This document shows, piece by piece, positions 1-64,000 of a stretch of DNA of 64,000 nucleotides. Positions within the stretch are counted from its first letter, which is position 1; the number at the start of each line of letters is the position of its first letter. Both the position numbers and the translations under genes were made by a program. Source of the stretch: Gammaproteobacteria bacterium. GTDB lineage: Bacteria > Pseudomonadota > Gammaproteobacteria > Burkholderiales > Burkholderiaceae_C. The stretch is taken from contig JAHJWB010000014.1 of assembly GCA_018828125.1 (NCBI GenBank), positions 62,001-126,000 on the forward strand, written 5' to 3'. The notes under the pieces are model-generated. The model did no database searches. It was not told where the DNA came from and was given only the letters and a program-made list of their open reading frames with translations.

Positions 1-884
1 GCTTCAGCATCGAGGCCAAAACCGCTGCACCCCTGGTGCAGTCGCAAACATTGCTGGCCGATGTGCCCCAAAGCCGCATGTTTGACGAAATGCTCAAGCT
101 CTTGCAGACAGGCCACGCCATTGCCACCATCGAGCAACTGCGCAAGCTGGGCATGGCCAAGGGCATCTATCCCCTGCTGGACGTGGCGGTGGAGCGTGCC
201 GACAGCGCCTTTGTGAAAGCGGCCCTGGTCGACACCGACCGCCGCGTGAACGAAGGCAAGCCCGTGGCCCCCAGCTTCTTGCTGGCCTGCGTGTTGTGGG
301 AAGACGTGAGGAGCGGCTGGCAAGAACGCTTGAACCAGCGCCACCACCCGCTGCCTGCGCTGCAGGAGGCGATTGACGAGGTGTTCGACAAACGCATTGG
401 CGACGTGTCCGGTCGCGGCAAGCTGGCGGCCGACATGCGCGAGATCTGGGTCATGCAGCCGCGCTTTGAAAAGCGCGTGGGCAGCACGCCGTTTGGCATG
501 GTGATGCAGCCGCGTTTTCGGGCCGGTTTCGACTTCATGCGCCTGCGCGCCGATGTGGGCGAGGTCGGCGAAGCATTGGCCGAATGGTGGCAGGACTTCC
601 AGACCGCCGACGACGAGCGCCGCGAAGACCTGATGGACCAGGCCAAGGAAGAGCAGAAAGCCCGCCAGAAGTCACAACCCGTGGTCAAGCGCGTGCCCCG
701 CGCTGCGCCTGCAGCCGACGCGCGCGGACTGCCCCAAGGCGCTGGCGCAGATGCCAGCCCGGCCGATGGCGATGCTGAATTTCCCTCTGACGGTGGCGCG
801 CCCAAAAAACGACGCCGCCGTCGCCGTAAGCCCGGCGGTGGTGCCAGCGGTGAAGGCGCCGCGCCCGCCGCTGCAGGCGAGTGA
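1..884 (+). CDS. pcnB: Poly(A) polymerase I, C-terminal part (5' truncated by window)
   Basis: This is the last 293 codons of an open frame that enters the window at base 3, so the start and the nucleotidyltransferase head lie upstream. PcnB adds poly(A) tails to RNA 3' ends and so promotes RNA decay. What is visible is the tRNA-nucleotidyltransferase-like helical region typical of bacterial poly(A) polymerases, followed by a basic tail with a run of lysines and arginines near bases 805-830, a usual RNA-binding feature of PcnB. The stop overlaps the GTG start of folK, and pcnB-folK is a familiar betaproteobacterial gene order. The assignment rests on this sequence pattern and the neighbour; the catalytic residues cannot be checked here. 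Confidence 0.9.
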   Translation, partial: FSIEAKTAAPLVQSQTLLADVPQSRMFDEMLKLLQTGHAIATIEQLRKLGMAKGIYPLLDVAVERADSAFVKAALVDTDRRVNEGKPVAPSFLLACVLWEDVRSGWQERLNQRHHPLPALQEAIDEVFDKRIGDVSGRGKLAADMREIWVMQPRFEKRVGSTPFGMVMQPRFRAGFDFMRLRADVGEVGEALAEWWQDFQTADDERREDLMDQAKEEQKARQKSQPVVKRVPRAAPAADARGLPQGAGADASPADGDAEFPSDGGAPKKRRRRRRKPGGGASGEGAAPAAAGE

Positions 885-1438
885 CGCTAAGCGACGACGC
901 TGCGCGGGTGCCGCCCATGGCCGATCCAGTCCAAGCCGAGGCGGGTGTGGCGGTGTTCATCGGGTTGGGCGCCAACCTGGGCGACCGCAAAGCCGCCCTG
1001 CGTGATGCACTTGCGGCGCTGGGTCAAATGCCCGCCATCAAGGTGGTGCGTGTGTCACCGCTTTATGGCAGTGCACCGGTCGATGCGGGTGGCCCGGACT
1101 ACCTGAACGCAGTGGCCGAGCTGGCCACCACGCTGACTCCCCAGGCCCTGTTGCAGGCGCTGCAAACCATCGAACAGGCCGCAGGCCGCGAGCGGCCCTA
1201 CCGCAACGCCCCGCGCACGCTGGACCTGGACATCCTGTGGTTTGGCGACCGCGTGATCGACACCCCCGAACTCACCGTGCCCCATCCGCGCATGGCCGAG
1301 CGCGCCTTTGTGCTGCGCCCCCTGGCCGACCTGGAGCCCCAGCGCGTGGACGCCGCAGCATTGCAGGCGGTGGCGTCGCAGGACATCCACCCGCTGGAAG
1401 GGTCGGATTGGGCAGGTCTGGCAGATCCGGTGCGTTGA
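881..1438 (+). CDS. folK: HPPK, folate biosynthesis pyrophosphokinase
   Basis: FolK (2-amino-4-hydroxy-6-hydroxymethyl-dihydropteridine pyrophosphokinase) transfers pyrophosphate from ATP to 6-hydroxymethyl-7,8-dihydropterin in the cytoplasmic folate pathway. The protein has the family N-terminus GLGANLGD, the central RNAPRTLDLDIL segment that holds the two metal-binding aspartates, and the VPHPRMAERAFVLRPL block. The GTG at 881 gives 185 aa, overlaps the pcnB stop by four bases and has an AGG-containing site just upstream, which suggests translational coupling. The ATG at 917 would give 173 aa and also leaves the whole domain intact, so the exact start is open. Two hairpin repeats follow in the 361-base gap before the next gene. 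Confidence 0.93.
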   Translation: MTLSDDAARVPPMADPVQAEAGVAVFIGLGANLGDRKAALRDALAALGQMPAIKVVRVSPLYGSAPVDAGGPDYLNAVAELATTLTPQALLQALQTIEQAAGRERPYRNAPRTLDLDILWFGDRVIDTPELTVPHPRMAERAFVLRPLADLEPQRVDAAALQAVASQDIHPLEGSDWAGLADPVR

Positions 1439-1458
1439 GGGGCAGTCGCTCCTGAAAA

Positions 1459-1510
1459 GAGAGCTGCTCGCGCTTGATGGATAAGCGCTGGAGGCCAAAA
1501 TCAATTGGAT
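1459..1510 (+). repeat. Hairpin repeat family A, copy 1
   Basis: First of twelve copies of a short repeat in this window. The core is GCGCTT, six or seven variable bases, AAGCGC, followed by GAGGCCAAAA; it can fold as a hairpin. This copy shares the upstream extension CGCTCCTGAAA with copy 2, so the pair may be a local duplication. Confidence 0.85.
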
Positions 1511-1613
1511 TTGAGGGCGCTGCGGTGGCTTCTTTGATGAGCCGCCGCCAGATCAACCCCTGCGGATGCCGGGTTGTGCGCTGCAGGCTCACCCGATTTG
1601 TAGCGCTCCTGAA

Positions 1614-1668
1614 AGAGGAGCTACTAGCGCTTGATAGGTAAGCGCTAGAGGCCAAAAACACTTAAAAA
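1614..1668 (+). repeat. Hairpin repeat family A, copy 2
   Basis: Core CTAGCGCTT, variable bases, AAGCGCTAG, then AGGCCAAAAA. It lies about 150 bases after copy 1 in the same orientation. No gene was seen in 1439-1799 besides these repeats and the GC-rich element at its end. Confidence 0.85.
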
Positions 1669-1732
1669 TCTTCCCCGCGCGCCGGTTTGACCCGCACCGG
1701 ATGAATCCGGCGCGGCCCAACACCCGTGCCCC

Positions 1733-1799
1733 CGCGCAAGGGCCGCCCCGCTGCGCTGGGGGCGTCCCCCTTGGGGGAAGCGGCGCAGCCGCTCAGGGG
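1733..1799. repeat. GC-rich palindromic repeat family B, copy 1
   Basis: A GC-rich element with GGGGGCGTCCCCCTTGGGGG at its centre and GGCGCAGCCGCTCAGGGG at its right edge. It begins directly after the stop codon of the minus-strand Bug gene and could act as a transcript-end hairpin. A related copy lies at 5866-5910, again at the 3' end of a minus-strand gene. Confidence 0.65.
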
Positions 1800-2798
1800 T
1801 CAATCTACCTTCGCGCCAGACGCCTTCACCACTTGCTGGTATTTGGCGCGTTCGCTGGCCATGAAGGTGTCGAACTGCTGGGGTGTGCTGGTCACGGGCT
1901 CGGCCAGCAACAGGCCAAAGCGGGTCTTGGTTTCGGGCGCGTTGAGGGCCGCAACAAATGCCTTGCTCAGCTTCTCGATTACCGGCTTGGGTGTGGCGGC
2001 GGGTGCTACCAAGCCCCACCAGGTGTCGATCGCAAAACCCTTGAACGTGGCCGACAGTGGCGGCACGCCGGGCAGCGAAGGCGAAGCTTCGAGCGAGGTG
2101 ACGGCCAGCGCCTTCAGCTTGCCTGCGCGGATGTTGGGGGCTGCGGCCGCCAGGTTGTCGATATTGAAGTCCACCTCGCCGCCCAGCAAGGCCAGCTGCG
2201 CCGGGTTGGCGCCGCGGTAGGGGATGTGCAGCGCAAAGATGCCTGCGCGCTGTTTGAACATTTCGCCCGCCAGGTGGCCCGCGCTGCCGTTGCCGCCGCT
2301 ACCGTAGTTGAGCTTGGCGGGGTTGGCCTTGGCGTAAGCGATCAGGTCCGCCAGTGTGTTGATCTTGAGCTGCTCGGCCTTGGCGGCGTTGATGACCAGC
2401 ACATTGGGCACGCGCACCATTTGCGTGATGCCCGCAAAGTCCTTGGCTGCGTCATACGGCATGCGCGCGTACAGCCAGGGGTTGACGGCGTGGGTGGCCG
2501 TGGCGGCGATGCCGATGGTCAGGCCGTCGGGCGCAGCCTTTGCAATGGCGTCGGCGCCGATGTTGCCGCCTGCGCCGCCTTTGTTGTCGATGATGACCGT
2601 GCCCAACGAGTCACGCACACGCTCGGCCAGCGCGCGCGCTGTCACGTCGATGGGGCCACCCGGTGCGTAGGGCACGATCAGCCGAATGGGCTGTGCGGAA
2701 TCCTGCGCAAGCGCAACCGAAGTGGCAAAGGGGGATGAGAAAACCGCTGCAAGAGCAGCGCCGGCGAGGAGGTGGTTTCTGCGGTTCATGGGTGCCAT
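1800..2798 (-). CDS. Bug/TctC-family periplasmic solute-binding protein
   Basis: A 332-aa protein of the Bug family, extracytoplasmic receptors for carboxylates and related small acids that are greatly expanded in Burkholderiales. It starts with a signal peptide (about residues 1-32, ending near VALAQ), then the family block RLIVPYAPGGPIDVTAR and the DNKGGAGGNIGADAIA loop that contacts the ligand carboxylate in known Bug structures. No TctA/TctB membrane partners lie nearby. The gene is 37 bases downstream of the response regulator on the same strand, so kinase, regulator and Bug protein probably share a transcript, and the protein may serve in sensing. ATG 2789 is an alternative start; neither has a clear ribosome site. 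The ligand is unknown. Confidence 0.9.
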   Translation of the reverse strand: MAPMNRRNHLLAGAALAAVFSSPFATSVALAQDSAQPIRLIVPYAPGGPIDVTARALAERVRDSLGTVIIDNKGGAGGNIGADAIAKAAPDGLTIGIAATATHAVNPWLYARMPYDAAKDFAGITQMVRVPNVLVINAAKAEQLKINTLADLIAYAKANPAKLNYGSGGNGSAGHLAGEMFKQRAGIFALHIPYRGANPAQLALLGGEVDFNIDNLAAAAPNIRAGKLKALAVTSLEASPSLPGVPPLSATFKGFAIDTWWGLVAPAATPKPVIEKLSKAFVAALNAPETKTRFGLLLAEPVTSTPQQFDTFMASERAKYQQVVKASGAKVD

Positions 2799-2835
2799 TG
2801 TGCAAAAAAATCGTAAGAAAGCTTATGAAACCCTG

Positions 2836-3519
2836 TCATTGGGTGCGAAAAACATCTGCAGACAAGCCCAGGTCCTCGACGAGCATGCCCAGTTCGTGCG
2901 ACGTGCGGATGTCCAGTTTGAGGAAGATGGCCAGTCGGTGGGTGTCCACCGTGCGGGGGTCTATCGGGCGCTCGGGGTCCTGCTGGGCCAGGGCGCGGGC
3001 AGCTTCTTTGCTGCTGAGGCCGGTGGCCAACAGGCGTGCCACGGCTTGCTGGCGCGGGCTCAGGCCGTTCCAGCGCTCCATCAGCTGGTGACGGCGCTGG
3101 GCGCGCTGCGCTTCGACCTCTGACAAGGCCGCCGCTTTGGCGACGGTGCTCAGCAGCGTCTGCTCGTTGCAGGGTTTCTCCAGCCAGTCCACCGCCCCTT
3201 GTTTGACGGCCGCCACGGCAGAGGCCAGCTCGCCGTGGGCCGAAAGGAACACGGTCTTGAGCACCGTTTGCCGTCTTCGCATGTCTTCGAACACCTGCAG
3301 ACCGCTCATGCCGTCCATGCGCAGGTCCAGCAGCACGCAGCCGGGTTGTGCCAGGTCAGCCCGGGCCAGAAACTCTGGTCCGCTGCCATAGGTGTGCGGC
3401 GCGTAGCCACCCGCCAGCAGCAGGGCCGCCAGTGAATGGCGCACGCCCTCATCGTCATCCACGATGTGGACGGTGGCGGGCTCGGTTTCGTCAGATGGGG
3501 TGAGGGGGGCATCTGTCAT
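2836..3519 (-). CDS. FixJ/LuxR-type two-component response regulator
   Basis: A 227-aa DNA-binding response regulator. The receiver domain (about residues 15-130) has the acidic pair in IVDDDE, the phosphoacceptor aspartate at about 65 in VLLDLRMDG and the conserved lysine at about 115 in EKP. A LuxR-type helix-turn-helix follows (about 150-210). The turn between its two DNA-binding helices is longer than usual: about seven or eight extra residues (QQDPERPI) sit before the PRTVDTHR segment. Its ATG overlaps the kinase stop by four bases, so the two are a cognate pair and probably translated together. A Bug-family gene follows closely, making a dicarboxylate or other organic acid a likely signal; this is inference. 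Confidence 0.92.
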   Translation of the reverse strand: MTDAPLTPSDETEPATVHIVDDDEGVRHSLAALLLAGGYAPHTYGSGPEFLARADLAQPGCVLLDLRMDGMSGLQVFEDMRRRQTVLKTVFLSAHGELASAVAAVKQGAVDWLEKPCNEQTLLSTVAKAAALSEVEAQRAQRRHQLMERWNGLSPRQQAVARLLATGLSSKEAARALAQQDPERPIDPRTVDTHRLAIFLKLDIRTSHELGMLVEDLGLSADVFRTQ

Positions 3520-5735
3520 GGGGTGGGCGCCTGGGGCAAACGGATTTCAAAGATTGCGCCGCCACCTTCGCGGTTGCGGGCCAGCAGCTCGCCGCCCATG
3601 CTCTCCACAATCGAGCGGCAGATGTTGAGGCCCAGACCCAGTCCGTCGGAGCGGGTGGTGAAGAACGGTTCGAACAGCCGCTCGGCGATTTCGGGTGGCA
3701 GGCCTGGGCCCCGGTCCAGTACCTGCAGCGATGCCTGGCCTGCGTCGGTGGTGGTGCGCAGCAGTAGCTCTTGGGGGTGTGCGGCAGTGTGCAGGGCCTT
3801 GGCTGCAGTCTGCATGGCCTGCATCGCTTGCAGGGCATTCAGCCCCAGATTGAGCACCACCTGCTCCAGCAGCACGCGGTCTGCGTGCACCTGCACAGGG
3901 GCATGCGCCAGGTCCAATCGCACCACTACGCCATGGCGCCGGGCCTCGGCGCGCAGCAGCAGGTCCAGCGATTGGTCCACGGCCGCATTCAGGTCGCAGG
4001 GCTCGCGCGCTTCGGGGTGCTGTCGAACCCAGCGGCGGATGCGTCCCACGATGTCGGCGGCGCGCAGTGCCTGGGCCGACAGGGCCGCGAGGCTGTCGTT
4101 CAGCAGCTCGGTTTTGCCCTGCGTGGCCAGCGAGCGGGCTGCGGCCGCGTAGTTGACCAGGGCGGCCAGCGGCTGGTTCAGCTCGTGTGCCAGGGTGGAG
4201 GCCATCTCACCCACAGTGATCACGCGCTGCACGCGCTGCAATTGCGCCTCGCGCTGTTGCTGCTGTTCTTCGGCGCGTTTCTGGGCAGTGATGTCCACCA
4301 CCGAACTCATCCAGCCGATGTGCCTGCCGTCGCCATCGATGAGCTGCGCCGTGTAGAACATGGTGTACACGTCCGATCCATTGCGGTGCCGCAGCCGGTT
4401 TTCATTGCCCTGGGGCGCGGCTTTGCCAGCCAGCGCGGTGTCACTGTCGTTCCAGTGCCGGTCCAGGTCGTCCGGGTGCCAGTAGGGGTAGGGCGGCAGG
4501 CAGCCGATGAGTTCGTCCGCGCTGTAGCCCACCATGTCGCACATGGCAGCGTTCACGTAGACGATGCGGCCTTCCAGGTCGCGGGCGCGCATGCCCACCA
4601 GCAGCGAGTCTTCCATCGACTGGCGAAACGCCTGCGCCTGCTGCAGTGCATGGGTGCGCTCCAGCACCCGCTGCTCCAGTTCAATCCGGGCCTGCCGGTT
4701 TTCTTGCAGGCGCCGCTCTCGCAGCTGCCAGTACAGGGCGCCCAGCACCAGCAAGCCGGAGGCCAGGGTGGCCAGTGCCCACGCCTGCTGCCGGGCCTGG
4801 GCCACCCCCTTGCTGTCTGCGGTCAGGGTCAGCGTCCAGCCCAGATCGTGCAGGGGTTCTTCAAATGCCAGATAGGTCTTGCGGCTGTCTGGAAGCGCCA
4901 GTTCCACGCCGGGTTGGTCGTCGCGCTGGCGCGTCTTCCAGGGCACGGGCTCTGGCGCCCAGCGTGCGCCGTACTGCTCGTCGTGTTGCACCTGCAGCAC
5001 CTCTTGCGCGGTCAGCGGGCGGGTGGTCTTGTACAGCCAGGGCGCGACCGAACCCAGGAAGAGAATGCCGCGCTCGTCCGCCAGAAACACCGGGTCGCGC
5101 AGTTGTGCCCAGGTGTCCACTATGGGCTGCATTTGCACCTTGACGGCCACCACGCCGATGACCCTGCCGTCCTCGTAGACAGGGGCAGACGCGAACAGGC
5201 CAGGCTCTCCAGTGGTCTTGCCAACGCCGTAAAAGCGCCCGGCCTGCCCCTGCAGCGCATCGCGAAAATACGGCCGGTTGCGGTAGTTCTGGTCCACAAA
5301 GCTGCTGGGGGTGTTCCAGTTGCTGGATGCCAGCGTGAGGCCATTGGGGTCCATCACATACAGCGTGTCCGATCCCGCGTTGGCGTTCACGGTCTGCAAA
5401 TAGGTGTTGGCCGCATCCCGCACACTGCGGGCGTCGGGGTTTCGCAGCAGGGCTGCCACCAGGGGCTGCTGCGCGGCGGTAAAGGGCAGGTAGCTGTAGC
5501 GGGTGGCCACCCCCCGAAGAGCCAGTGCCTGCACCTCGCCGGATCGGCGCAGGTTGTCCCATTGGGTGTCCAGCTCGTTGCGGGTCGCCCATTCGCCTGC
5601 GCCCAACACCAGCAATACCGCCAGGCTCAACACGGCCGCCATGGGACCCGTACCGCGCAGGGCCCGGCGCATCCGGTTCGTCGGAAAGACCCGGCTCGTC
5701 GCGCCGTGCGTGGGCTGGGTTACGCGGCGTTCCAT
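3516..5735 (-). CDS. Membrane sensor histidine kinase, Cache-PAS-HisKA-HATPase
   Basis: A 739-aa inner-membrane kinase of DctB/FixL character. From the N-terminus: transmembrane helix (about 32-48), periplasmic Cache-like double-PAS region (about 50-310) with the block RNRPYFRDAL typical of DctB-like sensors, second membrane helix (about 319-337), coiled coil, cytoplasmic PAS (about 376-486), HisKA with the phosphoacceptor in STLAHELNQPLA (His at about 517), and a HATPase_c domain with DRGPGL and GLGLGL boxes. It autophosphorylates and hands phosphate to the overlapping response regulator. ATG 5735 was chosen; a GTG at 5762 would add nine residues. The linked Bug protein could present the ligand to the Cache domain, but no sequence feature proves this. 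Confidence 0.92.
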   Translation of the reverse strand: MERRVTQPTHGATSRVFPTNRMRRALRGTGPMAAVLSLAVLLVLGAGEWATRNELDTQWDNLRRSGEVQALALRGVATRYSYLPFTAAQQPLVAALLRNPDARSVRDAANTYLQTVNANAGSDTLYVMDPNGLTLASSNWNTPSSFVDQNYRNRPYFRDALQGQAGRFYGVGKTTGEPGLFASAPVYEDGRVIGVVAVKVQMQPIVDTWAQLRDPVFLADERGILFLGSVAPWLYKTTRPLTAQEVLQVQHDEQYGARWAPEPVPWKTRQRDDQPGVELALPDSRKTYLAFEEPLHDLGWTLTLTADSKGVAQARQQAWALATLASGLLVLGALYWQLRERRLQENRQARIELEQRVLERTHALQQAQAFRQSMEDSLLVGMRARDLEGRIVYVNAAMCDMVGYSADELIGCLPPYPYWHPDDLDRHWNDSDTALAGKAAPQGNENRLRHRNGSDVYTMFYTAQLIDGDGRHIGWMSSVVDITAQKRAEEQQQQREAQLQRVQRVITVGEMASTLAHELNQPLAALVNYAAAARSLATQGKTELLNDSLAALSAQALRAADIVGRIRRWVRQHPEAREPCDLNAAVDQSLDLLLRAEARRHGVVVRLDLAHAPVQVHADRVLLEQVVLNLGLNALQAMQAMQTAAKALHTAAHPQELLLRTTTDAGQASLQVLDRGPGLPPEIAERLFEPFFTTRSDGLGLGLNICRSIVESMGGELLARNREGGGAIFEIRLPQAPTP

Positions 5736-5865
5736 CGTCGTATGCTGCCCCCGTCTCTGCACAGAGCCACAAAGGCCCGTCCTTGACTACCGCCGCAATC
5801 GATGAGAACCGGCACGAACCCTGCCTGTGCACCCGTGGATCTGGCTTCGCCAGTCCACCGGGTGC

Positions 5866-5910
5866 GTCCCCCCTCGGGGGGGAAGACGCGCAGCGCCTCA
5901 GGGGGGCCCA
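5866..5910. repeat. GC-rich palindromic repeat family B, copy 2
   Basis: Centre CCCCCCTCGGGGGG flanked by GACGCGCAGCGCCTCAGGGG; it resembles the element at 1733-1799. Here the element contains the TGA stop of the flavin reductase gene, so the last codons of that gene (Gly-Pro-Pro-stop) are made of repeat sequence. Confidence 0.65.
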
Positions 5911-6965
5911 TGTTTATCGGCCTCGGAGGTGAAGGCGTCCGCGAAGAACTCTTCGGGCGGAAGACCGCGGTGGGCGCTGTAGGCGTCGCGTGCCGAGTCC
6001 ACCACGATGGGGGCGCCGCAGGCATACACCTGGTGGCCCGAGAGGTCTGCGAAGTCGTCCATCACCGCCTGATGCACAAAGCCGGTGCGGCCTGACCAGC
6101 CGTCTTCCGCTGTCGTATCGGATACCACGGGCACGTAGGTCAGGTGCGGCATTTCGGCCACGCGCGCCAGCATCCAGTCGTGCAGGTACAAGTCGCCGGG
6201 CCGGCGGCCGCCCCAGTACAACACCGTGGGCCGCGTGATGCCCTTGAACTGCATGTGCTCGATCAGGGCTTTGATGGGTGCAAAGCCGGTGCCTGAAGCC
6301 AGCAGCACGATGGGCTTGCTGGAGTCTTCGCGCAAGAAGAAGCTGCCGAAGGGGCCTTCCACCCGCAGAATTTCTTTTTCCTTCATGGCGCTGAACACGT
6401 GGTCGGTGAACTTTCCGCCCGGCATGTGGCGGATGTGCAGTTCCACCCCCGGCGCCTCCGTCTGGGTGTGTGGGGCATTGGCCATCGAATAGGCGCGGCG
6501 AGCGCCATCACGCAGGATGAATTCAATGTACTGGCCCGCGTGGTAGCGGAAGGTGTCTGCAGCGGGAAGCTGCAGGCGCACCTGCATCACGTCGTGCGAC
6601 TTTTTCTCTAGCGTGGACACCCGCACCGGCATCTTCTTGATGGGGTAGGCGCTTTCGTCGGTGACTTGGCGCGACTCCAGCACCACGTCGGTCAGAGCCT
6701 CTGCGCAGCAGGTCAGCACCAGGCCTGCGGCTTCTTCGTCGGCGGTGAGCGCCTTGGACTGGTGCTCGCCATGGTGCACGGCACCGCTGATTTTTTTGCA
6801 TTTGCACGACCCACAGGCGCCGTCCTTGCAGCCATAGGGCAGGCCCACGCCGCTGCGGATGGCAGCCGCCAGGATGGGCTCGCCCGCATTGGCACTGAAA
6901 GCGCGGCCGCTGGGCTGCACGGTGATCTGAAACGCTGCGGGGGTGGCAGCCTCTGCGCTGGTCAT
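5898..6965 (-). CDS. 2Fe-2S ferredoxin-domain NAD(P)H flavin reductase (AscD/DdhD-like)
   Basis: A 355-aa electron-transfer protein with three modules: an N-terminal plant-type [2Fe-2S] ferredoxin domain (cysteines in YGCKDGACGSCKC and LTCC), a flavin-binding barrel with RAYSMAN, and an NAD-binding domain with GTGFAPIKALIE. The order matches CDP-6-deoxy-glucoseen reductases such as AscD, and also the reductases of oxygenases. No dideoxysugar genes lie nearby, so the sugar role is unlikely; a general reductase role, for example for a distant oxygenase such as the orphan Rieske protein at 59.5 kb, is possible but unproven. It is divergent from the epimerase gene with 49 bases between starts. 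Confidence 0.88.
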   Translation of the reverse strand: MTSAEAATPAAFQITVQPSGRAFSANAGEPILAAAIRSGVGLPYGCKDGACGSCKCKKISGAVHHGEHQSKALTADEEAAGLVLTCCAEALTDVVLESRQVTDESAYPIKKMPVRVSTLEKKSHDVMQVRLQLPAADTFRYHAGQYIEFILRDGARRAYSMANAPHTQTEAPGVELHIRHMPGGKFTDHVFSAMKEKEILRVEGPFGSFFLREDSSKPIVLLASGTGFAPIKALIEHMQFKGITRPTVLYWGGRRPGDLYLHDWMLARVAEMPHLTYVPVVSDTTAEDGWSGRTGFVHQAVMDDFADLSGHQVYACGAPIVVDSARDAYSAHRGLPPEEFFADAFTSEADKHGPP

Positions 6966-7014
6966 GTTGTAGGTATCCTCGGAGTCGACACAAGCTAAGC
7001 AAACGGACCTGATT

Positions 7015-7959
7015 TTGCCTTCAAACCAAAACCCCCTCGGTGCCCTGCCAGCGCGCTTTCGCCGTGAACGCTTGCTGATCGTGGGCTGCGGGGATGTCGG
7101 ACAACGGGTGTTGCGCAATCTGCAGACCGGCCCCGGGGCTGGGCGCATGCGGGTGCTGGCGCTTACCTCCAGCGATGCCCGGGTGGCCGGGCTGCGCGCC
7201 CAGGGCGCCACACCCTTGGTAGGAAACCTGGACGCGGTCGGCACGTTGCGGCGATTGTCCGGCGTGGCCACACGGGTGTTGCATCTGGCCCCCCCCCCCG
7301 GTGAAGGCGCTGGAGGCACCGCTTGGTGGCGCGACCCGCGCACGGCAGCGCTGGCCCAGGCGCTGCGTCTGCGCGGCCTGCCGGTATCCCTGGTTTATGC
7401 GTCCACCAGCGGGGTGTATGGCGACTGCCAGGGCGATCTGGTGGCAGAGACACGGGCCGTCGCCCCGGCCACCCCTCGGGCGCAGCGCCGGGTGAATGCC
7501 GAACGTGCTGTGCGACACCTGGGGCGGGCGGGGGTGCGGGCCAGCGTCCTGCGCATTCCGGGCATTTACGCGCCCGACCGTGAGGGGGGCACGCCTGAGG
7601 CCCGCCTGCGCAGGGGCACCCCGGTGTTGTGCGCGGAGGATGACGTTTTTACCAACCACATCCACGCTGACGATCTGGCACGCGCCTGCATCGCGGCACT
7701 GTGGCGCGGCCGCCCGCAACGGGCCTACAACGTAAGTGATTCCACCCACATGAAGATGGGCGACTACTTTGACCTGGCGGCGGACCTGTATGGCCTGCCC
7801 CGCCCTCCGCGGGTCCCCCGCAGCGGCGCGCAAGAACACCTGTCGTTAATGTTGTTGAGTTTCATGAGTGAATCGCGTCGGCTGGACAACCACCGCATGC
7901 TGCGTGAGCTGGGGGTGCGCCTTCGCTACCCCAGCGTGGCCGAAGGCCTGCACGTTTGA
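7015..7959 (+). CDS. NAD(P)-dependent epimerase/SDR-like protein (YeeZ-like)
   Basis: A 314-aa protein with an N-terminal Rossmann motif (VGCGDVGQRV) and an extended-SDR layout, including the STSGVYGD segment where family members carry the catalytic Ser/Tyr region. It resembles the uncharacterised YeeZ-type epimerase family. The ORF opens with a TTG at 7015; no better ATG lies ahead of the Rossmann fold, and the true start is uncertain. There is no sugar-nucleotide context, and the substrate is unknown. Confidence 0.8.
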   Translation: MPSNQNPLGALPARFRRERLLIVGCGDVGQRVLRNLQTGPGAGRMRVLALTSSDARVAGLRAQGATPLVGNLDAVGTLRRLSGVATRVLHLAPPPGEGAGGTAWWRDPRTAALAQALRLRGLPVSLVYASTSGVYGDCQGDLVAETRAVAPATPRAQRRVNAERAVRHLGRAGVRASVLRIPGIYAPDREGGTPEARLRRGTPVLCAEDDVFTNHIHADDLARACIAALWRGRPQRAYNVSDSTHMKMGDYFDLAADLYGLPRPPRVPRSGAQEHLSLMLLSFMSESRRLDNHRMLRELGVRLRYPSVAEGLHV

Positions 7960-7966
7960 CGCAGTT

Positions 7967-8698
7967 TCAGCAGGGGGCTTGCCCACCTGCGGAGCGGCAT
8001 ACCCCGCCCTGCCCCGGAAAGCGGCCTGGGCCCGCTCGCGGATAGGTGTTGCCCAAGTTGTCGGTGCAGCGAAAGTCGCCGCATTGCGTAAGCCGCGGCG
8101 CAGGCTGAGGGCGACCGACTTGTGGGAAGGGGTCAGGGTACAAGGGGCGGTGGCGTGCAGAGGGAACCACCACCACACGGGGTTGGTTGGCCCGTGCCTT
8201 CTCAACCTCGGCGTACCCTTGTGGACCCAGGCAATCGAGGTCCATTTGGCGCTGGGCGGCCTCTGCGCGCAGCTCTTGTTCGTACGTGGACCGCGCCACG
8301 CTGCTGGTCACGATATCCAGATTGCGCCGCGACCGCGCGCATTCGGCTGAGCGCGCATAGTCCTGCGGCTGGGAAGCGGCGGCTGCGGCCTGTGCAGCAC
8401 GGGCACGGTCGCGTTCGACATTGCGCAGCGTTTCTGCTTCAGCGGCGCTGGTCTCCGCTTGCAGGCGTTGTTGTTTGCGTTCCAACGCTTCGGCAGCCAG
8501 TTCTCGCTCCAGCTGGAGCTCTTCAGGAGACTTGCGCGGCTCGACCTCCCGGGCTGCCGCACCACCCGCGCAGGCCCCGTCTGTGTAGGTGACTTTACCG
8601 GTACGTGCATCTGTGCAACGCACCACCTGCGCATGCGCGCCTGCCAGCATCCAGGCGGCGCACAGTCCCAGGAAGATGTGGCGGAGGCGAAACATCAT
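7967..8698 (-). CDS. DUF4124-type exported protein
   Basis: A 243-aa protein with a signal peptide (about 1-23, ending in AGAHA) followed by the short cysteine-containing DUF4124 motif (VVRCTDARTGKVTYTD, then a second Cys), which is common in Burkholderiales envelope proteins. A long Ala/Glu/Arg-rich coiled-coil stretch (about 55-115) follows, then a Pro-rich tail with several cysteines. The role of DUF4124 is not known. The gene ends seven bases from the convergent epimerase gene. Confidence 0.75.
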   Translation of the reverse strand: MMFRLRHIFLGLCAAWMLAGAHAQVVRCTDARTGKVTYTDGACAGGAAAREVEPRKSPEELQLERELAAEALERKQQRLQAETSAAEAETLRNVERDRARAAQAAAAASQPQDYARSAECARSRRNLDIVTSSVARSTYEQELRAEAAQRQMDLDCLGPQGYAEVEKARANQPRVVVVPSARHRPLYPDPFPQVGRPQPAPRLTQCGDFRCTDNLGNTYPRAGPGRFPGQGGVCRSAGGQAPC

Positions 8699-8743
8699 GG
8701 CCTACAAGGCTGCAAGAGAGGCCCTACGAAGGTAGGGAGGGGC

Positions 8744-9250
8744 TCAAGGCTTTTCGCCGCTATTCTCAAACTGGCGTGATCGCCAGTCCTGTGGATGGGG
8801 GGTATAGCTGCCGGGGGCCAGGCGCCCTGGGCGTTGCTCGCGGTTGCGCCGGTCCTCTTCGGCACGACGGTCACGTTCTGCTTGCTCGCGGCGGGCTTGG
8901 TCGCGTGCGCGGTCACGGTTGGCTGCATCCCGCGCCTGCTGTTCGCGGCGGTCCCGATCGGCGCGGTCCCGCGCAAGGCGGTCGCGTTCTGCGCGGTCAC
9001 GGTCACGATCCCGGTGGTTGTCCCAGCGATCATCGCGATTGTCACGCCCGCCGTAGTACACGGCTGGCGGTGCCCGATACACCGGCGGGGACGAGTACAC
9101 CGGGGGTGCGCTGTAGATGTAGCCCGGCTGCTCATACACCTGATAGCTGGGTTGTTGTTGGTAATACGGATCGCCAGGCACCGTGGCGCAGCCGGTCAGC
9201 ACGGTGCCCAGTACCGTGGCAGAAATGATGCGGGCGATGTGGGTTTTCAT
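8744..9250 (-). CDS. Lipoprotein with Arg/Asp-rich charged repeat
   Basis: A 168-aa predicted lipoprotein: signal peptide with lipobox VLTGC (Cys at about 21), a Tyr/Pro-rich region (about 26-66), then about 75 residues almost wholly of Arg, Asp, Glu, Gln and Ala in short RDR/ERDRR-type units, and a short C-terminus. I recognise no enzymatic domain. The charged tract is likely to form an extended or helical spacer in the periplasm. Function unknown. Confidence 0.72.
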   Translation of the reverse strand: MKTHIARIISATVLGTVLTGCATVPGDPYYQQQPSYQVYEQPGYIYSAPPVYSSPPVYRAPPAVYYGGRDNRDDRWDNHRDRDRDRAERDRLARDRADRDRREQQARDAANRDRARDQARREQAERDRRAEEDRRNREQRPGRLAPGSYTPHPQDWRSRQFENSGEKP

Positions 9251-9439
9251 AGTGTTTCGACTCTGACAGGTTGGGTGCGTTCCACCCTGTAGGTAAAGCC
9301 CTTGAAAAGCACCCCGGCGGGGCCTTACAAATCTTTTCAGCGGTGGCGCAGGGCATCACCCCTTAGCGCTTGGAGGGGTGCTTTGGTTGACTTCCAGGAG
9401 GCACCCCTGCGTGCTGCGGCGCTAGTGAGACGTACCTAC

Positions 9440-9504
9440 AAATAGAATTATCAAATTTCATAGCTGCTAGCGCTTACAGGATAAGCGCTAGAGGCTGTTT
9501 TGAC
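9440..9504 (+). repeat. Hairpin repeat family A, copy 3
   Basis: Includes the left arm ATAGCTGCTAGCGCTT and right arm AAGCGCTAGAGG followed by a T-rich end and TTTTGACC. It lies downstream of cheV (minus strand) and upstream of the lipoprotein gene. Confidence 0.88.
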
Positions 9505-9529
9505 CCATATTCCTTTGTGCGGACAGCCC

Positions 9530-10489
9530 TTACTTGGGCAATACGCGCCGAATGGTTTCGGCCAGATCTTCGGCAACGAACTTGGCGACATAGCCATCTG
9601 CGCCAACGCTGCGCACATGGTCCTCGTTGGCAGAGCCCGACAGCGATGAGTGAATGACCACCGGCAAACCATGAAACCGCGCATCCTGCTTGATGTTGCG
9701 TGTCAGGGTAAACCCGTCCATCTCCGGCATTTCCAGATCGGTGAGCACCATGGCAACCCGGTCGAGCACGGTTTTGCCCTCGGCCGCAGCGCTTTTGGCG
9801 ATGGCATTGAGCCGGTCCCACGCCTCTTTGCCGGACTTGACCATTTCATAAGGGGCGGCGAGCACTTTGAGCTCTTGCTCAATGAGCGAGCGCGCCACAA
9901 ACGAATCGTCGGCCGCCAAAATGATGGTGCCGGGTTTGAGCTTGAGCTTGGCGCCCACCTTCTCTTCCGTGACTTCGTGGCCGTCCGATGGGGACACCAT
10001 CTGCAGGATGGCCTCCACATCCAGCACCTGTGCCAGCCGGGACTCGTCTGTATTGCCGTCCAGGCGGGCGATGCTGGTCACCAGCTTGCCTGCTGCGCCG
10101 CTGGTTTCGGCCGACAGCACCTGCTTCCAGTCCAGGCGGACGATGTCTTCCACCGACTCCACCGCAAACGCCTGGGTGGTGCGCGCGTATTCGGTCACCA
10201 GCATGATGTTCAGCCCCGTCTGTGGCTTGCAACCCACAATGGCGGGGAGGTCCAGCACCGGAATCACCTGACCGCGCAGGTTGACCACGCCGAGCGAGAA
10301 CTGCGTTGTGCCCGCAATTGGCGTAATGCTGGGCATGGCCACAATCTCGCGGATCTTGAAAACGTTGATGCCAAACAACTCGGATTTGCCCAGAGCGCTG
10401 TCGGTGCCCAGGCGAAACAGCAGCAGCTCGAACTTGTTGGTGCTGGTGAGGTTGGTCCGCTCGTCGATGTCTTGCTGCACTGCTTTCAT
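9530..10489 (-). CDS. cheV: Chemotaxis coupling protein CheV (CheW-receiver fusion)
   Basis: A 319-aa protein joining a CheW-like domain (about 15-165, with FGINVFKIREI and GVVNLRGQVIPVLDL) to a C-terminal receiver domain (about 185-315, with aspartate in VLTDLEMPEMDG). CheV links chemoreceptors to the CheA kinase, and its receiver allows adaptation by phosphorylation. ATG 10489 was preferred because it starts right before the CheW domain; a longer frame extends upstream without family similarity. The gene is away from a chemotaxis cluster but a chemoreceptor lies about 14 kb away. Confidence 0.93.
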   Translation of the reverse strand: MKAVQQDIDERTNLTSTNKFELLLFRLGTDSALGKSELFGINVFKIREIVAMPSITPIAGTTQFSLGVVNLRGQVIPVLDLPAIVGCKPQTGLNIMLVTEYARTTQAFAVESVEDIVRLDWKQVLSAETSGAAGKLVTSIARLDGNTDESRLAQVLDVEAILQMVSPSDGHEVTEEKVGAKLKLKPGTIILAADDSFVARSLIEQELKVLAAPYEMVKSGKEAWDRLNAIAKSAAAEGKTVLDRVAMVLTDLEMPEMDGFTLTRNIKQDARFHGLPVVIHSSLSGSANEDHVRSVGADGYVAKFVAEDLAETIRRVLPK

Positions 10490-10705
10490 GATGGGTCCTT
10501 CGCGCAAAAGATACGCGCGTTTACAAATTCTAGGATCAGAACGCAGTGTGTAGTGGGGTAAATCTTCAGGCAATACCCGAATAGTGCGCCGCAGCATGGC
10601 GCCGTCGCGGCGCGAATACACACCGCGCTGCTTTTAACCCCATCCGTGGTGGCCTGACATATTCAGGCAATTGCCGCCACGTGAATTCCCTCCAGAAGCG
10701 CCGGG

Positions 10706-11575
10706 TCAGGCCACGCTGCTGCTTTGGGGTGGTGCTGCGGGCGTTTGCATGCCTGCCCCCAAAAGGCCCAATATTTCCAGCATGGGTGCGTCCGATGCAT
10801 CGCAGGCCAGACCCAGGTGCCGCTCAAAAGCCAGTGCGCCGTCCAGTGGCCGGATGACCGCATGGCGGGCATAGGCCGCATGGGATTGCGGCACCACGGC
10901 CAAGCCCATGCCACTGTCGACCATGTGCAGCAACATCCCTTCGCGTTCGGCGCTGGCGCACACCTCCAGGGCGATGCCGCGCTCAGCCAGCAGCCTGATG
11001 AAGGATTGGTGCAAGGGGCAATGGGGCCACTCGATGAGGGGCAGGCCTTTGAGGTCGGCCAATCCAAAACGCTTCTTGAACCGCAGCGGGTGCTGTTCGG
11101 GCACCAGCATCACATAGGGCTCGCGCCACAGCGACACAAAGGTGTCGCCCGAGGGCCTGCAGTGCTCGGCCACCAAGCGCAGCCGGGCATCTTCGGCGTT
11201 GGCCGTCAGCCGAACCATGGCATGGGGCCAGTGCTGCTGCAACTGGGCAAACAGCGGTGCGGCGGCGGCCACCAGCAGGTCATCCTGCAGAAAAACGCCC
11301 AGCGTCTCGCGCGGGGCATCCCGAAAATCCCGCACCATGGCGCTGGACTGCGCAAGCAGGCTGCATGCGCGCGGATACAGCCGGTGGGCAGCCGGCGTAG
11401 GGGTCAGGCCTTGGCGGCTGCGTTCGAACAATACGGTGTTCAGTGCGTCTTCAAGCCCTTTGATCGCCATGCTGATGGAGGGCTGTGCCACAAAACACCT
11501 GCGCGCAGCCGCGGTGACCGAACGTTCTTCGTAAGCGGCCACAAAGTAGCCCAAGGCGCGCAGATCAAACAACAT
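10706..11575 (-). CDS. LysR-family transcriptional regulator
   Basis: A 289-aa LysR-type regulator. The N-terminal winged helix-turn-helix (about 1-65) has the family pattern SVTAAARRCFVAQPSISMAI, followed by a substrate-binding-like effector domain with PEQHPLRFK and GMGLAVVPQ segments. The upstream neighbour is a SnoaL-like gene on the same strand and there is no divergent gene, so the target is not apparent. The effector is unknown. Confidence 0.88.
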   Translation of the reverse strand: MLFDLRALGYFVAAYEERSVTAAARRCFVAQPSISMAIKGLEDALNTVLFERSRQGLTPTPAAHRLYPRACSLLAQSSAMVRDFRDAPRETLGVFLQDDLLVAAAAPLFAQLQQHWPHAMVRLTANAEDARLRLVAEHCRPSGDTFVSLWREPYVMLVPEQHPLRFKKRFGLADLKGLPLIEWPHCPLHQSFIRLLAERGIALEVCASAEREGMLLHMVDSGMGLAVVPQSHAAYARHAVIRPLDGALAFERHLGLACDASDAPMLEILGLLGAGMQTPAAPPQSSSVA

Positions 11576-11689
11576 GGGATGCCAAGGGTACCGGTTTTGT
11601 GGAGCGGTGCCCGCAGCACGGATGGCGTCTTATCCCGCAGGGCGCAGCATTGCCAGCGAAAGGAGGCGCCCGCCGAGCCGCGGGGTGTT

Positions 11690-12112
11690 TCATGTGATGG
11701 TAGTCACGGTCTCGCGGAAGTAGTCGATCTGGTCCCCCTGGGAGTGGCTCACGATCCAGGTCAGGCTTTCCACTTCGCGCTGTTGTACCGCATAAAAGAA
11801 GCGCTGCTGAAACTGCGTCAGCACCCAGTCATTGCCCAGCGGCTGGCTTTGGGTGTGCAGGATCTGCGTGCCCCGCGGAAACACCTCGGTCGCCAGGCGC
11901 TGCAACACAGTGACCAGCTCCTCTTTGCTAGTGGCCACCTGCCAACGGGTGTCCGCGTCGTCTCGATAATGGTCAATGCGGAAATCCAGGTCGTCGGCCA
12001 CGCGGCCCAGCAGTGCAGGGACATCGCCTTGGGCAAAGGCGGCCAGAACGTGATCGATGGGGTAAGTGCCCGTGGCGGGGTTGGCGGCAAGGGTGGCGGG
12101 GGTGGGGGGCAT
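11690..12112 (-). CDS. SnoaL/NTF2-like small protein
   Basis: A 140-aa protein with the alpha+beta pattern of the NTF2/SnoaL cone fold: a helical opening (PIDHVLAAFAQGDVPALLGRVADDLDFRI) and a strand-rich C-terminal half ending in DYFRETV. ATG 12112 was chosen over the longer frame. Such proteins are isomerases, hydrolases or ligand carriers, and the sequence does not tell which. It lies downstream of a LysR gene on the same strand, 134 bases away. Confidence 0.65.
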   Translation of the reverse strand: MPPTPATLAANPATGTYPIDHVLAAFAQGDVPALLGRVADDLDFRIDHYRDDADTRWQVATSKEELVTVLQRLATEVFPRGTQILHTQSQPLGNDWVLTQFQQRFFYAVQQREVESLTWIVSHSQGDQIDYFRETVTTIT

Positions 12113-12246
12113 TGCAGTCTCCAGTCGGTGCTTTGAGTGAACGGAAGCCGCGACTTTACGCAGCGCACCGTGCCAGCACAACGATGGAATTTGTGGCCCG
12201 CGCCGATAAAAAATTGATGGGTTGCAGGTCCCGTGTGTCGGCCTGA

Positions 12247-13149
12247 TCAGTCAGAAATGCCAGGCACTTGCCTTAAGTAGTCGTGCAGTGCCGCAATGGC
12301 TTGCCGCACCTTGGCCGGCTGGGCGTCTCGCTGCGGGGTGACGGCCCAGATGTCGAGCGTGCCAAACGACCAATCTGGCAGCAAACGCACCAGCCGCCTC
12401 GATTCCAGCGCGTCGTGCGCGTCCATGCTGCCCACCAGCGCCAAGCCCAGACCGGCCTCGCACATCTCCTGGATCGACAGCTGGTTGTTGCTGGCAATGC
12501 GCGGCTCTACCCGCAGTGACCGGGGCTCACCCACGGGGCTTCGCAGATCGATGACCAACCCCCCGCCCTCGCGCGCAAAACCCAGCCAGCTGTGGGTCAG
12601 CAACGCATCCGGGTCGCGGGGGGCGCCATGCGCGGCCACCCAGTCGGGCGACGCTGCGAGCACCCACTGCATGCCACACAAGCGCCGGGCGGCCCAGGTG
12701 GAGTCCGCAAGCCGCCCAAAACGCACGGCCAGGTCAATGCGGGCGTTGATGAGGTCGATGGGAGAGTCGTCCACCAACAGTCTTAAACGCAGCGCGGGGT
12801 GGGCCGCCAGCAAATGGCCGAGGGCGGGCGCGATATGGCGCGCAAAGCCCACGGTGGCGGACAACCGCAACTCGCCGCTGGGCGCATCGCGCGACGCGGC
12901 CAGCTCGGCCCGCGCCTGGTCGGCTGCCGTACACATCGCGGCGCATCGTGCGTGGTAGCGCTGGCCCGCCTCGGTCAGCGCGAGCTTGCGGGTAGAGCGG
13001 TGCAGCAGTGTGACGCCCCCGTCACTTTCGAGCTTGCGCACTTGCTGGCTTACAGCCGAGGTGCTCATGCCCAGGGAGCGCGCGGCGCCGCTCATTGAGC
13101 CGTGCTGCACCACGGCGGCAAACACGGCCATGCGTTTGAGGTCTTCCAT
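12247..13149 (-). CDS. LysR-family transcriptional regulator, divergent from NAD(P)-binding gene
   Basis: A 300-aa LysR-type regulator with HTH MSGAARSLGMSTSAVSQQVR (about 17-36) and an effector domain. The ATG at 13149 starts at MEDLKRM, the usual first residues of this class, and is preferred to the TTG at 13167. It is divergent from the NAD(P)-binding protein gene with 270 bases between them, the usual layout for a regulator and its target, so control of that gene is likely though not shown. Confidence 0.88.
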   Translation of the reverse strand: MEDLKRMAVFAAVVQHGSMSGAARSLGMSTSAVSQQVRKLESDGGVTLLHRSTRKLALTEAGQRYHARCAAMCTAADQARAELAASRDAPSGELRLSATVGFARHIAPALGHLLAAHPALRLRLLVDDSPIDLINARIDLAVRFGRLADSTWAARRLCGMQWVLAASPDWVAAHGAPRDPDALLTHSWLGFAREGGGLVIDLRSPVGEPRSLRVEPRIASNNQLSIQEMCEAGLGLALVGSMDAHDALESRRLVRLLPDWSFGTLDIWAVTPQRDAQPAKVRQAIAALHDYLRQVPGISD

Positions 13150-13341
13150 ATCAGGTCTTCTTTTCAATGCCCACTGGGCTGTTGTCCGTCCCCAGGCCTT
13201 GGAACTAGCGCGACCAAGGCCAGTGCCCCCGCGCTAGGGCCGACAAGCCGCTTGTGCGGCGCTTCGTTTTTGTGCGTTGGGGGAGGGGTAACGTGACTCA
13301 AAGGGGTGATTCATTTATTGTTAAGTTGAGCTTCAAAGAGA

Positions 13342-13359
13342 AGGCGGTTTTAGCCGCCT
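13342..13359. promoter_or_regulatory. Perfect inverted repeat in divergent intergenic region
   Basis: Two six-base arms, AGGCGG and CCGCCT, separated by six bases, about 60 bases upstream of the NAD(P)-binding gene and within the region between it and the LysR gene. It could be a protein-binding site or an RNA hairpin. No T-tract follows, so it is not a typical terminator. Confidence 0.35.
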
Positions 13360-13419
13360 ACTGCTGGCTTTGACAAGCTCCTATTCTCACGGCATCGCAA
13401 CTTTGTACCAAGGACTCGT

Positions 13420-14061
13420 ATGAATATCGCCCTGATTGGCGCCACTGGCTTTGTCGGCTCGGCCGTGCTGAATGAATTGCTGCAACGCGGCCACCGCGTG
13501 ACCGTGCTGGCCCGCAACCCCGCCAAGCTCGACGCCCGTGAAGGCCTGACGGTGGCGGTGGCCGACGCGCAAGACGCCGCCCAGGTCGCCGGGGCCGCTC
13601 TGGGCCACGATGCCGTGGTGAGCGCCTACAACCCGGGCTGGGAGAACCCCAACATCCACGACGAATTCCTGAAAGGCACGCGCGCCATCATGGACGGCAC
13701 CAAAGCGGCTGGCGTGCGCCGCTTTTTATTGGTGGGTGGCGCAGGCAGCCTGTTTGTGGCGCCCGGCGTGCAGTTGGTGGACACGCCCCAGTTCCCCGCC
13801 GAATGGAAGCAGGGCGCCCTGGCCGCCCGCGAGGCGTTGAACTGGATCCGCACCGAAAGCACGCTGGACTGGACCTTCCTCTCACCCCCCATCCTGCTGC
13901 AACCCGGCGAACGCACGGGCCAGTACCGCCTGGGCGACGAAGCGCCGTTGATGAACGGCGAACAGCCTGGCAGCATCAGCGTGGCCGACCTGGCCGTGGC
14001 CATTGCCGACGAGTTGGAAACGCCACGCCATGTGCAAAAGCGGTTTACGGTAGCGAACTGA
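13420..14061 (+). CDS. NAD(P)H-binding oxidoreductase (COG2910/YwnB-like)
   Basis: A 213-aa protein with an N-terminal Rossmann motif (IALIGATGFVGSAV) and the compact layout of the NmrA-like NAD(P)H-binding family, matching the length of YwnB-type putative NADH-flavin reductases. An AAGGACT ribosome site precedes the ATG. The divergent LysR gene probably controls it. Substrate unknown; a stress or quinone-related reductase is a common proposal for this family. Confidence 0.85.
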   Translation: MNIALIGATGFVGSAVLNELLQRGHRVTVLARNPAKLDAREGLTVAVADAQDAAQVAGAALGHDAVVSAYNPGWENPNIHDEFLKGTRAIMDGTKAAGVRRFLLVGGAGSLFVAPGVQLVDTPQFPAEWKQGALAAREALNWIRTESTLDWTFLSPPILLQPGERTGQYRLGDEAPLMNGEQPGSISVADLAVAIADELETPRHVQKRFTVAN

Positions 14062-14112
14062 GTTTTGCGGCCTCGATGGGCTCCGTCTGGAGGACGTTGC
14101 CCTTTCCTATAT

Positions 14113-14805
14113 TTAGACCATTAATGCCAGACCAATCAGCGTGTGGCCCAGCACGACAGGCCACAGCGTGTTCCATTGGAAGAACCATTTGCACAGCACT
14201 AGGTGAAGACAAAACGCAGCGATCATGATGTGCCTGCCGTGTTCCCAATGTGCGAGCGCAAAAATGGCCGATGCGATGAGCATGAAGTGCAGCTTGGAGG
14301 GTTTGCTGCGTGCGTTCGCATACCAAAGCCATGGCAACCCGATGAAGAAAATGCTTTCAACCAGGCCTGCACTGACGGCGGCGTAGATTTGAAGTGCCGT
14401 ACCTGCCACACCTTGCAGGAAGAATTGAGCCAACTGGAAATTGCCGGGCGATGGGCCGAGCACCCGCCACGACAAGTTACGCACCACGATAAAAACCAAT
14501 CCGGCGATGACAAATATCAGGAGGCCCTGCAATGCAAGCGGCCAGAGGTTCTTGCCGGGTGAAGCAAGCCCATAGTGTTCTGGATACAGCGCCCCTTTGT
14601 GCGCAAGCAATGCAATCAAGGCAACGGGAAGTACGATCCATTGAACCCCGTCAAGCATCCAGAAGAACAGGGCGCTCCCCTGTCCCATAGCGGAAAGGTA
14701 GATACCGTTGAACTGCCAAACGGCAAATACTGCAAGCAGAATCCATCCAACAAGTATCTGTTGGTCGCTGCTGAGGGAAATCGGATGTTTTAGCGTGGCG
14801 CGCAT
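14113..14805 (-). CDS. CPBP-like multi-pass membrane protein with divergent motifs
   Basis: A 230-aa integral membrane protein with about six to seven hydrophobic helices. The C-terminal half resembles CPBP-family intramembrane proteases: a helix with a glutamate (GLVESIFFIGLPWLWY), then FALAHWEHG (the FxxxH motif) and WPVVLGHTLIGLAL. The canonical EExxxR signature is not intact (only one Glu, no matching Arg), so protease activity is doubtful. ATG 14805 was chosen; a TTG at 14817 is possible. It is convergent with the NAD(P)-binding gene. Function unknown. Confidence 0.6.
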   Translation of the reverse strand: MRATLKHPISLSSDQQILVGWILLAVFAVWQFNGIYLSAMGQGSALFFWMLDGVQWIVLPVALIALLAHKGALYPEHYGLASPGKNLWPLALQGLLIFVIAGLVFIVVRNLSWRVLGPSPGNFQLAQFFLQGVAGTALQIYAAVSAGLVESIFFIGLPWLWYANARSKPSKLHFMLIASAIFALAHWEHGRHIMIAAFCLHLVLCKWFFQWNTLWPVVLGHTLIGLALMV

Positions 14806-14993
14806 GGGCGTGTCCAAAGTTGAAGGCGGGGCTCCGTCAAGCTTTGGCGAGCCAGTCGCGTTGGCGAGAAAAACCGGGAAGGCCTATCTTCCCGAAGAGT
14901 GACCAACCCCGCAGCCTAGCAACGTATTTGGGCGTGAAATAGTCCACAACCCGGCCCCCGCATTGAATCAACCGATCCGTTTTCGGCGAATCT

Positions 14994-16274
14994 TCACCCC
15001 ACAAACCAACGCATCGGCACCAGCACGATGGACGGGAACAGCACCATCAGGAACATCATCGCGAACTGCGCGCCCATGAAGGGAAGCACGCCGCGCGTGA
15101 CTTCGTCCATGCGCATCTTTCCAACCCCCGCCACGACGTTCAGCACCGTGCCCACCGGCGGCGTGATCAAGCCGATGGCGTTGTTCATGATGAACAGCAC
15201 GCCGAAGTAAACCGGGTCGATGCCTGCGGCCTTGACGACAGGCATGAGCATGGGGGCCAGGATCAAGATGGTGGGGGTCATGTCCATGGCGGTGCCCACG
15301 GCCATCACCAGCAGCATGATGGCCATCATCAGCAGGATGGGGTTGTTCATGAAAGGCTTGAGCAGTTCCACCAGTTGGCGGGGTATGTCGGCCACGGTGA
15401 TCAGCCAGGCGCTGACCATGGCGGCAGCCACCAGAAACATGATGATGGCCGTGGTCTTGGCAGCGTTTACAAACACGGCGGTCAACTGGCGCCAGTGCAG
15501 TTCGCGGTACACCACCGTGGCGACGAAAAGCGCGTAGACGGCGGCAACGGCCGCGGCCTCTGTGGGCGTGAACACACCCATCTTCAACCCCACAATCACG
15601 ATCACCGGCAAAAACAGCGCCCAGGTGGATTCCTTCAGCGCCTGCCACTTTTCGGCTGTGGACGCGCGCTTTGGCGGCTTGATGTTCTCGCGTTGCGACA
15701 CCCAGTACCAAGCTGCGGCAATCGACAGCCCCATCAACAACCCCGGCACGATGCCCGCCAGAAACAGCTTGCTGATCGACACATTGGCCGCCACGCCAAA
15801 CACCACAAAACCAATCGACGGCGGAATGACGGGTGCAATGATGCCCGCCGACGCAATCAGCCCCCCGGCACGCGCCTTGTCGTGGCCCGCCTTCACCATC
15901 ATGGGCAGCAGCAATGCGGCCAAAGCGGCGGTGTCGGCCACGGCGGAGCCCGACAGCGCCGCCAGCATGCACGCCGCCAGAATGGCCACAAAACCCAGCC
16001 CGCCCCGCTTGTGCCCCACCAGCGTGAGGGCTAGCTTGACGATGCGCTGCGACAGCCCGCCCGCGTTCATGATCTCGCCCGCCAGCATGAAGAAGGGCAC
16101 GGCCAGCAGCGGGAACGAGTCCGCACCGTTGATGACGTTCTGCGCGAGGATCTGCGCGTCGAACAGGTCCAGGTGCCACATCAGCGCCACGCCGGAGACC
16201 AGCAGGGCGTAGGCTATGGGCACGCCAATGGCCATCGCAGCCAACAGAGCGCCGAGAAAGATGAAAATGGTCAT
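14994..16274 (-). CDS. TRAP transporter large permease (DctM type)
   Basis: A 426-aa permease of about twelve membrane helices, the subunit that moves substrate and couples to Na+ in tripartite ATP-independent periplasmic (TRAP) transporters. DctM-family segments are seen, for example ALSGSAVADTAALAALLLP and IIAPVIPPSIGF. It is the last gene of a minus-strand operon: dctP-type, dehydratase, FAH-family, dctQ-type, dctM-type, with 21 bases to the dctQ stop. The cargo is probably the sugar acid handled by the two enzymes of the operon. Confidence 0.94.
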   Translation of the reverse strand: MTIFIFLGALLAAMAIGVPIAYALLVSGVALMWHLDLFDAQILAQNVINGADSFPLLAVPFFMLAGEIMNAGGLSQRIVKLALTLVGHKRGGLGFVAILAACMLAALSGSAVADTAALAALLLPMMVKAGHDKARAGGLIASAGIIAPVIPPSIGFVVFGVAANVSISKLFLAGIVPGLLMGLSIAAAWYWVSQRENIKPPKRASTAEKWQALKESTWALFLPVIVIVGLKMGVFTPTEAAAVAAVYALFVATVVYRELHWRQLTAVFVNAAKTTAIIMFLVAAAMVSAWLITVADIPRQLVELLKPFMNNPILLMMAIMLLVMAVGTAMDMTPTILILAPMLMPVVKAAGIDPVYFGVLFIMNNAIGLITPPVGTVLNVVAGVGKMRMDEVTRGVLPFMGAQFAMMFLMVLFPSIVLVPMRWFVG

Positions 16275-16295
16275 GAGGGTCTCTCCGGGTCGTGC

Positions 16296-16865
16296 TCAAG
16301 GGGTGGGCGGCTTGGGTGCGGCGGCGCCGTCCAGTTGCATGTCGGCAAGGGTGGCCACGTCCTCTGACCCCGAAGCCCGTACCAACTGGTCGTCTGGCAC
16401 CTGCCCCGACAACAGCCGCCACAGGTTGAGCAACAGCAACAGGCCCGATGCCATGGCAAACACCACCCCGGACGCATAGAAGATCGCCACCGAAGCGCCG
16501 GTGACCGGCGCTTCCACATCCCAGTTAATGCGGGCCTGCGACAGCGCTCCGCTGAACAGGAGCCAGGTGCAAAACAGCATGAGCCCGTGGCTGATGACCA
16601 GGCATATCCGTTGCGCAACGGGTGGGAGCTTCGTCAGAACCAGATCGGTGCCCAGGTGTCCGTGCTCCTTCACCGCCACGATGGCGCCCAGAAAGGTGAT
16701 CCACACAAACAGCCAGCGCGACACTTCTTCGCTGACCGCGATGCCGGAGTTGAAGGCGTAGCGCAGCACCACGTTGCCGAACACCATCACCACCATCACG
16801 GCCAGCGCCAGCGCGATGAGGACGTTGATCCACCGGCAGCACCGGTCTATGAAGGCGTTCAGCAT
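16296..16865 (-). CDS. TRAP transporter small permease (DctQ type)
   Basis: A 189-aa protein with four hydrophobic helices and the family segment SEEVSRWLFVWITFLGA, which marks DctQ subunits. It partners with the downstream DctM protein. The ATG at 16865 was chosen because the first helix follows directly. The Pro/Ala-rich C-terminal tail is cytoplasmic by expectation. Confidence 0.92.
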   Translation of the reverse strand: MLNAFIDRCCRWINVLIALALAVMVVMVFGNVVLRYAFNSGIAVSEEVSRWLFVWITFLGAIVAVKEHGHLGTDLVLTKLPPVAQRICLVISHGLMLFCTWLLFSGALSQARINWDVEAPVTGASVAIFYASGVVFAMASGLLLLLNLWRLLSGQVPDDQLVRASGSEDVATLADMQLDGAAAPKPPTP

Positions 16866-16908
16866 GATGAAGTACTCCTGATCTGCGGACGGGGGTGGCC
16901 GGCTGTGT

Positions 16909-18138
16909 TCAAAGCGCTGCGCTGTGCAGCAGGCCGCGTTGCGCCAGATTGCCGATGAATGCGCGCAGGCCAAAGCGCCAGGGGGGCGCCGTTTCGCTGT
17001 GGGTCACGCGGTTGTGCAGCCCGCCCAGCCAGGCGCTCTGGATGGTGACCACATCGCCCAGCTTGTGGGTGAAGCCGCTGCCTGGTTCGTCGCGGTCTTC
17101 GATGGGGGCGAACAGCGTGCCCAGGAACAGCATGAACCCGTCGGGGTACTGGTGCGCGGCCAGCGTCTGCGCCACCAGGTCGGCCGGGTCGCGGCTGATG
17201 CTGGCCATGGTGTTGATGCCGCGCAGCTCATAGCCGTCTGCACCGGTCACGCGCAGGTGCACGGTTTCGTTGCGCACTTGGTCCATTCCAAAGTTGCCAT
17301 CGAACAGGCGGATGAACGGGCCTAACGCGCACGATGCGTTGTTGTCCTTGGCCTTGCCCAGCAGCAGGGCGCTGCGGCCTTCAATGTCGCGCAGGTTCAC
17401 GTCGTTGCCCAGCGTGGCGCCCACGATCTGGCCCCGGCTGTTCACGGCCAGCACCACCTCGGGTTCGGGGTTGTTCCAGGCCGAATCGGAGCGGATGCCG
17501 ATGTCGTCGCCGCAGCCTACCGAGGCCAGCACGGGCGCCTTGGTGAACACCTCGGCGTCGGGGCCGATGCCCACCTCCAGGTACTGCGACCACAGCCCTT
17601 TTTCCTGCAGCAGCGCTTTCAGGCGCATGGCCTCGGGCGAGCCCGGGCGGATGTCTGCCAGGTTCTCGCCAATGAGTCCGATCACCTGGCTGCGCAGTCC
17701 CTGCGCGCGGCTGGCATCGCCCCGGGCCTGTTCCTCGATCACGCGCTCGATGAGGCTGGCGGCAAAGGTCACGCCCGCAGCCTTCACAACCTGCAGGTCG
17801 CAGGGTGCCAGCAGCCAGGGGCGGCTGGTGTCGCGCGTACCGGGCAGGCTGTTGGCCAGCAGGTCCTCCACGCTGCACAGGTACTGGCCGGTGGCTGTGC
17901 GCACGGCCTCGGCTGGCGCCAAGGTGTCCAGCAGCGTGCTCATTGTGGGGTAGTGCGCACTCACGTCAAACACACCTTCGGGACGAATTGCCACAACGGC
18001 TGGGCCGGGAACCGTGCCATGAGGTGCCCACGCACGGCCCACCAAGGTGCCCTGTAGGCGGTCTTCGGGAAGCACTTGCAAGGCGGTCTGGGGCGCACCG
18101 GCTCGTTCGGCAACTGCCGCTGCCGTCATGTTGATCAT
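16909..18138 (-). CDS. Fumarylacetoacetate hydrolase (FAH)-family enzyme, probable 2-keto-3-deoxy-sugar acid dehydratase
   Basis: A 409-aa protein of the FAH superfamily in the COG3970-like group, which includes enzymes that dehydrate 2-keto-3-deoxy-pentonates. Family marks are the acidic metal-binding pair in WNNPEPEVVLAV and the TLGNDVNLRDIEG block. A purine-rich AAAGGA site precedes ATG 18138. It lies 53 bases downstream of an IlvD/EDD-type dehydratase and between TRAP subunits, so it most likely acts on that enzyme's product, giving an alpha-ketoglutarate semialdehyde-type compound. The exact substrate is inferred from context only. Confidence 0.8.
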   Translation of the reverse strand: MINMTAAAVAERAGAPQTALQVLPEDRLQGTLVGRAWAPHGTVPGPAVVAIRPEGVFDVSAHYPTMSTLLDTLAPAEAVRTATGQYLCSVEDLLANSLPGTRDTSRPWLLAPCDLQVVKAAGVTFAASLIERVIEEQARGDASRAQGLRSQVIGLIGENLADIRPGSPEAMRLKALLQEKGLWSQYLEVGIGPDAEVFTKAPVLASVGCGDDIGIRSDSAWNNPEPEVVLAVNSRGQIVGATLGNDVNLRDIEGRSALLLGKAKDNNASCALGPFIRLFDGNFGMDQVRNETVHLRVTGADGYELRGINTMASISRDPADLVAQTLAAHQYPDGFMLFLGTLFAPIEDRDEPGSGFTHKLGDVVTIQSAWLGGLHNRVTHSETAPPWRFGLRAFIGNLAQRGLLHSAAL

Positions 18139-18191
18139 GGAGAGTCCTTTGGAAAAAGCCAGGGGAGCCCGCGTGGCCCACCCGGTTGGTG

Positions 18192-19973
18192 TCAGTGGTT
18201 GTGACGCGGCGTCGTTTCGGAGATGCGCCGAAAGCCCAACGCAAAGTCCAGCGTCGCACCATCGGCCAGTTGCCCGGTCTTCTCGCGGTACAGCGCCTCC
18301 CACGGGGACTGGCTGGCGGGAACGGGCGGCGCGGGCAGATCACGCTTTCGGCGTGCGATTTCTTCGGGTGCCACCAGCGCATCGCAGCGCCCGGTGTTCA
18401 GATCGATGCGGATGGTGTCGCCACTGTGCAGCCAGGACAGCCCCCCGCCCACCGCGCTTTCGGGCGATGCGTTCAGAATGGAAGGGCTGTCTGCCGTGCC
18501 CGACTGGCGGCCATCGCCCAGTGTGGGCAGCGTGTTGATGCCGCGCTTGATCAGTGCATCGGGCGGCTGCATGTTCACCACCTCAGCCGAGCCGGGCCAG
18601 CCGATGGGGCCTGCGCCGCGCATCACCAGGATGCAGCCTTCGTCGATGTTCAGCGCGGGGTCGTTGATGCGTGCGTGGTAGTCGTCCGCGCCCTCAAACA
18701 CCACGGCCCGCGCTTCAAAGATGCCCTCGCGCCCGGGCTGGCTCAGGTAACGCTCGCGAAACGCGGGCGAAATCACCGAGGTCTTCATGATCCCGAAGTC
18801 GAACAGGTTGCCGCTGAGCACCATGAAGCCCGCCTTCTCCATCAACGGTGCGCTGAATGGGCGGATCACTTCGCGATCACGCGTCTCGCCGCCCTGCAGG
18901 TTTTCGCCCACCGTCTTGCCGGTCACGCTGGCGCAGTCGGCGTGCAGCTTGCCCGCCTGCTGCAGCTCCCACATCAGCGCATGCACGCCGCCCGCGCGGA
19001 AGAAACGCTCGCCCAGGAACTGGCCTGCGGGCTGCATGTTCAGTAGCAAGGGCAGGTCGTATGCGTGTTCGGTCCAGTCCTTGGCCTCCAGCACCACGCC
19101 CGCGTGGCGCGCCATGGCCATCACGTGCACCTGCGCATTGCTGCTGCCCCCGGCCACGCTGATGACTGACAGTGCATTCAGGAAACTCTCGCGCGTCAGG
19201 ATGCGCGAGGGGCGCAGGTCTTCATACGCCATCTCCACAATGCGCCGCCCGGTTTCGTACGCCATCTGGCCACGCTCGCGATACGGCGCCGGGATGGCCG
19301 CGCAGCCGGGCAGTGACAGCCCCAGCGCCTCGGCCACCGCGTTCATGGTCGATGCCGTGCCCATGGTGTTGCAGTGGCCAGCCGACGGCGCACTGCTGCA
19401 GGCGCGTTGTAAAAACTCTTCTTCGTCGATCTCGCCCGCTGCCAGCTGGCGCCGACTGCGCCAGATGACGGTGCCCGAGCCTACGAGTTGCCCGTCGTGC
19501 CAGCCGTCCAGCATCGGCCCACCCGACAGCACGATGGCCGGGATGTCTACCGTAGAGGCGGCCATCACCCCCGCAGGCGTGGTCTTGTCGCAGCCGGTGG
19601 TCAGCACCACCGCATCAATCGGGTAGCCGTACAGAATTTCTACCAGCCCCAGATAGGCCAGGTTGCGGTCCAGCGCCGCCGTGGGGCGGCGACAATTTTC
19701 AAATATGGGATGGACTGGAAACTCCATCGGAATGCCCCCTGCATCGCGGATGCCGTCGCGCACGCGGCGCGCCAGGTCGACGTGGATGCGGTTGCAGGGC
19801 GACAGGTCGCTGCCCGTCTGCGCAATGCCGATGATGGGCCGTCCCGAGCGCAGTTCTTCGGGCGTGAGCCCGTAGTTCATGAAGCGTTCGAGGTAGAGCG
19901 CCGTCATGTCGGAGCGCGCAGGATCGGCGAACCAGTCGCGCGAGCGAAAGGGGCGGCGGGGAATTTTTGTCAT
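18192..19973 (-). CDS. IlvD/EDD-family sugar-acid dehydratase
   Basis: A 593-aa member of the IlvD/EDD dehydratase family, which remove water from aldonic acids such as L-arabonate or D-xylonate. Three cysteines lie at 60 (SDLSPC), 128 (TTGC) and 201 (SAGHC), with the spacing of the [2Fe-2S] ligands in L-arabonate and D-xylonate dehydratases, and a TASTMNAVAEALG segment follows the third. Length also fits that subgroup rather than branched-chain amino-acid IlvD. Its product would be a 2-keto-3-deoxy acid for the FAH-family enzyme downstream. Which sugar acid is used cannot be read from the sequence. Confidence 0.88.
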   Translation of the reverse strand: MTKIPRRPFRSRDWFADPARSDMTALYLERFMNYGLTPEELRSGRPIIGIAQTGSDLSPCNRIHVDLARRVRDGIRDAGGIPMEFPVHPIFENCRRPTAALDRNLAYLGLVEILYGYPIDAVVLTTGCDKTTPAGVMAASTVDIPAIVLSGGPMLDGWHDGQLVGSGTVIWRSRRQLAAGEIDEEEFLQRACSSAPSAGHCNTMGTASTMNAVAEALGLSLPGCAAIPAPYRERGQMAYETGRRIVEMAYEDLRPSRILTRESFLNALSVISVAGGSSNAQVHVMAMARHAGVVLEAKDWTEHAYDLPLLLNMQPAGQFLGERFFRAGGVHALMWELQQAGKLHADCASVTGKTVGENLQGGETRDREVIRPFSAPLMEKAGFMVLSGNLFDFGIMKTSVISPAFRERYLSQPGREGIFEARAVVFEGADDYHARINDPALNIDEGCILVMRGAGPIGWPGSAEVVNMQPPDALIKRGINTLPTLGDGRQSGTADSPSILNASPESAVGGGLSWLHSGDTIRIDLNTGRCDALVAPEEIARRKRDLPAPPVPASQSPWEALYREKTGQLADGATLDFALGFRRISETTPRHNH

Positions 19974-20044
19974 GGGTTTCGAGACGTGGCTGCGGAAAGG
20001 CGGGGCGCAGCCGCAACCAGCTGCGCCTTGGGGAAGCGGATCAG

Positions 20045-21052
20045 TTACTTGCCGCCCCGCGCCTTGGCCAGCTCACCCATCATTTCGCTGGTGGTCTCTT
20101 CGCCAAACTCCTTGCCGTACTTCACCAGCACCGGCTGCAGCTTGGTGCGCAGCTTGGCCTGCTCGGCAGCGGGCAGCTCGGTGATCTGCATGCCGGCCTT
20201 CTTCAGCTCGCCGAGGGCGGTTTCGCTGAAGGCGCGGATGGTCTTGCGCTCGAACAGCGTGGCCTCGCGGGCAGCCTCTTGCACGATCTTGCGCTCATCG
20301 GCCGACAGACCATCCCAGGTCTTCTTGGACATCAGCAGCACCCAGGCGCTGTACATATGGCGCGACAGCACCAGATGCTTTTGCACTTCAAAGAATTTGC
20401 TGGCCAGAATGGTGGCGGGCGGGTTTTCCTGGCCGTCGACCGCCTTTTGTTCCATGGCGGTGTACAGCTCGGTGAACGGCATGGGCGTGGCGTTGGTGCC
20501 CAGGGCGTTGAAGGTGTCGAGGAACAAGGGGCTCTGGATGACGCGCAGCTTCAGGCCCGCCAGATCGTCGGCCGTGTTGATGGGTCGGCGCGAGTTGGTC
20601 ACGTGGCGGAAGCCGTTTTCCCAGAAACCCAGGCCGATCAGGCCCTTGTCGGGCAGCATGGCCAGCAGCTTCTGGCCGAAGGGGCCGTCGAGCAGGGCGT
20701 CGGCTTCGGCCTCAGTGTTGAAGGTGAGTGGCAGGTTCAGCACGCCAAAGGGCTTGATCAGCGACATCAACGTGGACGAATCGGGGATCGTCATCTCCAG
20801 CGTGCCGCCGCGCAGGGCCGAGGTCATGCTCACGTCGTTGCCCAACGCGCCGCTGGCGAACAGCTTGGCGTTCATCTTGCCGCCGCTCTTGGCCTGCAGG
20901 CGTTCGGCAAAGTGGCGCACGGCCTGCGCCTGGGGGTGGTCGTCGCTCAGGCCGATGCCGACCTTAAAGGTGTGTTCCTTGACTTGCGCCGCGACGGGGG
21001 CGGTGAGGGCGGCCAGCAGCGTGGCGGCCAGGGCGAGTGTTTTGAATTGCAT
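20045..21052 (-). CDS. TRAP transporter substrate-binding protein (DctP type)
   Basis: A 335-aa periplasmic protein with a signal peptide (about 1-23, ending VAAQ). The DctP-family segment GLKLRVIQSP contains the arginine that binds the substrate carboxylate, and TAMEQKAVDGQENPP is the usual following block. First gene of the sugar-acid operon; 156 bases separate it from the divergent LysR gene, the likely control region. Confidence 0.94.
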   Translation of the reverse strand: MQFKTLALAATLLAALTAPVAAQVKEHTFKVGIGLSDDHPQAQAVRHFAERLQAKSGGKMNAKLFASGALGNDVSMTSALRGGTLEMTIPDSSTLMSLIKPFGVLNLPLTFNTEAEADALLDGPFGQKLLAMLPDKGLIGLGFWENGFRHVTNSRRPINTADDLAGLKLRVIQSPLFLDTFNALGTNATPMPFTELYTAMEQKAVDGQENPPATILASKFFEVQKHLVLSRHMYSAWVLLMSKKTWDGLSADERKIVQEAAREATLFERKTIRAFSETALGELKKAGMQITELPAAEQAKLRTKLQPVLVKYGKEFGEETTSEMMGELAKARGGK

Positions 21053-21208
21053 GGTGTCTTGTCTCCGTTGGAATGGCGGGACCCCGCTGGCGAGGCCGTC
21101 GGCGACTGCGGCTTTTTTGTTGGAGCCGTCATGAACGCAAGGCGAAGGTTAGGTTTCACGCCCGCACGGGTCCACTGAATCTTTTGCTACGATCCATTCC
21201 AAACGCTT

Positions 21209-22177
21209 ATGAGTCCAGACGAATTTCCGGGTAAACCCTTGTCTTTGGCGCAGGCCTGTGCGCGGCTGCGCTTTCGGCATTTGCAATTTTTGGACATCCT
21301 GGGGCGCACCCGCAACCTGCGGCTGACTGCCGAGCAGATGCACGTCACGCAGCCTGCGGCCACCAAGATCCTGATGGACATTGAGGAGATCCTGGAAGCA
21401 AGGTTGTTCGACCGCCTCTCGCGCGGCATGCGGCCCAACGAGCTGGGGCTTTTTACGCTGCGTTATGCCAGCGCGGCGCTCGACGGGCAGCGCCAATTTG
21501 TAGATGAGTTCAACGCCCTCAAACAGGGCGGGCACGGCCACCTGACGGTGGGTGCCATCACCGGCTCGGCGGCCCATGTGCTGGTGGCTTCGGTGGTCGA
21601 AATCCAACGCCTTCGGCCCTTGCTGGTGTTGAAAATTCTGGAGCAGAGCAGCGACCAGCTGATCCAGTGGCTGGCCGAGCGCAAGATCGATCTGATGATC
21701 GGCCGCTTTACCGACGAGGCCCAGCGCAGCCAGTTCCACTACGAGCGCTTGTCGTCCGAACCGCTGTACGTCGTGGGCGGGCAGCACCATCCGCTGCGCG
21801 GAACTGCGGACCTGGCGCTGACCGAGCTGGCCCACTGGCCGTGGATTCTGTACCCCGCCTCCACAGCGGTGCGCAAAATGTCGGACGACCTGTTTGGCGG
21901 CGCGGGCCTGGCGTTGACGGCAGGGGTGGTCGAGACGCCGTCCTTTTTGTTTGCGCTGGAGCTGATGAACACCACGAACATGATGTCGCTTCAGCCCGCC
22001 CGCCTGGTGGAGAAATACGTAAACAAGGGCCTGCTTTCGCGCATCCCCCTGAACCTTCCCGACCGTATGCCCAGCTACGGCCTGATCACGCGGCTGGGGG
22101 AAGAGCCCACACCCTCGGCGCAGGCCTTTATTGACGTGCTGCGCGACACAGCGGGCGTGGCCCCCGAAGCGCCATAA
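21209..22177 (+). CDS. LysR-family regulator (GbpR-like) of the sugar-acid operon
   Basis: A 322-aa LysR-type regulator with HTH LRLTAEQMHVTQPAATKILM at about residues 37-56 and a full effector domain. The pattern resembles regulators of sugar-binding protein operons such as GbpR. It is divergent from the dctP-type gene, so it probably controls the TRAP/dehydratase operon with a sugar acid as effector. That link is contextual. Confidence 0.9.
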   Translation: MSPDEFPGKPLSLAQACARLRFRHLQFLDILGRTRNLRLTAEQMHVTQPAATKILMDIEEILEARLFDRLSRGMRPNELGLFTLRYASAALDGQRQFVDEFNALKQGGHGHLTVGAITGSAAHVLVASVVEIQRLRPLLVLKILEQSSDQLIQWLAERKIDLMIGRFTDEAQRSQFHYERLSSEPLYVVGGQHHPLRGTADLALTELAHWPWILYPASTAVRKMSDDLFGGAGLALTAGVVETPSFLFALELMNTTNMMSLQPARLVEKYVNKGLLSRIPLNLPDRMPSYGLITRLGEEPTPSAQAFIDVLRDTAGVAPEAP

Positions 22178-22331
22178 GGTGCTTTGGCCGTTTGTTGCAT
22201 CAATAACCAAAAGTTATTGAAAATGAAGGCGATTTGGCATGGGTAGGCGTCGCTGGCAGGGATTGACCGCCTGCTGCTGCCCCCGCGCCGTTATGCTCTG
22301 CGCCCTTTGACCGAAACCTGCCTGCTGCCCC

Positions 22332-22820
22332 ATGACCGACTTTGCCGACGACACGCCCACCCCCATCCACGAAGCCCGCGTATGGAGCGACGAGCGCTGG
22401 ATTGCGCAGGTCATCAAGAACGAGGACGACGATGGCTGGGCTGTGGCCATGACGCTGCATGGCGAGGCCGAGCCCGCGCTGGTAGGGCCGTGGACCATGG
22501 GCCGCGACAAGAAGAACCCCAAGCCGCTCGATTTGTCGGCCTTCAACACGCTGGTCAAAACCGCCAGCGAGGTGCTGCGACGCCACGAGCAGCAACTGCA
22601 CGCGCAGCTCAACAAGAACGTGACCATCACCACCGCCGATGGCCAGCGCCTGCGTGTGGCCCTGGCCATCGTGCCCGATGAAGAAGGCGCCACAGCCACC
22701 TTGAGCGCCATGGACGACCTGGGCGAAGAACTGGCGCGGGTGCCCGTGCCCCCCACGTTCAAGCTCACAATGGACAGCGCCACGGCCTGGGCCCAGGGCG
22801 GGTTCGAAAAGCCGCGCTGA
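22332..22820 (+). CDS. Hypothetical protein
   Basis: A 162-aa soluble acidic protein with a compact N-terminal region (ARVWSDERWIAQVIKNEDDDGWAVAM) and a C-terminal part with alternating strands. I recognise no family. Start ATG 22332; it lies between the LysR gene and the FMN riboswitch, with no clear operon partner. The pattern of high third-position GC is that of a real gene. Confidence 0.65.
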   Translation: MTDFADDTPTPIHEARVWSDERWIAQVIKNEDDDGWAVAMTLHGEAEPALVGPWTMGRDKKNPKPLDLSAFNTLVKTASEVLRRHEQQLHAQLNKNVTITTADGQRLRVALAIVPDEEGATATLSAMDDLGEELARVPVPPTFKLTMDSATAWAQGGFEKPR

Positions 22821-22938
22821 CGAGACCGGGGGAAGAGAAAGCGCACTGCCGGTGTTGCCAATCGCCTGGGCGACGCGGCGCCACAGGGTAAGACCCTAGA
22901 ATCTGCGCGTTGGCCCCGGAGTGTTTTCGGGGCCGATT

Positions 22939-23104
22939 GCGTTCTCAGGGCGGGGCGAAACTCCCCACCGGCGGTATCCGCGGACTGAAGAGAAAGGTCT
23001 GCGGGAGCCCGCGAGCGCCTGTGGAGAAGTTTTTGCTCCGCAGGGTCAGCAGATCTGGTGCGATGCCAGAGCCGACGGTCACAGTCCGGATGAAAGAGAT
23101 CGCG
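22939..23104 (+). promoter_or_regulatory. FMN riboswitch (RFN element)
   Basis: All conserved parts of the RFN element are present in order: the AGGGCGGGG and CTCCCCACCGGCGGTA box at 22946-22976, a GAGCCCGCGAGCG block at about 23005-23017, GGTCAGCAGATCTGGTG with GCCAGAGCCGACGGTCA, and the closing GTCCGGATGAAAGAGA. The ends GCGTTCTC and GAGATCGC can form the P1 stem. It senses FMN and represses flavin-synthesis genes. The gene downstream is a lumazine synthase, ribH-type. No strong terminator was found directly after it; a T8 run at 23251-23258 lies further on. Confidence 0.95.
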
Positions 23105-23109
23105 AAGCC

Positions 23110-23325
23110 ATGGGCCTCCCGCTGGGATGGTTTGCCCGTGTGCGTTTTGGTGCGTGGAGCTGGGCCGTGTGGGGCTGTTGTCTCGTTTTTGGACTGGACC
23201 TGTCTGCGTGGCGCTTGTTCGTGTGCCTGCACGCATGGGGTGCCACCTCCTTTTTTTTGCGGAGGCCTCTGCTCGCGCGCGCCCTGATTCTGGTAACCCT
23301 TTTCTTTGTCCGAGAAAATCCATGA
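23110..23325 (+). CDS. Candidate 71-codon hydrophobic ORF after the FMN riboswitch
   Basis: An ATG six bases after the riboswitch opens a 71-codon frame rich in Trp, Phe, Leu and Val (segments GAWSWAVWGCCLVFGL and LARALILVTLFFV), and its TGA overlaps the ribH ATG (ATGA). A purine-rich AGAGA in the 3' strand of the riboswitch P1 stem lies ten bases before the ATG and could be its ribosome site. If translated it could be a leader peptide or small membrane protein coupling ribH translation to the riboswitch. The frame is also open through the riboswitch itself, as often happens at high GC, so chance is possible. Confidence 0.35.
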   Translation: MGLPLGWFARVRFGAWSWAVWGCCLVFGLDLSAWRLFVCLHAWGATSFFLRRPLLARALILVTLFFVRENP

Positions 23326-23858
23326 ATCAGTCGTCCTTCCACTCCCACCATGCAGCTGCTGCCAACGCCGACCAAAACGGCCGCACAGCAACGGCGCACC
23401 GCAGCGAGCGCGTTGCGGTCATCTGCGCCAGCTGGCACCGGGACATCGTTCACCAGGCCCGTGATGCGGCAACGGCCGAGTTTGCGCGCAGCGGTCTGCC
23501 TGCTGGCCAGATCGAGCAGTTCGAAGTGCCTGGCGCCTTCGAGATCCCGCTCTTGGCCAAGCGCCTGGCGCAAAGCGGGCGTTATGACGCTATCGTGGCC
23601 TGCGCGTTGGTGGTCAACGGTGGCATCTACCGCCACGAGTTTGTGACCACCGCCGTCATCGAAGGTTTGATGCGCGTGCAGCTCGACACCGACGTGCCCG
23701 TGATGTCTGCGGTGCTCACGCCGCGCGATTTTCATGAGCACGAAGACCACCTCAAGTTCTTCCGCGAGCACTTTGTGAAGAAGGGCGCGGAAGTGGCGCG
23801 CGCCTGCCTGGACACCATGGCCCAGTACAAGGCGCTGGAGCCTGCCCACGGCGATTGA
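23322..23858 (+). CDS. ribH: Lumazine synthase, type II (RibH2-like)
   Basis: A 178-aa 6,7-dimethyl-8-ribityllumazine synthase, which joins 5-amino-6-ribitylaminouracil and 3,4-dihydroxy-2-butanone 4-phosphate in riboflavin synthesis. Family marks are VPGAFEIPLLAK (substrate loop) and ALVVNGGIYRHEFV with the following LDTDVPVMSAVLTP. The GGIYRHEF form is that of type II (RibH2) enzymes rather than the usual ribH with GxVIxGxTxHF. The ATG at 23322 was chosen because similarity begins soon after it. The FMN riboswitch about 220 bases upstream is the likely control element. A separate ribH1 elsewhere in the genome is expected but not seen here. Confidence 0.88.
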   Translation: MNQSSFHSHHAAAANADQNGRTATAHRSERVAVICASWHRDIVHQARDAATAEFARSGLPAGQIEQFEVPGAFEIPLLAKRLAQSGRYDAIVACALVVNGGIYRHEFVTTAVIEGLMRVQLDTDVPVMSAVLTPRDFHEHEDHLKFFREHFVKKGAEVARACLDTMAQYKALEPAHGD

Positions 23859-24286
23859 CGTGCTGGGGGGGGGCGGAGCGGCTAAAAAACGCTTCTGGCA
23901 TTGTTGCTGCGTACTTGCCGAATTTGCAGCGCTGCCTGCGACGCAGCGCCTAGCCAGAACCGCGTTGCTGCGTTTTGTCGCGACGCTCAATGCGGCAGAG
24001 CCGCCGTATGAACTGCTATTTTTTATATGGCAGCTAGAGCTTTGCCATCAAGCGCTAGAGGTCATTTTGAATTGTATTCTGGCGCTCGACATCTGCCGCT
24101 ATCCGTTCGGGCTGAGCCCGTCGACGCTTGGTTGCTTTTTGCGAACAATCCATCAACAGGCCCAGTGTGAACGGCCGGTGTGAGGCCGGTGATATGCAGG
24201 CAATTTCGCTCGGAAGCAACGTGAAGCCTGGATGCTCACCACTCTGCACTGCGCCCCGTGACCGGCGCGCAGGACAGTGCCGTCCA
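23859..24286. other. Intergenic stretch without a recognised gene
   Basis: 428 bases between ribH and the chemoreceptor gene. It holds repeat copy 4; I saw no other signal of a gene or RNA. The ORF spanning 23860-24183 has no recognisable similarity and unconvincing composition. Confidence 0.5.
24014..24073 (+). repeat. Hairpin repeat family A, copy 4
   Basis: Partly degenerate left arm (CAGCTAGAGCTTTGCC) with intact right arm CAAGCGCTAGAGGTCATTTTGAATTG. Confidence 0.75.
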
Positions 24287-25888
24287 TCACCCCGCTGCCA
24301 ACTTCGGCAAATGCCGCCGCATTGGTGCCAGCGCCGCGGTATCAGTCAGCCCATCTGACCCGGGCGCCAGTCGGAACACGGCCACCGCCTGCACCAGTTG
24401 CTGCGCCTGCACCTTCAGGCTGTCGGCGGCTGCCGCGCTTTCTTCCACCAGGGCCGCGTTTTGCTGGGTGGCCTGGTCCATCTGGGTGATGGCCTCGCCC
24501 ACCTGCGACACGCCCAGGCTCTGCTCGTTGCTGGCGGCGCTGATCTCGGCCACGATATCGGTCACGCGGCGGATGGAGGCCACCACCTCGGTCATCGTGG
24601 CGCCCGCACGGTCCACCAGCGTGGTGCCCAGTTCCACACGCTCCACGCTGGCATGGATCAGGCCCTTGATCTCCTTGGCTGCCTCTGCGCTGCGCTGGGC
24701 GAGGTTGCGCACCTCACTGGCCACCACGGCAAAACCCCGGCCCTGCTCGCCAGCGCGGGCGGCTTCAACCGCTGCGTTGAGGGCCAGGATGTTGGTCTGG
24801 AACGCGATGCCATCAATGACACCGATGATGTCGGCGATCTTCTTGCTGCTGTCGTTGATGTCTTTCATCGTAGTCACGACCTCGGCCACCACGTCGCCGC
24901 CTTGCACCGCCACGGTCGACGCGCTGACCGCCAGCTGATTGGCCTGCCGGGCGTTGTCTGCGTTGGCTTGAACGGTGGAGTTCAGTTCTTCCATCGATGC
25001 CGAGGTTTCTTCCAGGGCGCTGGCCTGCTGCTCGGTGCGGGCCGAGAGATCGTTGTTGCCCTGCGCAATTTCTGAGCTCGCCATCGCCACACTGTTGGCA
25101 TTGGTGCGCACATTGCTGACGACCTGGGAGAGGCTGCCCTGCATGGCGTACAAGGCATTGAGCAGCATTGCAATCTCGTCCTTTCCTTGCACGGCAGTGG
25201 CCACGGTCAGGTCGCCGCTGGCCACTGCCTGGGACACACGCACCGCGTTGTCCAGCGGGTTCACGACAGTGCGGCTGAATGCCACAGCCCCCGCAATCCC
25301 GACTGCACAGACTACGAGCATGACGACCAAACTGACTGTGGTGGAGCGCTGCGCGTTGGCTGCTGCATCTTGTGCAACCTGGCTGCTTTCTTTGGCAATG
25401 AGGTCTCCCGCCTGGTCCAGCAGCTGCGCGGGTTCCCGGTCCATGCCCTGCACGGCCTTGTCGCCCACATGCGGGTCGTGGTCGGCCGCCTTGAATGCAT
25501 CAAACCCCTTTCGATAGGCGGAGCCCATGCGTTCATGCGCCTGGATGAATTTCTGCACTTTGTCCCGGGCTTCGCCAGTGGGCAACGCGTTCAGCAGCGC
25601 CGTAGCGTTGGTGTTGATGTCCTTTTCCTTCTTTTCGAAGGCTGCCCAGTAGCGCTGAAGCTGGGCGGAATCTTTGCCGCGCAGCAGGACGTTTTTCCAC
25701 TCCTGGACCTGGACCTTGAAATCGTTCAGGACGCCCGAGATGGTGCGCTCTTGTTCGAACTTGTGGGCCACAGTGGTCTGGTAAGTGTCCAGCGCCTGGT
25801 TCAAGCGTTGGATGCCAAAGAGAGCGGCAGCGAACAGCAAAAGCAGGGCGGCAGTAAATGCCAGGGGAAGCTTGAGACTGAGTTTCAT
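24287..25888 (-). CDS. Methyl-accepting chemotaxis protein
   Basis: A 533-aa chemoreceptor. An N-terminal membrane helix (about 8-28) is followed by a periplasmic helical sensor of four-helix-bundle type (about 30-190), a second membrane helix (about 190-212), a HAMP domain and a signalling domain with the conserved hairpin tip [19 protein letters not shown] and [20 protein letters not shown]. The C-terminus ends without the NWETF-type CheR tether. ATG 25888 starts directly before the first helix; the longer frame was rejected. Ligand unknown. Confidence 0.95.
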
Positions 25889-26019
25889 GGAATAGCCCTT
25901 TGCGTTGGATAAGGAGTGCAACGGCCATCTCTGCGCCCGCCTTGTATGGACAGGCCCCGGCTTCATCTGCGCGGGGAGAAGCAGATACATTGTCTGACGG
26001 TTGCAATAATTTGTACATG

Positions 26020-26047
26020 ATTGTATCAATTATTTTGAATTTATCAA
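26020..26047 (-). promoter_or_regulatory. Sigma-70-type promoter candidate for the chemoreceptor gene
   Basis: On the minus strand, -35 TTGATA (26042-26047) and -10 TACAAT (26020-26025) with a 16-base spacer, in a strikingly AT-rich stretch (25970-26060) against the high-GC background. It points at the chemoreceptor gene starting at 25888. The gap 25889-26298 holds nothing else that I recognise. Confidence 0.5.
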
Positions 26048-26298
26048 ATTTCTCATTTGAATGGAGTGCAGACGGTTTTGCGGCCTGAAATTGGCGCAAG
26101 GTCTCCAGGATAGGAATTCTTCGAAGCAGATTTATCAAATGACCGCGAGTGGCGGTGGCTATTGATGTGAATCTGTGGCGTGATACGCCTGCCCCTGCCC
26201 CTGCGGGGGGCGGGATCGCCAGTCCTGCGTCTTGGAAGGGCGCAGCACCCGCCGGCGTGGCCCCGTTGCGGGGCACGCCAGATCATTGGGAAACAGAT

Positions 26299-27573
26299 TT
26301 AAAGAATGCCTTGGCTGCGCAGTGCAGCAATGCGCGCAGCGTCCAGTCCCATCTCGCTCAGCACTTCGTCCGTGTGCTGGCCCAGCGCTGGCGGTGCGTT
26401 GCGCAGCACAGGCGGGTTGGCGGACAGCCGCAGCGGACTGGCCACGCCCGTGATCTGCTGCACGTTGTCGGTGGCGACCTGGTCATCCTTCCAGCGCGGC
26501 AGCGTCACGGCCAGGCCGCGGGCCTGCACCTGCGCGTCATCAAACGCCTGGGCAATGGTGTTGACTGGCCCGCAGGGCACGGCCTTGTCTTCCAGCAGGG
26601 TGATCCAGTCGGCGGTGGTGCGCGTGCGGGTCACGGTCTCCATGGCGGGGATCAGCGCGGTGCGGTTTTGTACGCGCAGTGTGTTGGTGGCATAACGTGG
26701 GTCGCTGGCCCACTGGGGCTGCTCGGCTGCGGCGCAAAAGCGCTGGAACTGCCCGTCGTTGCCAATGGCCAGCAGCATGTTGCCGTCTTGCGTGGGGAAG
26801 TCCTGGTAGGGCGCGAGGCTGGGGTGGCTGTTGCCCATGCGGCCGGGCGCCTTGCCTGTGGCCAAAAAGCCCGAGGCCTGGTTGGCCAGCACGGCCATGC
26901 CCACGTCCAGCAGGGCCATGTCGATGTGCTGGCCCTGGCCTGTGCCATTGGTGGCGTTGTCGCGCACATGCAGCGCGGCCAGGATGGCGTTGCTGGCGTA
27001 CAGGCCGGTGAACAGGTCGATCACGGCCACACCTACGCGCATGGGGCCGCCGCCGGGCTGGTGGTCGGCCTGGCCGGTGATGCTCATCAAGCCCGTCATG
27101 GCCTGCACCATCAAGTCGTAGCCCGCGCGCTCGGCATAGGGCCCGTCTTGCCCAAAGCCGGTGACGGAGCAGTAGATAAGGCGCGGGTTGAGTGCGCGCA
27201 GGCTGGTCTGGTCCAGGCCGTATTGCTTGAGGCCGCCGACCTTGAAGTTCTCCACCACGATGTCGGCCTCTTGCGCCATCTGCTTGATGAGCGCCTGGCC
27301 TTCGGGCGAGGCCATGTCGATGGTGACGGAGCGCTTGTTGCGGTTGCAGGCGGTGTAGTAGCTGGCCTGGTTGGTGTCGTTGCCGTCCGCGTCTTTCAAG
27401 AAGGGCGGCCCCCACTGGCGCGTGTCGTCGCCCACGCCGGGGCGCTCTATCTTGACCACGTCCGCACCGAGGTCGGCCAGGATCTGTGTGCACCACGGCC
27501 CGGCCAGCACGCGGGAGAGGTCGAGCACCTTGATGCCTGCGAGGGCGCCAGCGTTGGGGGTGGGTGTGGTCAT
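26299..27573 (-). CDS. CaiB/BaiF CoA-transferase, probable glutarate CoA-transferase
   Basis: A 424-aa class III CoA-transferase. Family marks are the N-terminal LSRVLAGPWCTQILADLGADVVKIE block and GYDLMVQAMTGLMSITG, which holds the catalytic aspartate. ATG 27573 was chosen because the domain begins soon after. It is next to glutaryl-CoA dehydrogenase on the same strand, so a succinyl-CoA:glutarate CoA-transferase role is likely, activating glutarate for that enzyme. The 258-base gap to the dehydrogenase gene holds two kinds of repeats. Confidence 0.85.
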   Translation of the reverse strand: MTTPTPNAGALAGIKVLDLSRVLAGPWCTQILADLGADVVKIERPGVGDDTRQWGPPFLKDADGNDTNQASYYTACNRNKRSVTIDMASPEGQALIKQMAQEADIVVENFKVGGLKQYGLDQTSLRALNPRLIYCSVTGFGQDGPYAERAGYDLMVQAMTGLMSITGQADHQPGGGPMRVGVAVIDLFTGLYASNAILAALHVRDNATNGTGQGQHIDMALLDVGMAVLANQASGFLATGKAPGRMGNSHPSLAPYQDFPTQDGNMLLAIGNDGQFQRFCAAAEQPQWASDPRYATNTLRVQNRTALIPAMETVTRTRTTADWITLLEDKAVPCGPVNTIAQAFDDAQVQARGLAVTLPRWKDDQVATDNVQQITGVASPLRLSANPPVLRNAPPALGQHTDEVLSEMGLDAARIAALRSQGIL

Positions 27574-27583
27574 GGGCTTTGAA

Positions 27584-27645
27584 ACTATTAAATTGATAGC
27601 TGCTTGCGCTTGTCCACCAAGCGCTAACGGTCTAAAACACTTGAA
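27584..27645 (+). repeat. Hairpin repeat family A, copy 5
   Basis: TTAAATTGATAGCTGCTTGC with a right arm CAAGCGCTAACGG and a degenerate tail; lies just upstream of the CoA-transferase start. Confidence 0.8.
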
Positions 27646-27667
27646 ATGCGCGTGTGAGAGCCCCGCA

Positions 27668-27785
27668 TGCACTCCCTCTCCCCTCGCGGGAGAGGGTTGG
27701 GGAGAGGGGGTGACTTGGCACAACGTATGCGCCGCTGCCCCCTCTCCCCCGGCCCCTCTCCCGCGAGGGGAGAGGGGAGGGGGGA
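27668..27785. repeat. C/T-rich palindromic repeats (CTCTCCC-CGCGGGAGAGGG type)
   Basis: Inverted-repeat units: CCCTCTCCCCTCGCGGGAGA at 27670-27690 followed by a GGGTTGGGGAGAGGGGG tail, and a second cluster at about 27742-27785 with CCCCTCTCCC and GCGAGGGGAGAGGGGAGG. Such units occur in many proteobacterial genomes as intergenic palindromes. They lie between the CoA-transferase and dehydrogenase genes and may form stable RNA hairpins. Confidence 0.8.
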
Positions 27786-27831
27786 GTTCTCACCGCCCAG
27801 CGTACAGCGGGGAGAGAAGGGGCCTGCTGTC

Positions 27832-29028
27832 TCAGTTAGCGAACGCCGCAATGCCCGTCTGCGCACGGCCCAAGATCAGCGCGTGCACATCGTGCGTGCC
27901 TTCATACGTGTTCACCACTTCCAGGTTCACTAAGTGACGGGCTACGCCAAACTCGTCGCTAATGCCGTTGCCGCCCATCATGTCGCGCGCCAGGCGGGCA
28001 ATGTCCAGCGCCTTGCCGCAGCTGTTGCGCTTGATGATGGAGGTGCCTTCCAGGCTGGCCGTGCCCGCGTCTTTCATGCGACCAAACTGCAGGCAGGCCT
28101 GCAGGCCGATGGCGATCTCGGTCTGCATGTCGGCCAGCTTCTTCTGAACGAGCTGGTTGGCGGCGAGGGGGCGGCCAAACTGCTTGCGGTCCAGCGTGTA
28201 CTGGCGGGCGGTGTGCCAGCAGAACTCGGCAGCACCCAGCGCGCCCCAGGCGATACCGTAGCGCGCGCTGTTCAGACAGGTGAACGGGCCCTTGAGGCCC
28301 TGCACTTCAGGGAAGGCGTTTTCTTCGGGCACGAACACGTCGTCCATCACGATCTCGCCGGTGATGGAGGCGCGCAGGCCCACCTTGCCGTGGATGGCGG
28401 GGGCCGTAAGGCCCTTCATGCCCTTTTCGAGCACAAAGCCGCGGATGGGGCCCACGGCACCGCCTTCGGACACTTCCTTGGCCCAGACCACGAACACGTC
28501 GGCCACAGGGCTGTTGGTGATCCACATCTTGCTGCCCTTGAGCTTGTAGCCGCCATCGACCTTGTAGGCGCGCGTGGCCATGCTGCCGGGGTCAGAGCCG
28601 TGGTCAGGCTCGGTCAGGCCGAAGCAGCCGATCCACTCGCCGGTGGCGAGCTTGGGCAGGTACTTCTGCTTTTGCGCTTCGGTGCCGAATTCATAAATTG
28701 GCACCATCACGAGCGACGACTGCACGCTGGCCATCGAGCGGTAGCCCGAGTCCACGCGCTCGACTTCGCGGGCGATCAGGCCATAGGCCACGTACGACAG
28801 GCCGGGGCCGCCGTACTGCTCGGGGATGGTGGGGCCCAGGAGGCCCACTTCGCCCATCTCGCGGAAGATGCTCACGTCCATCTTTTCGTGGCGGAAGGCG
28901 TCCAGCACGCGGGGCGCCAGCTTGTCCTGGCAGTAGGCAGCCGCCGCGTCGCGGATGGCGCGCTCGTCGTCGGTCAGTTGCTGGCTCAGAAGGAACGGGT
29001 CATCCCATTGAAAAGCGGCGTGGGCCAT
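27832..29028 (-). CDS. gcdH: Glutaryl-CoA dehydrogenase
   Basis: A 398-aa acyl-CoA dehydrogenase. The specificity marks of GCDH are present: the arginine at about 97 in [12 protein letters not shown], and the catalytic glutamate at about 376 in [16 protein letters not shown] oxidises and decarboxylates glutaryl-CoA to crotonyl-CoA in lysine, tryptophan and glutarate breakdown. A LysR gene is divergent, and a CoA-transferase is downstream on the same strand. Length is normal. Confidence 0.95.
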
Positions 29029-29206
29029 GTGTGTCTCCAGGTCGGAAAGAGGGGTGAGAAAAAACGAATCTGGAACGCATCGTAGGCCTTGGGGTGGTGG
29101 CCTGCAAGCGAGTTCTATTCATCCAGACATGCGTTTATGGAATGTATGAAATACTTGCCTTCGCCAGCTTCAAGGGTTGGTTACTCTTCAGAAGTTCCTC
29201 TTCATC

Positions 29207-30160
29207 ATGCGCCGCAACATTCCATCGACCCAGGCCCTGGCCTGTTTTGAAGTGGCCGCCCGCCACGAGAGCTACACCCGCGCCGCGCAGGAGCTGTCGC
29301 TGACGCAAAGTGCCGTCTCGCGCCAGATCCAGGCGCTGGAGGAGTTTTTGGGTGTGGCGCTGTTCCGCCGCACGCGCCACGGTGTGGTGCTGACGCCTGC
29401 AGGCGCGCACTACGGGCGCCAGGTGGCGCGTTGGCTGCAGGGGCTGGAGCGCGACACGCTGGACGTGATGGCCCACCAGGGGGAGGGCGGCACCATCACC
29501 CTGGCAGCTGTGCCCACCTTTGCCACCCGCTGGCTCATTCCACGCTTGCCCCATCTGGCGCAGACGCACCCCGACATCGTGGTGCACATCGACACGCAAA
29601 CCCGGCCGTTTCTGTTTGCCGACACCACGTTCGACGCCGCGCTTTACGCGGGCACACCGGAGCAGGTCAGCAATTGGCCCGGCGTGCAGGCGCAACTGCT
29701 GATGCACGAAGACGTGGTGCCCGTCTGCAGCCCCCGCCTGCTCGAATCCGCCGCGCCCCGGGGCCGCGGTCGCGCCCACCAGCCCGTAGCAGCCGAGGCG
29801 CTTGCCGATTTGCCCCTGCTGCAGCAAAGCACCCGCCCCTATGGATGGCGCCAGTGGTTCGATGCCATGGGCGTGGACGCGCCGCACGCGCTCGATGGCC
29901 CGCGCTACGAGTTGTTCTCGATGCTGGCCGTGGCTGCCGCGCATGGCATGGGCGTGGCGCTGATCCCGCCTTTGCTCATCGAGGCCGAGCTGGCCACCGG
30001 CGAATTGGTGGTGGCGTGTGCCAAGCCCTTACGGGGCGAGCGCGCCTATTACCTTGTCAGTCCGGCCCAGTCGCAGCCGCCCGTGCTGGCGGTGTTTGCT
30101 CGGTGGCTGCAGGGCATGGCCGAGACGGGTGCGAACGCGGCATCTTCGGCCGTCGGGTGA
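29207..30160 (+). CDS. LysR-family regulator (GcvA-like), probable regulator of gcdH
   Basis: A 317-aa LysR-type regulator of the GcvA subgroup, with HTH SYTRAAQELSLTQSAVSRQIQ at about 23-43 and an effector domain. ATG 29207 begins MRRNIPSTQALACFE, typical for the subgroup. It is divergent from gcdH with 178 bases between, so control of the glutaryl-CoA genes is the likely job. Confidence 0.88.
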   Translation: MRRNIPSTQALACFEVAARHESYTRAAQELSLTQSAVSRQIQALEEFLGVALFRRTRHGVVLTPAGAHYGRQVARWLQGLERDTLDVMAHQGEGGTITLAAVPTFATRWLIPRLPHLAQTHPDIVVHIDTQTRPFLFADTTFDAALYAGTPEQVSNWPGVQAQLLMHEDVVPVCSPRLLESAAPRGRGRAHQPVAAEALADLPLLQQSTRPYGWRQWFDAMGVDAPHALDGPRYELFSMLAVAAAHGMGVALIPPLLIEAELATGELVVACAKPLRGERAYYLVSPAQSQPPVLAVFARWLQGMAETGANAASSAVG

Positions 30161-30279
30161 CCGATTGGGCAGGGCGCCGTCGGGATGTGAGGGATGACGC
30201 GCTTGCGCCGACGTGGGCACTGAACTAATCTGGCGGCGCGGAAGTCTGTCTTTCATCAAACTTGTTCGAGAGCGACCCC

Positions 30280-30495
30280 ATGACCACTTACCATGCTCCG
30301 CATTTCGATCCCACCGTGGACGAAATCGCAACCCTCAAACAACTCGAAATGGGCGAGGTCATCACGCTGCCCCATGCCCTCAAAGACCACGTGTCAGGTC
30401 GTTTGCTCGAATGGGGCTTTATCGCCAAAGGCAATGGTGGCGAGCTGGCCATCACGCCCAGCGGTCGCCAGCTGATACGTCGACAGGACAACTGA
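30280..30495 (+). CDS. Small hypothetical protein
   Basis: A 71-aa protein starting MTTYHAPHFDP and ending LIRRQDN. No known domain; a central amphipathic segment (VITLPHALKDHVSGRLLEWGF) then a short basic end. ATG 30280 has weak ribosome-site purines. The lipoprotein gene follows on the same strand after 214 bases. Confidence 0.55.
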   Translation: MTTYHAPHFDPTVDEIATLKQLEMGEVITLPHALKDHVSGRLLEWGFIAKGNGGELAITPSGRQLIRRQDN

Positions 30496-30709
30496 GTTCA
30501 ACCACCGAGGCGCTCCGCTATTGCCCGCTGCGCCCCAGCGTAGCGACGCTGCCGAGGGCCCGGTTTGCGCTGTCCGCGTGACCGTGGCGCGGGCAGCAAA
30601 TCCTCGTGCGCTGGCTGGACTATTGCGTTCGCCGCCACGGCGGAGCCGCGTTCGCCCTATCCCGTGTTGGTCTGTCCGACTGACATCCTTCCCTTACGAG
30701 GAGCCTCCC

Positions 30710-31591
30710 GTGCGCGCATCGTCGTCTCCCGTTCGCAAAGCGCTGTTGATCGCCACCTTGGCGGCAAGCGGTGTGCTGCTGCAAGGCTGCAGCGCCGTCA
30801 AACTGGCCTACAACCAGGTTTCGCACCTGGCTTATTGGCAGCTGGACAGCTATCTCGACCTTTCAGAAAACCAGACCGCGCGCGTTCGCGATGAACTGGG
30901 CGACCTGCACCGGTGGCATCGCGACACCATGCTGCCCCGGCATGCCGAGCTGCTGCAAAAAGTGCAGGAGCAATTGCCATCCGCGATAGCGCCCGACCAG
31001 GTTTGCCGTACGTACGACGCTGTGCGGACCCAGATCGACAAGGTCGTTGACCATGCCGAACCCAAGCTCGTATGGCTGGCATCTCAACTCACCGACACCC
31101 AGATCAGCAACCTGCAGAAGAAACAGGCCGACAGCAACGCTGATTGGAGAAAAGAATGGTTGGATGTCACTCCTGAAAAACTGCGCGAGCAGCGCTTCAA
31201 GCAACTCTCGTCGCGCGCAGAAACCTTCTACGGCACGTTGGACGAACCGCAGAAAGCGGCCTTGCGCACTTTTATCGCCCAGTCGTCTTTCGACCCTCAG
31301 CGCACGTATGCCGAACGCCTGCGTCGGCAGAAAGACTTGGTGCAAGTGCTGCAAAAAATTGCCGAAGACCGCACGAACACCGACCAGGCCCGCGCGCTGC
31401 TGCGTGGGTACCTCGACCGCTTTAACACGTCGCCCGACGTGGCCCATCAACGCTATGCGCAAACGCTGTTGGAAGAGGGCTGCGAGGGATTTTCAAAGGT
31501 GCACAACGCAATGACACCTGCGCAGCGGCTGAAAGCTGTGCAGTCGGTAAAGGGCTATGAGCAGGACTTTTTGGTGCTGGCTGGTCGCTGA
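30710..31591 (+). CDS. DUF6279-type lipoprotein
   Basis: A 293-aa predicted lipoprotein with lipobox LLQGC (Cys at about 27) after a hydrophobic signal. The start is GTG 30710 because a GAGGAG site lies eight bases upstream; the longer frame lacks this. A mostly helical charged body follows with repeats of Gln/Lys/Glu-rich helices (TQISNLQKKQADSNADWRKE), the pattern of DUF6279 proteins. Role unknown, probably outer-membrane facing. Confidence 0.78.
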   Translation: MRASSSPVRKALLIATLAASGVLLQGCSAVKLAYNQVSHLAYWQLDSYLDLSENQTARVRDELGDLHRWHRDTMLPRHAELLQKVQEQLPSAIAPDQVCRTYDAVRTQIDKVVDHAEPKLVWLASQLTDTQISNLQKKQADSNADWRKEWLDVTPEKLREQRFKQLSSRAETFYGTLDEPQKAALRTFIAQSSFDPQRTYAERLRRQKDLVQVLQKIAEDRTNTDQARALLRGYLDRFNTSPDVAHQRYAQTLLEEGCEGFSKVHNAMTPAQRLKAVQSVKGYEQDFLVLAGR

Positions 31592-31833
31592 CGCCTTCGA
31601 AAGCCCGTGTGCAGCCAAGGCATGTTCAGGCGGGGTTCGTCGGCCGCTGTAGTTTGACAATCCCGCGCAGATTTTTTGGGGCTTGTCTTCGCTGCAGTCT
31701 TGTTGCTGTAAGCCGCTGCTGACGCAATACCGCGCCATCCGCCCGCGATGACCGCCTTCACAACGTTTTAATCTTTGTTCCCTGCAGAGCCATCCTGCTC
31801 TGCTCTTCACATGAAATGACGATAGGAGTTGAT

Positions 31834-32013
31834 ATGAATACCGATCAAGTCAAGGGTGCAGCGAAAGAAGTTGCTGGCAAAGTTCAGCAAAAAACGGGCG
31901 AAGTGTTCAATAGCCCTGAGCAGCAAGTCAAGGGCGCCGCCAAGCAGGTGGAAGGCAACGTGCAAAAGAACTACGGCAATGCCAAGGAAGATATCAAAGA
32001 CGCTGTCAAATGA
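31834..32013 (+). CDS. CsbD-family stress protein
   Basis: A 59-aa hydrophilic CsbD-like protein (KGAAKEVAGKVQQKTGEV, then KGAAKQVEGNVQKNYG). A GGAG ribosome site precedes the ATG by about six bases. CsbD-type proteins are usually induced by general stress. A terminator follows about 40 bases after the stop. Confidence 0.9.
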   Translation: MNTDQVKGAAKEVAGKVQQKTGEVFNSPEQQVKGAAKQVEGNVQKNYGNAKEDIKDAVK

Positions 32014-32051
32014 CGTGGTGCGGTCGTTGCGCCGCACAGGATTTCGCAAAT

Positions 32052-32087
32052 CCCCGAAGCGCTTTCTGTGCTTTCGGGGCTTTTATT
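32052..32087 (+). terminator. Intrinsic terminator after the CsbD gene
   Basis: Arms CCCCGAA and TTCGGGG (seven pairs) around a short loop, then CTTTTATTTT. Lies about 40 bases past the stop on the plus strand. Confidence 0.8.
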
Positions 32088-32458
32088 TTGGGGCAGGCTC
32101 AGTACCGTTTTCGATAGAAGCCTTTACGGAGTTGAGTTGCGGTGCGTGTGGGGCTATTTACCGCAACCAAAGCAGCGAAGCGTCGGGATTCGTATGACGA
32201 GAGGCTGGCTGCGCTGGGGGTGGCTCTCAAGAATTGAGCGGGGCTGGCGATGCCATTTTCCCCTTCGAGAAAGCATCGGTTTTGCGTGCGTGTGCGCAAA
32301 CAGCCGGTGTGGAACATAAAAACGCCGTACTAAGGCGGTTAGCGGAAGAGTCTACCTGCCCAGATCACATCCCGGGCGGTTGACCACCGGGGTGGTGCTT
32401 TCATTTGCGCCTCGCCTGCGCAGTCCTGATAGACAACTCCAAGACCGATTGCTAAAGC

Positions 32459-32493
32459 GAAAAAAGTCCAGAAGAGTTTGGACTCTTCTGGAC
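32459..32493 (-). terminator. Intrinsic terminator of tRNA-Leu
   Basis: On the minus strand a perfect 12-base-pair stem (GTCCAGAAGAGT with ACTCTTCTGGAC), a four-base loop and five Ts, eight bases after the CCA end of the tRNA. Confidence 0.9.
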
Positions 32494-32500
32494 TCATTCG

Positions 32501-32585
32501 TGGTGCCCGGGGCCGGAATCGAACCGGCACGCCTTGCGGCGGGGGATTTTGAGTCCCCTGCGTCTACCAATTCCACCACCCGGGC
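32501..32585 (-). tRNA. tRNA-Leu (CAA anticodon)
   Basis: An 85-base class II tRNA with encoded CCA. The acceptor stem is GCCCGGG/CCCGGGC, the D-loop contains TGGTAGACGC, the anticodon stem GGGGA/TCCCC encloses CTCAAAA (anticodon CAA), the variable arm is long, and the T-arm GCCGGTTCGATTCCGGC is intact. Leucine identity fits the long variable arm and A73. Reads UUG codons. Its 5' end is only 40 bases from the cysM start on the other strand. Confidence 0.95.
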
Positions 32586-32625
32586 TGATATTCGCTAAGC
32601 CCTGAATTATGGCACAGTAGGGCGC

Positions 32626-33528
32626 ATGAAATATCCGACGATTGAAGATGCTGTGGGTAACACCCCCTTGGTCGCGTTGCAGCGCATTGGGGCCAAGGAC
32701 AACGCCGCGCGCGGCAATGTGGTTTTGGGCAAGCTGGAGGGCAACAACCCGGCGGGCTCGGTGAAGGACCGGCCTGCGCTGTCGATGATTCGTCGTGCGG
32801 AGGAGCGCGGTGACATTCGGCCCGGCGACACGCTGATTGAGGCCACGTCGGGCAACACGGGCATTGCGCTGGCGATGGCAGCGGCCATCAAGGGCTACCG
32901 CATGGTGCTGGTGATGCCCGAAGACTTGTCCATCGAGCGGGCGCAGACGATGAAAGCCTTTGGAGCCGAGCTCGTGCTCACCCCCAAGAGCGGTGGCATG
33001 GAGCATGCGCGCGACCTCGCCGAGGCGATGCAAAAGCGCGGCGAGGGCAAGGTGCTGGACCAGTTTGCCAATCAAGACAACCCGCGCATCCACTACGAAA
33101 CCACGGGCCCCGAGATTTGGGAACAGACCGGCGGGCGCATCACGCATTTTGTGAGCGCGATGGGCACCACGGGCACCATCACCGGGGTGTCGCGATTCCT
33201 CAAAGAAAAAAACCCGGCGATCCAGATCATTGGTGCGCAACCCGAAGAAGGTTCGCGCATTCCGGGCATTCGCAAGTGGCCGCAAGAGTATCTGCCCAAG
33301 ATTTACGACGCGAGCACGGTGGACGAGCTGGTGTACGTGAGCCAGGACAACGCCGAAGAAATGTGCCGCCGCCTGGCGCGCGAAGAAGGCATTTTTGCGG
33401 GCATCTCGGCCGCTGGCGCCTGCTGGGTGGCGCAGCAGATTGCGGCGCGCGACAGCAACGCGACCATTGTGTTCATCGTGTGCGACCGCGGGGACCGGTA
33501 TCTGTCTACTGGCGTGTTCCCGGCGTGA
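32626..33528 (+). CDS. cysM: Cysteine synthase B
   Basis: A 300-aa PLP enzyme that makes cysteine from O-acetylserine and sulfide or thiosulfate. The PLP lysine is at 47 in NPAGSVKDRP, and the phosphate-binding loop is TSGNTGIALA. The QPEEGSRIPGIRKWPQEYLP block is characteristic of CysM rather than CysK. Length is normal for CysM. The start ATG is 40 bases from tRNA-Leu, so the two regions of transcription diverge from one small gap. Confidence 0.93.
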   Translation: MKYPTIEDAVGNTPLVALQRIGAKDNAARGNVVLGKLEGNNPAGSVKDRPALSMIRRAEERGDIRPGDTLIEATSGNTGIALAMAAAIKGYRMVLVMPEDLSIERAQTMKAFGAELVLTPKSGGMEHARDLAEAMQKRGEGKVLDQFANQDNPRIHYETTGPEIWEQTGGRITHFVSAMGTTGTITGVSRFLKEKNPAIQIIGAQPEEGSRIPGIRKWPQEYLPKIYDASTVDELVYVSQDNAEEMCRRLAREEGIFAGISAAGACWVAQQIAARDSNATIVFIVCDRGDRYLSTGVFPA

Positions 33529-33560
33529 TGGGATGAATGCAGCCGGTGGCTGGCACCAAA

Positions 33561-33620
33561 ATTTGAATAAAATTGGCCTCTAGCGCTTGATGGATAAGCG
33601 CTTTCAGCTATCAAAATAAG
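33561..33620 (-). repeat. Hairpin repeat family A, copy 6 (reverse)
   Basis: Reverse orientation: AAATTGGCCTCTAGCGCTTG then ATAAGCGCTTTCAGCTATC. Lies between cysM and the Nudix gene. Confidence 0.9.
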
Positions 33621-33640
33621 AGTAATCGATAGATCACGAT

Positions 33641-34219
33641 ATGCACTACGAAGTCCGCCATTGTTCTCACTGCGGTACCGCACTGCAGCCCATCACCATG
33701 GCCGAAGACGGCGGCGACAAAGAGCGGCTGCGCTGCCCCGCCTGCGGCTTTACGCACTGGAACAACCCCACGCCCGTGTTGGCCGCGATTGTGGAGGTGG
33801 GCGGCAAGGTGCTGCTGGCCCGCAACGCAGCCTGGCCCGGCAAGATGTTTGCACTGATCACCGGCTTTATGGAAGCGGGTGAGTCGCCACAAGAGGGCAT
33901 TGCCCGCGAGGTGAAAGAAGAAACCAACCTTGACGTGACGGCCACCACGCTGGTGGGGGCGTACGAGTTTTTGCGGATGAACCAGATCATCATTGCGTAC
34001 CACGTGGTCGCCGAGGGCGAGGTCCGTTTGTCGCCCGAGCTGGTGGACTACCGCCTGTACGATCTGCCGGACCTGAGGTGCTGGCCCGCAGGCACGGGCT
34101 ATGCGCTGGCCGACTGGCTGCGCACCCGAGGACACGAACCGGTGTTTTTTACCGCCGAAGAAAATGCAGAGCGCCGACGTGGATTGGACGACCCGCAACC
34201 GCAACTGCCCAAGGACTGA
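33641..34219 (+). CDS. Nudix hydrolase with N-terminal zinc ribbon
   Basis: A 192-aa protein with two paired cysteines at the N-terminus (CSHC, CPAC; a zinc ribbon as in NudC-like proteins) and a complete Nudix box (GFMEAGESP, then REVKEETNLD). Nudix enzymes cleave nucleoside-diphosphate-linked compounds, and the zinc ribbon points to an NADH pyrophosphatase-like or related substrate. It is followed by tusA after 12 bases on the same strand, so they may be co-transcribed. Confidence 0.88.
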   Translation: MHYEVRHCSHCGTALQPITMAEDGGDKERLRCPACGFTHWNNPTPVLAAIVEVGGKVLLARNAAWPGKMFALITGFMEAGESPQEGIAREVKEETNLDVTATTLVGAYEFLRMNQIIIAYHVVAEGEVRLSPELVDYRLYDLPDLRCWPAGTGYALADWLRTRGHEPVFFTAEENAERRRGLDDPQPQLPKD

Positions 34220-34231
34220 GGAAACAACACC

Positions 34232-34459
34232 ATGGACATTCACAAAGAAATCGACACCCGGGGCCTGAACTGCCCCCTGCCCATCCTCAAGGCCAAGAAG
34301 GCATTGTCAGACATGGCCAGCGGCCAGTTGCTGAAGGTGGTGGCCACCGACGGTGGGTCGCTGCGGGACTTTCAGGCGTTTGCCAAGCAGACGGGCAATG
34401 AGTTGGTGGAGCAGCAGACCGTGGGCGAAGAGTTCATCCACATCCTGCGCCGCAGGTAG
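34232..34459 (+). CDS. tusA: Sulfur carrier protein TusA family
   Basis: A 75-aa TusA/SirA-type protein with the CPxP signature (RGLNCPLPILKAKKAL; Cys14). TusA relays sulfur from cysteine desulfurase, for example to tRNA 2-thiouridine synthesis. Located 12 bases after the Nudix gene. TusA paralogues exist, so the specific role is uncertain. Confidence 0.88.
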   Translation: MDIHKEIDTRGLNCPLPILKAKKALSDMASGQLLKVVATDGGSLRDFQAFAKQTGNELVEQQTVGEEFIHILRRR

Positions 34460-34602
34460 AAATCGCACGATTCGCCGTCCCTCTCAGATTCCCAAGCCCA
34501 ACCCCTAGCCTTTCGGGCTCCGCCTGTCGATGCCGGGGTGCTCGCCGCGGACAGCCTGCGACGGGCCAGAACCAACAGCCGTAGAAGTCATCAAAAACCA
34601 AG

Positions 34603-34655
34603 TAAAAATAGCTGCCAGCGCTTACTGGATAGGCGCTGGAAGCTATCAATTATGA
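34603..34655 (+). repeat. Hairpin repeat family A, copy 7
   Basis: AATAGCTGCCAGCGCTTACT with GGATAGGCGCTGGAAGCTAT; the two outer arms pair, giving a longer hairpin than the core. Lies between tusA and galU, which are convergent. Confidence 0.88.
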
Positions 34656-34676
34656 AGCGGATGGAAGGGCTGCGGG

Positions 34677-35564
34677 TTACAGCGCCAACGTCTTCAGATA
34701 TTCGCGGAAGTGCTTGCCCACTTGCGGATGCTGCAAGGCCAGTTCCACCGTGGCCTCCAGAAATCCTTCTTTGCTGCCGCAGTCGTAGCGTTTGCCTTCG
34801 TACTGAAACGCATACACCGCCTCGTGGTTCATCAGGCGGGCGATGCCGTCGGTCAGCTGGATCTCGCCACCCACGCCACGCGGCTGGTTGCGGATCTCGT
34901 CGAACACGCCAGGCGTGAGGATGTAGCGACCGGCCACGCCCATGCGCGATGGGGCGTCGGCGGCCTTGGGCTTTTCCACAATGCGTTCAATGCGGATCAG
35001 CGGGCCGCCTGCGGGCTCGCCTGCCACGATGCCGTATTTGTGAACCTGGTCTTCCGGCACTTCCTGCACGGCGATGACCGAGCGACCTTGCTGGCGAAAG
35101 GCCGTCGCCATTTGTGCCAGCACGGGCTCACCACCCTGGGGACCGGCCATGAGGTCGTCTGCCAGCAGCACGGCGAAGGGCTCTTTGCCCACCAGTGGCT
35201 CGGCGCACAAAACGGCGTGGCCCAGGCCCAGGGACCGGGGCTGGCGCACAAAGGCGCAGTCCATGTCGTCGGGCTGTACCGACCGCACGAGGTTCAGCAA
35301 CTCCAGCTTGCCAGCGGCTTCCAGCTCGTTTTCCAGCTCGTAGGCGGTGTCAAAGTGGTCTTCAATGGCGCGCTTGCTGCGGCCGGTGACAAAAATCATA
35401 TGGCGAATGCCTGCGGCATACGCCTCTTCCACCGCGTACTGGATCAGCGGCTTGTCGACCACGGGCAGCATTTCCTTCGGGCTGGCCTTGGTAGCGGGCA
35501 AAAAACGGGTGCCCAGGCCAGCGACGGGGAATACGGCTTTGCGGACGGTGGTGGCAACAGTCAT
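34677..35564 (-). CDS. galU: UTP-glucose-1-phosphate uridylyltransferase
   Basis: A 295-aa GalU, making UDP-glucose from UTP and glucose-1-phosphate for envelope polysaccharides. Marks are the N-terminal nucleotide-binding block [19 protein letters not shown] with [18 protein letters not shown], and the VEKP and [10 protein letters not shown] segments. Length is normal. It is in the same direction as valS, 78 bases away, and may be co-transcribed. Confidence 0.95.
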
Positions 35565-35642
35565 GGGGCTCCTTCTGGGCGGTTCAAGCGTGTAAAGGCC
35601 CGCCGTAACGGACCCAAGGGGTCACACAGTATCGCGTGGGTT

Positions 35643-38540
35643 TCAGCCCAGCCGTGTCAGCTGATCGCGCAATCTGCCCAGCGTGGTGCCAAAATCGGCC
35701 ACGCGTTTTTTCTCCTGGTCAATCACGGCGGGGGGCGCCTTGGCCACAAAGGCCTCGTTGCCCAGCTTGGCGTTAGCCTTGGTGATTTCGCCGTCGATGC
35801 GGGCGATTTCCTTGGACAAACGGGCCTTTTCGGCCGCCACGTCAATCTCCATGTGCAAGCACATGCGCGCCTCGCCCACCATGGCCACCGGTGCAGCCTG
35901 GGCTGCGGTGGCCCAGTCGCTCTCGTTGTCAAACACCTTGACCTCGCTGAGCTTGGCCAGCGCTTGGAGCACCGGCGCCACGCCGCGCATGAAATCGGTG
36001 TCACCCACCACGTACAGAGGCAGGCGCGTGGATGGCGAGACATTCATCTCGCCCCGCAGCGTGCGGCACGCGTCTACCAGGCCCTTGACGCGGTCCATGT
36101 GCGCAATGGCAGCCTCGTCGATCTTGCTCGGCTGTGCCTCGGGATAGCGGGCGATGCTGACCGAGTCGCCCTTGAGGCCTGCCACCGGCGCCACCGTTTG
36201 CCACAGCGCTTCGGTGATGAACGGAATGATCGGGTGCGCCAGGCGAAGGATGGCTTCCAGTGTGCGGATCAGGGTGCGGCGGGTGGCGCGTTGCTCGGCT
36301 TCGGTGCCGTTCTGGATCTGCACCTTGGCAATCTCCAGGTACCAGTCGCAGAACTCGTTCCACACAAAGTCGTAGATCGTGTTGGCCACGTTGTCCAGGC
36401 GGTACTCGGCAAAGCCCTTGGCCACTTCGGCCTCGGTCTTCTGCAGCAGCGACGCAATCCAGCGGTCGGCCTGGCTGAATGCCATGTAGCCGTGGGCAGG
36501 GCCTCCGGGCTGGCACTCTTCCTTGGTGTGCTCTTTCAGGCCGCAGTCCTGGCCCTCGCAGTTCATCAGCACAAAGCGGCTGGCGTTCCACAGCTTGTTG
36601 CAGAAGTTGCGGTAGCCCTCGCAGCGCTTGCTGTCGAAGTTGATGCTGCGGCCCAGGCTGGCCAGCGCCGCGAAGGTGAAGCGCAGCGCATCGGCACCGT
36701 AGGCCGGAATGCCCTCGGGGAACTCCTTTTGCGTGTTCTTGCGCACCGTGGGTGCGGTCTCGGGCTTGCGCAGGCCGGTGGTGCGCTTGTCCAGCAGCGG
36801 GTCGAGCGCGATGCCGTCGATCAGGTCCACCGGGTCGAGCACGTTGCCCTCGGACTTGGACATCTTCTTGCCCTGCGCGTCGCGCACCAGGCCGTGGATG
36901 TACACATGCTTGAACGGCACGCGGCCCGTGAAGTGCGTGGTCATCATGATCATCCGGGCCACCCAGAAGAAGATGATGTCGTAGCCCGTGACCAGCACGG
37001 TGCTTGGCAGGTAGAGGTTGAAGTCGTCGGTGTCGGCCGTGCCTTGTTCGGGCCAGCCCATGGTGCTAAAGGGCACCAGCGCAGACGAGTACCAGGTGTC
37101 CAGCACGTCCTCATCACGGCTCAGGGTCTTGCCAGGCGCCTTGGCCTGCGCCTCGGCTTCGGTGCGCGCAACGATCACGTTGCCGTCTTCGTCGTACCAG
37201 GCCGGGATCTGGTGGCCCCACCACAGCTGGCGGCTGATGCACCAGTCCTGGATGTTGTTCATCCACTGGTTGTAGGTGTTCACCCAGTTCTCGGGAACAA
37301 AGGTCACCTCGCCGCTGGCCACCGCGTCGATGGCCTTTTGCGCAATGCTCTTACCGGTGGGGTCCTGGTCGGACACCTTGCTCATGGCCACGAACCATTG
37401 GTCGGTCAGCATGGGTTCGATCACCTGGCCGGTGCGGGTGCAGATCGGCACCATGAGCTTGTGCTTCTTCACCTCCACCAGTGCGCCGATGGCTTCAAGG
37501 TCGGCCACCACGGCCTTGCGAGCCACAAAGCGGTCCATGCCCTGGTATTTGGCGGGCGCGTTTTCGTTGATGGTGGCCTGCAGTGTCAGCACCACGATCA
37601 TCGGCAGCTTGTGGCGCTGGCCCACGGCATAGTCGTTCTGGTCGTGAGCGGGGGTGACCTTGACCACACCCGTGCCGAACTCCTTGTCTACATACTCGTC
37701 GGCGATGACTGGAATCTGGCGGTCGCACAGCGGCAGGTTGACCATCTTGCCGATCAGGTGCGTGTAGCGCGCGTCCTCGGGATGCACCATCAGCGCCACA
37801 TCGCCCAGCATGGTTTCAGGTCGCGTGGTGGCCACCGTCAGGCTGCCCGATCCGTCGGCCAGCGGGTAGGCGATGTGCCACAGCGAGCCGTCTTTTTCTT
37901 CGCTCTCGACTTCCAGGTCGGACACGGCGGACTGCAGCTTCGGGTCCCAGTTCACCAGGCGCTTGCCGCGGTAGATCAGGCCCTGCTCGTACAGCCTCAC
38001 GAAGGTGTCGGTCACCACCTTGGACAGCTTGTCGTCCATGGTGAAGTATTCCCGGCTCCAGTCCACGCTGTCGCCCATGCGGCGCATTTGCGTGGTGATG
38101 GTGTTGCCCGACTTTTCCTTCCACTCCCACACCTTGCTCACAAAGTTCTTGCGCGCCTCGGGCGGGGTGGGGCCCATGTCGTAGCGGCTGATGCCTTGTT
38201 CCTGCAGCTGGCGCTCCACCACGATCTGCGTGGCGATGCCCGCGTGGTCGGTGCCGGGCACCCAGACGGTGTTGAAGCCGCGCATGCGGTGGTAGCGCGT
38301 GAGGCTGTCCATGATCGTCTGGTTGAACGCATGGCCCATGTGCAGCGTGCCCGTCACGTTGGGCGGGGGCAGCTGGATCGAGAACGCGGGCTCACCCGCC
38401 TGCGGGGCGCCCGTGCCCCGGTGGCCTGCGGTGCCATATCCGCGCTTTTCCCATTCAGGGCCCCAGTGGGCTTCCAGCGCAGCGGGTTCAAACGACTTGG
38501 ACAGGCTTTCGAGGCCGGGTTGTTGCACAGGCATGTTCAT
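35643..38540 (-). CDS. valS: Valyl-tRNA synthetase
   Basis: A 965-aa class I synthetase. The HIGH-type motif is at 67-70 (GTLHMGH), the KMSKS loop at about 558-562 (KKMSKSEGN), the editing domain is intact in length, and the C-terminal coiled coil ends in the usual Lys/Ala-rich helix. It charges tRNA-Val and proofreads threonine. ATG 38540 is the natural start. The long plus-strand frame over it is an antisense artefact of high GC. Confidence 0.97.
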
Positions 38541-38988
38541 GGGGTGTGGCTATGGTGGAGGCGGCCGCTGGGGCGCCTCGACGGACGGACAAGAGGGTGA
38601 ATCGAGCATTTTAAGGGAGCGCGCCATTGGGGGATGCGCCACGGCGTGAAGCCCCAACCGGCATCCAGCCCAACCGCGGAGGCCAGTGACCGAGGTTGGC
38701 GTGTGGTGGCCGCATCGCTATCCATTTGTTACCTTGATGTTCGAGCGCGACAGGCTCCCGTCCTGATAATCCCGCCCCATGGAGCGAGAGGAGGGCGCGG
38801 CAACGCGAACCACGCTCCATGCGTGAATGCCGGATTACTACTTACAACACGGCTTGCGCAACACAAAACGAGAGATGCTTGGAGAGACGGCGCGGTGCGT
38901 GACAGGGGAGGGATTCCCTCGTTGGGGCGCATGCATTGTTCATCGCTGGCGTTTGTGTTGCCCAGGCCACTACACATCGTCCGAACCC
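38541..38988. other. Intergenic stretch without a recognised gene
   Basis: 448 bases between valS and the divergent M48 protease gene, presumably holding both promoters. I saw no conserved signal or repeat in it. Confidence 0.5.
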
Positions 38989-40845
38989 ATGTCGATTCAA
39001 TCTGCACTCAAATTTGGCCTGGCCAAGGTCTTTGCCTACGCACTGCTTGCACTGTTCCTCATTCCTGCCGTGACCTATGTGTTCACCGGCTACGCCCAAC
39101 GCGACCAGGACACCCGTTTTGTGGAAGGCATCAGCCAGCGCATCGACGCGGACAAGCGCCTTGCTCCGGACGAAAAACAGGCCCGCAAGGACTACTACCG
39201 CAGCAACCCACCGTCCACCATCTGCAGCAGCACCGACCCCGATGCCGAGGACTACCGCGCGGCGATGTGTGAGCGGTATGGCGATGTGTGGCAGTTCCAC
39301 ATGGCGCGCAAGGTGTCGTTGGGCACCCTGGTGGCCAGTGGCGTGTTGCTGTTGGCTGTGCTGGGCTTGGGCGCACTGGCCTTTGTAGACCGCAAGATGC
39401 AATGCGCCAGCTTTGTCGCCGGCTGGCACCTGACCACTTGGGCCAGTGCCGCATCACTGGTGTTGCAAGGCGCCATGGCCGTGTGGTTGTCGTTCTGGGT
39501 AACGGCGGTTTTCTTTCAAAAATATTCACCCAAGCTCATCATCGTGGTGGGGTTGGCGGTGGCCGCCGGTGTGTTTGTGGCGGTGGCGGGCATTTTCAAA
39601 CGGGTGCAGTCCGACAACCGTGCCGTGGGCGAACTGGTGTCCGAAGCCGACGCGCCGATGCTCTGGAAGCGCATCCGCCACATGGCCCAGCGTCTCAAGA
39701 CCGATCCGCCCCAGCATATCGTGGCAGGCATTGATGCCAACTTTTTTGTGACCGAAGCACCGCTGACAGTGGCCGACAAGACACTGACCGGCCGCACGTT
39801 GTTTGTGAGCCTGCCGTTGCTGCGCGTGCTGGACCAGACCGAGGCCGACGCCGTGTTTGGACACGAACTGGCCCACCTGCGCGGGGGCGACACCGAAAGC
39901 AGCGCGCGGCTGGGCCCCAAGCTCGTTCAGTTTGACCACTACCGCCACGCGATCCGAACGGGCGGCCTGTCAGCGGTGGTGTCGCCGGTGCTGGACCTGT
40001 ACCGCACCATTTTCGAGTTTGCCCTGGCGCGCGACAGCCGCGAACGCGAGTTCAAGGCCGACCGCATTGCCGCCAAGCTGGTGTCGCCGGCCGCCATTGC
40101 GCAGTCGCTGGTCAAAATCGCCGCCTACGCGCAATACCGCTACAAGATCGAGGACGAGCTGTTTGGCCGCAACGACCGGCACGACAACACCTCGCTGGGC
40201 ATCGCCGGTTTTGTGGCGCAGGGCCTCACACCTTACGCCGCGTCCGATGATTTTCTGGACGCCATGAAAACGGCCAACGTACCCCATCCGTTTGACTCAC
40301 ACCCCGCCATGCCCGAGCGGCTGCGCAACGTGGGAATGCCGCTGAAAGAACACGACTATGGCGCCATCGCCGTGCGCAAGCCCGCCGCCACCTGGGTGCA
40401 GGAGATCCTGACGGCCGACGCGATTGAACAGCGCCTGTGGAGCGACTACGAGCAGCAGTTCGCGCAAGACCACGAACGCAGCCTGGCATACCGTTACGAG
40501 CCCGCCAACGACCAGGAGCGCGCTCTGGTGCTGCAATACTTTCCGCCCGTGGTGTTTGCGCTGAAAGGGGATGACACGGTGGAAGTCAGCATCGACGGCA
40601 TCAAGACATCCGCCGACGACACCACCGTGTTCTGGGATGCCGTGAAGGCCCTGGAGTTCAAGGAAAGCAGCTTTGGCAACGCCCTGGTCGTGACCCATCC
40701 CGAGAAAAACGCCCTGGGCCTGGGCGCCAAGACCAGCAAGATCAAGCTACCAGGGCTGAAGAAGGACAAGGACGAGTTCAACGCCGTGGTGGGCGCGTAC
40801 TGGCAGCGGCACCAGATCATGCGGGCGCACCAGCTGGAGGCCTGA
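38989..40845 (+). CDS. Membrane M48-family metallopeptidase
   Basis: A 618-aa zinc protease. Four hydrophobic helices lie in the N-terminal 210 residues, then the peptidase domain with the zinc motif HELAH (His 292 and 296, Glu 293) and the third ligand Glu at about 354 in REREFKADRIAAK. Peptidase M48 proteins such as HtpX and Ste24 act in membrane protein quality control. This one is longer than HtpX and carries a C-terminal soluble region (about 430-618) of unknown role. ATG 38989 was chosen because the first helix follows directly; the longer frame upstream is not convincing. Confidence 0.88.
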   Translation: MSIQSALKFGLAKVFAYALLALFLIPAVTYVFTGYAQRDQDTRFVEGISQRIDADKRLAPDEKQARKDYYRSNPPSTICSSTDPDAEDYRAAMCERYGDVWQFHMARKVSLGTLVASGVLLLAVLGLGALAFVDRKMQCASFVAGWHLTTWASAASLVLQGAMAVWLSFWVTAVFFQKYSPKLIIVVGLAVAAGVFVAVAGIFKRVQSDNRAVGELVSEADAPMLWKRIRHMAQRLKTDPPQHIVAGIDANFFVTEAPLTVADKTLTGRTLFVSLPLLRVLDQTEADAVFGHELAHLRGGDTESSARLGPKLVQFDHYRHAIRTGGLSAVVSPVLDLYRTIFEFALARDSREREFKADRIAAKLVSPAAIAQSLVKIAAYAQYRYKIEDELFGRNDRHDNTSLGIAGFVAQGLTPYAASDDFLDAMKTANVPHPFDSHPAMPERLRNVGMPLKEHDYGAIAVRKPAATWVQEILTADAIEQRLWSDYEQQFAQDHERSLAYRYEPANDQERALVLQYFPPVVFALKGDDTVEVSIDGIKTSADDTTVFWDAVKALEFKESSFGNALVVTHPEKNALGLGAKTSKIKLPGLKKDKDEFNAVVGAYWQRHQIMRAHQLEA

Positions 40846-40882
40846 TCTGCCACGTGGCGTCAGGTCTATGGCAAACGGTTGG

Positions 40883-40938
40883 TATCAAATGTATAGCTAC
40901 CAGCGCTTGATGGATAAGCGCTAGATGCCTTTTTGACC
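40883..40938 (+). repeat. Hairpin repeat family A, copy 8
   Basis: GTATAGCTACCAGCGCTTGA and GATAAGCGCTAGATG then TTTTTGACC; between the convergent M48 and VOC genes. Confidence 0.9.
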
Positions 40939-40989
40939 ATATTTTTTCAGCCCAAAAGAAGAGATCGGCGGCTAAGGAAGTGAGGCCGA

Positions 40990-41610
40990 TCAGTTCTTGG
41001 CAAATTCCGGCCGGTCGTTCTGTTGCGGCTTCAGCGGCTCGGCTGCCTTGCCCTCCGCACGCTCCTTGCGCCATTGCTCCTTGCGGGCCGTCCACTCGTT
41101 CAGGCGGGTGTGGGCCACAGTGCTGTCCTTGGCCATGGCTTCTTCGTTGGCCAGCTGCGCGGTCAGTTCCAGGCGGATGCCGTTGGGGTCAAAGAAGTAG
41201 ATGCTCTTGAAGATGTGGTGATCGGTCACGCCCAGCACCTCGATGCCAAAGGCTTCCAGCCGCGCCTTGGTGTTCTCCAGCTCCCGCACGGTGTCCACGC
41301 GGAACGAGATGTGGTTGACCCACAGGGGCGTGTTGGGCGATGGCTCTGCCTTCACATCGTCACCCAGGTCAAAGAAGGCGATGAACGAACCGTCCTTCAA
41401 GCGGAAGAAGAAGTGCGTGTAGGGGCAGTATTCGCCCGTGCTGGGCACGTAGTCGCTCTGGATGATGTGGTACAGCGGCAGACCCAGGATGTCTTCGTAG
41501 AACTGGCGCGTTTCCTCTGCGTCGCGTGCCTTGTAGGCGTAGTGGTGCAACTGCTGGATGGCGGCGGGCGTGGGCAGGGTGGCCAATTCGGGCTTCAGGG
41601 CGGCGGTCAT
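40990..41610 (-). CDS. VOC-family (glyoxalase/dioxygenase fold) protein
   Basis: A 206-aa protein with the two beta-alpha-beta modules of the vicinal oxygen chelate fold: HHYAYKARDAEETRQFYEDILG then HISFRVDTVRELE and SIYFFDPNGIRLEL. Metal ligands are likely the His in each module and the Glu of RLEL. The Lys/Arg/Glu-rich C-terminal tail (about 160-206) is unusual. Such proteins include dioxygenases, lyases and resistance proteins; the role here is unknown. Confidence 0.82.
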   Translation of the reverse strand: MTAALKPELATLPTPAAIQQLHHYAYKARDAEETRQFYEDILGLPLYHIIQSDYVPSTGEYCPYTHFFFRLKDGSFIAFFDLGDDVKAEPSPNTPLWVNHISFRVDTVRELENTKARLEAFGIEVLGVTDHHIFKSIYFFDPNGIRLELTAQLANEEAMAKDSTVAHTRLNEWTARKEQWRKERAEGKAAEPLKPQQNDRPEFAKN

Positions 41611-41824
41611 GCAAAGTCTCCTTACATTGATTTTTGCAATTCTACTATTCGTAATTGATTTACGTTAAGTTAATTTTTTTGATGGCGAGTTGCGGTACAT
41701 TTCGCCCTCATTCCTTTCTTCCCTGAGGTATTCGTCCGATGCGTCTGTAAGCCCCTCTCAAGCCTTTCCCCTGTTTGCCCGTGCCGGGCCAGGCGGTTGC
41801 ATGTCTTGTCTGGAGTGCTTTTGC

Positions 41825-43576
41825 ATGGCGACACCTTCATCACGGGGCGATTTTGCCCATGGCAGCGGGAGCGCTGTTACAGCCTCGACGGCTGCCTTCC
41901 CTGCTCCGTCCTCTATTGCCGCCACCCGAAGTGCGGCTTTGTCTGCTGGCCCAGTTGTCCTGCAGTTCCACGACGTTACCTTCAGCTTGCCTGACGGGCA
42001 GGCCCTGTGGGCACGCCCGCTGAATGTGGCCCTGGGCCAAGGCGTGATCGGCTTGGTGGGCGCCAACGGCAGCGGCAAAAGCGTTTTCTTGCAACTTGCG
42101 CAGCGCATGCTGCAGCCTGCCAGCGGTGTGGTGGTGGGCAGCCCGTCCCTGCACGCGGTGGCGCAGGAGGTCGGTGCTGCACCTTCGGCCACTGTCGCCG
42201 ATATTGCGGGCCTGGGCCCCGTTCTGGGCGCACTCGCCCGATTGGAGGCGGGGCAGGGAACGTCCGACGATCTGCTTCTGGCCGATGGGCGGTGGGACTT
42301 GTCATCACGCTGGCAGCAGGCACTGAGCGCGCTGGGATTGGGCCAGTTGTCGCAGGGATACGCGGCGCAGCAACTGAGCGGCGGCGAGCGCATGCGGGTG
42401 GCGCTGGCGGGGGCATTCCTCTCGGGCGCAGATCTGCTGGTGTTGGATGAACCCACTAACCACCTGGACCGGCCGGGTCGGCGCTGGCTGCAGGAGTCGC
42501 TGGCGCAGTGGCGGGGGTGCGTGCTGGTGGCCAGCCACGACCGCGAGCTGCTGGAGGCGGTGAACAGCATTGTTGCTTTGTCCACTGCAGGCGTGCAGCG
42601 CTACGGTGGAAGCTGGTCCTTGTATCAGTCACAACGCCTGGCCGAAGCCGCTGCAGCGCAGGCTGCGCTGGACCATGCCCGCACCGAGCGAGAGCGGGGC
42701 GCGCGGGTGCGGCAGCGTGAACACGATGCGCAACAAAGCCGTGCAGCGCGGGGGCGCGAAGCGGGGCGCACGGCCAACCAGGCGTCCATCCTGCTGGACC
42801 GCAAGAAGAACAATGCGCAGGCCTATGCCGGGCGTGAGCGCGAGCGGCGAGAGCAGGAGCGCCAGCGGCTGGACGAGGCGGTGCGCGAAGCGGCGCTCCG
42901 CGTGCCCGACCAGGCGGCCATGGTACTTGTGCTGCCACAGAGCGCAGTGCCCGCTGGCAAGGAGGTGCTTGCGTTCGAGCAGGTGTGTGTACCTTACGCG
43001 ACGCCAGGTTTTCCGGCGCTGAACGGGGTCTGGAGCGGACCCTTGCGCATTGCCATCACCGGCCCCAACGGTTGTGGCAAGAGCAGTCTGCTGCGCCTCA
43101 TCGCCAACCCGGATAGTGTGGCTGCGGGGAGGGTGCACTGCGGTGTGCGGGCAGCATGGCTGGACCAGCACAACGCCGCGTTGCTACCGCCGCAATGCAG
43201 CGTGCTTGAACGTCTTCAGACGCTTGGCTCACCCCTGCCAGAATCGGCGTTGCGCACCCACTTGGCCCAGTTGGGGCTGGGTACGGACAAGGTGCTGCTC
43301 CCGGCCGGTCTGCTTAGCGGCGGGGAGCGTATCAAGGCCGCGCTGGCCTGCGCTCTGTGGGCGGGAGAGCCTGCGCAGATGCTGCTGCTCGATGAACCCA
43401 CCAACCACCTGGATGTGGATGCGATCGAAGCGCTGCAGGCCGCGTTACGAGGCTTCACGGGTGCCTTGGCGGTGGTATCGCACGACATCACGTTTCTGCG
43501 CGCACTTCAACCTGATGTTGTGTGGGCTTGGCAGCCCCAAGGCTGGGATCTGGATGCGTCTCTGGTGGCCGCCTGA
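41825..43576 (+). CDS. ABC-F family ATPase (no membrane domain)
   Basis: A 583-aa protein with two ATP-binding cassettes: Walker A at about 78 (GANGSGKS) and about 412 (GPNGCGKS), signatures LSGGERMRVALA and LSGGERIKAALA, Walker B LLVLDEPTNHLD and LLLDEPTNHLD. It has no membrane helices, so it belongs to ABC-F proteins that act on ribosomes rather than as transporters; an Arg/Glu-rich linker of the expected kind lies between the cassettes. ATG 41825 has a GGAG site upstream. Neighbours give no clue. Translation regulation or antibiotic resistance are possible roles. Confidence 0.9.
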   Translation: MATPSSRGDFAHGSGSAVTASTAAFPAPSSIAATRSAALSAGPVVLQFHDVTFSLPDGQALWARPLNVALGQGVIGLVGANGSGKSVFLQLAQRMLQPASGVVVGSPSLHAVAQEVGAAPSATVADIAGLGPVLGALARLEAGQGTSDDLLLADGRWDLSSRWQQALSALGLGQLSQGYAAQQLSGGERMRVALAGAFLSGADLLVLDEPTNHLDRPGRRWLQESLAQWRGCVLVASHDRELLEAVNSIVALSTAGVQRYGGSWSLYQSQRLAEAAAAQAALDHARTERERGARVRQREHDAQQSRAARGREAGRTANQASILLDRKKNNAQAYAGRERERREQERQRLDEAVREAALRVPDQAAMVLVLPQSAVPAGKEVLAFEQVCVPYATPGFPALNGVWSGPLRIAITGPNGCGKSSLLRLIANPDSVAAGRVHCGVRAAWLDQHNAALLPPQCSVLERLQTLGSPLPESALRTHLAQLGLGTDKVLLPAGLLSGGERIKAALACALWAGEPAQMLLLDEPTNHLDVDAIEALQAALRGFTGALAVVSHDITFLRALQPDVVWAWQPQGWDLDASLVAA

Positions 43577-43598
43577 CGCGTTTGGCCACAGAGCGCGC

Positions 43599-43639
43599 TC
43601 ATAAAAAAATCACCCACTGCATGACTGCAGTGGGTGATT
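43599..43639 (-). terminator. Strong terminator of the yceI operon
   Basis: A perfect 14-base-pair hairpin (AATCACCCACTGCA with TGCAGTGGGTGATT, loop of four). On the minus strand it runs straight into seven Ts, so it ends the b561/YceI operon. On the plus strand there is no T-tract, but it may still slow transcription from the ABC-F gene. Confidence 0.9.
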
Positions 43640-43698
43640 CTTGCGCCAAGCGTGAAGGCCGCGCCCTGCGGGCGAGCAGCCTGCCGCCTGCCAATGAA

Positions 43699-44277
43699 TT
43701 ACTGCTTCACGGCTTCGATCTGCACGACCAGGCGCACGTTCTTGGGGAAGCCCCATTCCACGCCGTAGTTCATGCCCCACTGGGTGCGGTCGATGGTGGC
43801 TTCAAAGTCGCCGCCACACACTTCGCGCTTGAGCATGGGGCTGTCGTAGCAGTTGAACTGCGTGGCCTTCAGCGTGATGGGCGCGGTCTTGCCCAGCAGC
43901 GTCAGCTGGCCGGTCACTTCGCTGACCTTGTCGCCGTTGAAGCTGAACTTGTCAGACACGAACTTGATGGTGGGGTGCTTGGCAGCGTCGAACAGGTCGG
44001 CGCTTTGCAGGTGCTTGTCAAACGGGGGCGTGCCGGTGTTGACCGAGGTCGTGTCGATGGTGATGTCCACCTTGCCGGTCTTGGCGGCACGGTCAAATTC
44101 CACGGTGCCCTGCTTCTTGTCGAAACGGCCACGGTTGGTGGTGGCGCCAAAGTGGCTGATCTCGAACGTCACAAAGGTGTGCGTAGGGTCGATAGCGTAG
44201 GTGGCAGCCTGGGCTGCGCCCGCAGTCATGGCGGTGGCGGCGGCCACTGCGAACAGGGAAACGAGGGATTTGCGCAT
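43699..44277 (-). CDS. YceI-family periplasmic protein, copy 2
   Basis: A 192-aa exported protein with signal peptide (about 1-24, ending AQA) and the YceI lipocalin-like beta-barrel: YAIDPTHTFVTFEISHFG and WGMNYGVEWG. Known family members bind polyisoprenoid lipids such as octaprenol or ubiquinone. It follows a second yceI and cytochrome b561 in one operon and is followed by a strong terminator. Confidence 0.93.
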   Translation of the reverse strand: MRKSLVSLFAVAAATAMTAGAAQAATYAIDPTHTFVTFEISHFGATTNRGRFDKKQGTVEFDRAAKTGKVDITIDTTSVNTGTPPFDKHLQSADLFDAAKHPTIKFVSDKFSFNGDKVSEVTGQLTLLGKTAPITLKATQFNCYDSPMLKREVCGGDFEATIDRTQWGMNYGVEWGFPKNVRLVVQIEAVKQ

Positions 44278-44349
44278 GGGTGAAAACTCCTGAAAAAAGA
44301 GACAAAAAAAAGGAAAAGGAAGGTGCTGCGAAAAAGAGCGCGCGGTGCG

Positions 44350-44925
44350 TCAGAGCTTGCCCACGCCGGTCAGCGCGAGCTTGAACTTAACCGTCACGTC
44401 ATCGGCCACCATGGAGGTGTCGGCCCATTCGTTTTCGCCGATCTTGAATGCCAGGCGCTTGATGGGCAGGGTGCCAGTGGCGGTGGTGGTCGAGCCGCTC
44501 TGGGTCAACGTCACGGGCACCACCACGTTCTGGGCATTGCCCTTGATGGTGAGCTTGCCCGCGACTTCAAACTTGCCTGCGCCAAGCGCCTTGATGGCTG
44601 ACGACTCGAATTGGGCCTGTGGAAACTTGGGAACGTTGAACCAGGCGGGCTTGGGAAGTTCGGCATCCGTCTCGCGTGAGCCCAGGGTGGCACTGCCGGT
44701 GTCCACGGTGAAGTTGATCTTGCTGGTGGCCAGCTTGGCGGGGTCAAACGCCACCTGGGCGCTGAACTTCTTGAAATGCCCCTCCAGTGGCACACCCATC
44801 TGGCGTGCGGTGAATTGCACCTCGCTTTGTGCGGGCACCAGTTGTTGCTGGGCGAGGGCGGCCTGGGCGCTCACTGCCAAGGCTACGCCCAGCAGGATGC
44901 GGGACAGGGAGGAAGACAGGTTCAT
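44350..44925 (-). CDS. YceI-family periplasmic protein, copy 1
   Basis: A 191-aa YceI-like protein with signal peptide (about 1-25) and barrel segments (SEVQFTARQMGVPLEGHFKK, IKRLAFKIGENEWAD). Less similar to classic YceI than the downstream copy. ATG 44925 was chosen because the signal peptide begins there. The two paralogues probably work with the b561 protein in the periplasm. Confidence 0.9.
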   Translation of the reverse strand: MNLSSSLSRILLGVALAVSAQAALAQQQLVPAQSEVQFTARQMGVPLEGHFKKFSAQVAFDPAKLATSKINFTVDTGSATLGSRETDAELPKPAWFNVPKFPQAQFESSAIKALGAGKFEVAGKLTIKGNAQNVVVPVTLTQSGSTTTATGTLPIKRLAFKIGENEWADTSMVADDVTVKFKLALTGVGKL

Positions 44926-44988
44926 GGAAGCTCCGTAAATCACAGGGGGATCAGAAAGGATCAAAAAAATGCGGGGGCTGCAGCCGGC

Positions 44989-45558
44989 TCAGCGCTTGCC
45001 GGGCAACATGCGGGCAAGCAAGCCGTCGCGGTCGATGAAGTGGTGTTTGAGCGCTGCAGCCACGTGCAGGACCACGAGGCCCGCCATGGTGAAGGCTGTG
45101 TACTGGTGCCAAGGCTTGATGGCTTCTGCCAATTCTTTGCTCACCGGTACAAAGTCGGGCAACTGCCACAGACCCAGAAACACGATGGGAAACCCGGCGG
45201 CCGAGCTGTAGGCCCAGCCAATCAGCGGCACCGCAAAGAACAGCACGTAAAGCAGAAAGTGGGTGCCGTGGTGCGCCAGCTTTTGCCAGGCGGGCATGGC
45301 GGCTTCTATCGCACTGGGCAGCGCTGGCGGGCGGTGGGTGGCGCGCCAAAGGAGGCGCAAGGCAGACAGCACCAGCAGCGTGACCCCGGCCCATTTGTGC
45401 CAGTTGTACAGCTTCAGGCGCTGCGGCGAGAACGGCAGCCCGGTCATGTAGATGCCGACGCCGAACAGGCTGATCAGTGCCAGACCCAGCACCCAGTGCA
45501 AAACGATGGCGGTGCGCGTGTAGCGGCGGGGGGCAGCAGTGGTGGAGGAAGCGGTCAT
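44989..45558 (-). CDS. Cytochrome b561
   Basis: A 189-aa membrane protein with four helices and the histidines of the b561 haem ligands (AIVLHWVLG, YNWHKWAG, HHGTHFLLY and LVVLHVAAALKHHF). Such proteins pass electrons between quinol and periplasmic partners. First gene of the operon with two yceI genes, like E. coli yceJ-yceI. The ATG at 45558 starts near the first helix. Confidence 0.93.
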   Translation of the reverse strand: MTASSTTAAPRRYTRTAIVLHWVLGLALISLFGVGIYMTGLPFSPQRLKLYNWHKWAGVTLLVLSALRLLWRATHRPPALPSAIEAAMPAWQKLAHHGTHFLLYVLFFAVPLIGWAYSSAAGFPIVFLGLWQLPDFVPVSKELAEAIKPWHQYTAFTMAGLVVLHVAAALKHHFIDRDGLLARMLPGKR

Positions 45559-45938
45559 CGGATCAGGGTGGCAGGAAGGCGGAAACAATGCAGGTGCCGG
45601 GGCACTGAGCGATCGGCTGCATCGCAGCTAAGGCTTGCCAAATGTTGGAGCAGTGTAGGAAGCCGGTGCTGTACGTGGCTTCAGGCGGATTGATGCTTCA
45701 ATTCAAAAAAACTGAATTGATAGGGCCTGAGCGCTCAAAGTTCCCCAACGCTGTGCAAAACAATGGCGGCTGCTACAGGGCGGTGCAGCAGCGGGCCCCA
45801 CCGGTCTCTATTGGTGCTGCGAATTGCGACGACGGTTAACCGAACGTTTGGAAGGCATACGCTATCGAAGGCGGGACCGTGGCGTTCAGCGAGCCCCCGC
45901 GTTTGCCATGTTTCCACCCAAAGAGGGTGGCGCATGTT
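45559..45938. other. Intergenic stretch without a recognised gene
   Basis: 380 bases between the b561 start and the 3' end of hemY. A weak remnant resembling repeat family A (AATTGATAGG at 45714) is too degenerate to count. Nothing else seen. Confidence 0.45.
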
Positions 45939-47216
45939 CTAGCGGCCGAGGGCCGCCTTCTTCCATGCGTCGGCCGCAGCGCTTTCGTCGCCGCGCTGCT
46001 CGGCCAGCTCGGCCAGATGCCGCCAGGCGCTGGCGCGCAGGCTGGTGTCGGCCAGCTGGTGGGCGGCCTGGGTCAGTAGCTGCTGGGCCTTGCCCCACAG
46101 CTGGCGCTTCAGGCAGGCCATGCCCGCAAGGTACGAAAGGCGCGCATCACGGGGATTGGCCTGTTGCGCCGCTTCGATGCGGGCAAGCCACGGGGCATCC
46201 AGCGCGTCCAGTCCGGCTTCGAGCGCGCGTACGAGCTTGAGGGCGTGGTGTTCGGCCAGCGCGTTGGGCAGGTCCACCAGTCGATCCCACACAGGCAGTA
46301 GCCAGCCGCGCACTTGTGTAGCCTCGCCCCCCAGGATGGCCAGCCGCTGCGCGGCGTGGATGGCCAGCTCCGGCATGCTGCGTTCGGCGGGCTCCAGCGA
46401 CATCCAGATCTGCTGCAGCTGCGCGGTGTCGTGCGCGCTGTTGATGAGTTCGATGGCCAGACCGCGCACGATGCTTTGTGCTGCGGCGGCTGAAAACGCG
46501 CGGTGTTTGCCCAGCAGGCGCGCTGTGTCCAGCGCGTCCTGGGTTTGCCGCGCCAACCGGGTGGCCTTGAGTTTGATGCGCAGGGCCAGCGTGCGCCGGG
46601 CAGCACCCTGGGGCAGGGCGGCCAGGCGCTCCAGCGCGGCGCTGGCATCGCGGTCGTCCAGGGACCAGCGGGCGGCGCGCATCTGGGCGCCTTCGCGCAG
46701 TTCTTGTTCGTTCACGGTGCCGCGCAGCGGGGCTTCTTGCAATGCGTCGTGCAGGTGGCTTTCACGTGTGGCGCTGTCTTGCAGGGCATGGGACGACTCG
46801 GCCGCAATCATGTGGGCCAGGGCGCGCAACTGGCGGCCGTGGGGCACTGCCTCGCCCGCGGTGGCCAGCGCGTTCTCTTGGGACAGCGCAGCCACGGCGG
46901 CCTTGCGCGAGCGGATGAAGCGGCCCCCCAGCATGTGGGTCAGCGCGTCGAGCAAGGCTGCGTGCATGGCACGCTCCTTTTGCTGCACGCGCCAGCGGCG
47001 AGCCTGGTGCGGCAGTTCCAGCAGCGCTGCCAGCGCGCGCAGTGCGGCGTAGATGGTGACAAACCCGCCCACCAGCAGCAGCACCACCAGGTTCAACGAC
47101 AGGTCGATGCGGTAGGGGGGCCAGTACAGGGTGACGGTGCCCTGGTTGTTGCCCGCGAACAGCGCGGCGGCCACGGCCACGCCAAACAACGCCAAAAGCC
47201 AAAGTGCAGCACGCAT
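45939..47216 (-). CDS. hemY: HemY-like membrane protein
   Basis: A 425-aa protein with two N-terminal membrane helices (about 5-22 and 40-62) and a long helical TPR-like body, the layout of the HemY protein linked to haem synthesis in proteobacteria (not the Bacillus oxidase of that name). It is the last gene of hemC-hemD-hemX-hemY, four bases after hemX. Its molecular role is unsettled. Confidence 0.9.
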   Translation of the reverse strand: MRAALWLLALFGVAVAAALFAGNNQGTVTLYWPPYRIDLSLNLVVLLLVGGFVTIYAALRALAALLELPHQARRWRVQQKERAMHAALLDALTHMLGGRFIRSRKAAVAALSQENALATAGEAVPHGRQLRALAHMIAAESSHALQDSATRESHLHDALQEAPLRGTVNEQELREGAQMRAARWSLDDRDASAALERLAALPQGAARRTLALRIKLKATRLARQTQDALDTARLLGKHRAFSAAAAQSIVRGLAIELINSAHDTAQLQQIWMSLEPAERSMPELAIHAAQRLAILGGEATQVRGWLLPVWDRLVDLPNALAEHHALKLVRALEAGLDALDAPWLARIEAAQQANPRDARLSYLAGMACLKRQLWGKAQQLLTQAAHQLADTSLRASAWRHLAELAEQRGDESAAADAWKKAALGR

Positions 47217-47220
47217 GTCG

Positions 47221-48357
47221 TCAACGTCCTGCAGCGGCAGTCGCCAGGGCCGACAGGGTTTCGTCCAGGCGCGGCAGCTCGGCGGCCTTCATGCTGGCTT
47301 GCGCCGTTTGCAGCGTGGTGGCAGCGATTTGGGTGCGGCGCGATGCCGGGTCAAAGTATTTGTTCAAGGCGGCCGTGGCGGCGGCCAGATCGGCGCGGGC
47401 GGATTCATATTGGCGTGCCAGCACGCCCAGACGTGCATTGAGCAGCTTGAGCTTGAGGTTCTCGCGCAAGAAGAAGGTTTGCTCAGGCGCCAGCAAAATC
47501 GCTTCGGGCTGGTCTACGCGGCTCACACGCACGAGGCCGCGGGCTTCGTCGCGTACTACCTCCCAGCTGCGTTGCAGGGCTGCCTGCCACCATGCCAGAT
47601 CGCCCTGGTTCAGCGGCGGCGTGGTTTGGGGTGTGGGGGCTGCTGCCAGGCGGCGGGTGGCGGCGGCCTGGGCCACGGCGTTCAGCACCGGCAGGTCGTC
47701 TACCTGGCGTACCAGTTCGTCCAGCCGGGCCAGCAGGCCCGCGGTGTCGGTCACGGCGGCGCGTGTCAATCGGTCCAGATCGCGGCCGATGGCGCGTTGC
47801 ACGGGGGTCAGGCGGGGCTGCGCGGCACGTTCGATGCGCTGGTCGGCGCTTTTGAGTGCGGCCACCAGCGGGTCCAGGCTGCCGGTCAACTGGGTTTGTT
47901 GCTGCGCCAGGCGGATGGCTGATTCAATGTCGACCACCAGGTTTTCATCGCGCGAACGCGACAGGCTCTGCATGAGCTCTTCTAATTGGCTGCGCTGCAG
48001 GGCCACCTCGCTGACCCGGGCTTCTGCCACCGACAGGCGCGCCGCGGTTTCGCGCACCAGTTCTTCAGCCTGGCGGGCCATGGTGCGGGCCTCGATGGCC
48101 AGCGCGCCCGAGTCGGCCGACTGGCGAGCCAGTTGTTCTTGAATCGAACTGAGTTTTTGCCACAGCAGGCCACTGCTGGCCAGGGCGGCGATGGCCACTG
48201 CCGTCAACAGCACCGTGACCACACCACTGCGCCGATGGGCGGGGCTTGTCGGTGCCACAGGTGCGGCCTGCGGCGACGGGGTGCGCGATGGCGCAGGCGA
48301 TGGCGCGGGTGCGGCAGGTGTCGCGGTAGGCAAGTCGTTGGGGGGCACGGAACTCAT
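47221..48357 (-). CDS. hemX: HemX-like protein (uroporphyrinogen-III methyltransferase-like)
   Basis: A 378-aa protein with a Pro/Ala-rich N-terminus (about 1-40), one membrane helix (about 43-65), a coiled coil (about 70-140) and a HemX-family domain. ATG 48357 overlaps the hemD stop by four bases. Although often annotated as a methyltransferase, family members lack a clear SAM motif, and none is visible here; a scaffold role in haem synthesis is more plausible. Confidence 0.9.
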   Translation of the reverse strand: MSSVPPNDLPTATPAAPAPSPAPSRTPSPQAAPVAPTSPAHRRSGVVTVLLTAVAIAALASSGLLWQKLSSIQEQLARQSADSGALAIEARTMARQAEELVRETAARLSVAEARVSEVALQRSQLEELMQSLSRSRDENLVVDIESAIRLAQQQTQLTGSLDPLVAALKSADQRIERAAQPRLTPVQRAIGRDLDRLTRAAVTDTAGLLARLDELVRQVDDLPVLNAVAQAAATRRLAAAPTPQTTPPLNQGDLAWWQAALQRSWEVVRDEARGLVRVSRVDQPEAILLAPEQTFFLRENLKLKLLNARLGVLARQYESARADLAAATAALNKYFDPASRRTQIAATTLQTAQASMKAAELPRLDETLSALATAAAGR

Positions 48358-49160
48358 GCGGCCGATTCTATCGAGGCCACCACGTCTTCCAGTGCCGGGC
48401 GGCATTCCCGCACGCTGCCAAAGCCCGCTGCACGTGCCGCTTGTGCGATGCGCGGATGGGTGGCCAGGGCCTGGGCTGCGCTCCAGTCCACCGTGGGCAG
48501 CGCCTGCCCCAGGTGGGCCACGGCCTCCGAGCTGCTCAGCAGCCAGACCGATCCATCATGGGCGGCCTGTTGCGCTAGCGCCACCTCGGCGTCCGTGAGT
48601 CGCGGTGCGCCGCGTTGGTAGGCCACCACAAACTCCACTTGCCCGCCTGCGGCTTCTATCTGCCGGGCCAGCCAGTCCCGGCCGGAGCCTTGGGAGGCCT
48701 CATGCACCCCGTACGAGCGACCACGCACAATCAGCACACGGTCGCCGGGCCTGATTTGTGCGCACACCTGTTGCCACAGTGCTTCGGAGTCGAATTGCGC
48801 TGCATCGATCGCAGGCCCGTCGATGCGGTCTGGCGGCACGCCTGCCTGCTGGAGCGCGCGCGCCGTGCCCGGTCCGGGTGACCATGCTCTTAAATTTATA
48901 GCTTCTAGCGCTTTTCCATCAAGCGCTAGAGGCCAATTTGAATCAAAAAAATACACCACGGCATTGCCGCTCACAAACATCAGGGCGCGGTATTGATCCA
49001 GGTGCTTGCGTGCCCGTGCCAACGCCCGCTGCGCGGTGGGGTCTGTGTGGGGGCCAATGGCAATCAGCGGCAGCGCGGCGGCGTCGATGCCGTGCTGGCC
49101 CAGCTGTTGTACCCAGTGCGCGGCCTCGCGGGCGGGCCGCGTGACGATCACCCGGGGCAT
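48354..49160 (-). CDS. hemD: Uroporphyrinogen-III synthase, with an in-frame repeat
   Basis: A 268-aa HemD, which closes hydroxymethylbilane to uroporphyrinogen III. Recognisable parts are the N-terminal VIVTRPAREA, the SGNAVVYFF segment, RAWSPGPGTARALQQAG and the C-terminal WLLSSSEAV and HPRIAQAARAAGF. Residues about 73-91 are encoded by repeat copy 9, in frame, where homologues have an ordinary surface linker; the reading frame stays intact. The start is ATG 49160, 11 bases after hemC. Overlaps hemX by four bases. Confidence 0.92.
   Translation of the reverse strand: MPRVIVTRPAREAAHWVQQLGQHGIDAAALPLIAIGPHTDPTAQRALARARKHLDQYRALMFVSGNAVVYFFDSNWPLALDGKALEAINLRAWSPGPGTARALQQAGVPPDRIDGPAIDAAQFDSEALWQQVCAQIRPGDRVLIVRGRSYGVHEASQGSGRDWLARQIEAAGGQVEFVVAYQRGAPRLTDAEVALAQQAAHDGSVWLLSSSEAVAHLGQALPTVDWSAAQALATHPRIAQAARAAGFGSVRECRPALEDVVASIESAA
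48891..48944 (+). repeat. Hairpin repeat family A, copy 9, inside hemD
   Basis: ATAGCTTCTAGCGCTTTTCC and CAAGCGCTAGAGGCCAATTT: a complete copy within the hemD coding region. On the coding strand it reads SNWPLALDGKALEAINL without a stop. Confidence 0.92.
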
Positions 49161-49171
49161 GGCATTTGCAG

Positions 49172-50116
49172 TCAGGTGTTCTGCAAGGGGGTTGCAACGC
49201 GGGCGCCACCGTCGCACAGGCGTTGCGCTACGGCATCGCCCAGCGCTTCGGCTTGCGCCAGCGTGCTGACGGCGGCGCTGGCTTCTGCGCGCACCAACGG
49301 GGCCTGCCCGTCCATGTCCCCCCATGCCGCATCGAGCTGCAGTACGCCGTCGGTGAACGTGCCGTGTGCTGCCAGCGGCATCGAGCAGCTTCCGCCCATC
49401 GCCCGACTCACGGCGCGCTCTGCGGCCACGGTCAGCCAGGTTGGCTGGTGGGCCAGCGGGGCCAGTGCATTGATCAGGTCCTGGCGGTCGCTGCGCACTT
49501 CAATGCCCAGCGCGCCCTGGCCCGCCGCAGGCAGCATCGCCCTGGGCTCGAAGGTGGCGCGGATGCGGCTCTCCAGTCCCAGGCGCTTCAGCCCTGCTGC
49601 TGCCAGCACGATGGCGTCGTACTGGCCATCGTCCAGCTTGCGCAGGCGCGTATCGAGGTTGCCGCGCAGGGGTTCAATCTTCAAATCAGGCCGCAGCGCC
49701 TGCAGCAGCACCTGGCGGCGCAGGCTGGAGGTACCCACCACCGCACCCTGGGGCAGTGCATCGATGCTGGAGTAATGGGGGGACACAAACGCATCGCGCG
49801 GGTCTTCGCGCTCCATCACGCAGGCCAGTGCAAAGCCTTCGGGCAGCTCCATCGGCACATCCTTGAGCGAATGCACGGCGATGTGCGCACGGCCTTCTTC
49901 CAGCGCCACTTCCAGTTCTTTCACAAACAGACCCTTGCCGCCCACCTTGCTAAGCGAGCGGTCCAGAATCTGGTCACCCTTGGTTGTCATACCCAGCAGC
50001 TCTACCGTGTGTCCCTGTGCGCGCAAAAGGGCCTGTACATGCTCGGCTTGCCACAGCGCCAGGCGGCTCTCGCGGGTAGCGATCACGATGGAAAGGGGGG
50101 CGTTCTGGAGGCTCAA
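49172..50116 (-). CDS. hemC: Porphobilinogen deaminase (hydroxymethylbilane synthase)
   Basis: A 314-aa enzyme joining four porphobilinogens into hydroxymethylbilane. The active-site aspartate is at 86 (HSLKDVP), and the cofactor cysteine at 244 (GGSCSMPL) is intact. The start is TTG 50116, needed to keep the conserved [15 protein letters not shown] region; no ATG fits. First gene of hemCDXY, divergent from ppc with 131 bases between starts. Confidence 0.95.
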
Positions 50117-50247
50117 GTTCGTAACCTGTTTGTAATCATTCAGGGGCGGGCGATGCTAGCATGCCCCCGCACCGGGGCTGTGGTGTGGCTTGGCGCAAAC
50201 CGGGCGGGCGGCCCCAGGCCATTCTTCACATTCCCGGAGACACCTGC

Positions 50248-53037
50248 ATGAAACGATCCGACAAGGACCAGCCCCTGATCGACGACATCCGCCTGCTTGG
50301 CCGCATCCTGGGCGATGTGATCCGCGAACAGGAGGGCGTTGCCGCGTATGAGTTGGTCGAGCAGGTCCGCAAGCTCTCGGTGGCCTTTCGCCGCGATGCC
50401 GACCAGGAAGCCGACCGCGCGTTGAAAAAGCTGCTCAAGTCGCTGTCGGGCGACCAGACGGTGAGTGTGATCCGCGCCTTCACCTACTTCAGCCACCTGG
50501 CCAACCTGGCCGAAGACCGCCACCACATCCGCCGCCGCGCCGTGCACGAGCGCGCGGGCGACACGCAAGAGGGCAGCATCGAGGTGGCCCTGTCGCGTCT
50601 GCGCTGGGCGGGCATTGCGCCCAAGACCATTGCGCAGACGCTGGCCAGCAGCTACGTGGCCCCGGTACTCACCGCCCACCCCACCGAAGTACAACGCAAG
50701 AGCATTCTGGACGCCGAGCGTGACATCGCCCAGTTGCTGGCCACGCGCGACGACATTCAGGTGCGCGCCCAGCTCTACAACAGCGCCAAAGATGCCCTCA
50801 CCCCGCGCGAGTTGGCCGCCAACGAATCCTTGCTACGCGCCCGCGTGGCCCAGCTGTGGCAAACGCGCCTGCTGCGCTACAGCAAGCTCACCGTGGCCGA
50901 CGAGATCGAGAACGCGCTGTCTTATTACGAAGCGACTTTTTTGCGCGAGATCCCCAAGATCTACGCAGATCTCGAAACCGAACTGGGCCAGTACCCCGTG
51001 CACAGCTTTTTGCGCATGGGCCAGTGGATCGGCGGCGACCGCGACGGCAACCCCAACGTCACCGCGCAAACCCTGCAATACGCCCTCGGCCGCCAGGCCG
51101 AAGTCGCCCTGCGCCACTATCTGACCGAGGTGCACTACCTGGGCGGCGAGCTGTCGCTGTCGGCCCGCCTGGTGCAGGTATCGGCCGAGATGGAAGCCCT
51201 GGCCTTGCGCTCGCCCGACACCAATGAACACCGCGTGGACGAGCCTTATCGCCGCGCGCTCACGGGCGTCTATGCCCGGCTCGCCGCCACCCTCAAGGAG
51301 CTGACGGGCGGTGAGGCCGCCCGTCATGCTGTGGCACCGCAGAACCCCTATGTCAGCGCCGAGGCTTTTCTGGCCGACCTGCGCGTCATCGAGGCATCGC
51401 TCAAGTCGCACCACGGCCAGGCCCTGGCGGCCGAGCGTCTGCACCCGCTGATTCGCGCGGTGGAAGTGTTTGGCTTCCACCTGGCCACGGTGGACTTGCG
51501 CCAAAGCTCCGACAAGCACGAAGAGGTGGTGGCCGAGCTGCTCGCCAAGGCGCGCATCGAGACCTCATACTCGGCGCTGGACGAAGCTGAAAAGCGCACA
51601 TTGCTGCTGCGCCTGCTCAACGACGCTCGTCCCCTGCGCGTGGTGGGCGCCAGCTACACCGACCATGCCCAAGGCGAACTCGCGATTTTTGAAGCGGCGC
51701 TTGCCATGCGCAAGCGCTACGGGCACCAGGCCATCCGCCACTACATCATCAGCCACACCGAAACGGTGAGCGATCTCTTGGAAGTGCTGCTGCTGCAAAA
51801 AGAAGTGGGCCTGATGCGTGGCACGCTGGATGGCGACGCGCGCAACGACCTCATCGTGGTGCCCCTGTTCGAAACCATCGAAGACCTGCGCAACGCCGCG
51901 CCCATCATGCGCGACTTCTACGCACTGCCCGGCGTGGCGGGGCTGGTGCAGCGCAGCGGTGGCGAGCAGGACATCATGCTGGGCTACAGCGACAGCAACA
52001 AGGACGGCGGCATCTTCACCAGCAACTGGGAGCTGTACCGGGCCGAGATCGCTCTTGTTGAACTGTTCGACGAACTCGCCACCAGCCACGGCATCCAGTT
52101 GCGCATGTTCCACGGGCGAGGCGGTACCGTGGGTCGGGGCGGTGGACCCAGCTACCAGGCCATCCTGGCGCAGCCCCCCGGCACGGTTCGCGGCCAGATT
52201 CGCCTGACGGAGCAGGGCGAAGTCATCGCGTCCAAATACGCCAACCCCGAGATCGGCCGCCGCAATCTGGAGACGCTTGTGGCAGCCACGCTGGAGGCCA
52301 CGCTGCTGCAGCCCACCAAGCCCGCCACCAAGGCATTTCTGGATGCCGCCGCGCAGCTATCGCTGGCCAGCATGGGCCGTTACCGTGCGCTGGTGTACGA
52401 AACCCCGGGCTTTACCGAGTATTTCTTCAACTCCACCCCCATCCGCGAGATCGCCGAGCTGAACATTGGCTCCCGCCCCGCCAGCCGTAAGGCCAGCCAG
52501 AAAATCGAAGACCTGCGCGCTATCCCCTGGGGCTTCAGCTGGGGCCAATGCCGCCTCACTCTGCCCGGCTGGTACGGCTTTGGCTCGGCCGTCGAAGCCT
52601 TTGTAAACGTGGAAGGCAAGGACCCCAAGGCCCAACTGGCCCTGCTGCAAAAGATGTACCGCCAGTGGCCGTTCTTCCGCACGCTGCTGTCCAACATGGA
52701 CATGGTGCTGGCCAAGAGCGATCTGGCCCTGGCCTCACGCTATAGCGAGCTGGTCACAGACGCCCGCCTGCGCAAGAAAGTGTTCACCAGCATCGAAGCC
52801 GAATGGCACCGCACCGCCGAAGCGCTCACGCGCATCACGGGCGACAAACAGCGCCTCACGCACAACACAGCTCTTGCCCGGTCCATCAAGCACCGCTTTC
52901 CGTACATCGACCCGCTGCACCACTTGCAGGTCGAGTTGGTGCGCCGCTGGCGTGCGGGGCAAGGGGATGAACGGGTGCAGACGGGGATACACATTTCCAT
53001 CAACGGGATTGCGGCGGGTTTGCGCAATACCGGTTGA
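50248..53037 (+). CDS. ppc: Phosphoenolpyruvate carboxylase
   Basis: A 929-aa PEPC that makes oxaloacetate from phosphoenolpyruvate and bicarbonate to refill the TCA cycle. Active-site segments are [40 protein letters not shown] and [15 protein letters not shown], and the C-terminus ends [14 protein letters not shown], as in the family. A CGGAGA site precedes ATG 50248. Length is normal. Divergent from hemC. Confidence 0.97.
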
Positions 53038-53059
53038 TTCTGGAGGGGGGATGAAGGGC

Positions 53060-54373
53060 TCAATCCCCCAGCAACTCCCCCACCGCCTTCAAATCCTCCA
53101 CCCGGTCGCACACAGCTTTCACGGCCATCATGACGGGGATGCCCAGTAGCAGGCCCCACAGGCCCCATAGCCAGCCCCACACCAGCACGCTGACAAACAC
53201 GGCCACGGGGCTCATGTGGCTGGTGCGGCTGGTGAGCCAGGGCGTGAGCAGGTTGCCGACCAGGGTGTGGATGACCAGTGAGGCGCCGCCGATGGCCAGT
53301 GCCATGTCGAGGGTGCCGAACTGCAGGAAGGCCACCAGCGCCGATGCGCCCGCCGTGAGTGCAGAGCCGATGTAAGGCGCGAGGTTGAGCACGCCAGCCA
53401 CCACACCCCACACGGCCGCGTTTTCCAGTCCCAAGGCCCAGTAGGCAAGGCCGGTGGCCACACCCACCAGCACGCTGGTGAATACCTGCACCAGCAAATA
53501 GCGCTGGATGTTGCTGGTGATGTCTTCGAGCACGTGAATGGTGATCTTGCGCCGCTCCAGGCTGGAACCCGCTATGCGCAGCAGCTTGTTGCGAAACAGG
53601 TTGCCTGATGCCAGCGCGAAGTAGGTGAGAAACACCACCACCGTCAGTTGCCCCAGTGCAGACATCAGTCCCATGGTGCCGCTGACCAGGTAGTCGCGGA
53701 TATTGAAGGGGGGGCGTTCCACGACGACGCGCTGAACACCTCGCCGGGGTGGGGCGGTCGTGGCTCCGTCGGTGGCGGCCTGCTCGATTTGTGAGGCGGC
53801 TTTCTGCATGGTGTCCAGCGGGCTGGCAGTGCCAGTGCGGGCCTTCAGGTTGTCGCGTACTTTTTTGGCTGCCACGGGCAATGAGTCGACCAGTTGCGCA
53901 GCGCCGTCGCTGAGCGACCACGCGGTGACGGCCAGGGTTGAGACTATGGCAATCAGCAGTACACCAGCGCCCAGCCAGCGGGGCACGTAGCAGCGTTTGA
54001 GCGCCTCTACCGCAGGACGCAGGGCCGTGGTTAGCAGCAGGCTGAGCATGATGGGGATGAACACGGCGCTGGCCCAGTGCAGCAGGGCCACCGTGGCAAA
54101 CAGCGCCAACAGGGCGAGCGACATGTTGCGCACGTCCACAGGCATGTGGAGCATGAGCGGGCTGCCGGGAGGAAAGGCCGCGGCACCAGTGGGTGCGTTG
54201 TCAGCGAGCGCAGCGTCTGCGGCGGCAAGGTCTGCGGCATGCGGTGTTGTGGGCGCCGGTGGGCTGTCGGGGGAGGGCGGCGCAGGTGGCAGGGCGGGGG
54301 CCGACGCTGGCGCAGGTCCGGGCGTGGATGGCTGAGATGTGGGGGGCAGCGGTTCGGCAGAGGGCGCAGTCAT
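53060..54373 (-). CDS. AI-2E-family (TqsA/PerM-like) membrane protein
   Basis: A 437-aa permease-like protein with about eight membrane helices and the family C-terminal helices (GVLNLAPYIGSALTAG and SPVAVFVSVLVWGWLWGLWG). Residues 1-75 form a long Pro/Ala/Ser-rich leader before the first helix, longer than usual. Members transport autoinducer-2, Na+ or unknown substrates. ATG 54373 was chosen; the longer frame upstream is not convincing. Confidence 0.88.
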   Translation of the reverse strand: MTAPSAEPLPPTSQPSTPGPAPASAPALPPAPPSPDSPPAPTTPHAADLAAADAALADNAPTGAAAFPPGSPLMLHMPVDVRNMSLALLALFATVALLHWASAVFIPIMLSLLLTTALRPAVEALKRCYVPRWLGAGVLLIAIVSTLAVTAWSLSDGAAQLVDSLPVAAKKVRDNLKARTGTASPLDTMQKAASQIEQAATDGATTAPPRRGVQRVVVERPPFNIRDYLVSGTMGLMSALGQLTVVVFLTYFALASGNLFRNKLLRIAGSSLERRKITIHVLEDITSNIQRYLLVQVFTSVLVGVATGLAYWALGLENAAVWGVVAGVLNLAPYIGSALTAGASALVAFLQFGTLDMALAIGGASLVIHTLVGNLLTPWLTSRTSHMSPVAVFVSVLVWGWLWGLWGLLLGIPVMMAVKAVCDRVEDLKAVGELLGD

Positions 54374-54559
54374 GCGCGGATTGTGGCGTAGGCGGTGTAG
54401 AAGCGCTGTAGGTGGCGACCCCCTGAGAACGCGTTTGCGATTTTCAGCTGCTCCTGCGCCATCTGGGACGCGTTCGGAGGGTCTGCGTCGCCAAAGTGCC
54501 CCGCAAATCCCTGCCTGTTTGACCGATAGGCCCGGGCACACCCGCATAGCATCTTGCCC

Positions 54560-55432
54560 ATGCAATCAGATCATCACGTTCGCTCAAGCGGCGCCTTTAA
54601 GCGCCGCTGGCTTTGCTGGCCCGTGCTGGGGCTGGCGCTGTTGGGCGCCGGATGTGCGGGCCTGGATGTGCCCTCTGCAGACAACCACCTGCCTTCGGGG
54701 CAAAAAACGCTGCGCGCTGTGCACCATTGGGATGTATTGGCGCAGGACATGGCGACCCGCATTGCCGAAAAGACCCGCGATTGGCCCGCGGGCGAGCATC
54801 CGATCTATGTCACCTCCAAGGCCGACACGCGCTTTAACCAAGGCTTTCGCAAGTTGCTGATCACGCGCCTGGTGGAGCAGGGCGTTACGGTGTCGACCGA
54901 GTCCACCGCCGTGCACCTGGTATTCGAAGCGCAGGTGGTGCAACACCTGCAGCCCGCGTCGAGCGTGCTTCATTGGATTCCCCTTGCGTCGGGCGTGAGT
55001 GTGGCGCGGGATGGTGTGCACTATCACGGCGCCAACTCTTTCAGCCCTTCCAGCCGCCTGAACGGCGACGGTGCGCGCAAAGACATGGACACGCCAGCCA
55101 TGGCGAGGCCGTCGTCCGAGGGCGATGTGGTGGTAGCCCCGGGCAGCGCGTTTGATGCGGCAGTGGCTGCGGCCGCCGCAATGCCGCCGACGCCCATCAG
55201 AAAAGCCGCTGCAGCGCCCGATACTCCAGTGGACTACCCGCGCCTGGGCACGCCGTCGCGTTCCGAGGTGCTGGTGACAGGCTCGCTCGAAAGCGGTGGG
55301 CGCTATCTGGCGGGCACGTCGGATGTGTATTCGCTCACGCACGATGACGCTTTGCTCTACCTGCCGGCCGAACCCCGTTTGCCCGGACCGGCGCCCGCCT
55401 CCATCAAAACCTGGCGGGTGGTCAGCCCATGA
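54560..55432 (+). CDS. Predicted lipoprotein upstream of flgO-like gene
   Basis: A 290-aa protein with signal and lipobox LLGAGC (Cys at about 32). A conserved-looking N-terminal domain (RAVHHWDVLAQDMATRIAEKT, TSKADTRFNQGFRKLLITRL) precedes a low-complexity Ala/Pro-rich middle and a short C-terminal strand region. I recognise no family. Its stop overlaps the next gene's ATG by four bases, so both are translated together. A role beside the FlgO-like protein is likely. Confidence 0.7.
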   Translation: MQSDHHVRSSGAFKRRWLCWPVLGLALLGAGCAGLDVPSADNHLPSGQKTLRAVHHWDVLAQDMATRIAEKTRDWPAGEHPIYVTSKADTRFNQGFRKLLITRLVEQGVTVSTESTAVHLVFEAQVVQHLQPASSVLHWIPLASGVSVARDGVHYHGANSFSPSSRLNGDGARKDMDTPAMARPSSEGDVVVAPGSAFDAAVAAAAAMPPTPIRKAAAAPDTPVDYPRLGTPSRSEVLVTGSLESGGRYLAGTSDVYSLTHDDALLYLPAEPRLPGPAPASIKTWRVVSP

Positions 55433-56004
55433 TGCGGCGCAGGGCATTGCGCGCGATTGCGGCTGCGGCGGTGTCCGCGGTGGCTTGGTCGCTTACGGGT
55501 TGCGCGTCCAGCTATTACTACGGGGATAACACGGGCGGCGCGGGCGGGGGTGGATCTTCGTCCCGCACGTCTGTCATCGCGGCCAACCACCACGCGGCCG
55601 ACATGTTGCTGCAGGGCGCTCCGTTGGACCGGGACCATGCCGTGCTGGTGGCCACCTTGGTCAATGTGGACCGGCTCAGCGAGTCATCGCGCCTTGGTCG
55701 AATTTTTTCTGAGCAGATTGCGGGGCGTCTGGTGCAGCGGGGTCTGTCGGTCACCGAGCTCAAGATGCGCGAGAGTGTGGCGATGCAGCGAGAGCAAGGC
55801 GAGTTGCTGCTGTCGCGCGAGCTGCGGGATGTGAGCCGCGCGCACGACGCGCAGGCCGTGGTGGTGGGCACCTATGCGGTGTCGTCCACCATCCTTTACG
55901 TCAGCATCAAGCTGGTCAAGCCCGACGGCAACCTGGTGGTGGCGGCGCACAACTATGCCGTGCCGATGGATGACAACGTGCGAGCGTTGCTGGCGGGACG
56001 CTAG
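55429..56004 (+). CDS. FlgO-like outer-membrane lipoprotein
   Basis: A 191-aa lipoprotein with lipobox LTGC (Cys at about 25), a Gly/Ser-rich linker, and the FlgO domain (ANHHAADMLLQGAPLDRDHAVLVATLVNVDRLSESSRLGR, then VVVGTYAVSSTILYVSIKLV). FlgO in Vibrio belongs to the outer-membrane flagellar structure. It lies directly beside convergent flhDC, which supports a motility role. Starts at ATG 55429, with a second ATG next to it. Confidence 0.82.
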   Translation: MMRRRALRAIAAAAVSAVAWSLTGCASSYYYGDNTGGAGGGGSSSRTSVIAANHHAADMLLQGAPLDRDHAVLVATLVNVDRLSESSRLGRIFSEQIAGRLVQRGLSVTELKMRESVAMQREQGELLLSRELRDVSRAHDAQAVVVGTYAVSSTILYVSIKLVKPDGNLVVAAHNYAVPMDDNVRALLAGR

Positions 56005-56107
56005 CGGCTGCGTGCAGTGCGGCGTGTCTTTGCCCGACAGTGGGCCGAGAGCAAAAAAGAGGCCATCGCAAGGCCTCTTCTCTTTTGAGTGGATCAGGGG
56101 TGAATTG

Positions 56108-56165
56108 GTACTAAATTGATAGCTATAAGCACTTATGGATAAAGCGCTAGAGGCCAATTTGACCT
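56108..56165 (+). repeat. Hairpin repeat family A, copy 10
   Basis: TAAATTGATAGCTATAAGCA with AAAGCGCTAGAGGCCAATTT; the left arm is degenerate. Lies between the convergent flgO-like and flhC genes. Confidence 0.85.
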
Positions 56166-56181
56166 GAAATTCAGGGGGTTC

Positions 56182-56742
56182 TCAGTGCAGCATCAATGCG
56201 CCGGCCGTCTTGCTCTTGCCAGCGCGCGCAGGCGGGTTGCACAGGCCGCAGGTGAAATGGCGGTTTTCATACAGCTCGGTCACGAACTGCCCGCTGCACT
56301 GGCTGCATTTGGTGCGGGTCAACATGCTGGCGTCCACAAATTTCACCAGGCGCCATGCGCGGGTGAAGGACAGCAGCGGCTCGATCTCGGCGGTGGCCAC
56401 TTGTTCGTTGTACAGGCGGTAGGCCTTGGTCAACAGTTCTACTGAATCCAGGTCCACGCCCTTGGACAAATATTCGTAGATGTTCAAAAACAGCGAACTG
56501 TGGATGTTCTCTTGCCACGTCAGGAACCAGTCGGTCGAGAAGGGCAGTTGACCCTTGGACGGCGACTTGCCTGCGATTTCCTTGTACAGGCGGATGAGGC
56601 GTTCATACGACAGCGTGGTTTCCGACTCCAGCACCTGCATGCGGGCGCCCATCTGGATCAACATGGCCGCGCGTTCGATCTGCTTGGACTCGTTCAGAAC
56701 GCTTTTGGCGGGGGCTTTGGCAGTGGAGGTGGTGCTGGACAT
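56182..56742 (-). CDS. flhC: Flagellar master regulator subunit FlhC
   Basis: A 186-aa FlhC. The zinc-binding cysteines are present (TKCSQC and FTCGLC), and FSTDWFLTWQENIHSSLFLNI is the typical middle. With FlhD it forms the FlhD4C2 activator of class II flagellar genes. It follows flhD after 48 bases on the same strand. Confidence 0.96.
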   Translation of the reverse strand: MSSTTSTAKAPAKSVLNESKQIERAAMLIQMGARMQVLESETTLSYERLIRLYKEIAGKSPSKGQLPFSTDWFLTWQENIHSSLFLNIYEYLSKGVDLDSVELLTKAYRLYNEQVATAEIEPLLSFTRAWRLVKFVDASMLTRTKCSQCSGQFVTELYENRHFTCGLCNPPARAGKSKTAGALMLH

Positions 56743-56790
56743 GGCGGGCTTTCGGTGGCGACAAGGAAACGGAGACGGGAGCGTGCTCGT

Positions 56791-57117
56791 TCAGAGCACT
56801 TCCGACACGCGGCTGGCCATCAGGATGTTGGCGTGCAGCGTGTTTGTGGCTTCGTTGCCCACCTTCTTGGCCGAGTGATTGGTCAGCAAGCTCCACACCA
56901 GGTTGTCGTCCACCCGGAAGCTGCAAAGAAGCGTGTTTCTGGAGGCCAGTTTCATCACTTGCGCTGCCGAGAGCGATGCCAGAATATCGGCAGACTCTTC
57001 GTTCATGCCCAAACGGAAAACCGCTTCGGCCTTGTCCTGACGGATCAGGGTCTGGGCCAACATCAGATACGTGAGATTGGCTTCACGGATTTCAGCGAGG
57101 ATTTGTTCGTTGGTCAT
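56791..57117 (-). CDS. flhD: Flagellar master regulator subunit FlhD
   Basis: A 108-aa FlhD with the typical core (EIREANLTYLMLAQTLIRQDKAEAVFRLG) and the conserved Cys in TLLCSFRVDD. ATG 57117 has a GGAAG ribosome site upstream and starts directly before the domain. First gene of the flhDC operon; in E. coli this operon is a major control point of motility. Confidence 0.96.
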   Translation of the reverse strand: MTNEQILAEIREANLTYLMLAQTLIRQDKAEAVFRLGMNEESADILASLSAAQVMKLASRNTLLCSFRVDDNLVWSLLTNHSAKKVGNEATNTLHANILMASRVSEVL

Positions 57118-57468
57118 GGCAGCTTCCTTTTTTCCAGTTCCGGGTCTTGCGTTTTCTGCTTTTTGCAGGTTTTGCGTGATCCGTTGAAATGGATTGTGAA
57201 ACTGCCCCAATCAAAAATTAAGTCGGCGTTTGGATGTGCCGTGTGTCTGGTTCTGCGGTGCAGCGTGTAGGAATTTGCCTGACAAGCCGCTGAGGCTCTG
57301 TCCCGCACTGCACTCGGTAGAGCCTGCTGCGTGAGCAGACGCGAAGCCCAGGGTTCTGCTCATGGTTTTGATAGCGCGGTCAAAACCATCTTTTTTGTGC
57401 TTTTGCAACCGTTGCCACGCTGCACCGGCCCGCGCCCCCTCAAATCAGTCCTGTTTTTGGCCTTTCAC
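57118..57468. other. Upstream region of flhDC
   Basis: 351 bases between flhD and the sulfurtransferase gene, both on the minus strand. It should hold the flhDC promoter. AT-rich parts lie near 57150-57220, but I could not name a convincing promoter or known binding site. No small gene seen. Confidence 0.4.
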
Positions 57469-58383
57469 CTAGCCTGTTGCTTCGCCTTTTTCGACCGGCC
57501 GCGCGGGGTCTGCACACCATTCGCTCCAGCTGCCCGCAAAGAGAGAGGTTTTCCCCAGCCCCGCGACTTCCATGGCCAGTAAATTTGGCACGGCGCTGAC
57601 GCCACTGCCGCACTGGTGCACCACGGTGGCCGGGTCACGGCCTGCCAGCAACGCATCAAACTCCGCACGCAGTACAGCGGCGGGTTTGAAACGGCCGTCG
57701 GGGCCGATGTTGTCGACGAACGGGCGGTTGAGCGCGCCGGGAATATGCCCTGCCACAGGGTCGAGGGGTTCGACTTCGCCCCGAAACCGCACACCTGCGC
57801 GCGCGTCGATCACCGTCTGGCCGGGTTGGTGCAGGCGTGCATGCACGTCGCTCACCGTGGCCAGTTGGCGCAAGGGAGCGCTCAGTTCAAAGTTGGATTG
57901 AAAGTGTGCGGGTTCTTCGCCGCTGTTTACCGCGCCGCCTGCGGCCTGCCAAGCTTGCAGACCGCCATCGAGCACAGCGACCGCGTCATGCCCCGCCCAC
58001 TTGAGCATCCACCACAGGCGGCCACAGTAGTTGGCGCCTTGGCGGTCATAGACAACAGCCTGCATGTGGTTGGCCAAGCCTACGCTGGAGAGCCACACCG
58101 AAAAGCGCTCGCGACTGGGCAGCGGGTGGCGGCCGCCCGATGCGGGCAGGTCGGCCTCTTGCGCGGTAAGCGTGCCGCCAGCACCAGGGGCGCCGTGTTT
58201 GGCGCTCAGGTCCTGATTCAGATCGGCGTACACCGCGCCGGGGATGTGCGCCTGAGCAAATTGTTGTGCGCCTGCCGTGGGCTGGGTGAGGTCAAAGCTG
58301 CAGTCGAACACCATCAGTGGAGCGCCGCTTGCGATGAGGGATTGCAGTTCGGGGGCAGAGATGAGGGTGGTGTAGGTGGTCAT
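57469..58383 (-). CDS. 3-mercaptopyruvate-type sulfurtransferase (SseA-like)
   Basis: A 304-aa protein of two rhodanese domains. The active cysteine is at 258 in CGSGVSA; this CG(S/T)GV(T/S)A loop is typical for 3-mercaptopyruvate sulfurtransferases rather than thiosulfate sulfurtransferases (CRKGVT). The N-terminal domain is inactive, as usual. It transfers sulfur to cyanide or thiols. No operon partner. Confidence 0.9.
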   Translation of the reverse strand: MTTYTTLISAPELQSLIASGAPLMVFDCSFDLTQPTAGAQQFAQAHIPGAVYADLNQDLSAKHGAPGAGGTLTAQEADLPASGGRHPLPSRERFSVWLSSVGLANHMQAVVYDRQGANYCGRLWWMLKWAGHDAVAVLDGGLQAWQAAGGAVNSGEEPAHFQSNFELSAPLRQLATVSDVHARLHQPGQTVIDARAGVRFRGEVEPLDPVAGHIPGALNRPFVDNIGPDGRFKPAAVLRAEFDALLAGRDPATVVHQCGSGVSAVPNLLAMEVAGLGKTSLFAGSWSEWCADPARPVEKGEATG

Positions 58384-58479
58384 CAGCGGCGGTTTGGGGC
58401 GTGGTGTGGCGGTAGGTGTGCAAAAGGACGGGTCTATTGTGGCAACTTGGCGAATACCCCAGGTGTCAGCCGATGCCGA

Positions 58480-59391
58480 TCAATGTTCTTCCGCCGGCGC
58501 ACCCGGTGCGGCCCGCGCTCGCAAAACGGTGGCCACAATGCCGCTGACCACAATCAGGGCCATGCCAATCCAGCCGACGGGCGGAATGATGTCGCCAAAA
58601 AGCAGCACGCTGTAGAGGGCGGCAAAGACAATGCCCGAGTACTGCAAATTGGCCACCACCAAGGTGCCGCGCTGTGTTTTGGCGCTGGCATAGGCGCGTG
58701 TCATGCACAGCTGACCTCCCGCAGCCAGAACGCCAATGGGCAGCAGCCACAACGCCTGCCAGCCGGGCCATTCCGATGTGCCCGTCAGCAGCAACGCAGC
58801 GCCGCCCGCCACGGCGGAGCCCACCGCAAAGTAAAAGACGGTGCGCGACTCGGGCTCGCCCAGGCGGGAAAGCGCCACGACCTGCATGTAGGCAAATGCT
58901 GCCGACAGGCCGGACATCAGCCCGATCATTCCGGCAAAAGCCTGGTTCTGGTCCAGGCTGGGGCGCAGCATCATCACCACACCGGCAAACCCGGCCAGCA
59001 CCGTCAACACCAGCGGGCCTTGCAGCGCGGGGCGCGGGCTGGTTGCGGAGGGTCGCCATGCCAGCAGCGTGCCGCCGACGAGAAACGCCGCAATCCACAC
59101 GCTGCTCATGTAATTCAGCGTCATCGCCGTGGCCAGGGGCAGATGGGCAATGGCATAAAACCACGCACCGAGGGATGCCACCCCCACCAGGCTGCGCCAT
59201 GCGTGCATGCCAGGGTACTGCGTGGCCAAAGTCACTTTTTGCGAGCGGGCCAGCAGCCACAAAATGAACATGCCGATGATGCCGCGATAGCACACGAGTT
59301 CGGCCGAGTTGAAGAAGTCCGAGGCAATCTTGACGCACACGCCCATGCTGGCAAACAGGAACGCGGCCAACACCATCCAGAGGGCTTGCAT
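58480..59391 (-). CDS. EamA/DMT-family permease
   Basis: A 303-aa membrane protein with ten hydrophobic helices in two EamA repeats (MVLAAFLFASMGVCVKIAS, then GLMSGLSAAFAYMQVVALSR). Members export amino acids, metabolites or nucleotide sugars; substrate unknown. ATG 59391 begins before the first helix. Confidence 0.9.
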   Translation of the reverse strand: MQALWMVLAAFLFASMGVCVKIASDFFNSAELVCYRGIIGMFILWLLARSQKVTLATQYPGMHAWRSLVGVASLGAWFYAIAHLPLATAMTLNYMSSVWIAAFLVGGTLLAWRPSATSPRPALQGPLVLTVLAGFAGVVMMLRPSLDQNQAFAGMIGLMSGLSAAFAYMQVVALSRLGEPESRTVFYFAVGSAVAGGAALLLTGTSEWPGWQALWLLPIGVLAAGGQLCMTRAYASAKTQRGTLVVANLQYSGIVFAALYSVLLFGDIIPPVGWIGMALIVVSGIVATVLRARAAPGAPAEEH

Positions 59392-59430
59392 CGGGTTGTG
59401 ATCTCTCGAAATGCGCCGTGCAGCGCAGAA

Positions 59431-59481
59431 GTGAAAATAGCTGCCAGCGCTTATTTATTAAGCAATGGCAGCTATTGTAAT
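59431..59481 (+). repeat. Hairpin repeat family A, copy 11
   Basis: AAATAGCTGCCAGCGCTTAT then ATTAAGCAATGGCAGCTATT; here the outer arms pair over more than ten bases, while the core right arm is altered. Between the permease and the Rieske gene. Confidence 0.85.
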
Positions 59482-59531
59482 GAGAGCAGGCACGCGTCGG
59501 CCCGCGGATTGGCGGGGATTTCCCGCCGTAT

Positions 59532-60686
59532 TCAGCGCTTTGGTGCGGTCGGATCAATGGCGTTGCCGCCGATGGCTTGCCGGTACCACTCGTGGAAGTG
59601 CTGCATGCCGTCTTCCATGGGGCTCTGATACGGGCCCACTTCGTTGTCGCCCCGGGCCAGCAGGGCTTTGCGGCCTGCGTCCATGCGCTCGCCGATTTCG
59701 TCGTCTTCGATGCAGGTTTCCATGTAGGCGGCTTTTTGCGCCTCCACAAATTCGCGCTCAAACGCCGCAATTTCTTCGGGGTAGTAGAACTCGACCATGT
59801 TCATGGTCTTGGTCGGGCTGATGGGGTGCAGCGTGGACACGGTCAGCACATGCGGGTACCACTCGACCATGATGTGCGGGTACAGCGTGAGCCAGATGGC
59901 GCCGTGCTTGGGCGGCTTGCCCTCGCGGTAGGCCAACAGGGCTTCGTGCCAGCGTTCGTACACGGGGCTGCCGGCCTTGCCCAGGCGGTTGGCCACGCCC
60001 ACGGTCTGCACCGAGTAATTCCTGCCAAACTCCCAGCGCAGGTCGTCACAGGTCACAAAGCTGCCCAGGCCCGGGTGGAAGGGCCCCACGTGGTAGTCCT
60101 CCAGATAGACCTCAATGAAGGTTTTCCAGTTGTAGTTGCACTCGTGCATTTCCACGTGGTCGAGTACGTAGCCGTCGAAGCTGAGGTCAGCGCGCGGGCC
60201 CATCTGGGCGAGGTCGGCGGCCACGTCGTAGCCGTTGTCTTCAAACAGAAGCCCGTTCCACTCGCGCAGCTTGTAGTTGTTCAGGTTCAGGCACGGGTCG
60301 TGCGAGAAATGGGGCGCACCCAGCAGTTCGCCCTGGGGGCTGTACGTCCAGCGGTGCAGCGGGCACACGATGTTGCCGCCGGCATGGCCCTTGCCCTGGC
60401 CTTGCAGCGAGCCCTTGCCCTTGAGCATGACGGCCTGGCGGTGGCGACAGACATTGGAGACAAGCTCGATGCCGCCCTGGGCGTTGCGCACCAGGGCGCG
60501 GCCCTCGCCCTCCTGGGGCAGCGCGTAGTAGTCGCCCGCATTGGGCACGGCCAATTGGTGCCCCACGTAGCGGGGCCCGCGCTGGAAGATGGTATCCAGC
60601 TCGCGCTGGAAAAGCGCATCGTCAAAGTAGCTTGAAACTGGTAGTTGGCTCGCGGCCTGCTGCAGTTGAAGACTTAAATCAGACAT
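59532..60686 (-). CDS. Rieske non-haem iron oxygenase, alpha subunit
   Basis: A 384-aa ring-hydroxylating-type oxygenase subunit. The Rieske ligands are C80-R-H82 and C108-P-L-H111, and the catalytic iron site is in EDYHVGPFH (His 199 and 204). No beta subunit, ferredoxin or reductase lies beside it, so it may be a homotrimeric alpha-only oxygenase using a reductase from elsewhere. The start is ATG 60686. Substrate unknown; aromatic acids or quaternary amines are possible for this group. Confidence 0.92.
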   Translation of the reverse strand: MSDLSLQLQQAASQLPVSSYFDDALFQRELDTIFQRGPRYVGHQLAVPNAGDYYALPQEGEGRALVRNAQGGIELVSNVCRHRQAVMLKGKGSLQGQGKGHAGGNIVCPLHRWTYSPQGELLGAPHFSHDPCLNLNNYKLREWNGLLFEDNGYDVAADLAQMGPRADLSFDGYVLDHVEMHECNYNWKTFIEVYLEDYHVGPFHPGLGSFVTCDDLRWEFGRNYSVQTVGVANRLGKAGSPVYERWHEALLAYREGKPPKHGAIWLTLYPHIMVEWYPHVLTVSTLHPISPTKTMNMVEFYYPEEIAAFEREFVEAQKAAYMETCIEDDEIGERMDAGRKALLARGDNEVGPYQSPMEDGMQHFHEWYRQAIGGNAIDPTAPKR

Positions 60687-60754
60687 GGGTGACCTGACCT
60701 AAAGACTCCCCACAGGGAGAAAGTGCGGGAGGTGCGCCTGGGAAAGCGCATCTG

Positions 60755-60786
60755 GAAAAAAGAAACCGGCTAGGGTGACTAGCCGG
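60755..60786 (-). terminator. Terminator-like hairpin in the Rieske gene leader
   Basis: On the minus strand an eight-base-pair stem (CCGGCTAG with CTAGCCGG, loop of five) is followed by TTTCTTTTTT. It lies about 70 bases upstream of the Rieske start codon, just after the -10 box at 60802. It may be an attenuator or end a short RNA. Confidence 0.6.
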
Positions 60787-60801
60787 CTCGACTGGAATGG
60801 G

Positions 60802-60807
60802 ATTATA
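60802..60807 (-). promoter_or_regulatory. Consensus -10 box upstream of the Rieske gene
   Basis: TATAAT on the minus strand at 60802-60807; no good -35 match was found at 17 bases. Expected start of transcription near 60795, directly before the hairpin at 60755-60786. Confidence 0.4.
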
Positions 60808-60961
60808 GGCGGTGGGGTTATTCCCGCATCCCCGCTACGTGTATTGAAAACATCGCTACTGCAGGGCCGTCCGCAGTGGGTATCGGGGCGTGTCTGACAC
60901 TTTCGCTGCAAGGGTGCGCCTAAAATCACCGGTTTTTCACCCGCGCTCCGCCGCCCCCTCC

Positions 60962-61204
60962 ATGCCCAAGGCCCCCGCCAAATCTGCTCTGACCGCCGAA
61001 CCCGCCAGCTATGAAGCGGCGCTGGAAGAGCTGGAGCAGCTCGTGGCCCACATTGAATCGGGCCAACTGCCCTTGGACCAGATGCTGGCGGGCTACCAGC
61101 GCGGCGCGACACTGCTGGCCTTTTGCCGCCAGCGGCTGGACACCGTGCAGGACCAGATCAAGGTGCTGGACGAAGGGCAACTTCAACCATGGACTCAGGA
61201 ATGA
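60962..61204 (+). CDS. xseB: Exodeoxyribonuclease VII small subunit
   Basis: An 80-aa XseB with the typical core ([35 protein letters not shown], then [13 protein letters not shown]). It forms the exonuclease VII complex with XseA, which degrades single-stranded DNA. ATG 60962 keeps the usual length; the longer frame is rejected. Its stop overlaps ispA, and xseB-ispA-dxs is a common order. Confidence 0.94.
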
Positions 61205-62145
61205 GCGCGGTGCCGATGTCTCAGAGTCCCGTGTTTGACTTGGCGCCCTGGAGCCAGAACCATCTGGCCCGCGTGGAACAAGCCTTGTCACAATGGGTGG
61301 GCCACGGAGCGCCCGCCGGGCTGGGCGACGCCATGCGCTACGCCGTGCTCGATGGGGGCAAGCGCCTGCGCCCGCTGCTGGTGCTCGCGGCCTACGAAGC
61401 GGCCTGCAGCGGTGGCACTGGGGCACAGGCCACCCCGGTGCTGGCCGATGCGGCCATCCGTGCGGCCTGCGCAGTGGAGTTGATTCATGCGTATTCGCTG
61501 GTGCACGACGACATGCCGTGCATGGACAACGACGTACTGCGCCGTGGAAAACCCACCGTGCATGTGCAATTTGGCGAAGCCCCCGCCTTGCTGGCGGGCG
61601 ACGCCTTGCAGGCGTTTGCGTTTGAACTGCTCACGCCAGACGACAGCTTGATCCCCGCCTCGGTCCAGGCCACCCTGTGCCGTTTGCTGGCACGTGCCGC
61701 CGGGTCGGCAGGCATGGCGGGCGGGCAGGCGATTGACCTGGCCAGTGTGGGGGTGGCGCTGACGGAAGATCAGCTGCGCCAGATGCACCGCCTGAAAACC
61801 GGCGCGCTGCTGCAGGGCAGCGTGTTGATGGGTGCAGTGTGTGGCCACGCCGCTGCCACGGCTTACCAGGCGTTGTCTGACTACGGCGCGGCCATGGGCT
61901 TGGCGTTTCAGGTGGTGGACGACATTCTGGACGTGGTGGCCGATTCAGCTACGCTGGGCAAGACTGCTGGCAAAGACGCGGCGGCTGACAAACCCACCTA
62001 TGTGTCGCTGCTGGGCCTGGAGCGGGCGCAAGCCTATGCCCAGGCGTTGCTGACGGAGGCGCATGCCGCCCTCGTCGGCAGCGGCCTGCCGGACACCCGC
62101 GCGCTGGCCGCGCTTGCAGACATGGTGGTGAGGCGCTCCTACTGA
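61201..62145 (+). CDS. ispA: Farnesyl diphosphate synthase
   Basis: A 314-aa trans-prenyltransferase making farnesyl diphosphate from IPP and DMAPP. First aspartate-rich motif [12 protein letters not shown], second motif [10 protein letters not shown], with [10 protein letters not shown] before. ATG 61201 overlaps the xseB stop (ATGA); ATG 61189 is also in frame. dxs follows after a 117-base gap which holds a repeat copy. Confidence 0.95.
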
Positions 62146-62201
62146 TGCCATGCCACCGTCGCGCGGTGTGGTCTGCGGCTGGCCCCACTGCACAAAATAT
62201 T

Positions 62202-62252
62202 GTGTCAAATTGGCCTCTAGCGCTTATCCATTAAGCGCTGGTAGCTATTAAA
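62202..62252 (-). repeat. Hairpin repeat family A, copy 12 (reverse)
   Basis: AAATTGGCCTCTAGCGCTTA then ATTAAGCGCTGGTAGCTATT, in reverse orientation, ending ten bases before the dxs ATG. It therefore forms most of the ispA-dxs spacer and the 5' side of the dxs ribosome site. Confidence 0.92.
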
Positions 62253-62262
62253 AGAATAGTAA

Positions 62263-64000
62263 ATGTCCACGACGTCCTTTCCCCTGTTGCAGACCATCAA
62301 TGACCCGGCGGACCTGCGCAAGCTTTCGCGTGCAGACCTCAAGGTGCTGGCTACCGAACTGCGTGGGTTCGTGATCGAGAGCGTGGCGCAAACGGGCGGG
62401 CATTTAAGCTCCAACCTCGGCACGGTGGAGCTGACGGTGGCGCTGCACCACGTCTTCAACACCCCTGAAGACCGACTGGTGTGGGATGTGGGTCACCAGA
62501 CCTATCCCCACAAAATTCTCACGGGGCGGCGTGAGCGCATGCACACGCTGCGCCAGCTGGGCGGCATCTCGGGATTTCCGCAGCGGGCCGAGAGCATTTA
62601 CGACACCTTTGGCACCGCGCATTCCAGCACTAGCATCTCCGCAGCGCTGGGCATGGCACTGGCCGCCAAACGCAAGGGCGAAAACCGCCATGCTGTCGCC
62701 ATCATCGGCGACGGCGCGATGAGCGCGGGCATGGCGTTTGAGGCGCTCAACAACGGCGGTGTGGCCGATGCCAACCTGCTCGTCGTGCTGAACGACAACG
62801 ACATGAGCATTAGCCCGCCTGTAGGCGCGCTCAACCGCTATCTAGCGCAGTTGATGAGCGGGCAGTTCTACGCCGCTGCCAAGAACGTGGGCAAAACTGT
62901 GCTGCGCCCCGTGCCGCCCTTGCTGGAACTGGCCAAGCGTTTTGAGCAGCAAGCAAAGGGCATGGTGGTGCCCGCTACGCTGTTCGAAAAATTCGGCTTC
63001 AACTACATCGGCCCCATCGACGGGCACGACCTCGATTCGCTCATCCCCACGCTGGAGAACATCAAAAGCCTGAAGGGCCCGCAGTTCCTGCACGTGGTCA
63101 CCAAAAAAGGCCAGGGCTACAAGCTGGCCGAGGCTGACCCTGTTGCCTACCACGGCCCCGGCAAGTTCGACCCCGCTGTGGGGTTGGTCAAAAGCACCGC
63201 TGCGCCCAAGCCGACCTTCACCCAGGTGTTTGGCCAATGGCTGTGCGACATGGCCGCCCACGACAGCCGCCTGGTCGGTATCACACCCGCCATGCGCGAA
63301 GGCTCGGGCATGGTGGAGTTTGAAAAGCGTTTCCCGGACCGCTACTACGACGTCGGGATTGCGGAACAACACGCCGTGACGTTTGCGGCCGGAATGGCTT
63401 GCGAGGGCGTCAAACCCGTGGTGGCGATCTACTCCACGTTCTTGCAGCGCGGTTACGACCAATTGATCCATGATGTGGCCCTGCAGAACCTGCCCGTGGT
63501 GTTTGCGCTGGATCGCGCAGGCTTGGTGGGCGCGGACGGCGCCACCCACGCCGGGGCCTACGACATTCCGTTCGTGCGCTGCATTCCGCACATGAGCATG
63601 GCCTGCCCAGCCGACGAGCGCGAATGCCGCCAGTTGCTCAGCGCTGCGTTTGAGCAAGACCACCCCGTGGCCGTGCGTTACCCGCGTGGCAGCGGTGCGG
63701 GTGTGGCACCCTTGGCCACACTCGACAGCCTGCCGTTCGGCAAGGGCGAGATCCGGCGCGAGCGCAAGGGTGCAGACAGCCATGCGCCCCGCATCGCCAT
63801 CTTGTCGTTTGGCACCTTGCTGTACCCCGCGCTGGAGGCCGCCGAGGCGCTTGATGCCACTGTGGTCAACATGCGCTGGGCTAAACCGATCGACGAAGCG
63901 CTGTTGCGCGAGGTAGCCCAAAACCACGATGCGCTGGTCACACTGGAAGACGGCGCCATCATGGGCGGTGCGGGCAGCGCCGTGACCGAGGCGCTCAACA
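62263..64000 (+). CDS. dxs: 1-deoxy-D-xylulose-5-phosphate synthase (3' truncated by window)
   Basis: The frame starts at ATG 62263 and runs off the window end after about 579 codons; Dxs is normally about 620-640 aa, so a C-terminal piece is missing. Recognised parts are [16 protein letters not shown], the thiamine-diphosphate site [10 protein letters not shown] with NDNDMSIS, and [17 protein letters not shown]. Dxs joins pyruvate and glyceraldehyde-3-phosphate in the first step of the MEP isoprenoid pathway, feeding IspA upstream. Confidence 0.96.

Follow-up and report, generated by a model that had tools for sequence, protein, structure and literature searches.

A hairpin repeat translated within hemD of Comamonadaceae appears to remain coupled to the repeat family of its host genome

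Introduction

Palindromic repeats translated as part of a protein have been described in Rickettsia, where the Rickettsia palindromic elements (RPEs) are dispersed, lie in frame within functional protein genes and are tolerated as peptides (PMC10969869, PMC3733652). The RPEs are about 150 bp long, and in R. conorii nearly half of them are inside open reading frames (PMC10969869). Some REPs are also reported inside open reading frames, with DnaE2 among the hosts (PMC3733652), and the BRE repeats of the Comamonadaceae and other bacteria have some copies within coding sequences (PMC3110155). Table 7 of PMC5217627 gives for Acidovorax ebreus the motif GCTTAT(N)5AAGCG, unexplained there, with 114 copies (107 intergenic, 5 in genes), and for Polaromonas naphthalenivorans the spaced motif ATAGCT(N)22CAAAAG.

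In the window analysed here (the whole stretch of DNA under study, 64,000 nucleotides), a hairpin repeat is read through by hemD. Like an RPE, it is a palindromic repeat translated in frame in a conserved protein gene whose insert-less homologues are shorter, although 20 of the 49 hemD genes that score z < 3 against the element consensus have the commonest insert loop length. Compared by description only, it is unlike the RPEs in being about 65 bp long, in occupying one coding site across genera and in its apparent sequence coupling to a genomic pool. With the REPs it has in common a short palindrome (9-bp stem), a high copy number (at least 150) and a mostly extragenic location, the last resting on the motif counts of PMC5217627, but by eye neither GTAG nor CGTC stands at the foot of its stem, where the consensus is TCAAATTGGCCTCTAGCGCTT...AAGCGCTAGCAGCTAT. 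The BREs (75-91 bp, 69% G+C in Bordetella) are set apart from it (about 65 bp, 37% G+C) by their published description. The A. ebreus motif is the core of the hemD repeat family, present as GCTTAT-CCATT-AAGCG in the copy at 62193-62262, and we infer that the P. naphthalenivorans motif belongs to the same family. The motif section of PMC5217627 contains neither hemD nor translation nor a cross-species analysis, and among the papers listed by our literature search for the repeat family or the hemD insert only this motif came up, with no account of the insert or of its coupling. A first-pass annotation of this DNA had called a repeat-derived peptide in an essential haem enzyme unusual, a judgement that needs qualifying, as the RPEs and the REPs found in open frames are published cases of palindromic repeats lying in frame within functional genes. 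What was known, then, is the in-frame palindromic repeat and the core motif of this family; what is new is the coupling of the hemD copy to the genomic family.

Results

The element lies at 48884-48948 on the minus strand (62.6 bits, E 1e-18 against the repeat profile), covers codons 71-92 of hemD with its last base inside codon 93, and has a G+C content of 37% in a gene of 67%. All nine pairs of its stem are formed, between a 5' arm at 48921-48929 (plus-strand CTAGCGCTT read as complement; AAGCGCTAG on the plus strand) and a 3' arm at 48905-48913, assigned by pairing and RNA folding; the seven-base loop occupies 48914-48920, and the TAA that many family members have at the 3' edge of the loop would terminate hemD. 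As RNA the hemD copy folds better than its shuffles (z -2.95). The tail, which encodes A87 to A92 (48885-48903, minus strand), reads AGCTATAAATTTAAGAGCA here and most commonly AGCTATCAAAACAAGAGCA in relatives (38 same-genus copies aligned), and the family consensus from 30 genome copies, weaker positions included, is AAAATTTGAGTCAAATTGGCCTCTAGCGCTTATCCAATAAGCGCTAGCAGCTATCAAATTAGTAGTA. By eye the tail also has a second, small inverted repeat (GCTAT..ATAGC); hemD disrupts it where the sequence codes for Arg, so it does not account for the conservation of the tail described below. No terminal inverted repeat of the MITE type, apart from the central hairpin, was seen by eye in the aligned copies.

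Within the window the 22-base core at 48907-48928 has eight matches with three or fewer mismatches, itself included, against a mean of 0.00 in 100 shuffles, and a profile trained on 30 copies from the genome, the hemD copy among them, finds 12 repeat copies. A covariance model built from these 12 gives at least 150 repeats in the genome, all 150 scored candidates having E <= 0.1. A chance match of the hemD segment is excluded by the shuffle counts and the profile score, and the first-pass assignment of the segment to a dispersed repeat family is upheld. That annotation had bounded the repeat at 48891-48944, with a residue range that fits those 54 bases; the full element is longer, and the part left outside, codons 91-92 (AGAGCA), proved the most informative.

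Only the hemD copy lies in a nameable gene of the window; the copies at 27581 and 59430 fall in long open frames whose appearance by eye is that of an upstream region and of spurious frames. When the nine non-hemD copies between 9452 and 62262 were compared with five relatives, a repeat was found at the same place and in the same orientation in 26 of 31 comparable cases, which marks the family as long established and stable in position. Rfam 15 returned only an FMN riboswitch and a tRNA at gathering score in the window, and no family for the repeat; the riboswitch (22937-23105, 99.9 bits) precedes the repeat copy at 24011 by about 900 bases. An imperfect inverted repeat of the CCCTCTCCCCTCGCGGGAGAGGG type with 37-base arms occupies 27674-27776, near the repeat copy at 27581-27649 and, by eye, upstream of an apparent CoA-transferase gene. 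Elsewhere in this genome, an error-prone DNA polymerase gene apparently contains a copy translated in the opposite sense (L294 3-1514; G000:C21:183300-185400), giving a peptide around DLIALSACLSSARGQFD; the gene scores 571.6 bits against NF004225, the cut-off of 939 being for the whole protein. In genome G034 an in-frame copy lies ahead of a prmC domain (L292, G034:C12:242000-243500; TIGR03534 from open-frame residue 79) and may precede the true start.

The window's genome also has a RAYT-like Y1 transposase gene (G000:C22:47884-48168; NF047646 74.6 bits, cut-off 80). At least one such gene was found in 34 of the 36 same-genus genomes searched, and a repeat copy (E below 1e-8) lay within the fetched 3.2-3.3 kb at the RAYT-like gene in 4 of 11 genomes, where window density predicts 0.6 per 3.3 kb. 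A link between RAYT and the repeat family is not supported, such genes being present in the repeat-poor genomes G002, G005 and G031 as well.

The host gene, hemD, encodes uroporphyrinogen-III synthase (48354-49160, minus strand; 268 amino acids plus stop). Its product matches Pfam PF02602 (HEM4) at 90.1 bits, and the repeat is translated in it without stop or frame change, as stated earlier; no NCBIfam HemD model reached its cut-off for this gene. The predicted structure resembles solved HemD structures (4es6, E 1.9e-16), and in it the insert, which reads FFDSNWPLALDGKALEAINLRA in the hemD frame, bridges a helix (residues 65-72) and a strand (91-93). Mean pLDDT is 61 for residues 71-80 and 57 for residues 81-90, and at least 90 for most other blocks, the remaining low ones being 111-130 (84, 80) and 151-160 (55). 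In such folds the active sites are formed by strand-to-helix loops, from which the helix-to-strand loops are usually at a distance. Apart from the insert HemD is predicted to be intact, and the position modelled for the insert fits a tolerated loop; the loop placement proposed earlier is borne out in that the segment is variable and outside the well-predicted fold. Among 210 listed repeats from 15 genomes, 126 can be read in the hemD frame without a stop and 84 would stop the gene. At the far end of hemD, beside the hemX start, codons 263-265 (TCG ATA GAA, window 48366-48374) are each uniform, in 44, 44 and 43 common-residue rows among 44 insert-bearing hemD, the rare ATA included; this stretch includes TAGAAT adjoining the overlapping hemX start and may be an internal promoter or a coupling signal.

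We searched 148 genomes, the window's own included, and found hemD in 134. Of 47 genomes of the same genus, three had no match and one a broken or partial gene, and 39 of the 43 complete hemD have the insert or its presumed remains, the other four having a short loop. Against the element consensus, 36 of 42 different same-genus rows score z >= 5 (L024 2.8, the recoded L041 0.8), and the 132 different hemD genes of the whole set divide into 76 with z >= 5, seven with z 3-5 and 49 below. The short loops are of the LHGAPPLPAG type and come from four species that form a single clade nested in the genus, which marks the short loop as a loss of the insert; the two short-loop genomes scanned with the model have two repeats each. 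Genome G006 has two hemD in opposite orientation on one 132-kb contig (G006:C195), probably an assembly artefact of a metagenome genome.

Among the best 80 of 401 named-genome matches, from a scan that favours genes resembling the query, the insert is found at the same hemD site in Diaphorobacter, Alicycliphilus, Comamonas, Simplicispira, Paracidovorax, Curvibacter, Hylemonella, Rhodoferax and Polaromonas. A fused AIKTRAW form, with the common loop length and the 12 bases AAAACAAGAGCA, is present in 25 of 38 same-genus and 7 of 31 other-genus rows, the latter including Curvibacter, Hylemonella and Rhodoferax, and near forms of the 12 bases occur in Simplicispira, Paracidovorax, Alicycliphilus and Diaphorobacter. 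Two Polaromonas groups (L055/L170 and L187/L191/L196) and L061 have the element plus an extra linker before the next strand. A recent insertion private to this genome is excluded by the same-site copies within the genus and beyond it, and the insert is, as judged from this distribution, old and in frame since long before the present species split. The first-pass annotation had taken the insert to show how such elements move, a view that its presence in several genera and the positional conservation of the other window copies do not support. It had also considered coincidence, which is not supported: repeat-less homologues have shorter loops, or loops of the same length and other sequence.

The hemD copy and the genomic repeats were together present or absent in 109 of 116 genomes: both in 63, neither in 46, repeats only in 6 and the hemD copy only in 1 (Fisher p 2e-24). 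Repeats were scored by a strict pattern or by the model, varying by subset (short-loop G039 and G042 by strict pattern only), and the model, made from this genome's copies, misses diverged ones, as in two Rhodoferax genomes with 5 and 2 by model versus 49 and 36 by pattern. G088, a further genus-level genome with four repeats and no hemD match, was left out of the count. In its least biased part, in which each of 41 other genera with hemD is represented by a single genome, 10 have both, 28 neither, 3 repeats only and 0 the hemD copy only (p 2.6e-7). Fifteen lower-scoring other-genus hemD all fall below z 3, and one of their genomes, G055, has four repeats. Many of the 46 genomes with neither may never have had either, and phylogenetic control of the co-occurrence is weak: independent pairs on supported branches (101 genomes) gave a mean of 2.6 for and 0 against, of 4, which is not significant and of low power. 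Within the genus, the genomes that are repeat-poor by model are G002 (1 repeat), G005 (2) and G031 (2), and the hemD copy is lost or recoded in all three. The idea that the tail is kept even in repeat-less genomes is excluded, the model finding 143 repeats in G008, 139 in G023 and 46 in G029, of 150 scored in each.

The hairpin core of the hemD copy follows the repeat variant of its own host genome. Repeats of other genera are variants of their own but keep the same frame, GCCTCTAGC-21 bases-AGCTAT; in G077 the 21 bases are CGGCGTATTTATTG in hemD and CGGCGTATTTATTGCCTAA in the listed repeats, and the hemD cores GCATA..TACGC in G085 and CCATGT..TGCTCAA in G081 fit their own variants as well. 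Over 15 genomes, the hemD core scored a mean of 17.0 bits against its own pool (the repeats listed first for each genome, up to 15) and 1.9 (sd 3.1) when permuted (p 5e-5). The own pool ranked first in 7 genomes and first or second in 12, the worst ranks being 6th (G048), 5th (G026) and 4th (G086). Related genomes have common variants, so that the influence of descent is not wholly removed from this test; with 10 less related genomes kept, it gave 18.9 versus 2.4 bits (p 5e-5). Stem pairing exceeds that under synonymous reshuffling both within the genus (5.97 of 9 versus 3.65; p <= 0.05 in 19/37 rows) and in other genera (5.06 versus 3.51; 12/32 rows), and p <= 0.05 is reached in 0 of 37 rows with z < 2. 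Covariation among 38 same-genus copies is modest, its score being reached by 17 of 500 shuffles and its count of pairs with both partners changed by 344 of 500. Across 39 genomes, rho was 0.68 for the core, 0.57 for the stem pairs and 0.20, not significant, for the tail, a correlation that reflects co-divergence and not repeat number because the strict pattern misses diverged copies.

The last bases of the element, AAGAGCA, encode the conserved Arg-Ala that precedes Trp93. Of 35 different same-genus genes with the insert, 34 have AGA at Arg91, a codon supplied by the repeat (48888-48890, minus strand); among the other Arg codons of these genes AGA accounts for 6 of 681. Mean synonymous homozygosity over codons 87 and 89-92 is 0.90 in the genus, whereas 0.48 is expected from same-residue columns for codons 87, 90, 91 and 92 (p 5e-5), the value for Thr resting on 4 columns and Lys being without any counterpart. 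Rows for this test were not chosen by z; the family-wide run used z >= 5. AGAGCA ends 0 of 28 scored copies of this genome, where the repeat end is variable, so that replacement from other copies is not by itself enough to account for the tail, and its pattern points to an additional constraint at the nucleotide level and favours some nucleotide-level selection. In the recoded insert of G002, 12 of the 19 tail positions match. Codon 91 of the 49 genes with z < 3 is CGN in 32, AGA in 4 and AGG in 7, counts that are partly circular by z class because the z scores include the tail. AGG, a single step from AGA, is rare at the other Arg codons of same-genus hemD (13 of 681), and at codon 91 it may be a relic of AGA.

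In the window's genome (G000) and its sister G006, the insert ends AAATTTAAGAGCA. Repeat-like ATTT in the tail is confined to these 2 of 69 aligned rows (0/67 others); Lys89 is AAA in 35 of 36 other same-genus rows, and ATTT stands at the tail in 8 of 28 scored genome copies, 4 of the 8 having AATTT by hand count. The window's hemD copy agrees with its sister's at 55 of 58 bases, with any other hemD at no more than 46, and at 50 with a non-orthologous repeat from its own genome. Identity to the best genomic match is about 86-90%, and in so large a repeat pool some close match is partly to be expected. With 29 genome copies as a fixed reference, G000 has a best match of 49 and a mean of 43.7 of 58 bases and G006 48 and 44.2, whereas the hemD copies of 11 other species have best matches of 39-49 and means of 33-42. 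One of these, L021, equals the window's copy with a best match of 49; the mean separates the window lineage from other species and the best match does not.

Discussion

We propose that a hairpin element of about 65 bp inserted in frame in an early Comamonadaceae ancestor, in the HemD loop between helix 65-72 and strand 91-93, where it would have been tolerated and where its end came to encode the conserved Arg-Ala. The hemD copy may not have been simply domesticated. It could still belong to its repeat family, with other copies replacing its core by a process like gene conversion and so returning it to the variant current in the host, and with HemD acting as a filter that would pass replacements free of stops and retaining Arg91. 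Where a lineage loses the family, the hemD copy would be deleted or recoded to ordinary GC-rich codons. We give slightly better than an even chance to this reading of the insert as an old in-frame insertion that is still part of its family, homogenised by conversion and filtered by HemD. The reverse relation, in which the hemD copy would act as master for the family, is disfavoured by the listed repeats that would stop hemD and by the absence of AGAGCA from the scored genome copies.

The element could instead be held in place from outside. A DNA- or RNA-binding factor acting in trans may use the elements genome-wide, with the hemD copy as one working site at which selection keeps core and tail; loss of the factor would let all sites decay, hemD included. 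The synonymous conservation of the tail, the joint occurrence of hemD copy and family, the stable positions of the other window copies and the excess of stem pairing all agree with such a factor, but several hemD copies have a disrupted hairpin (L014 retains 1 of 9 pairs in a genome, G020, with at least 90 repeats) and the tail end varies in other genomic copies. We regard this as a tentative possibility, well short of even. A version in which the specificity of the putative factor drifts between genera and drags the coding sequence of the enzyme with it seems a little less probable again; if true, the core would be rewritten to the local variant, the tail codons frozen, and all lost with the system. 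Conversion is favoured over a trans-acting reader, on grounds of similarity rather than of a tract traced to a named donor.

Several independent insertions at one hot spot, each drawn in a different clade from the pool of its day and then left to ordinary decay, would account for clade-specific cores, and the two Polaromonas groups and L061, with an extra linker unlike the fused AIKTRAW, may be separate events. The fused form, however, with its common loop length and AAAACAAGAGCA, runs through rows of the same and other genera, and its AGAGCA end is rare in this genome's pool, which makes recurrent insertion doubtful as a general account. An ordinary neutral insertion into a tolerated loop, inherited vertically and decaying, is consistent with the low-confidence loop of the model, the many decayed cores and the varied loop lengths; we consider it very improbable in view of the near-uniform AGA, the homozygosity of about 0.9 and the match of the core to its own pool.

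Beyond what the first-pass annotation described, the analysis adds the coupling to genomic repeats and the synonymous-site conservation, and the frozen rare codons give a specific, testable prediction. In hemD, one coding copy of a repeat can be traced across a bacterial family beside its genomic relatives, which lets one ask whether short dispersed bacterial repeats evolve in concert, how they do so, and how far this goes in rewriting an essential protein.
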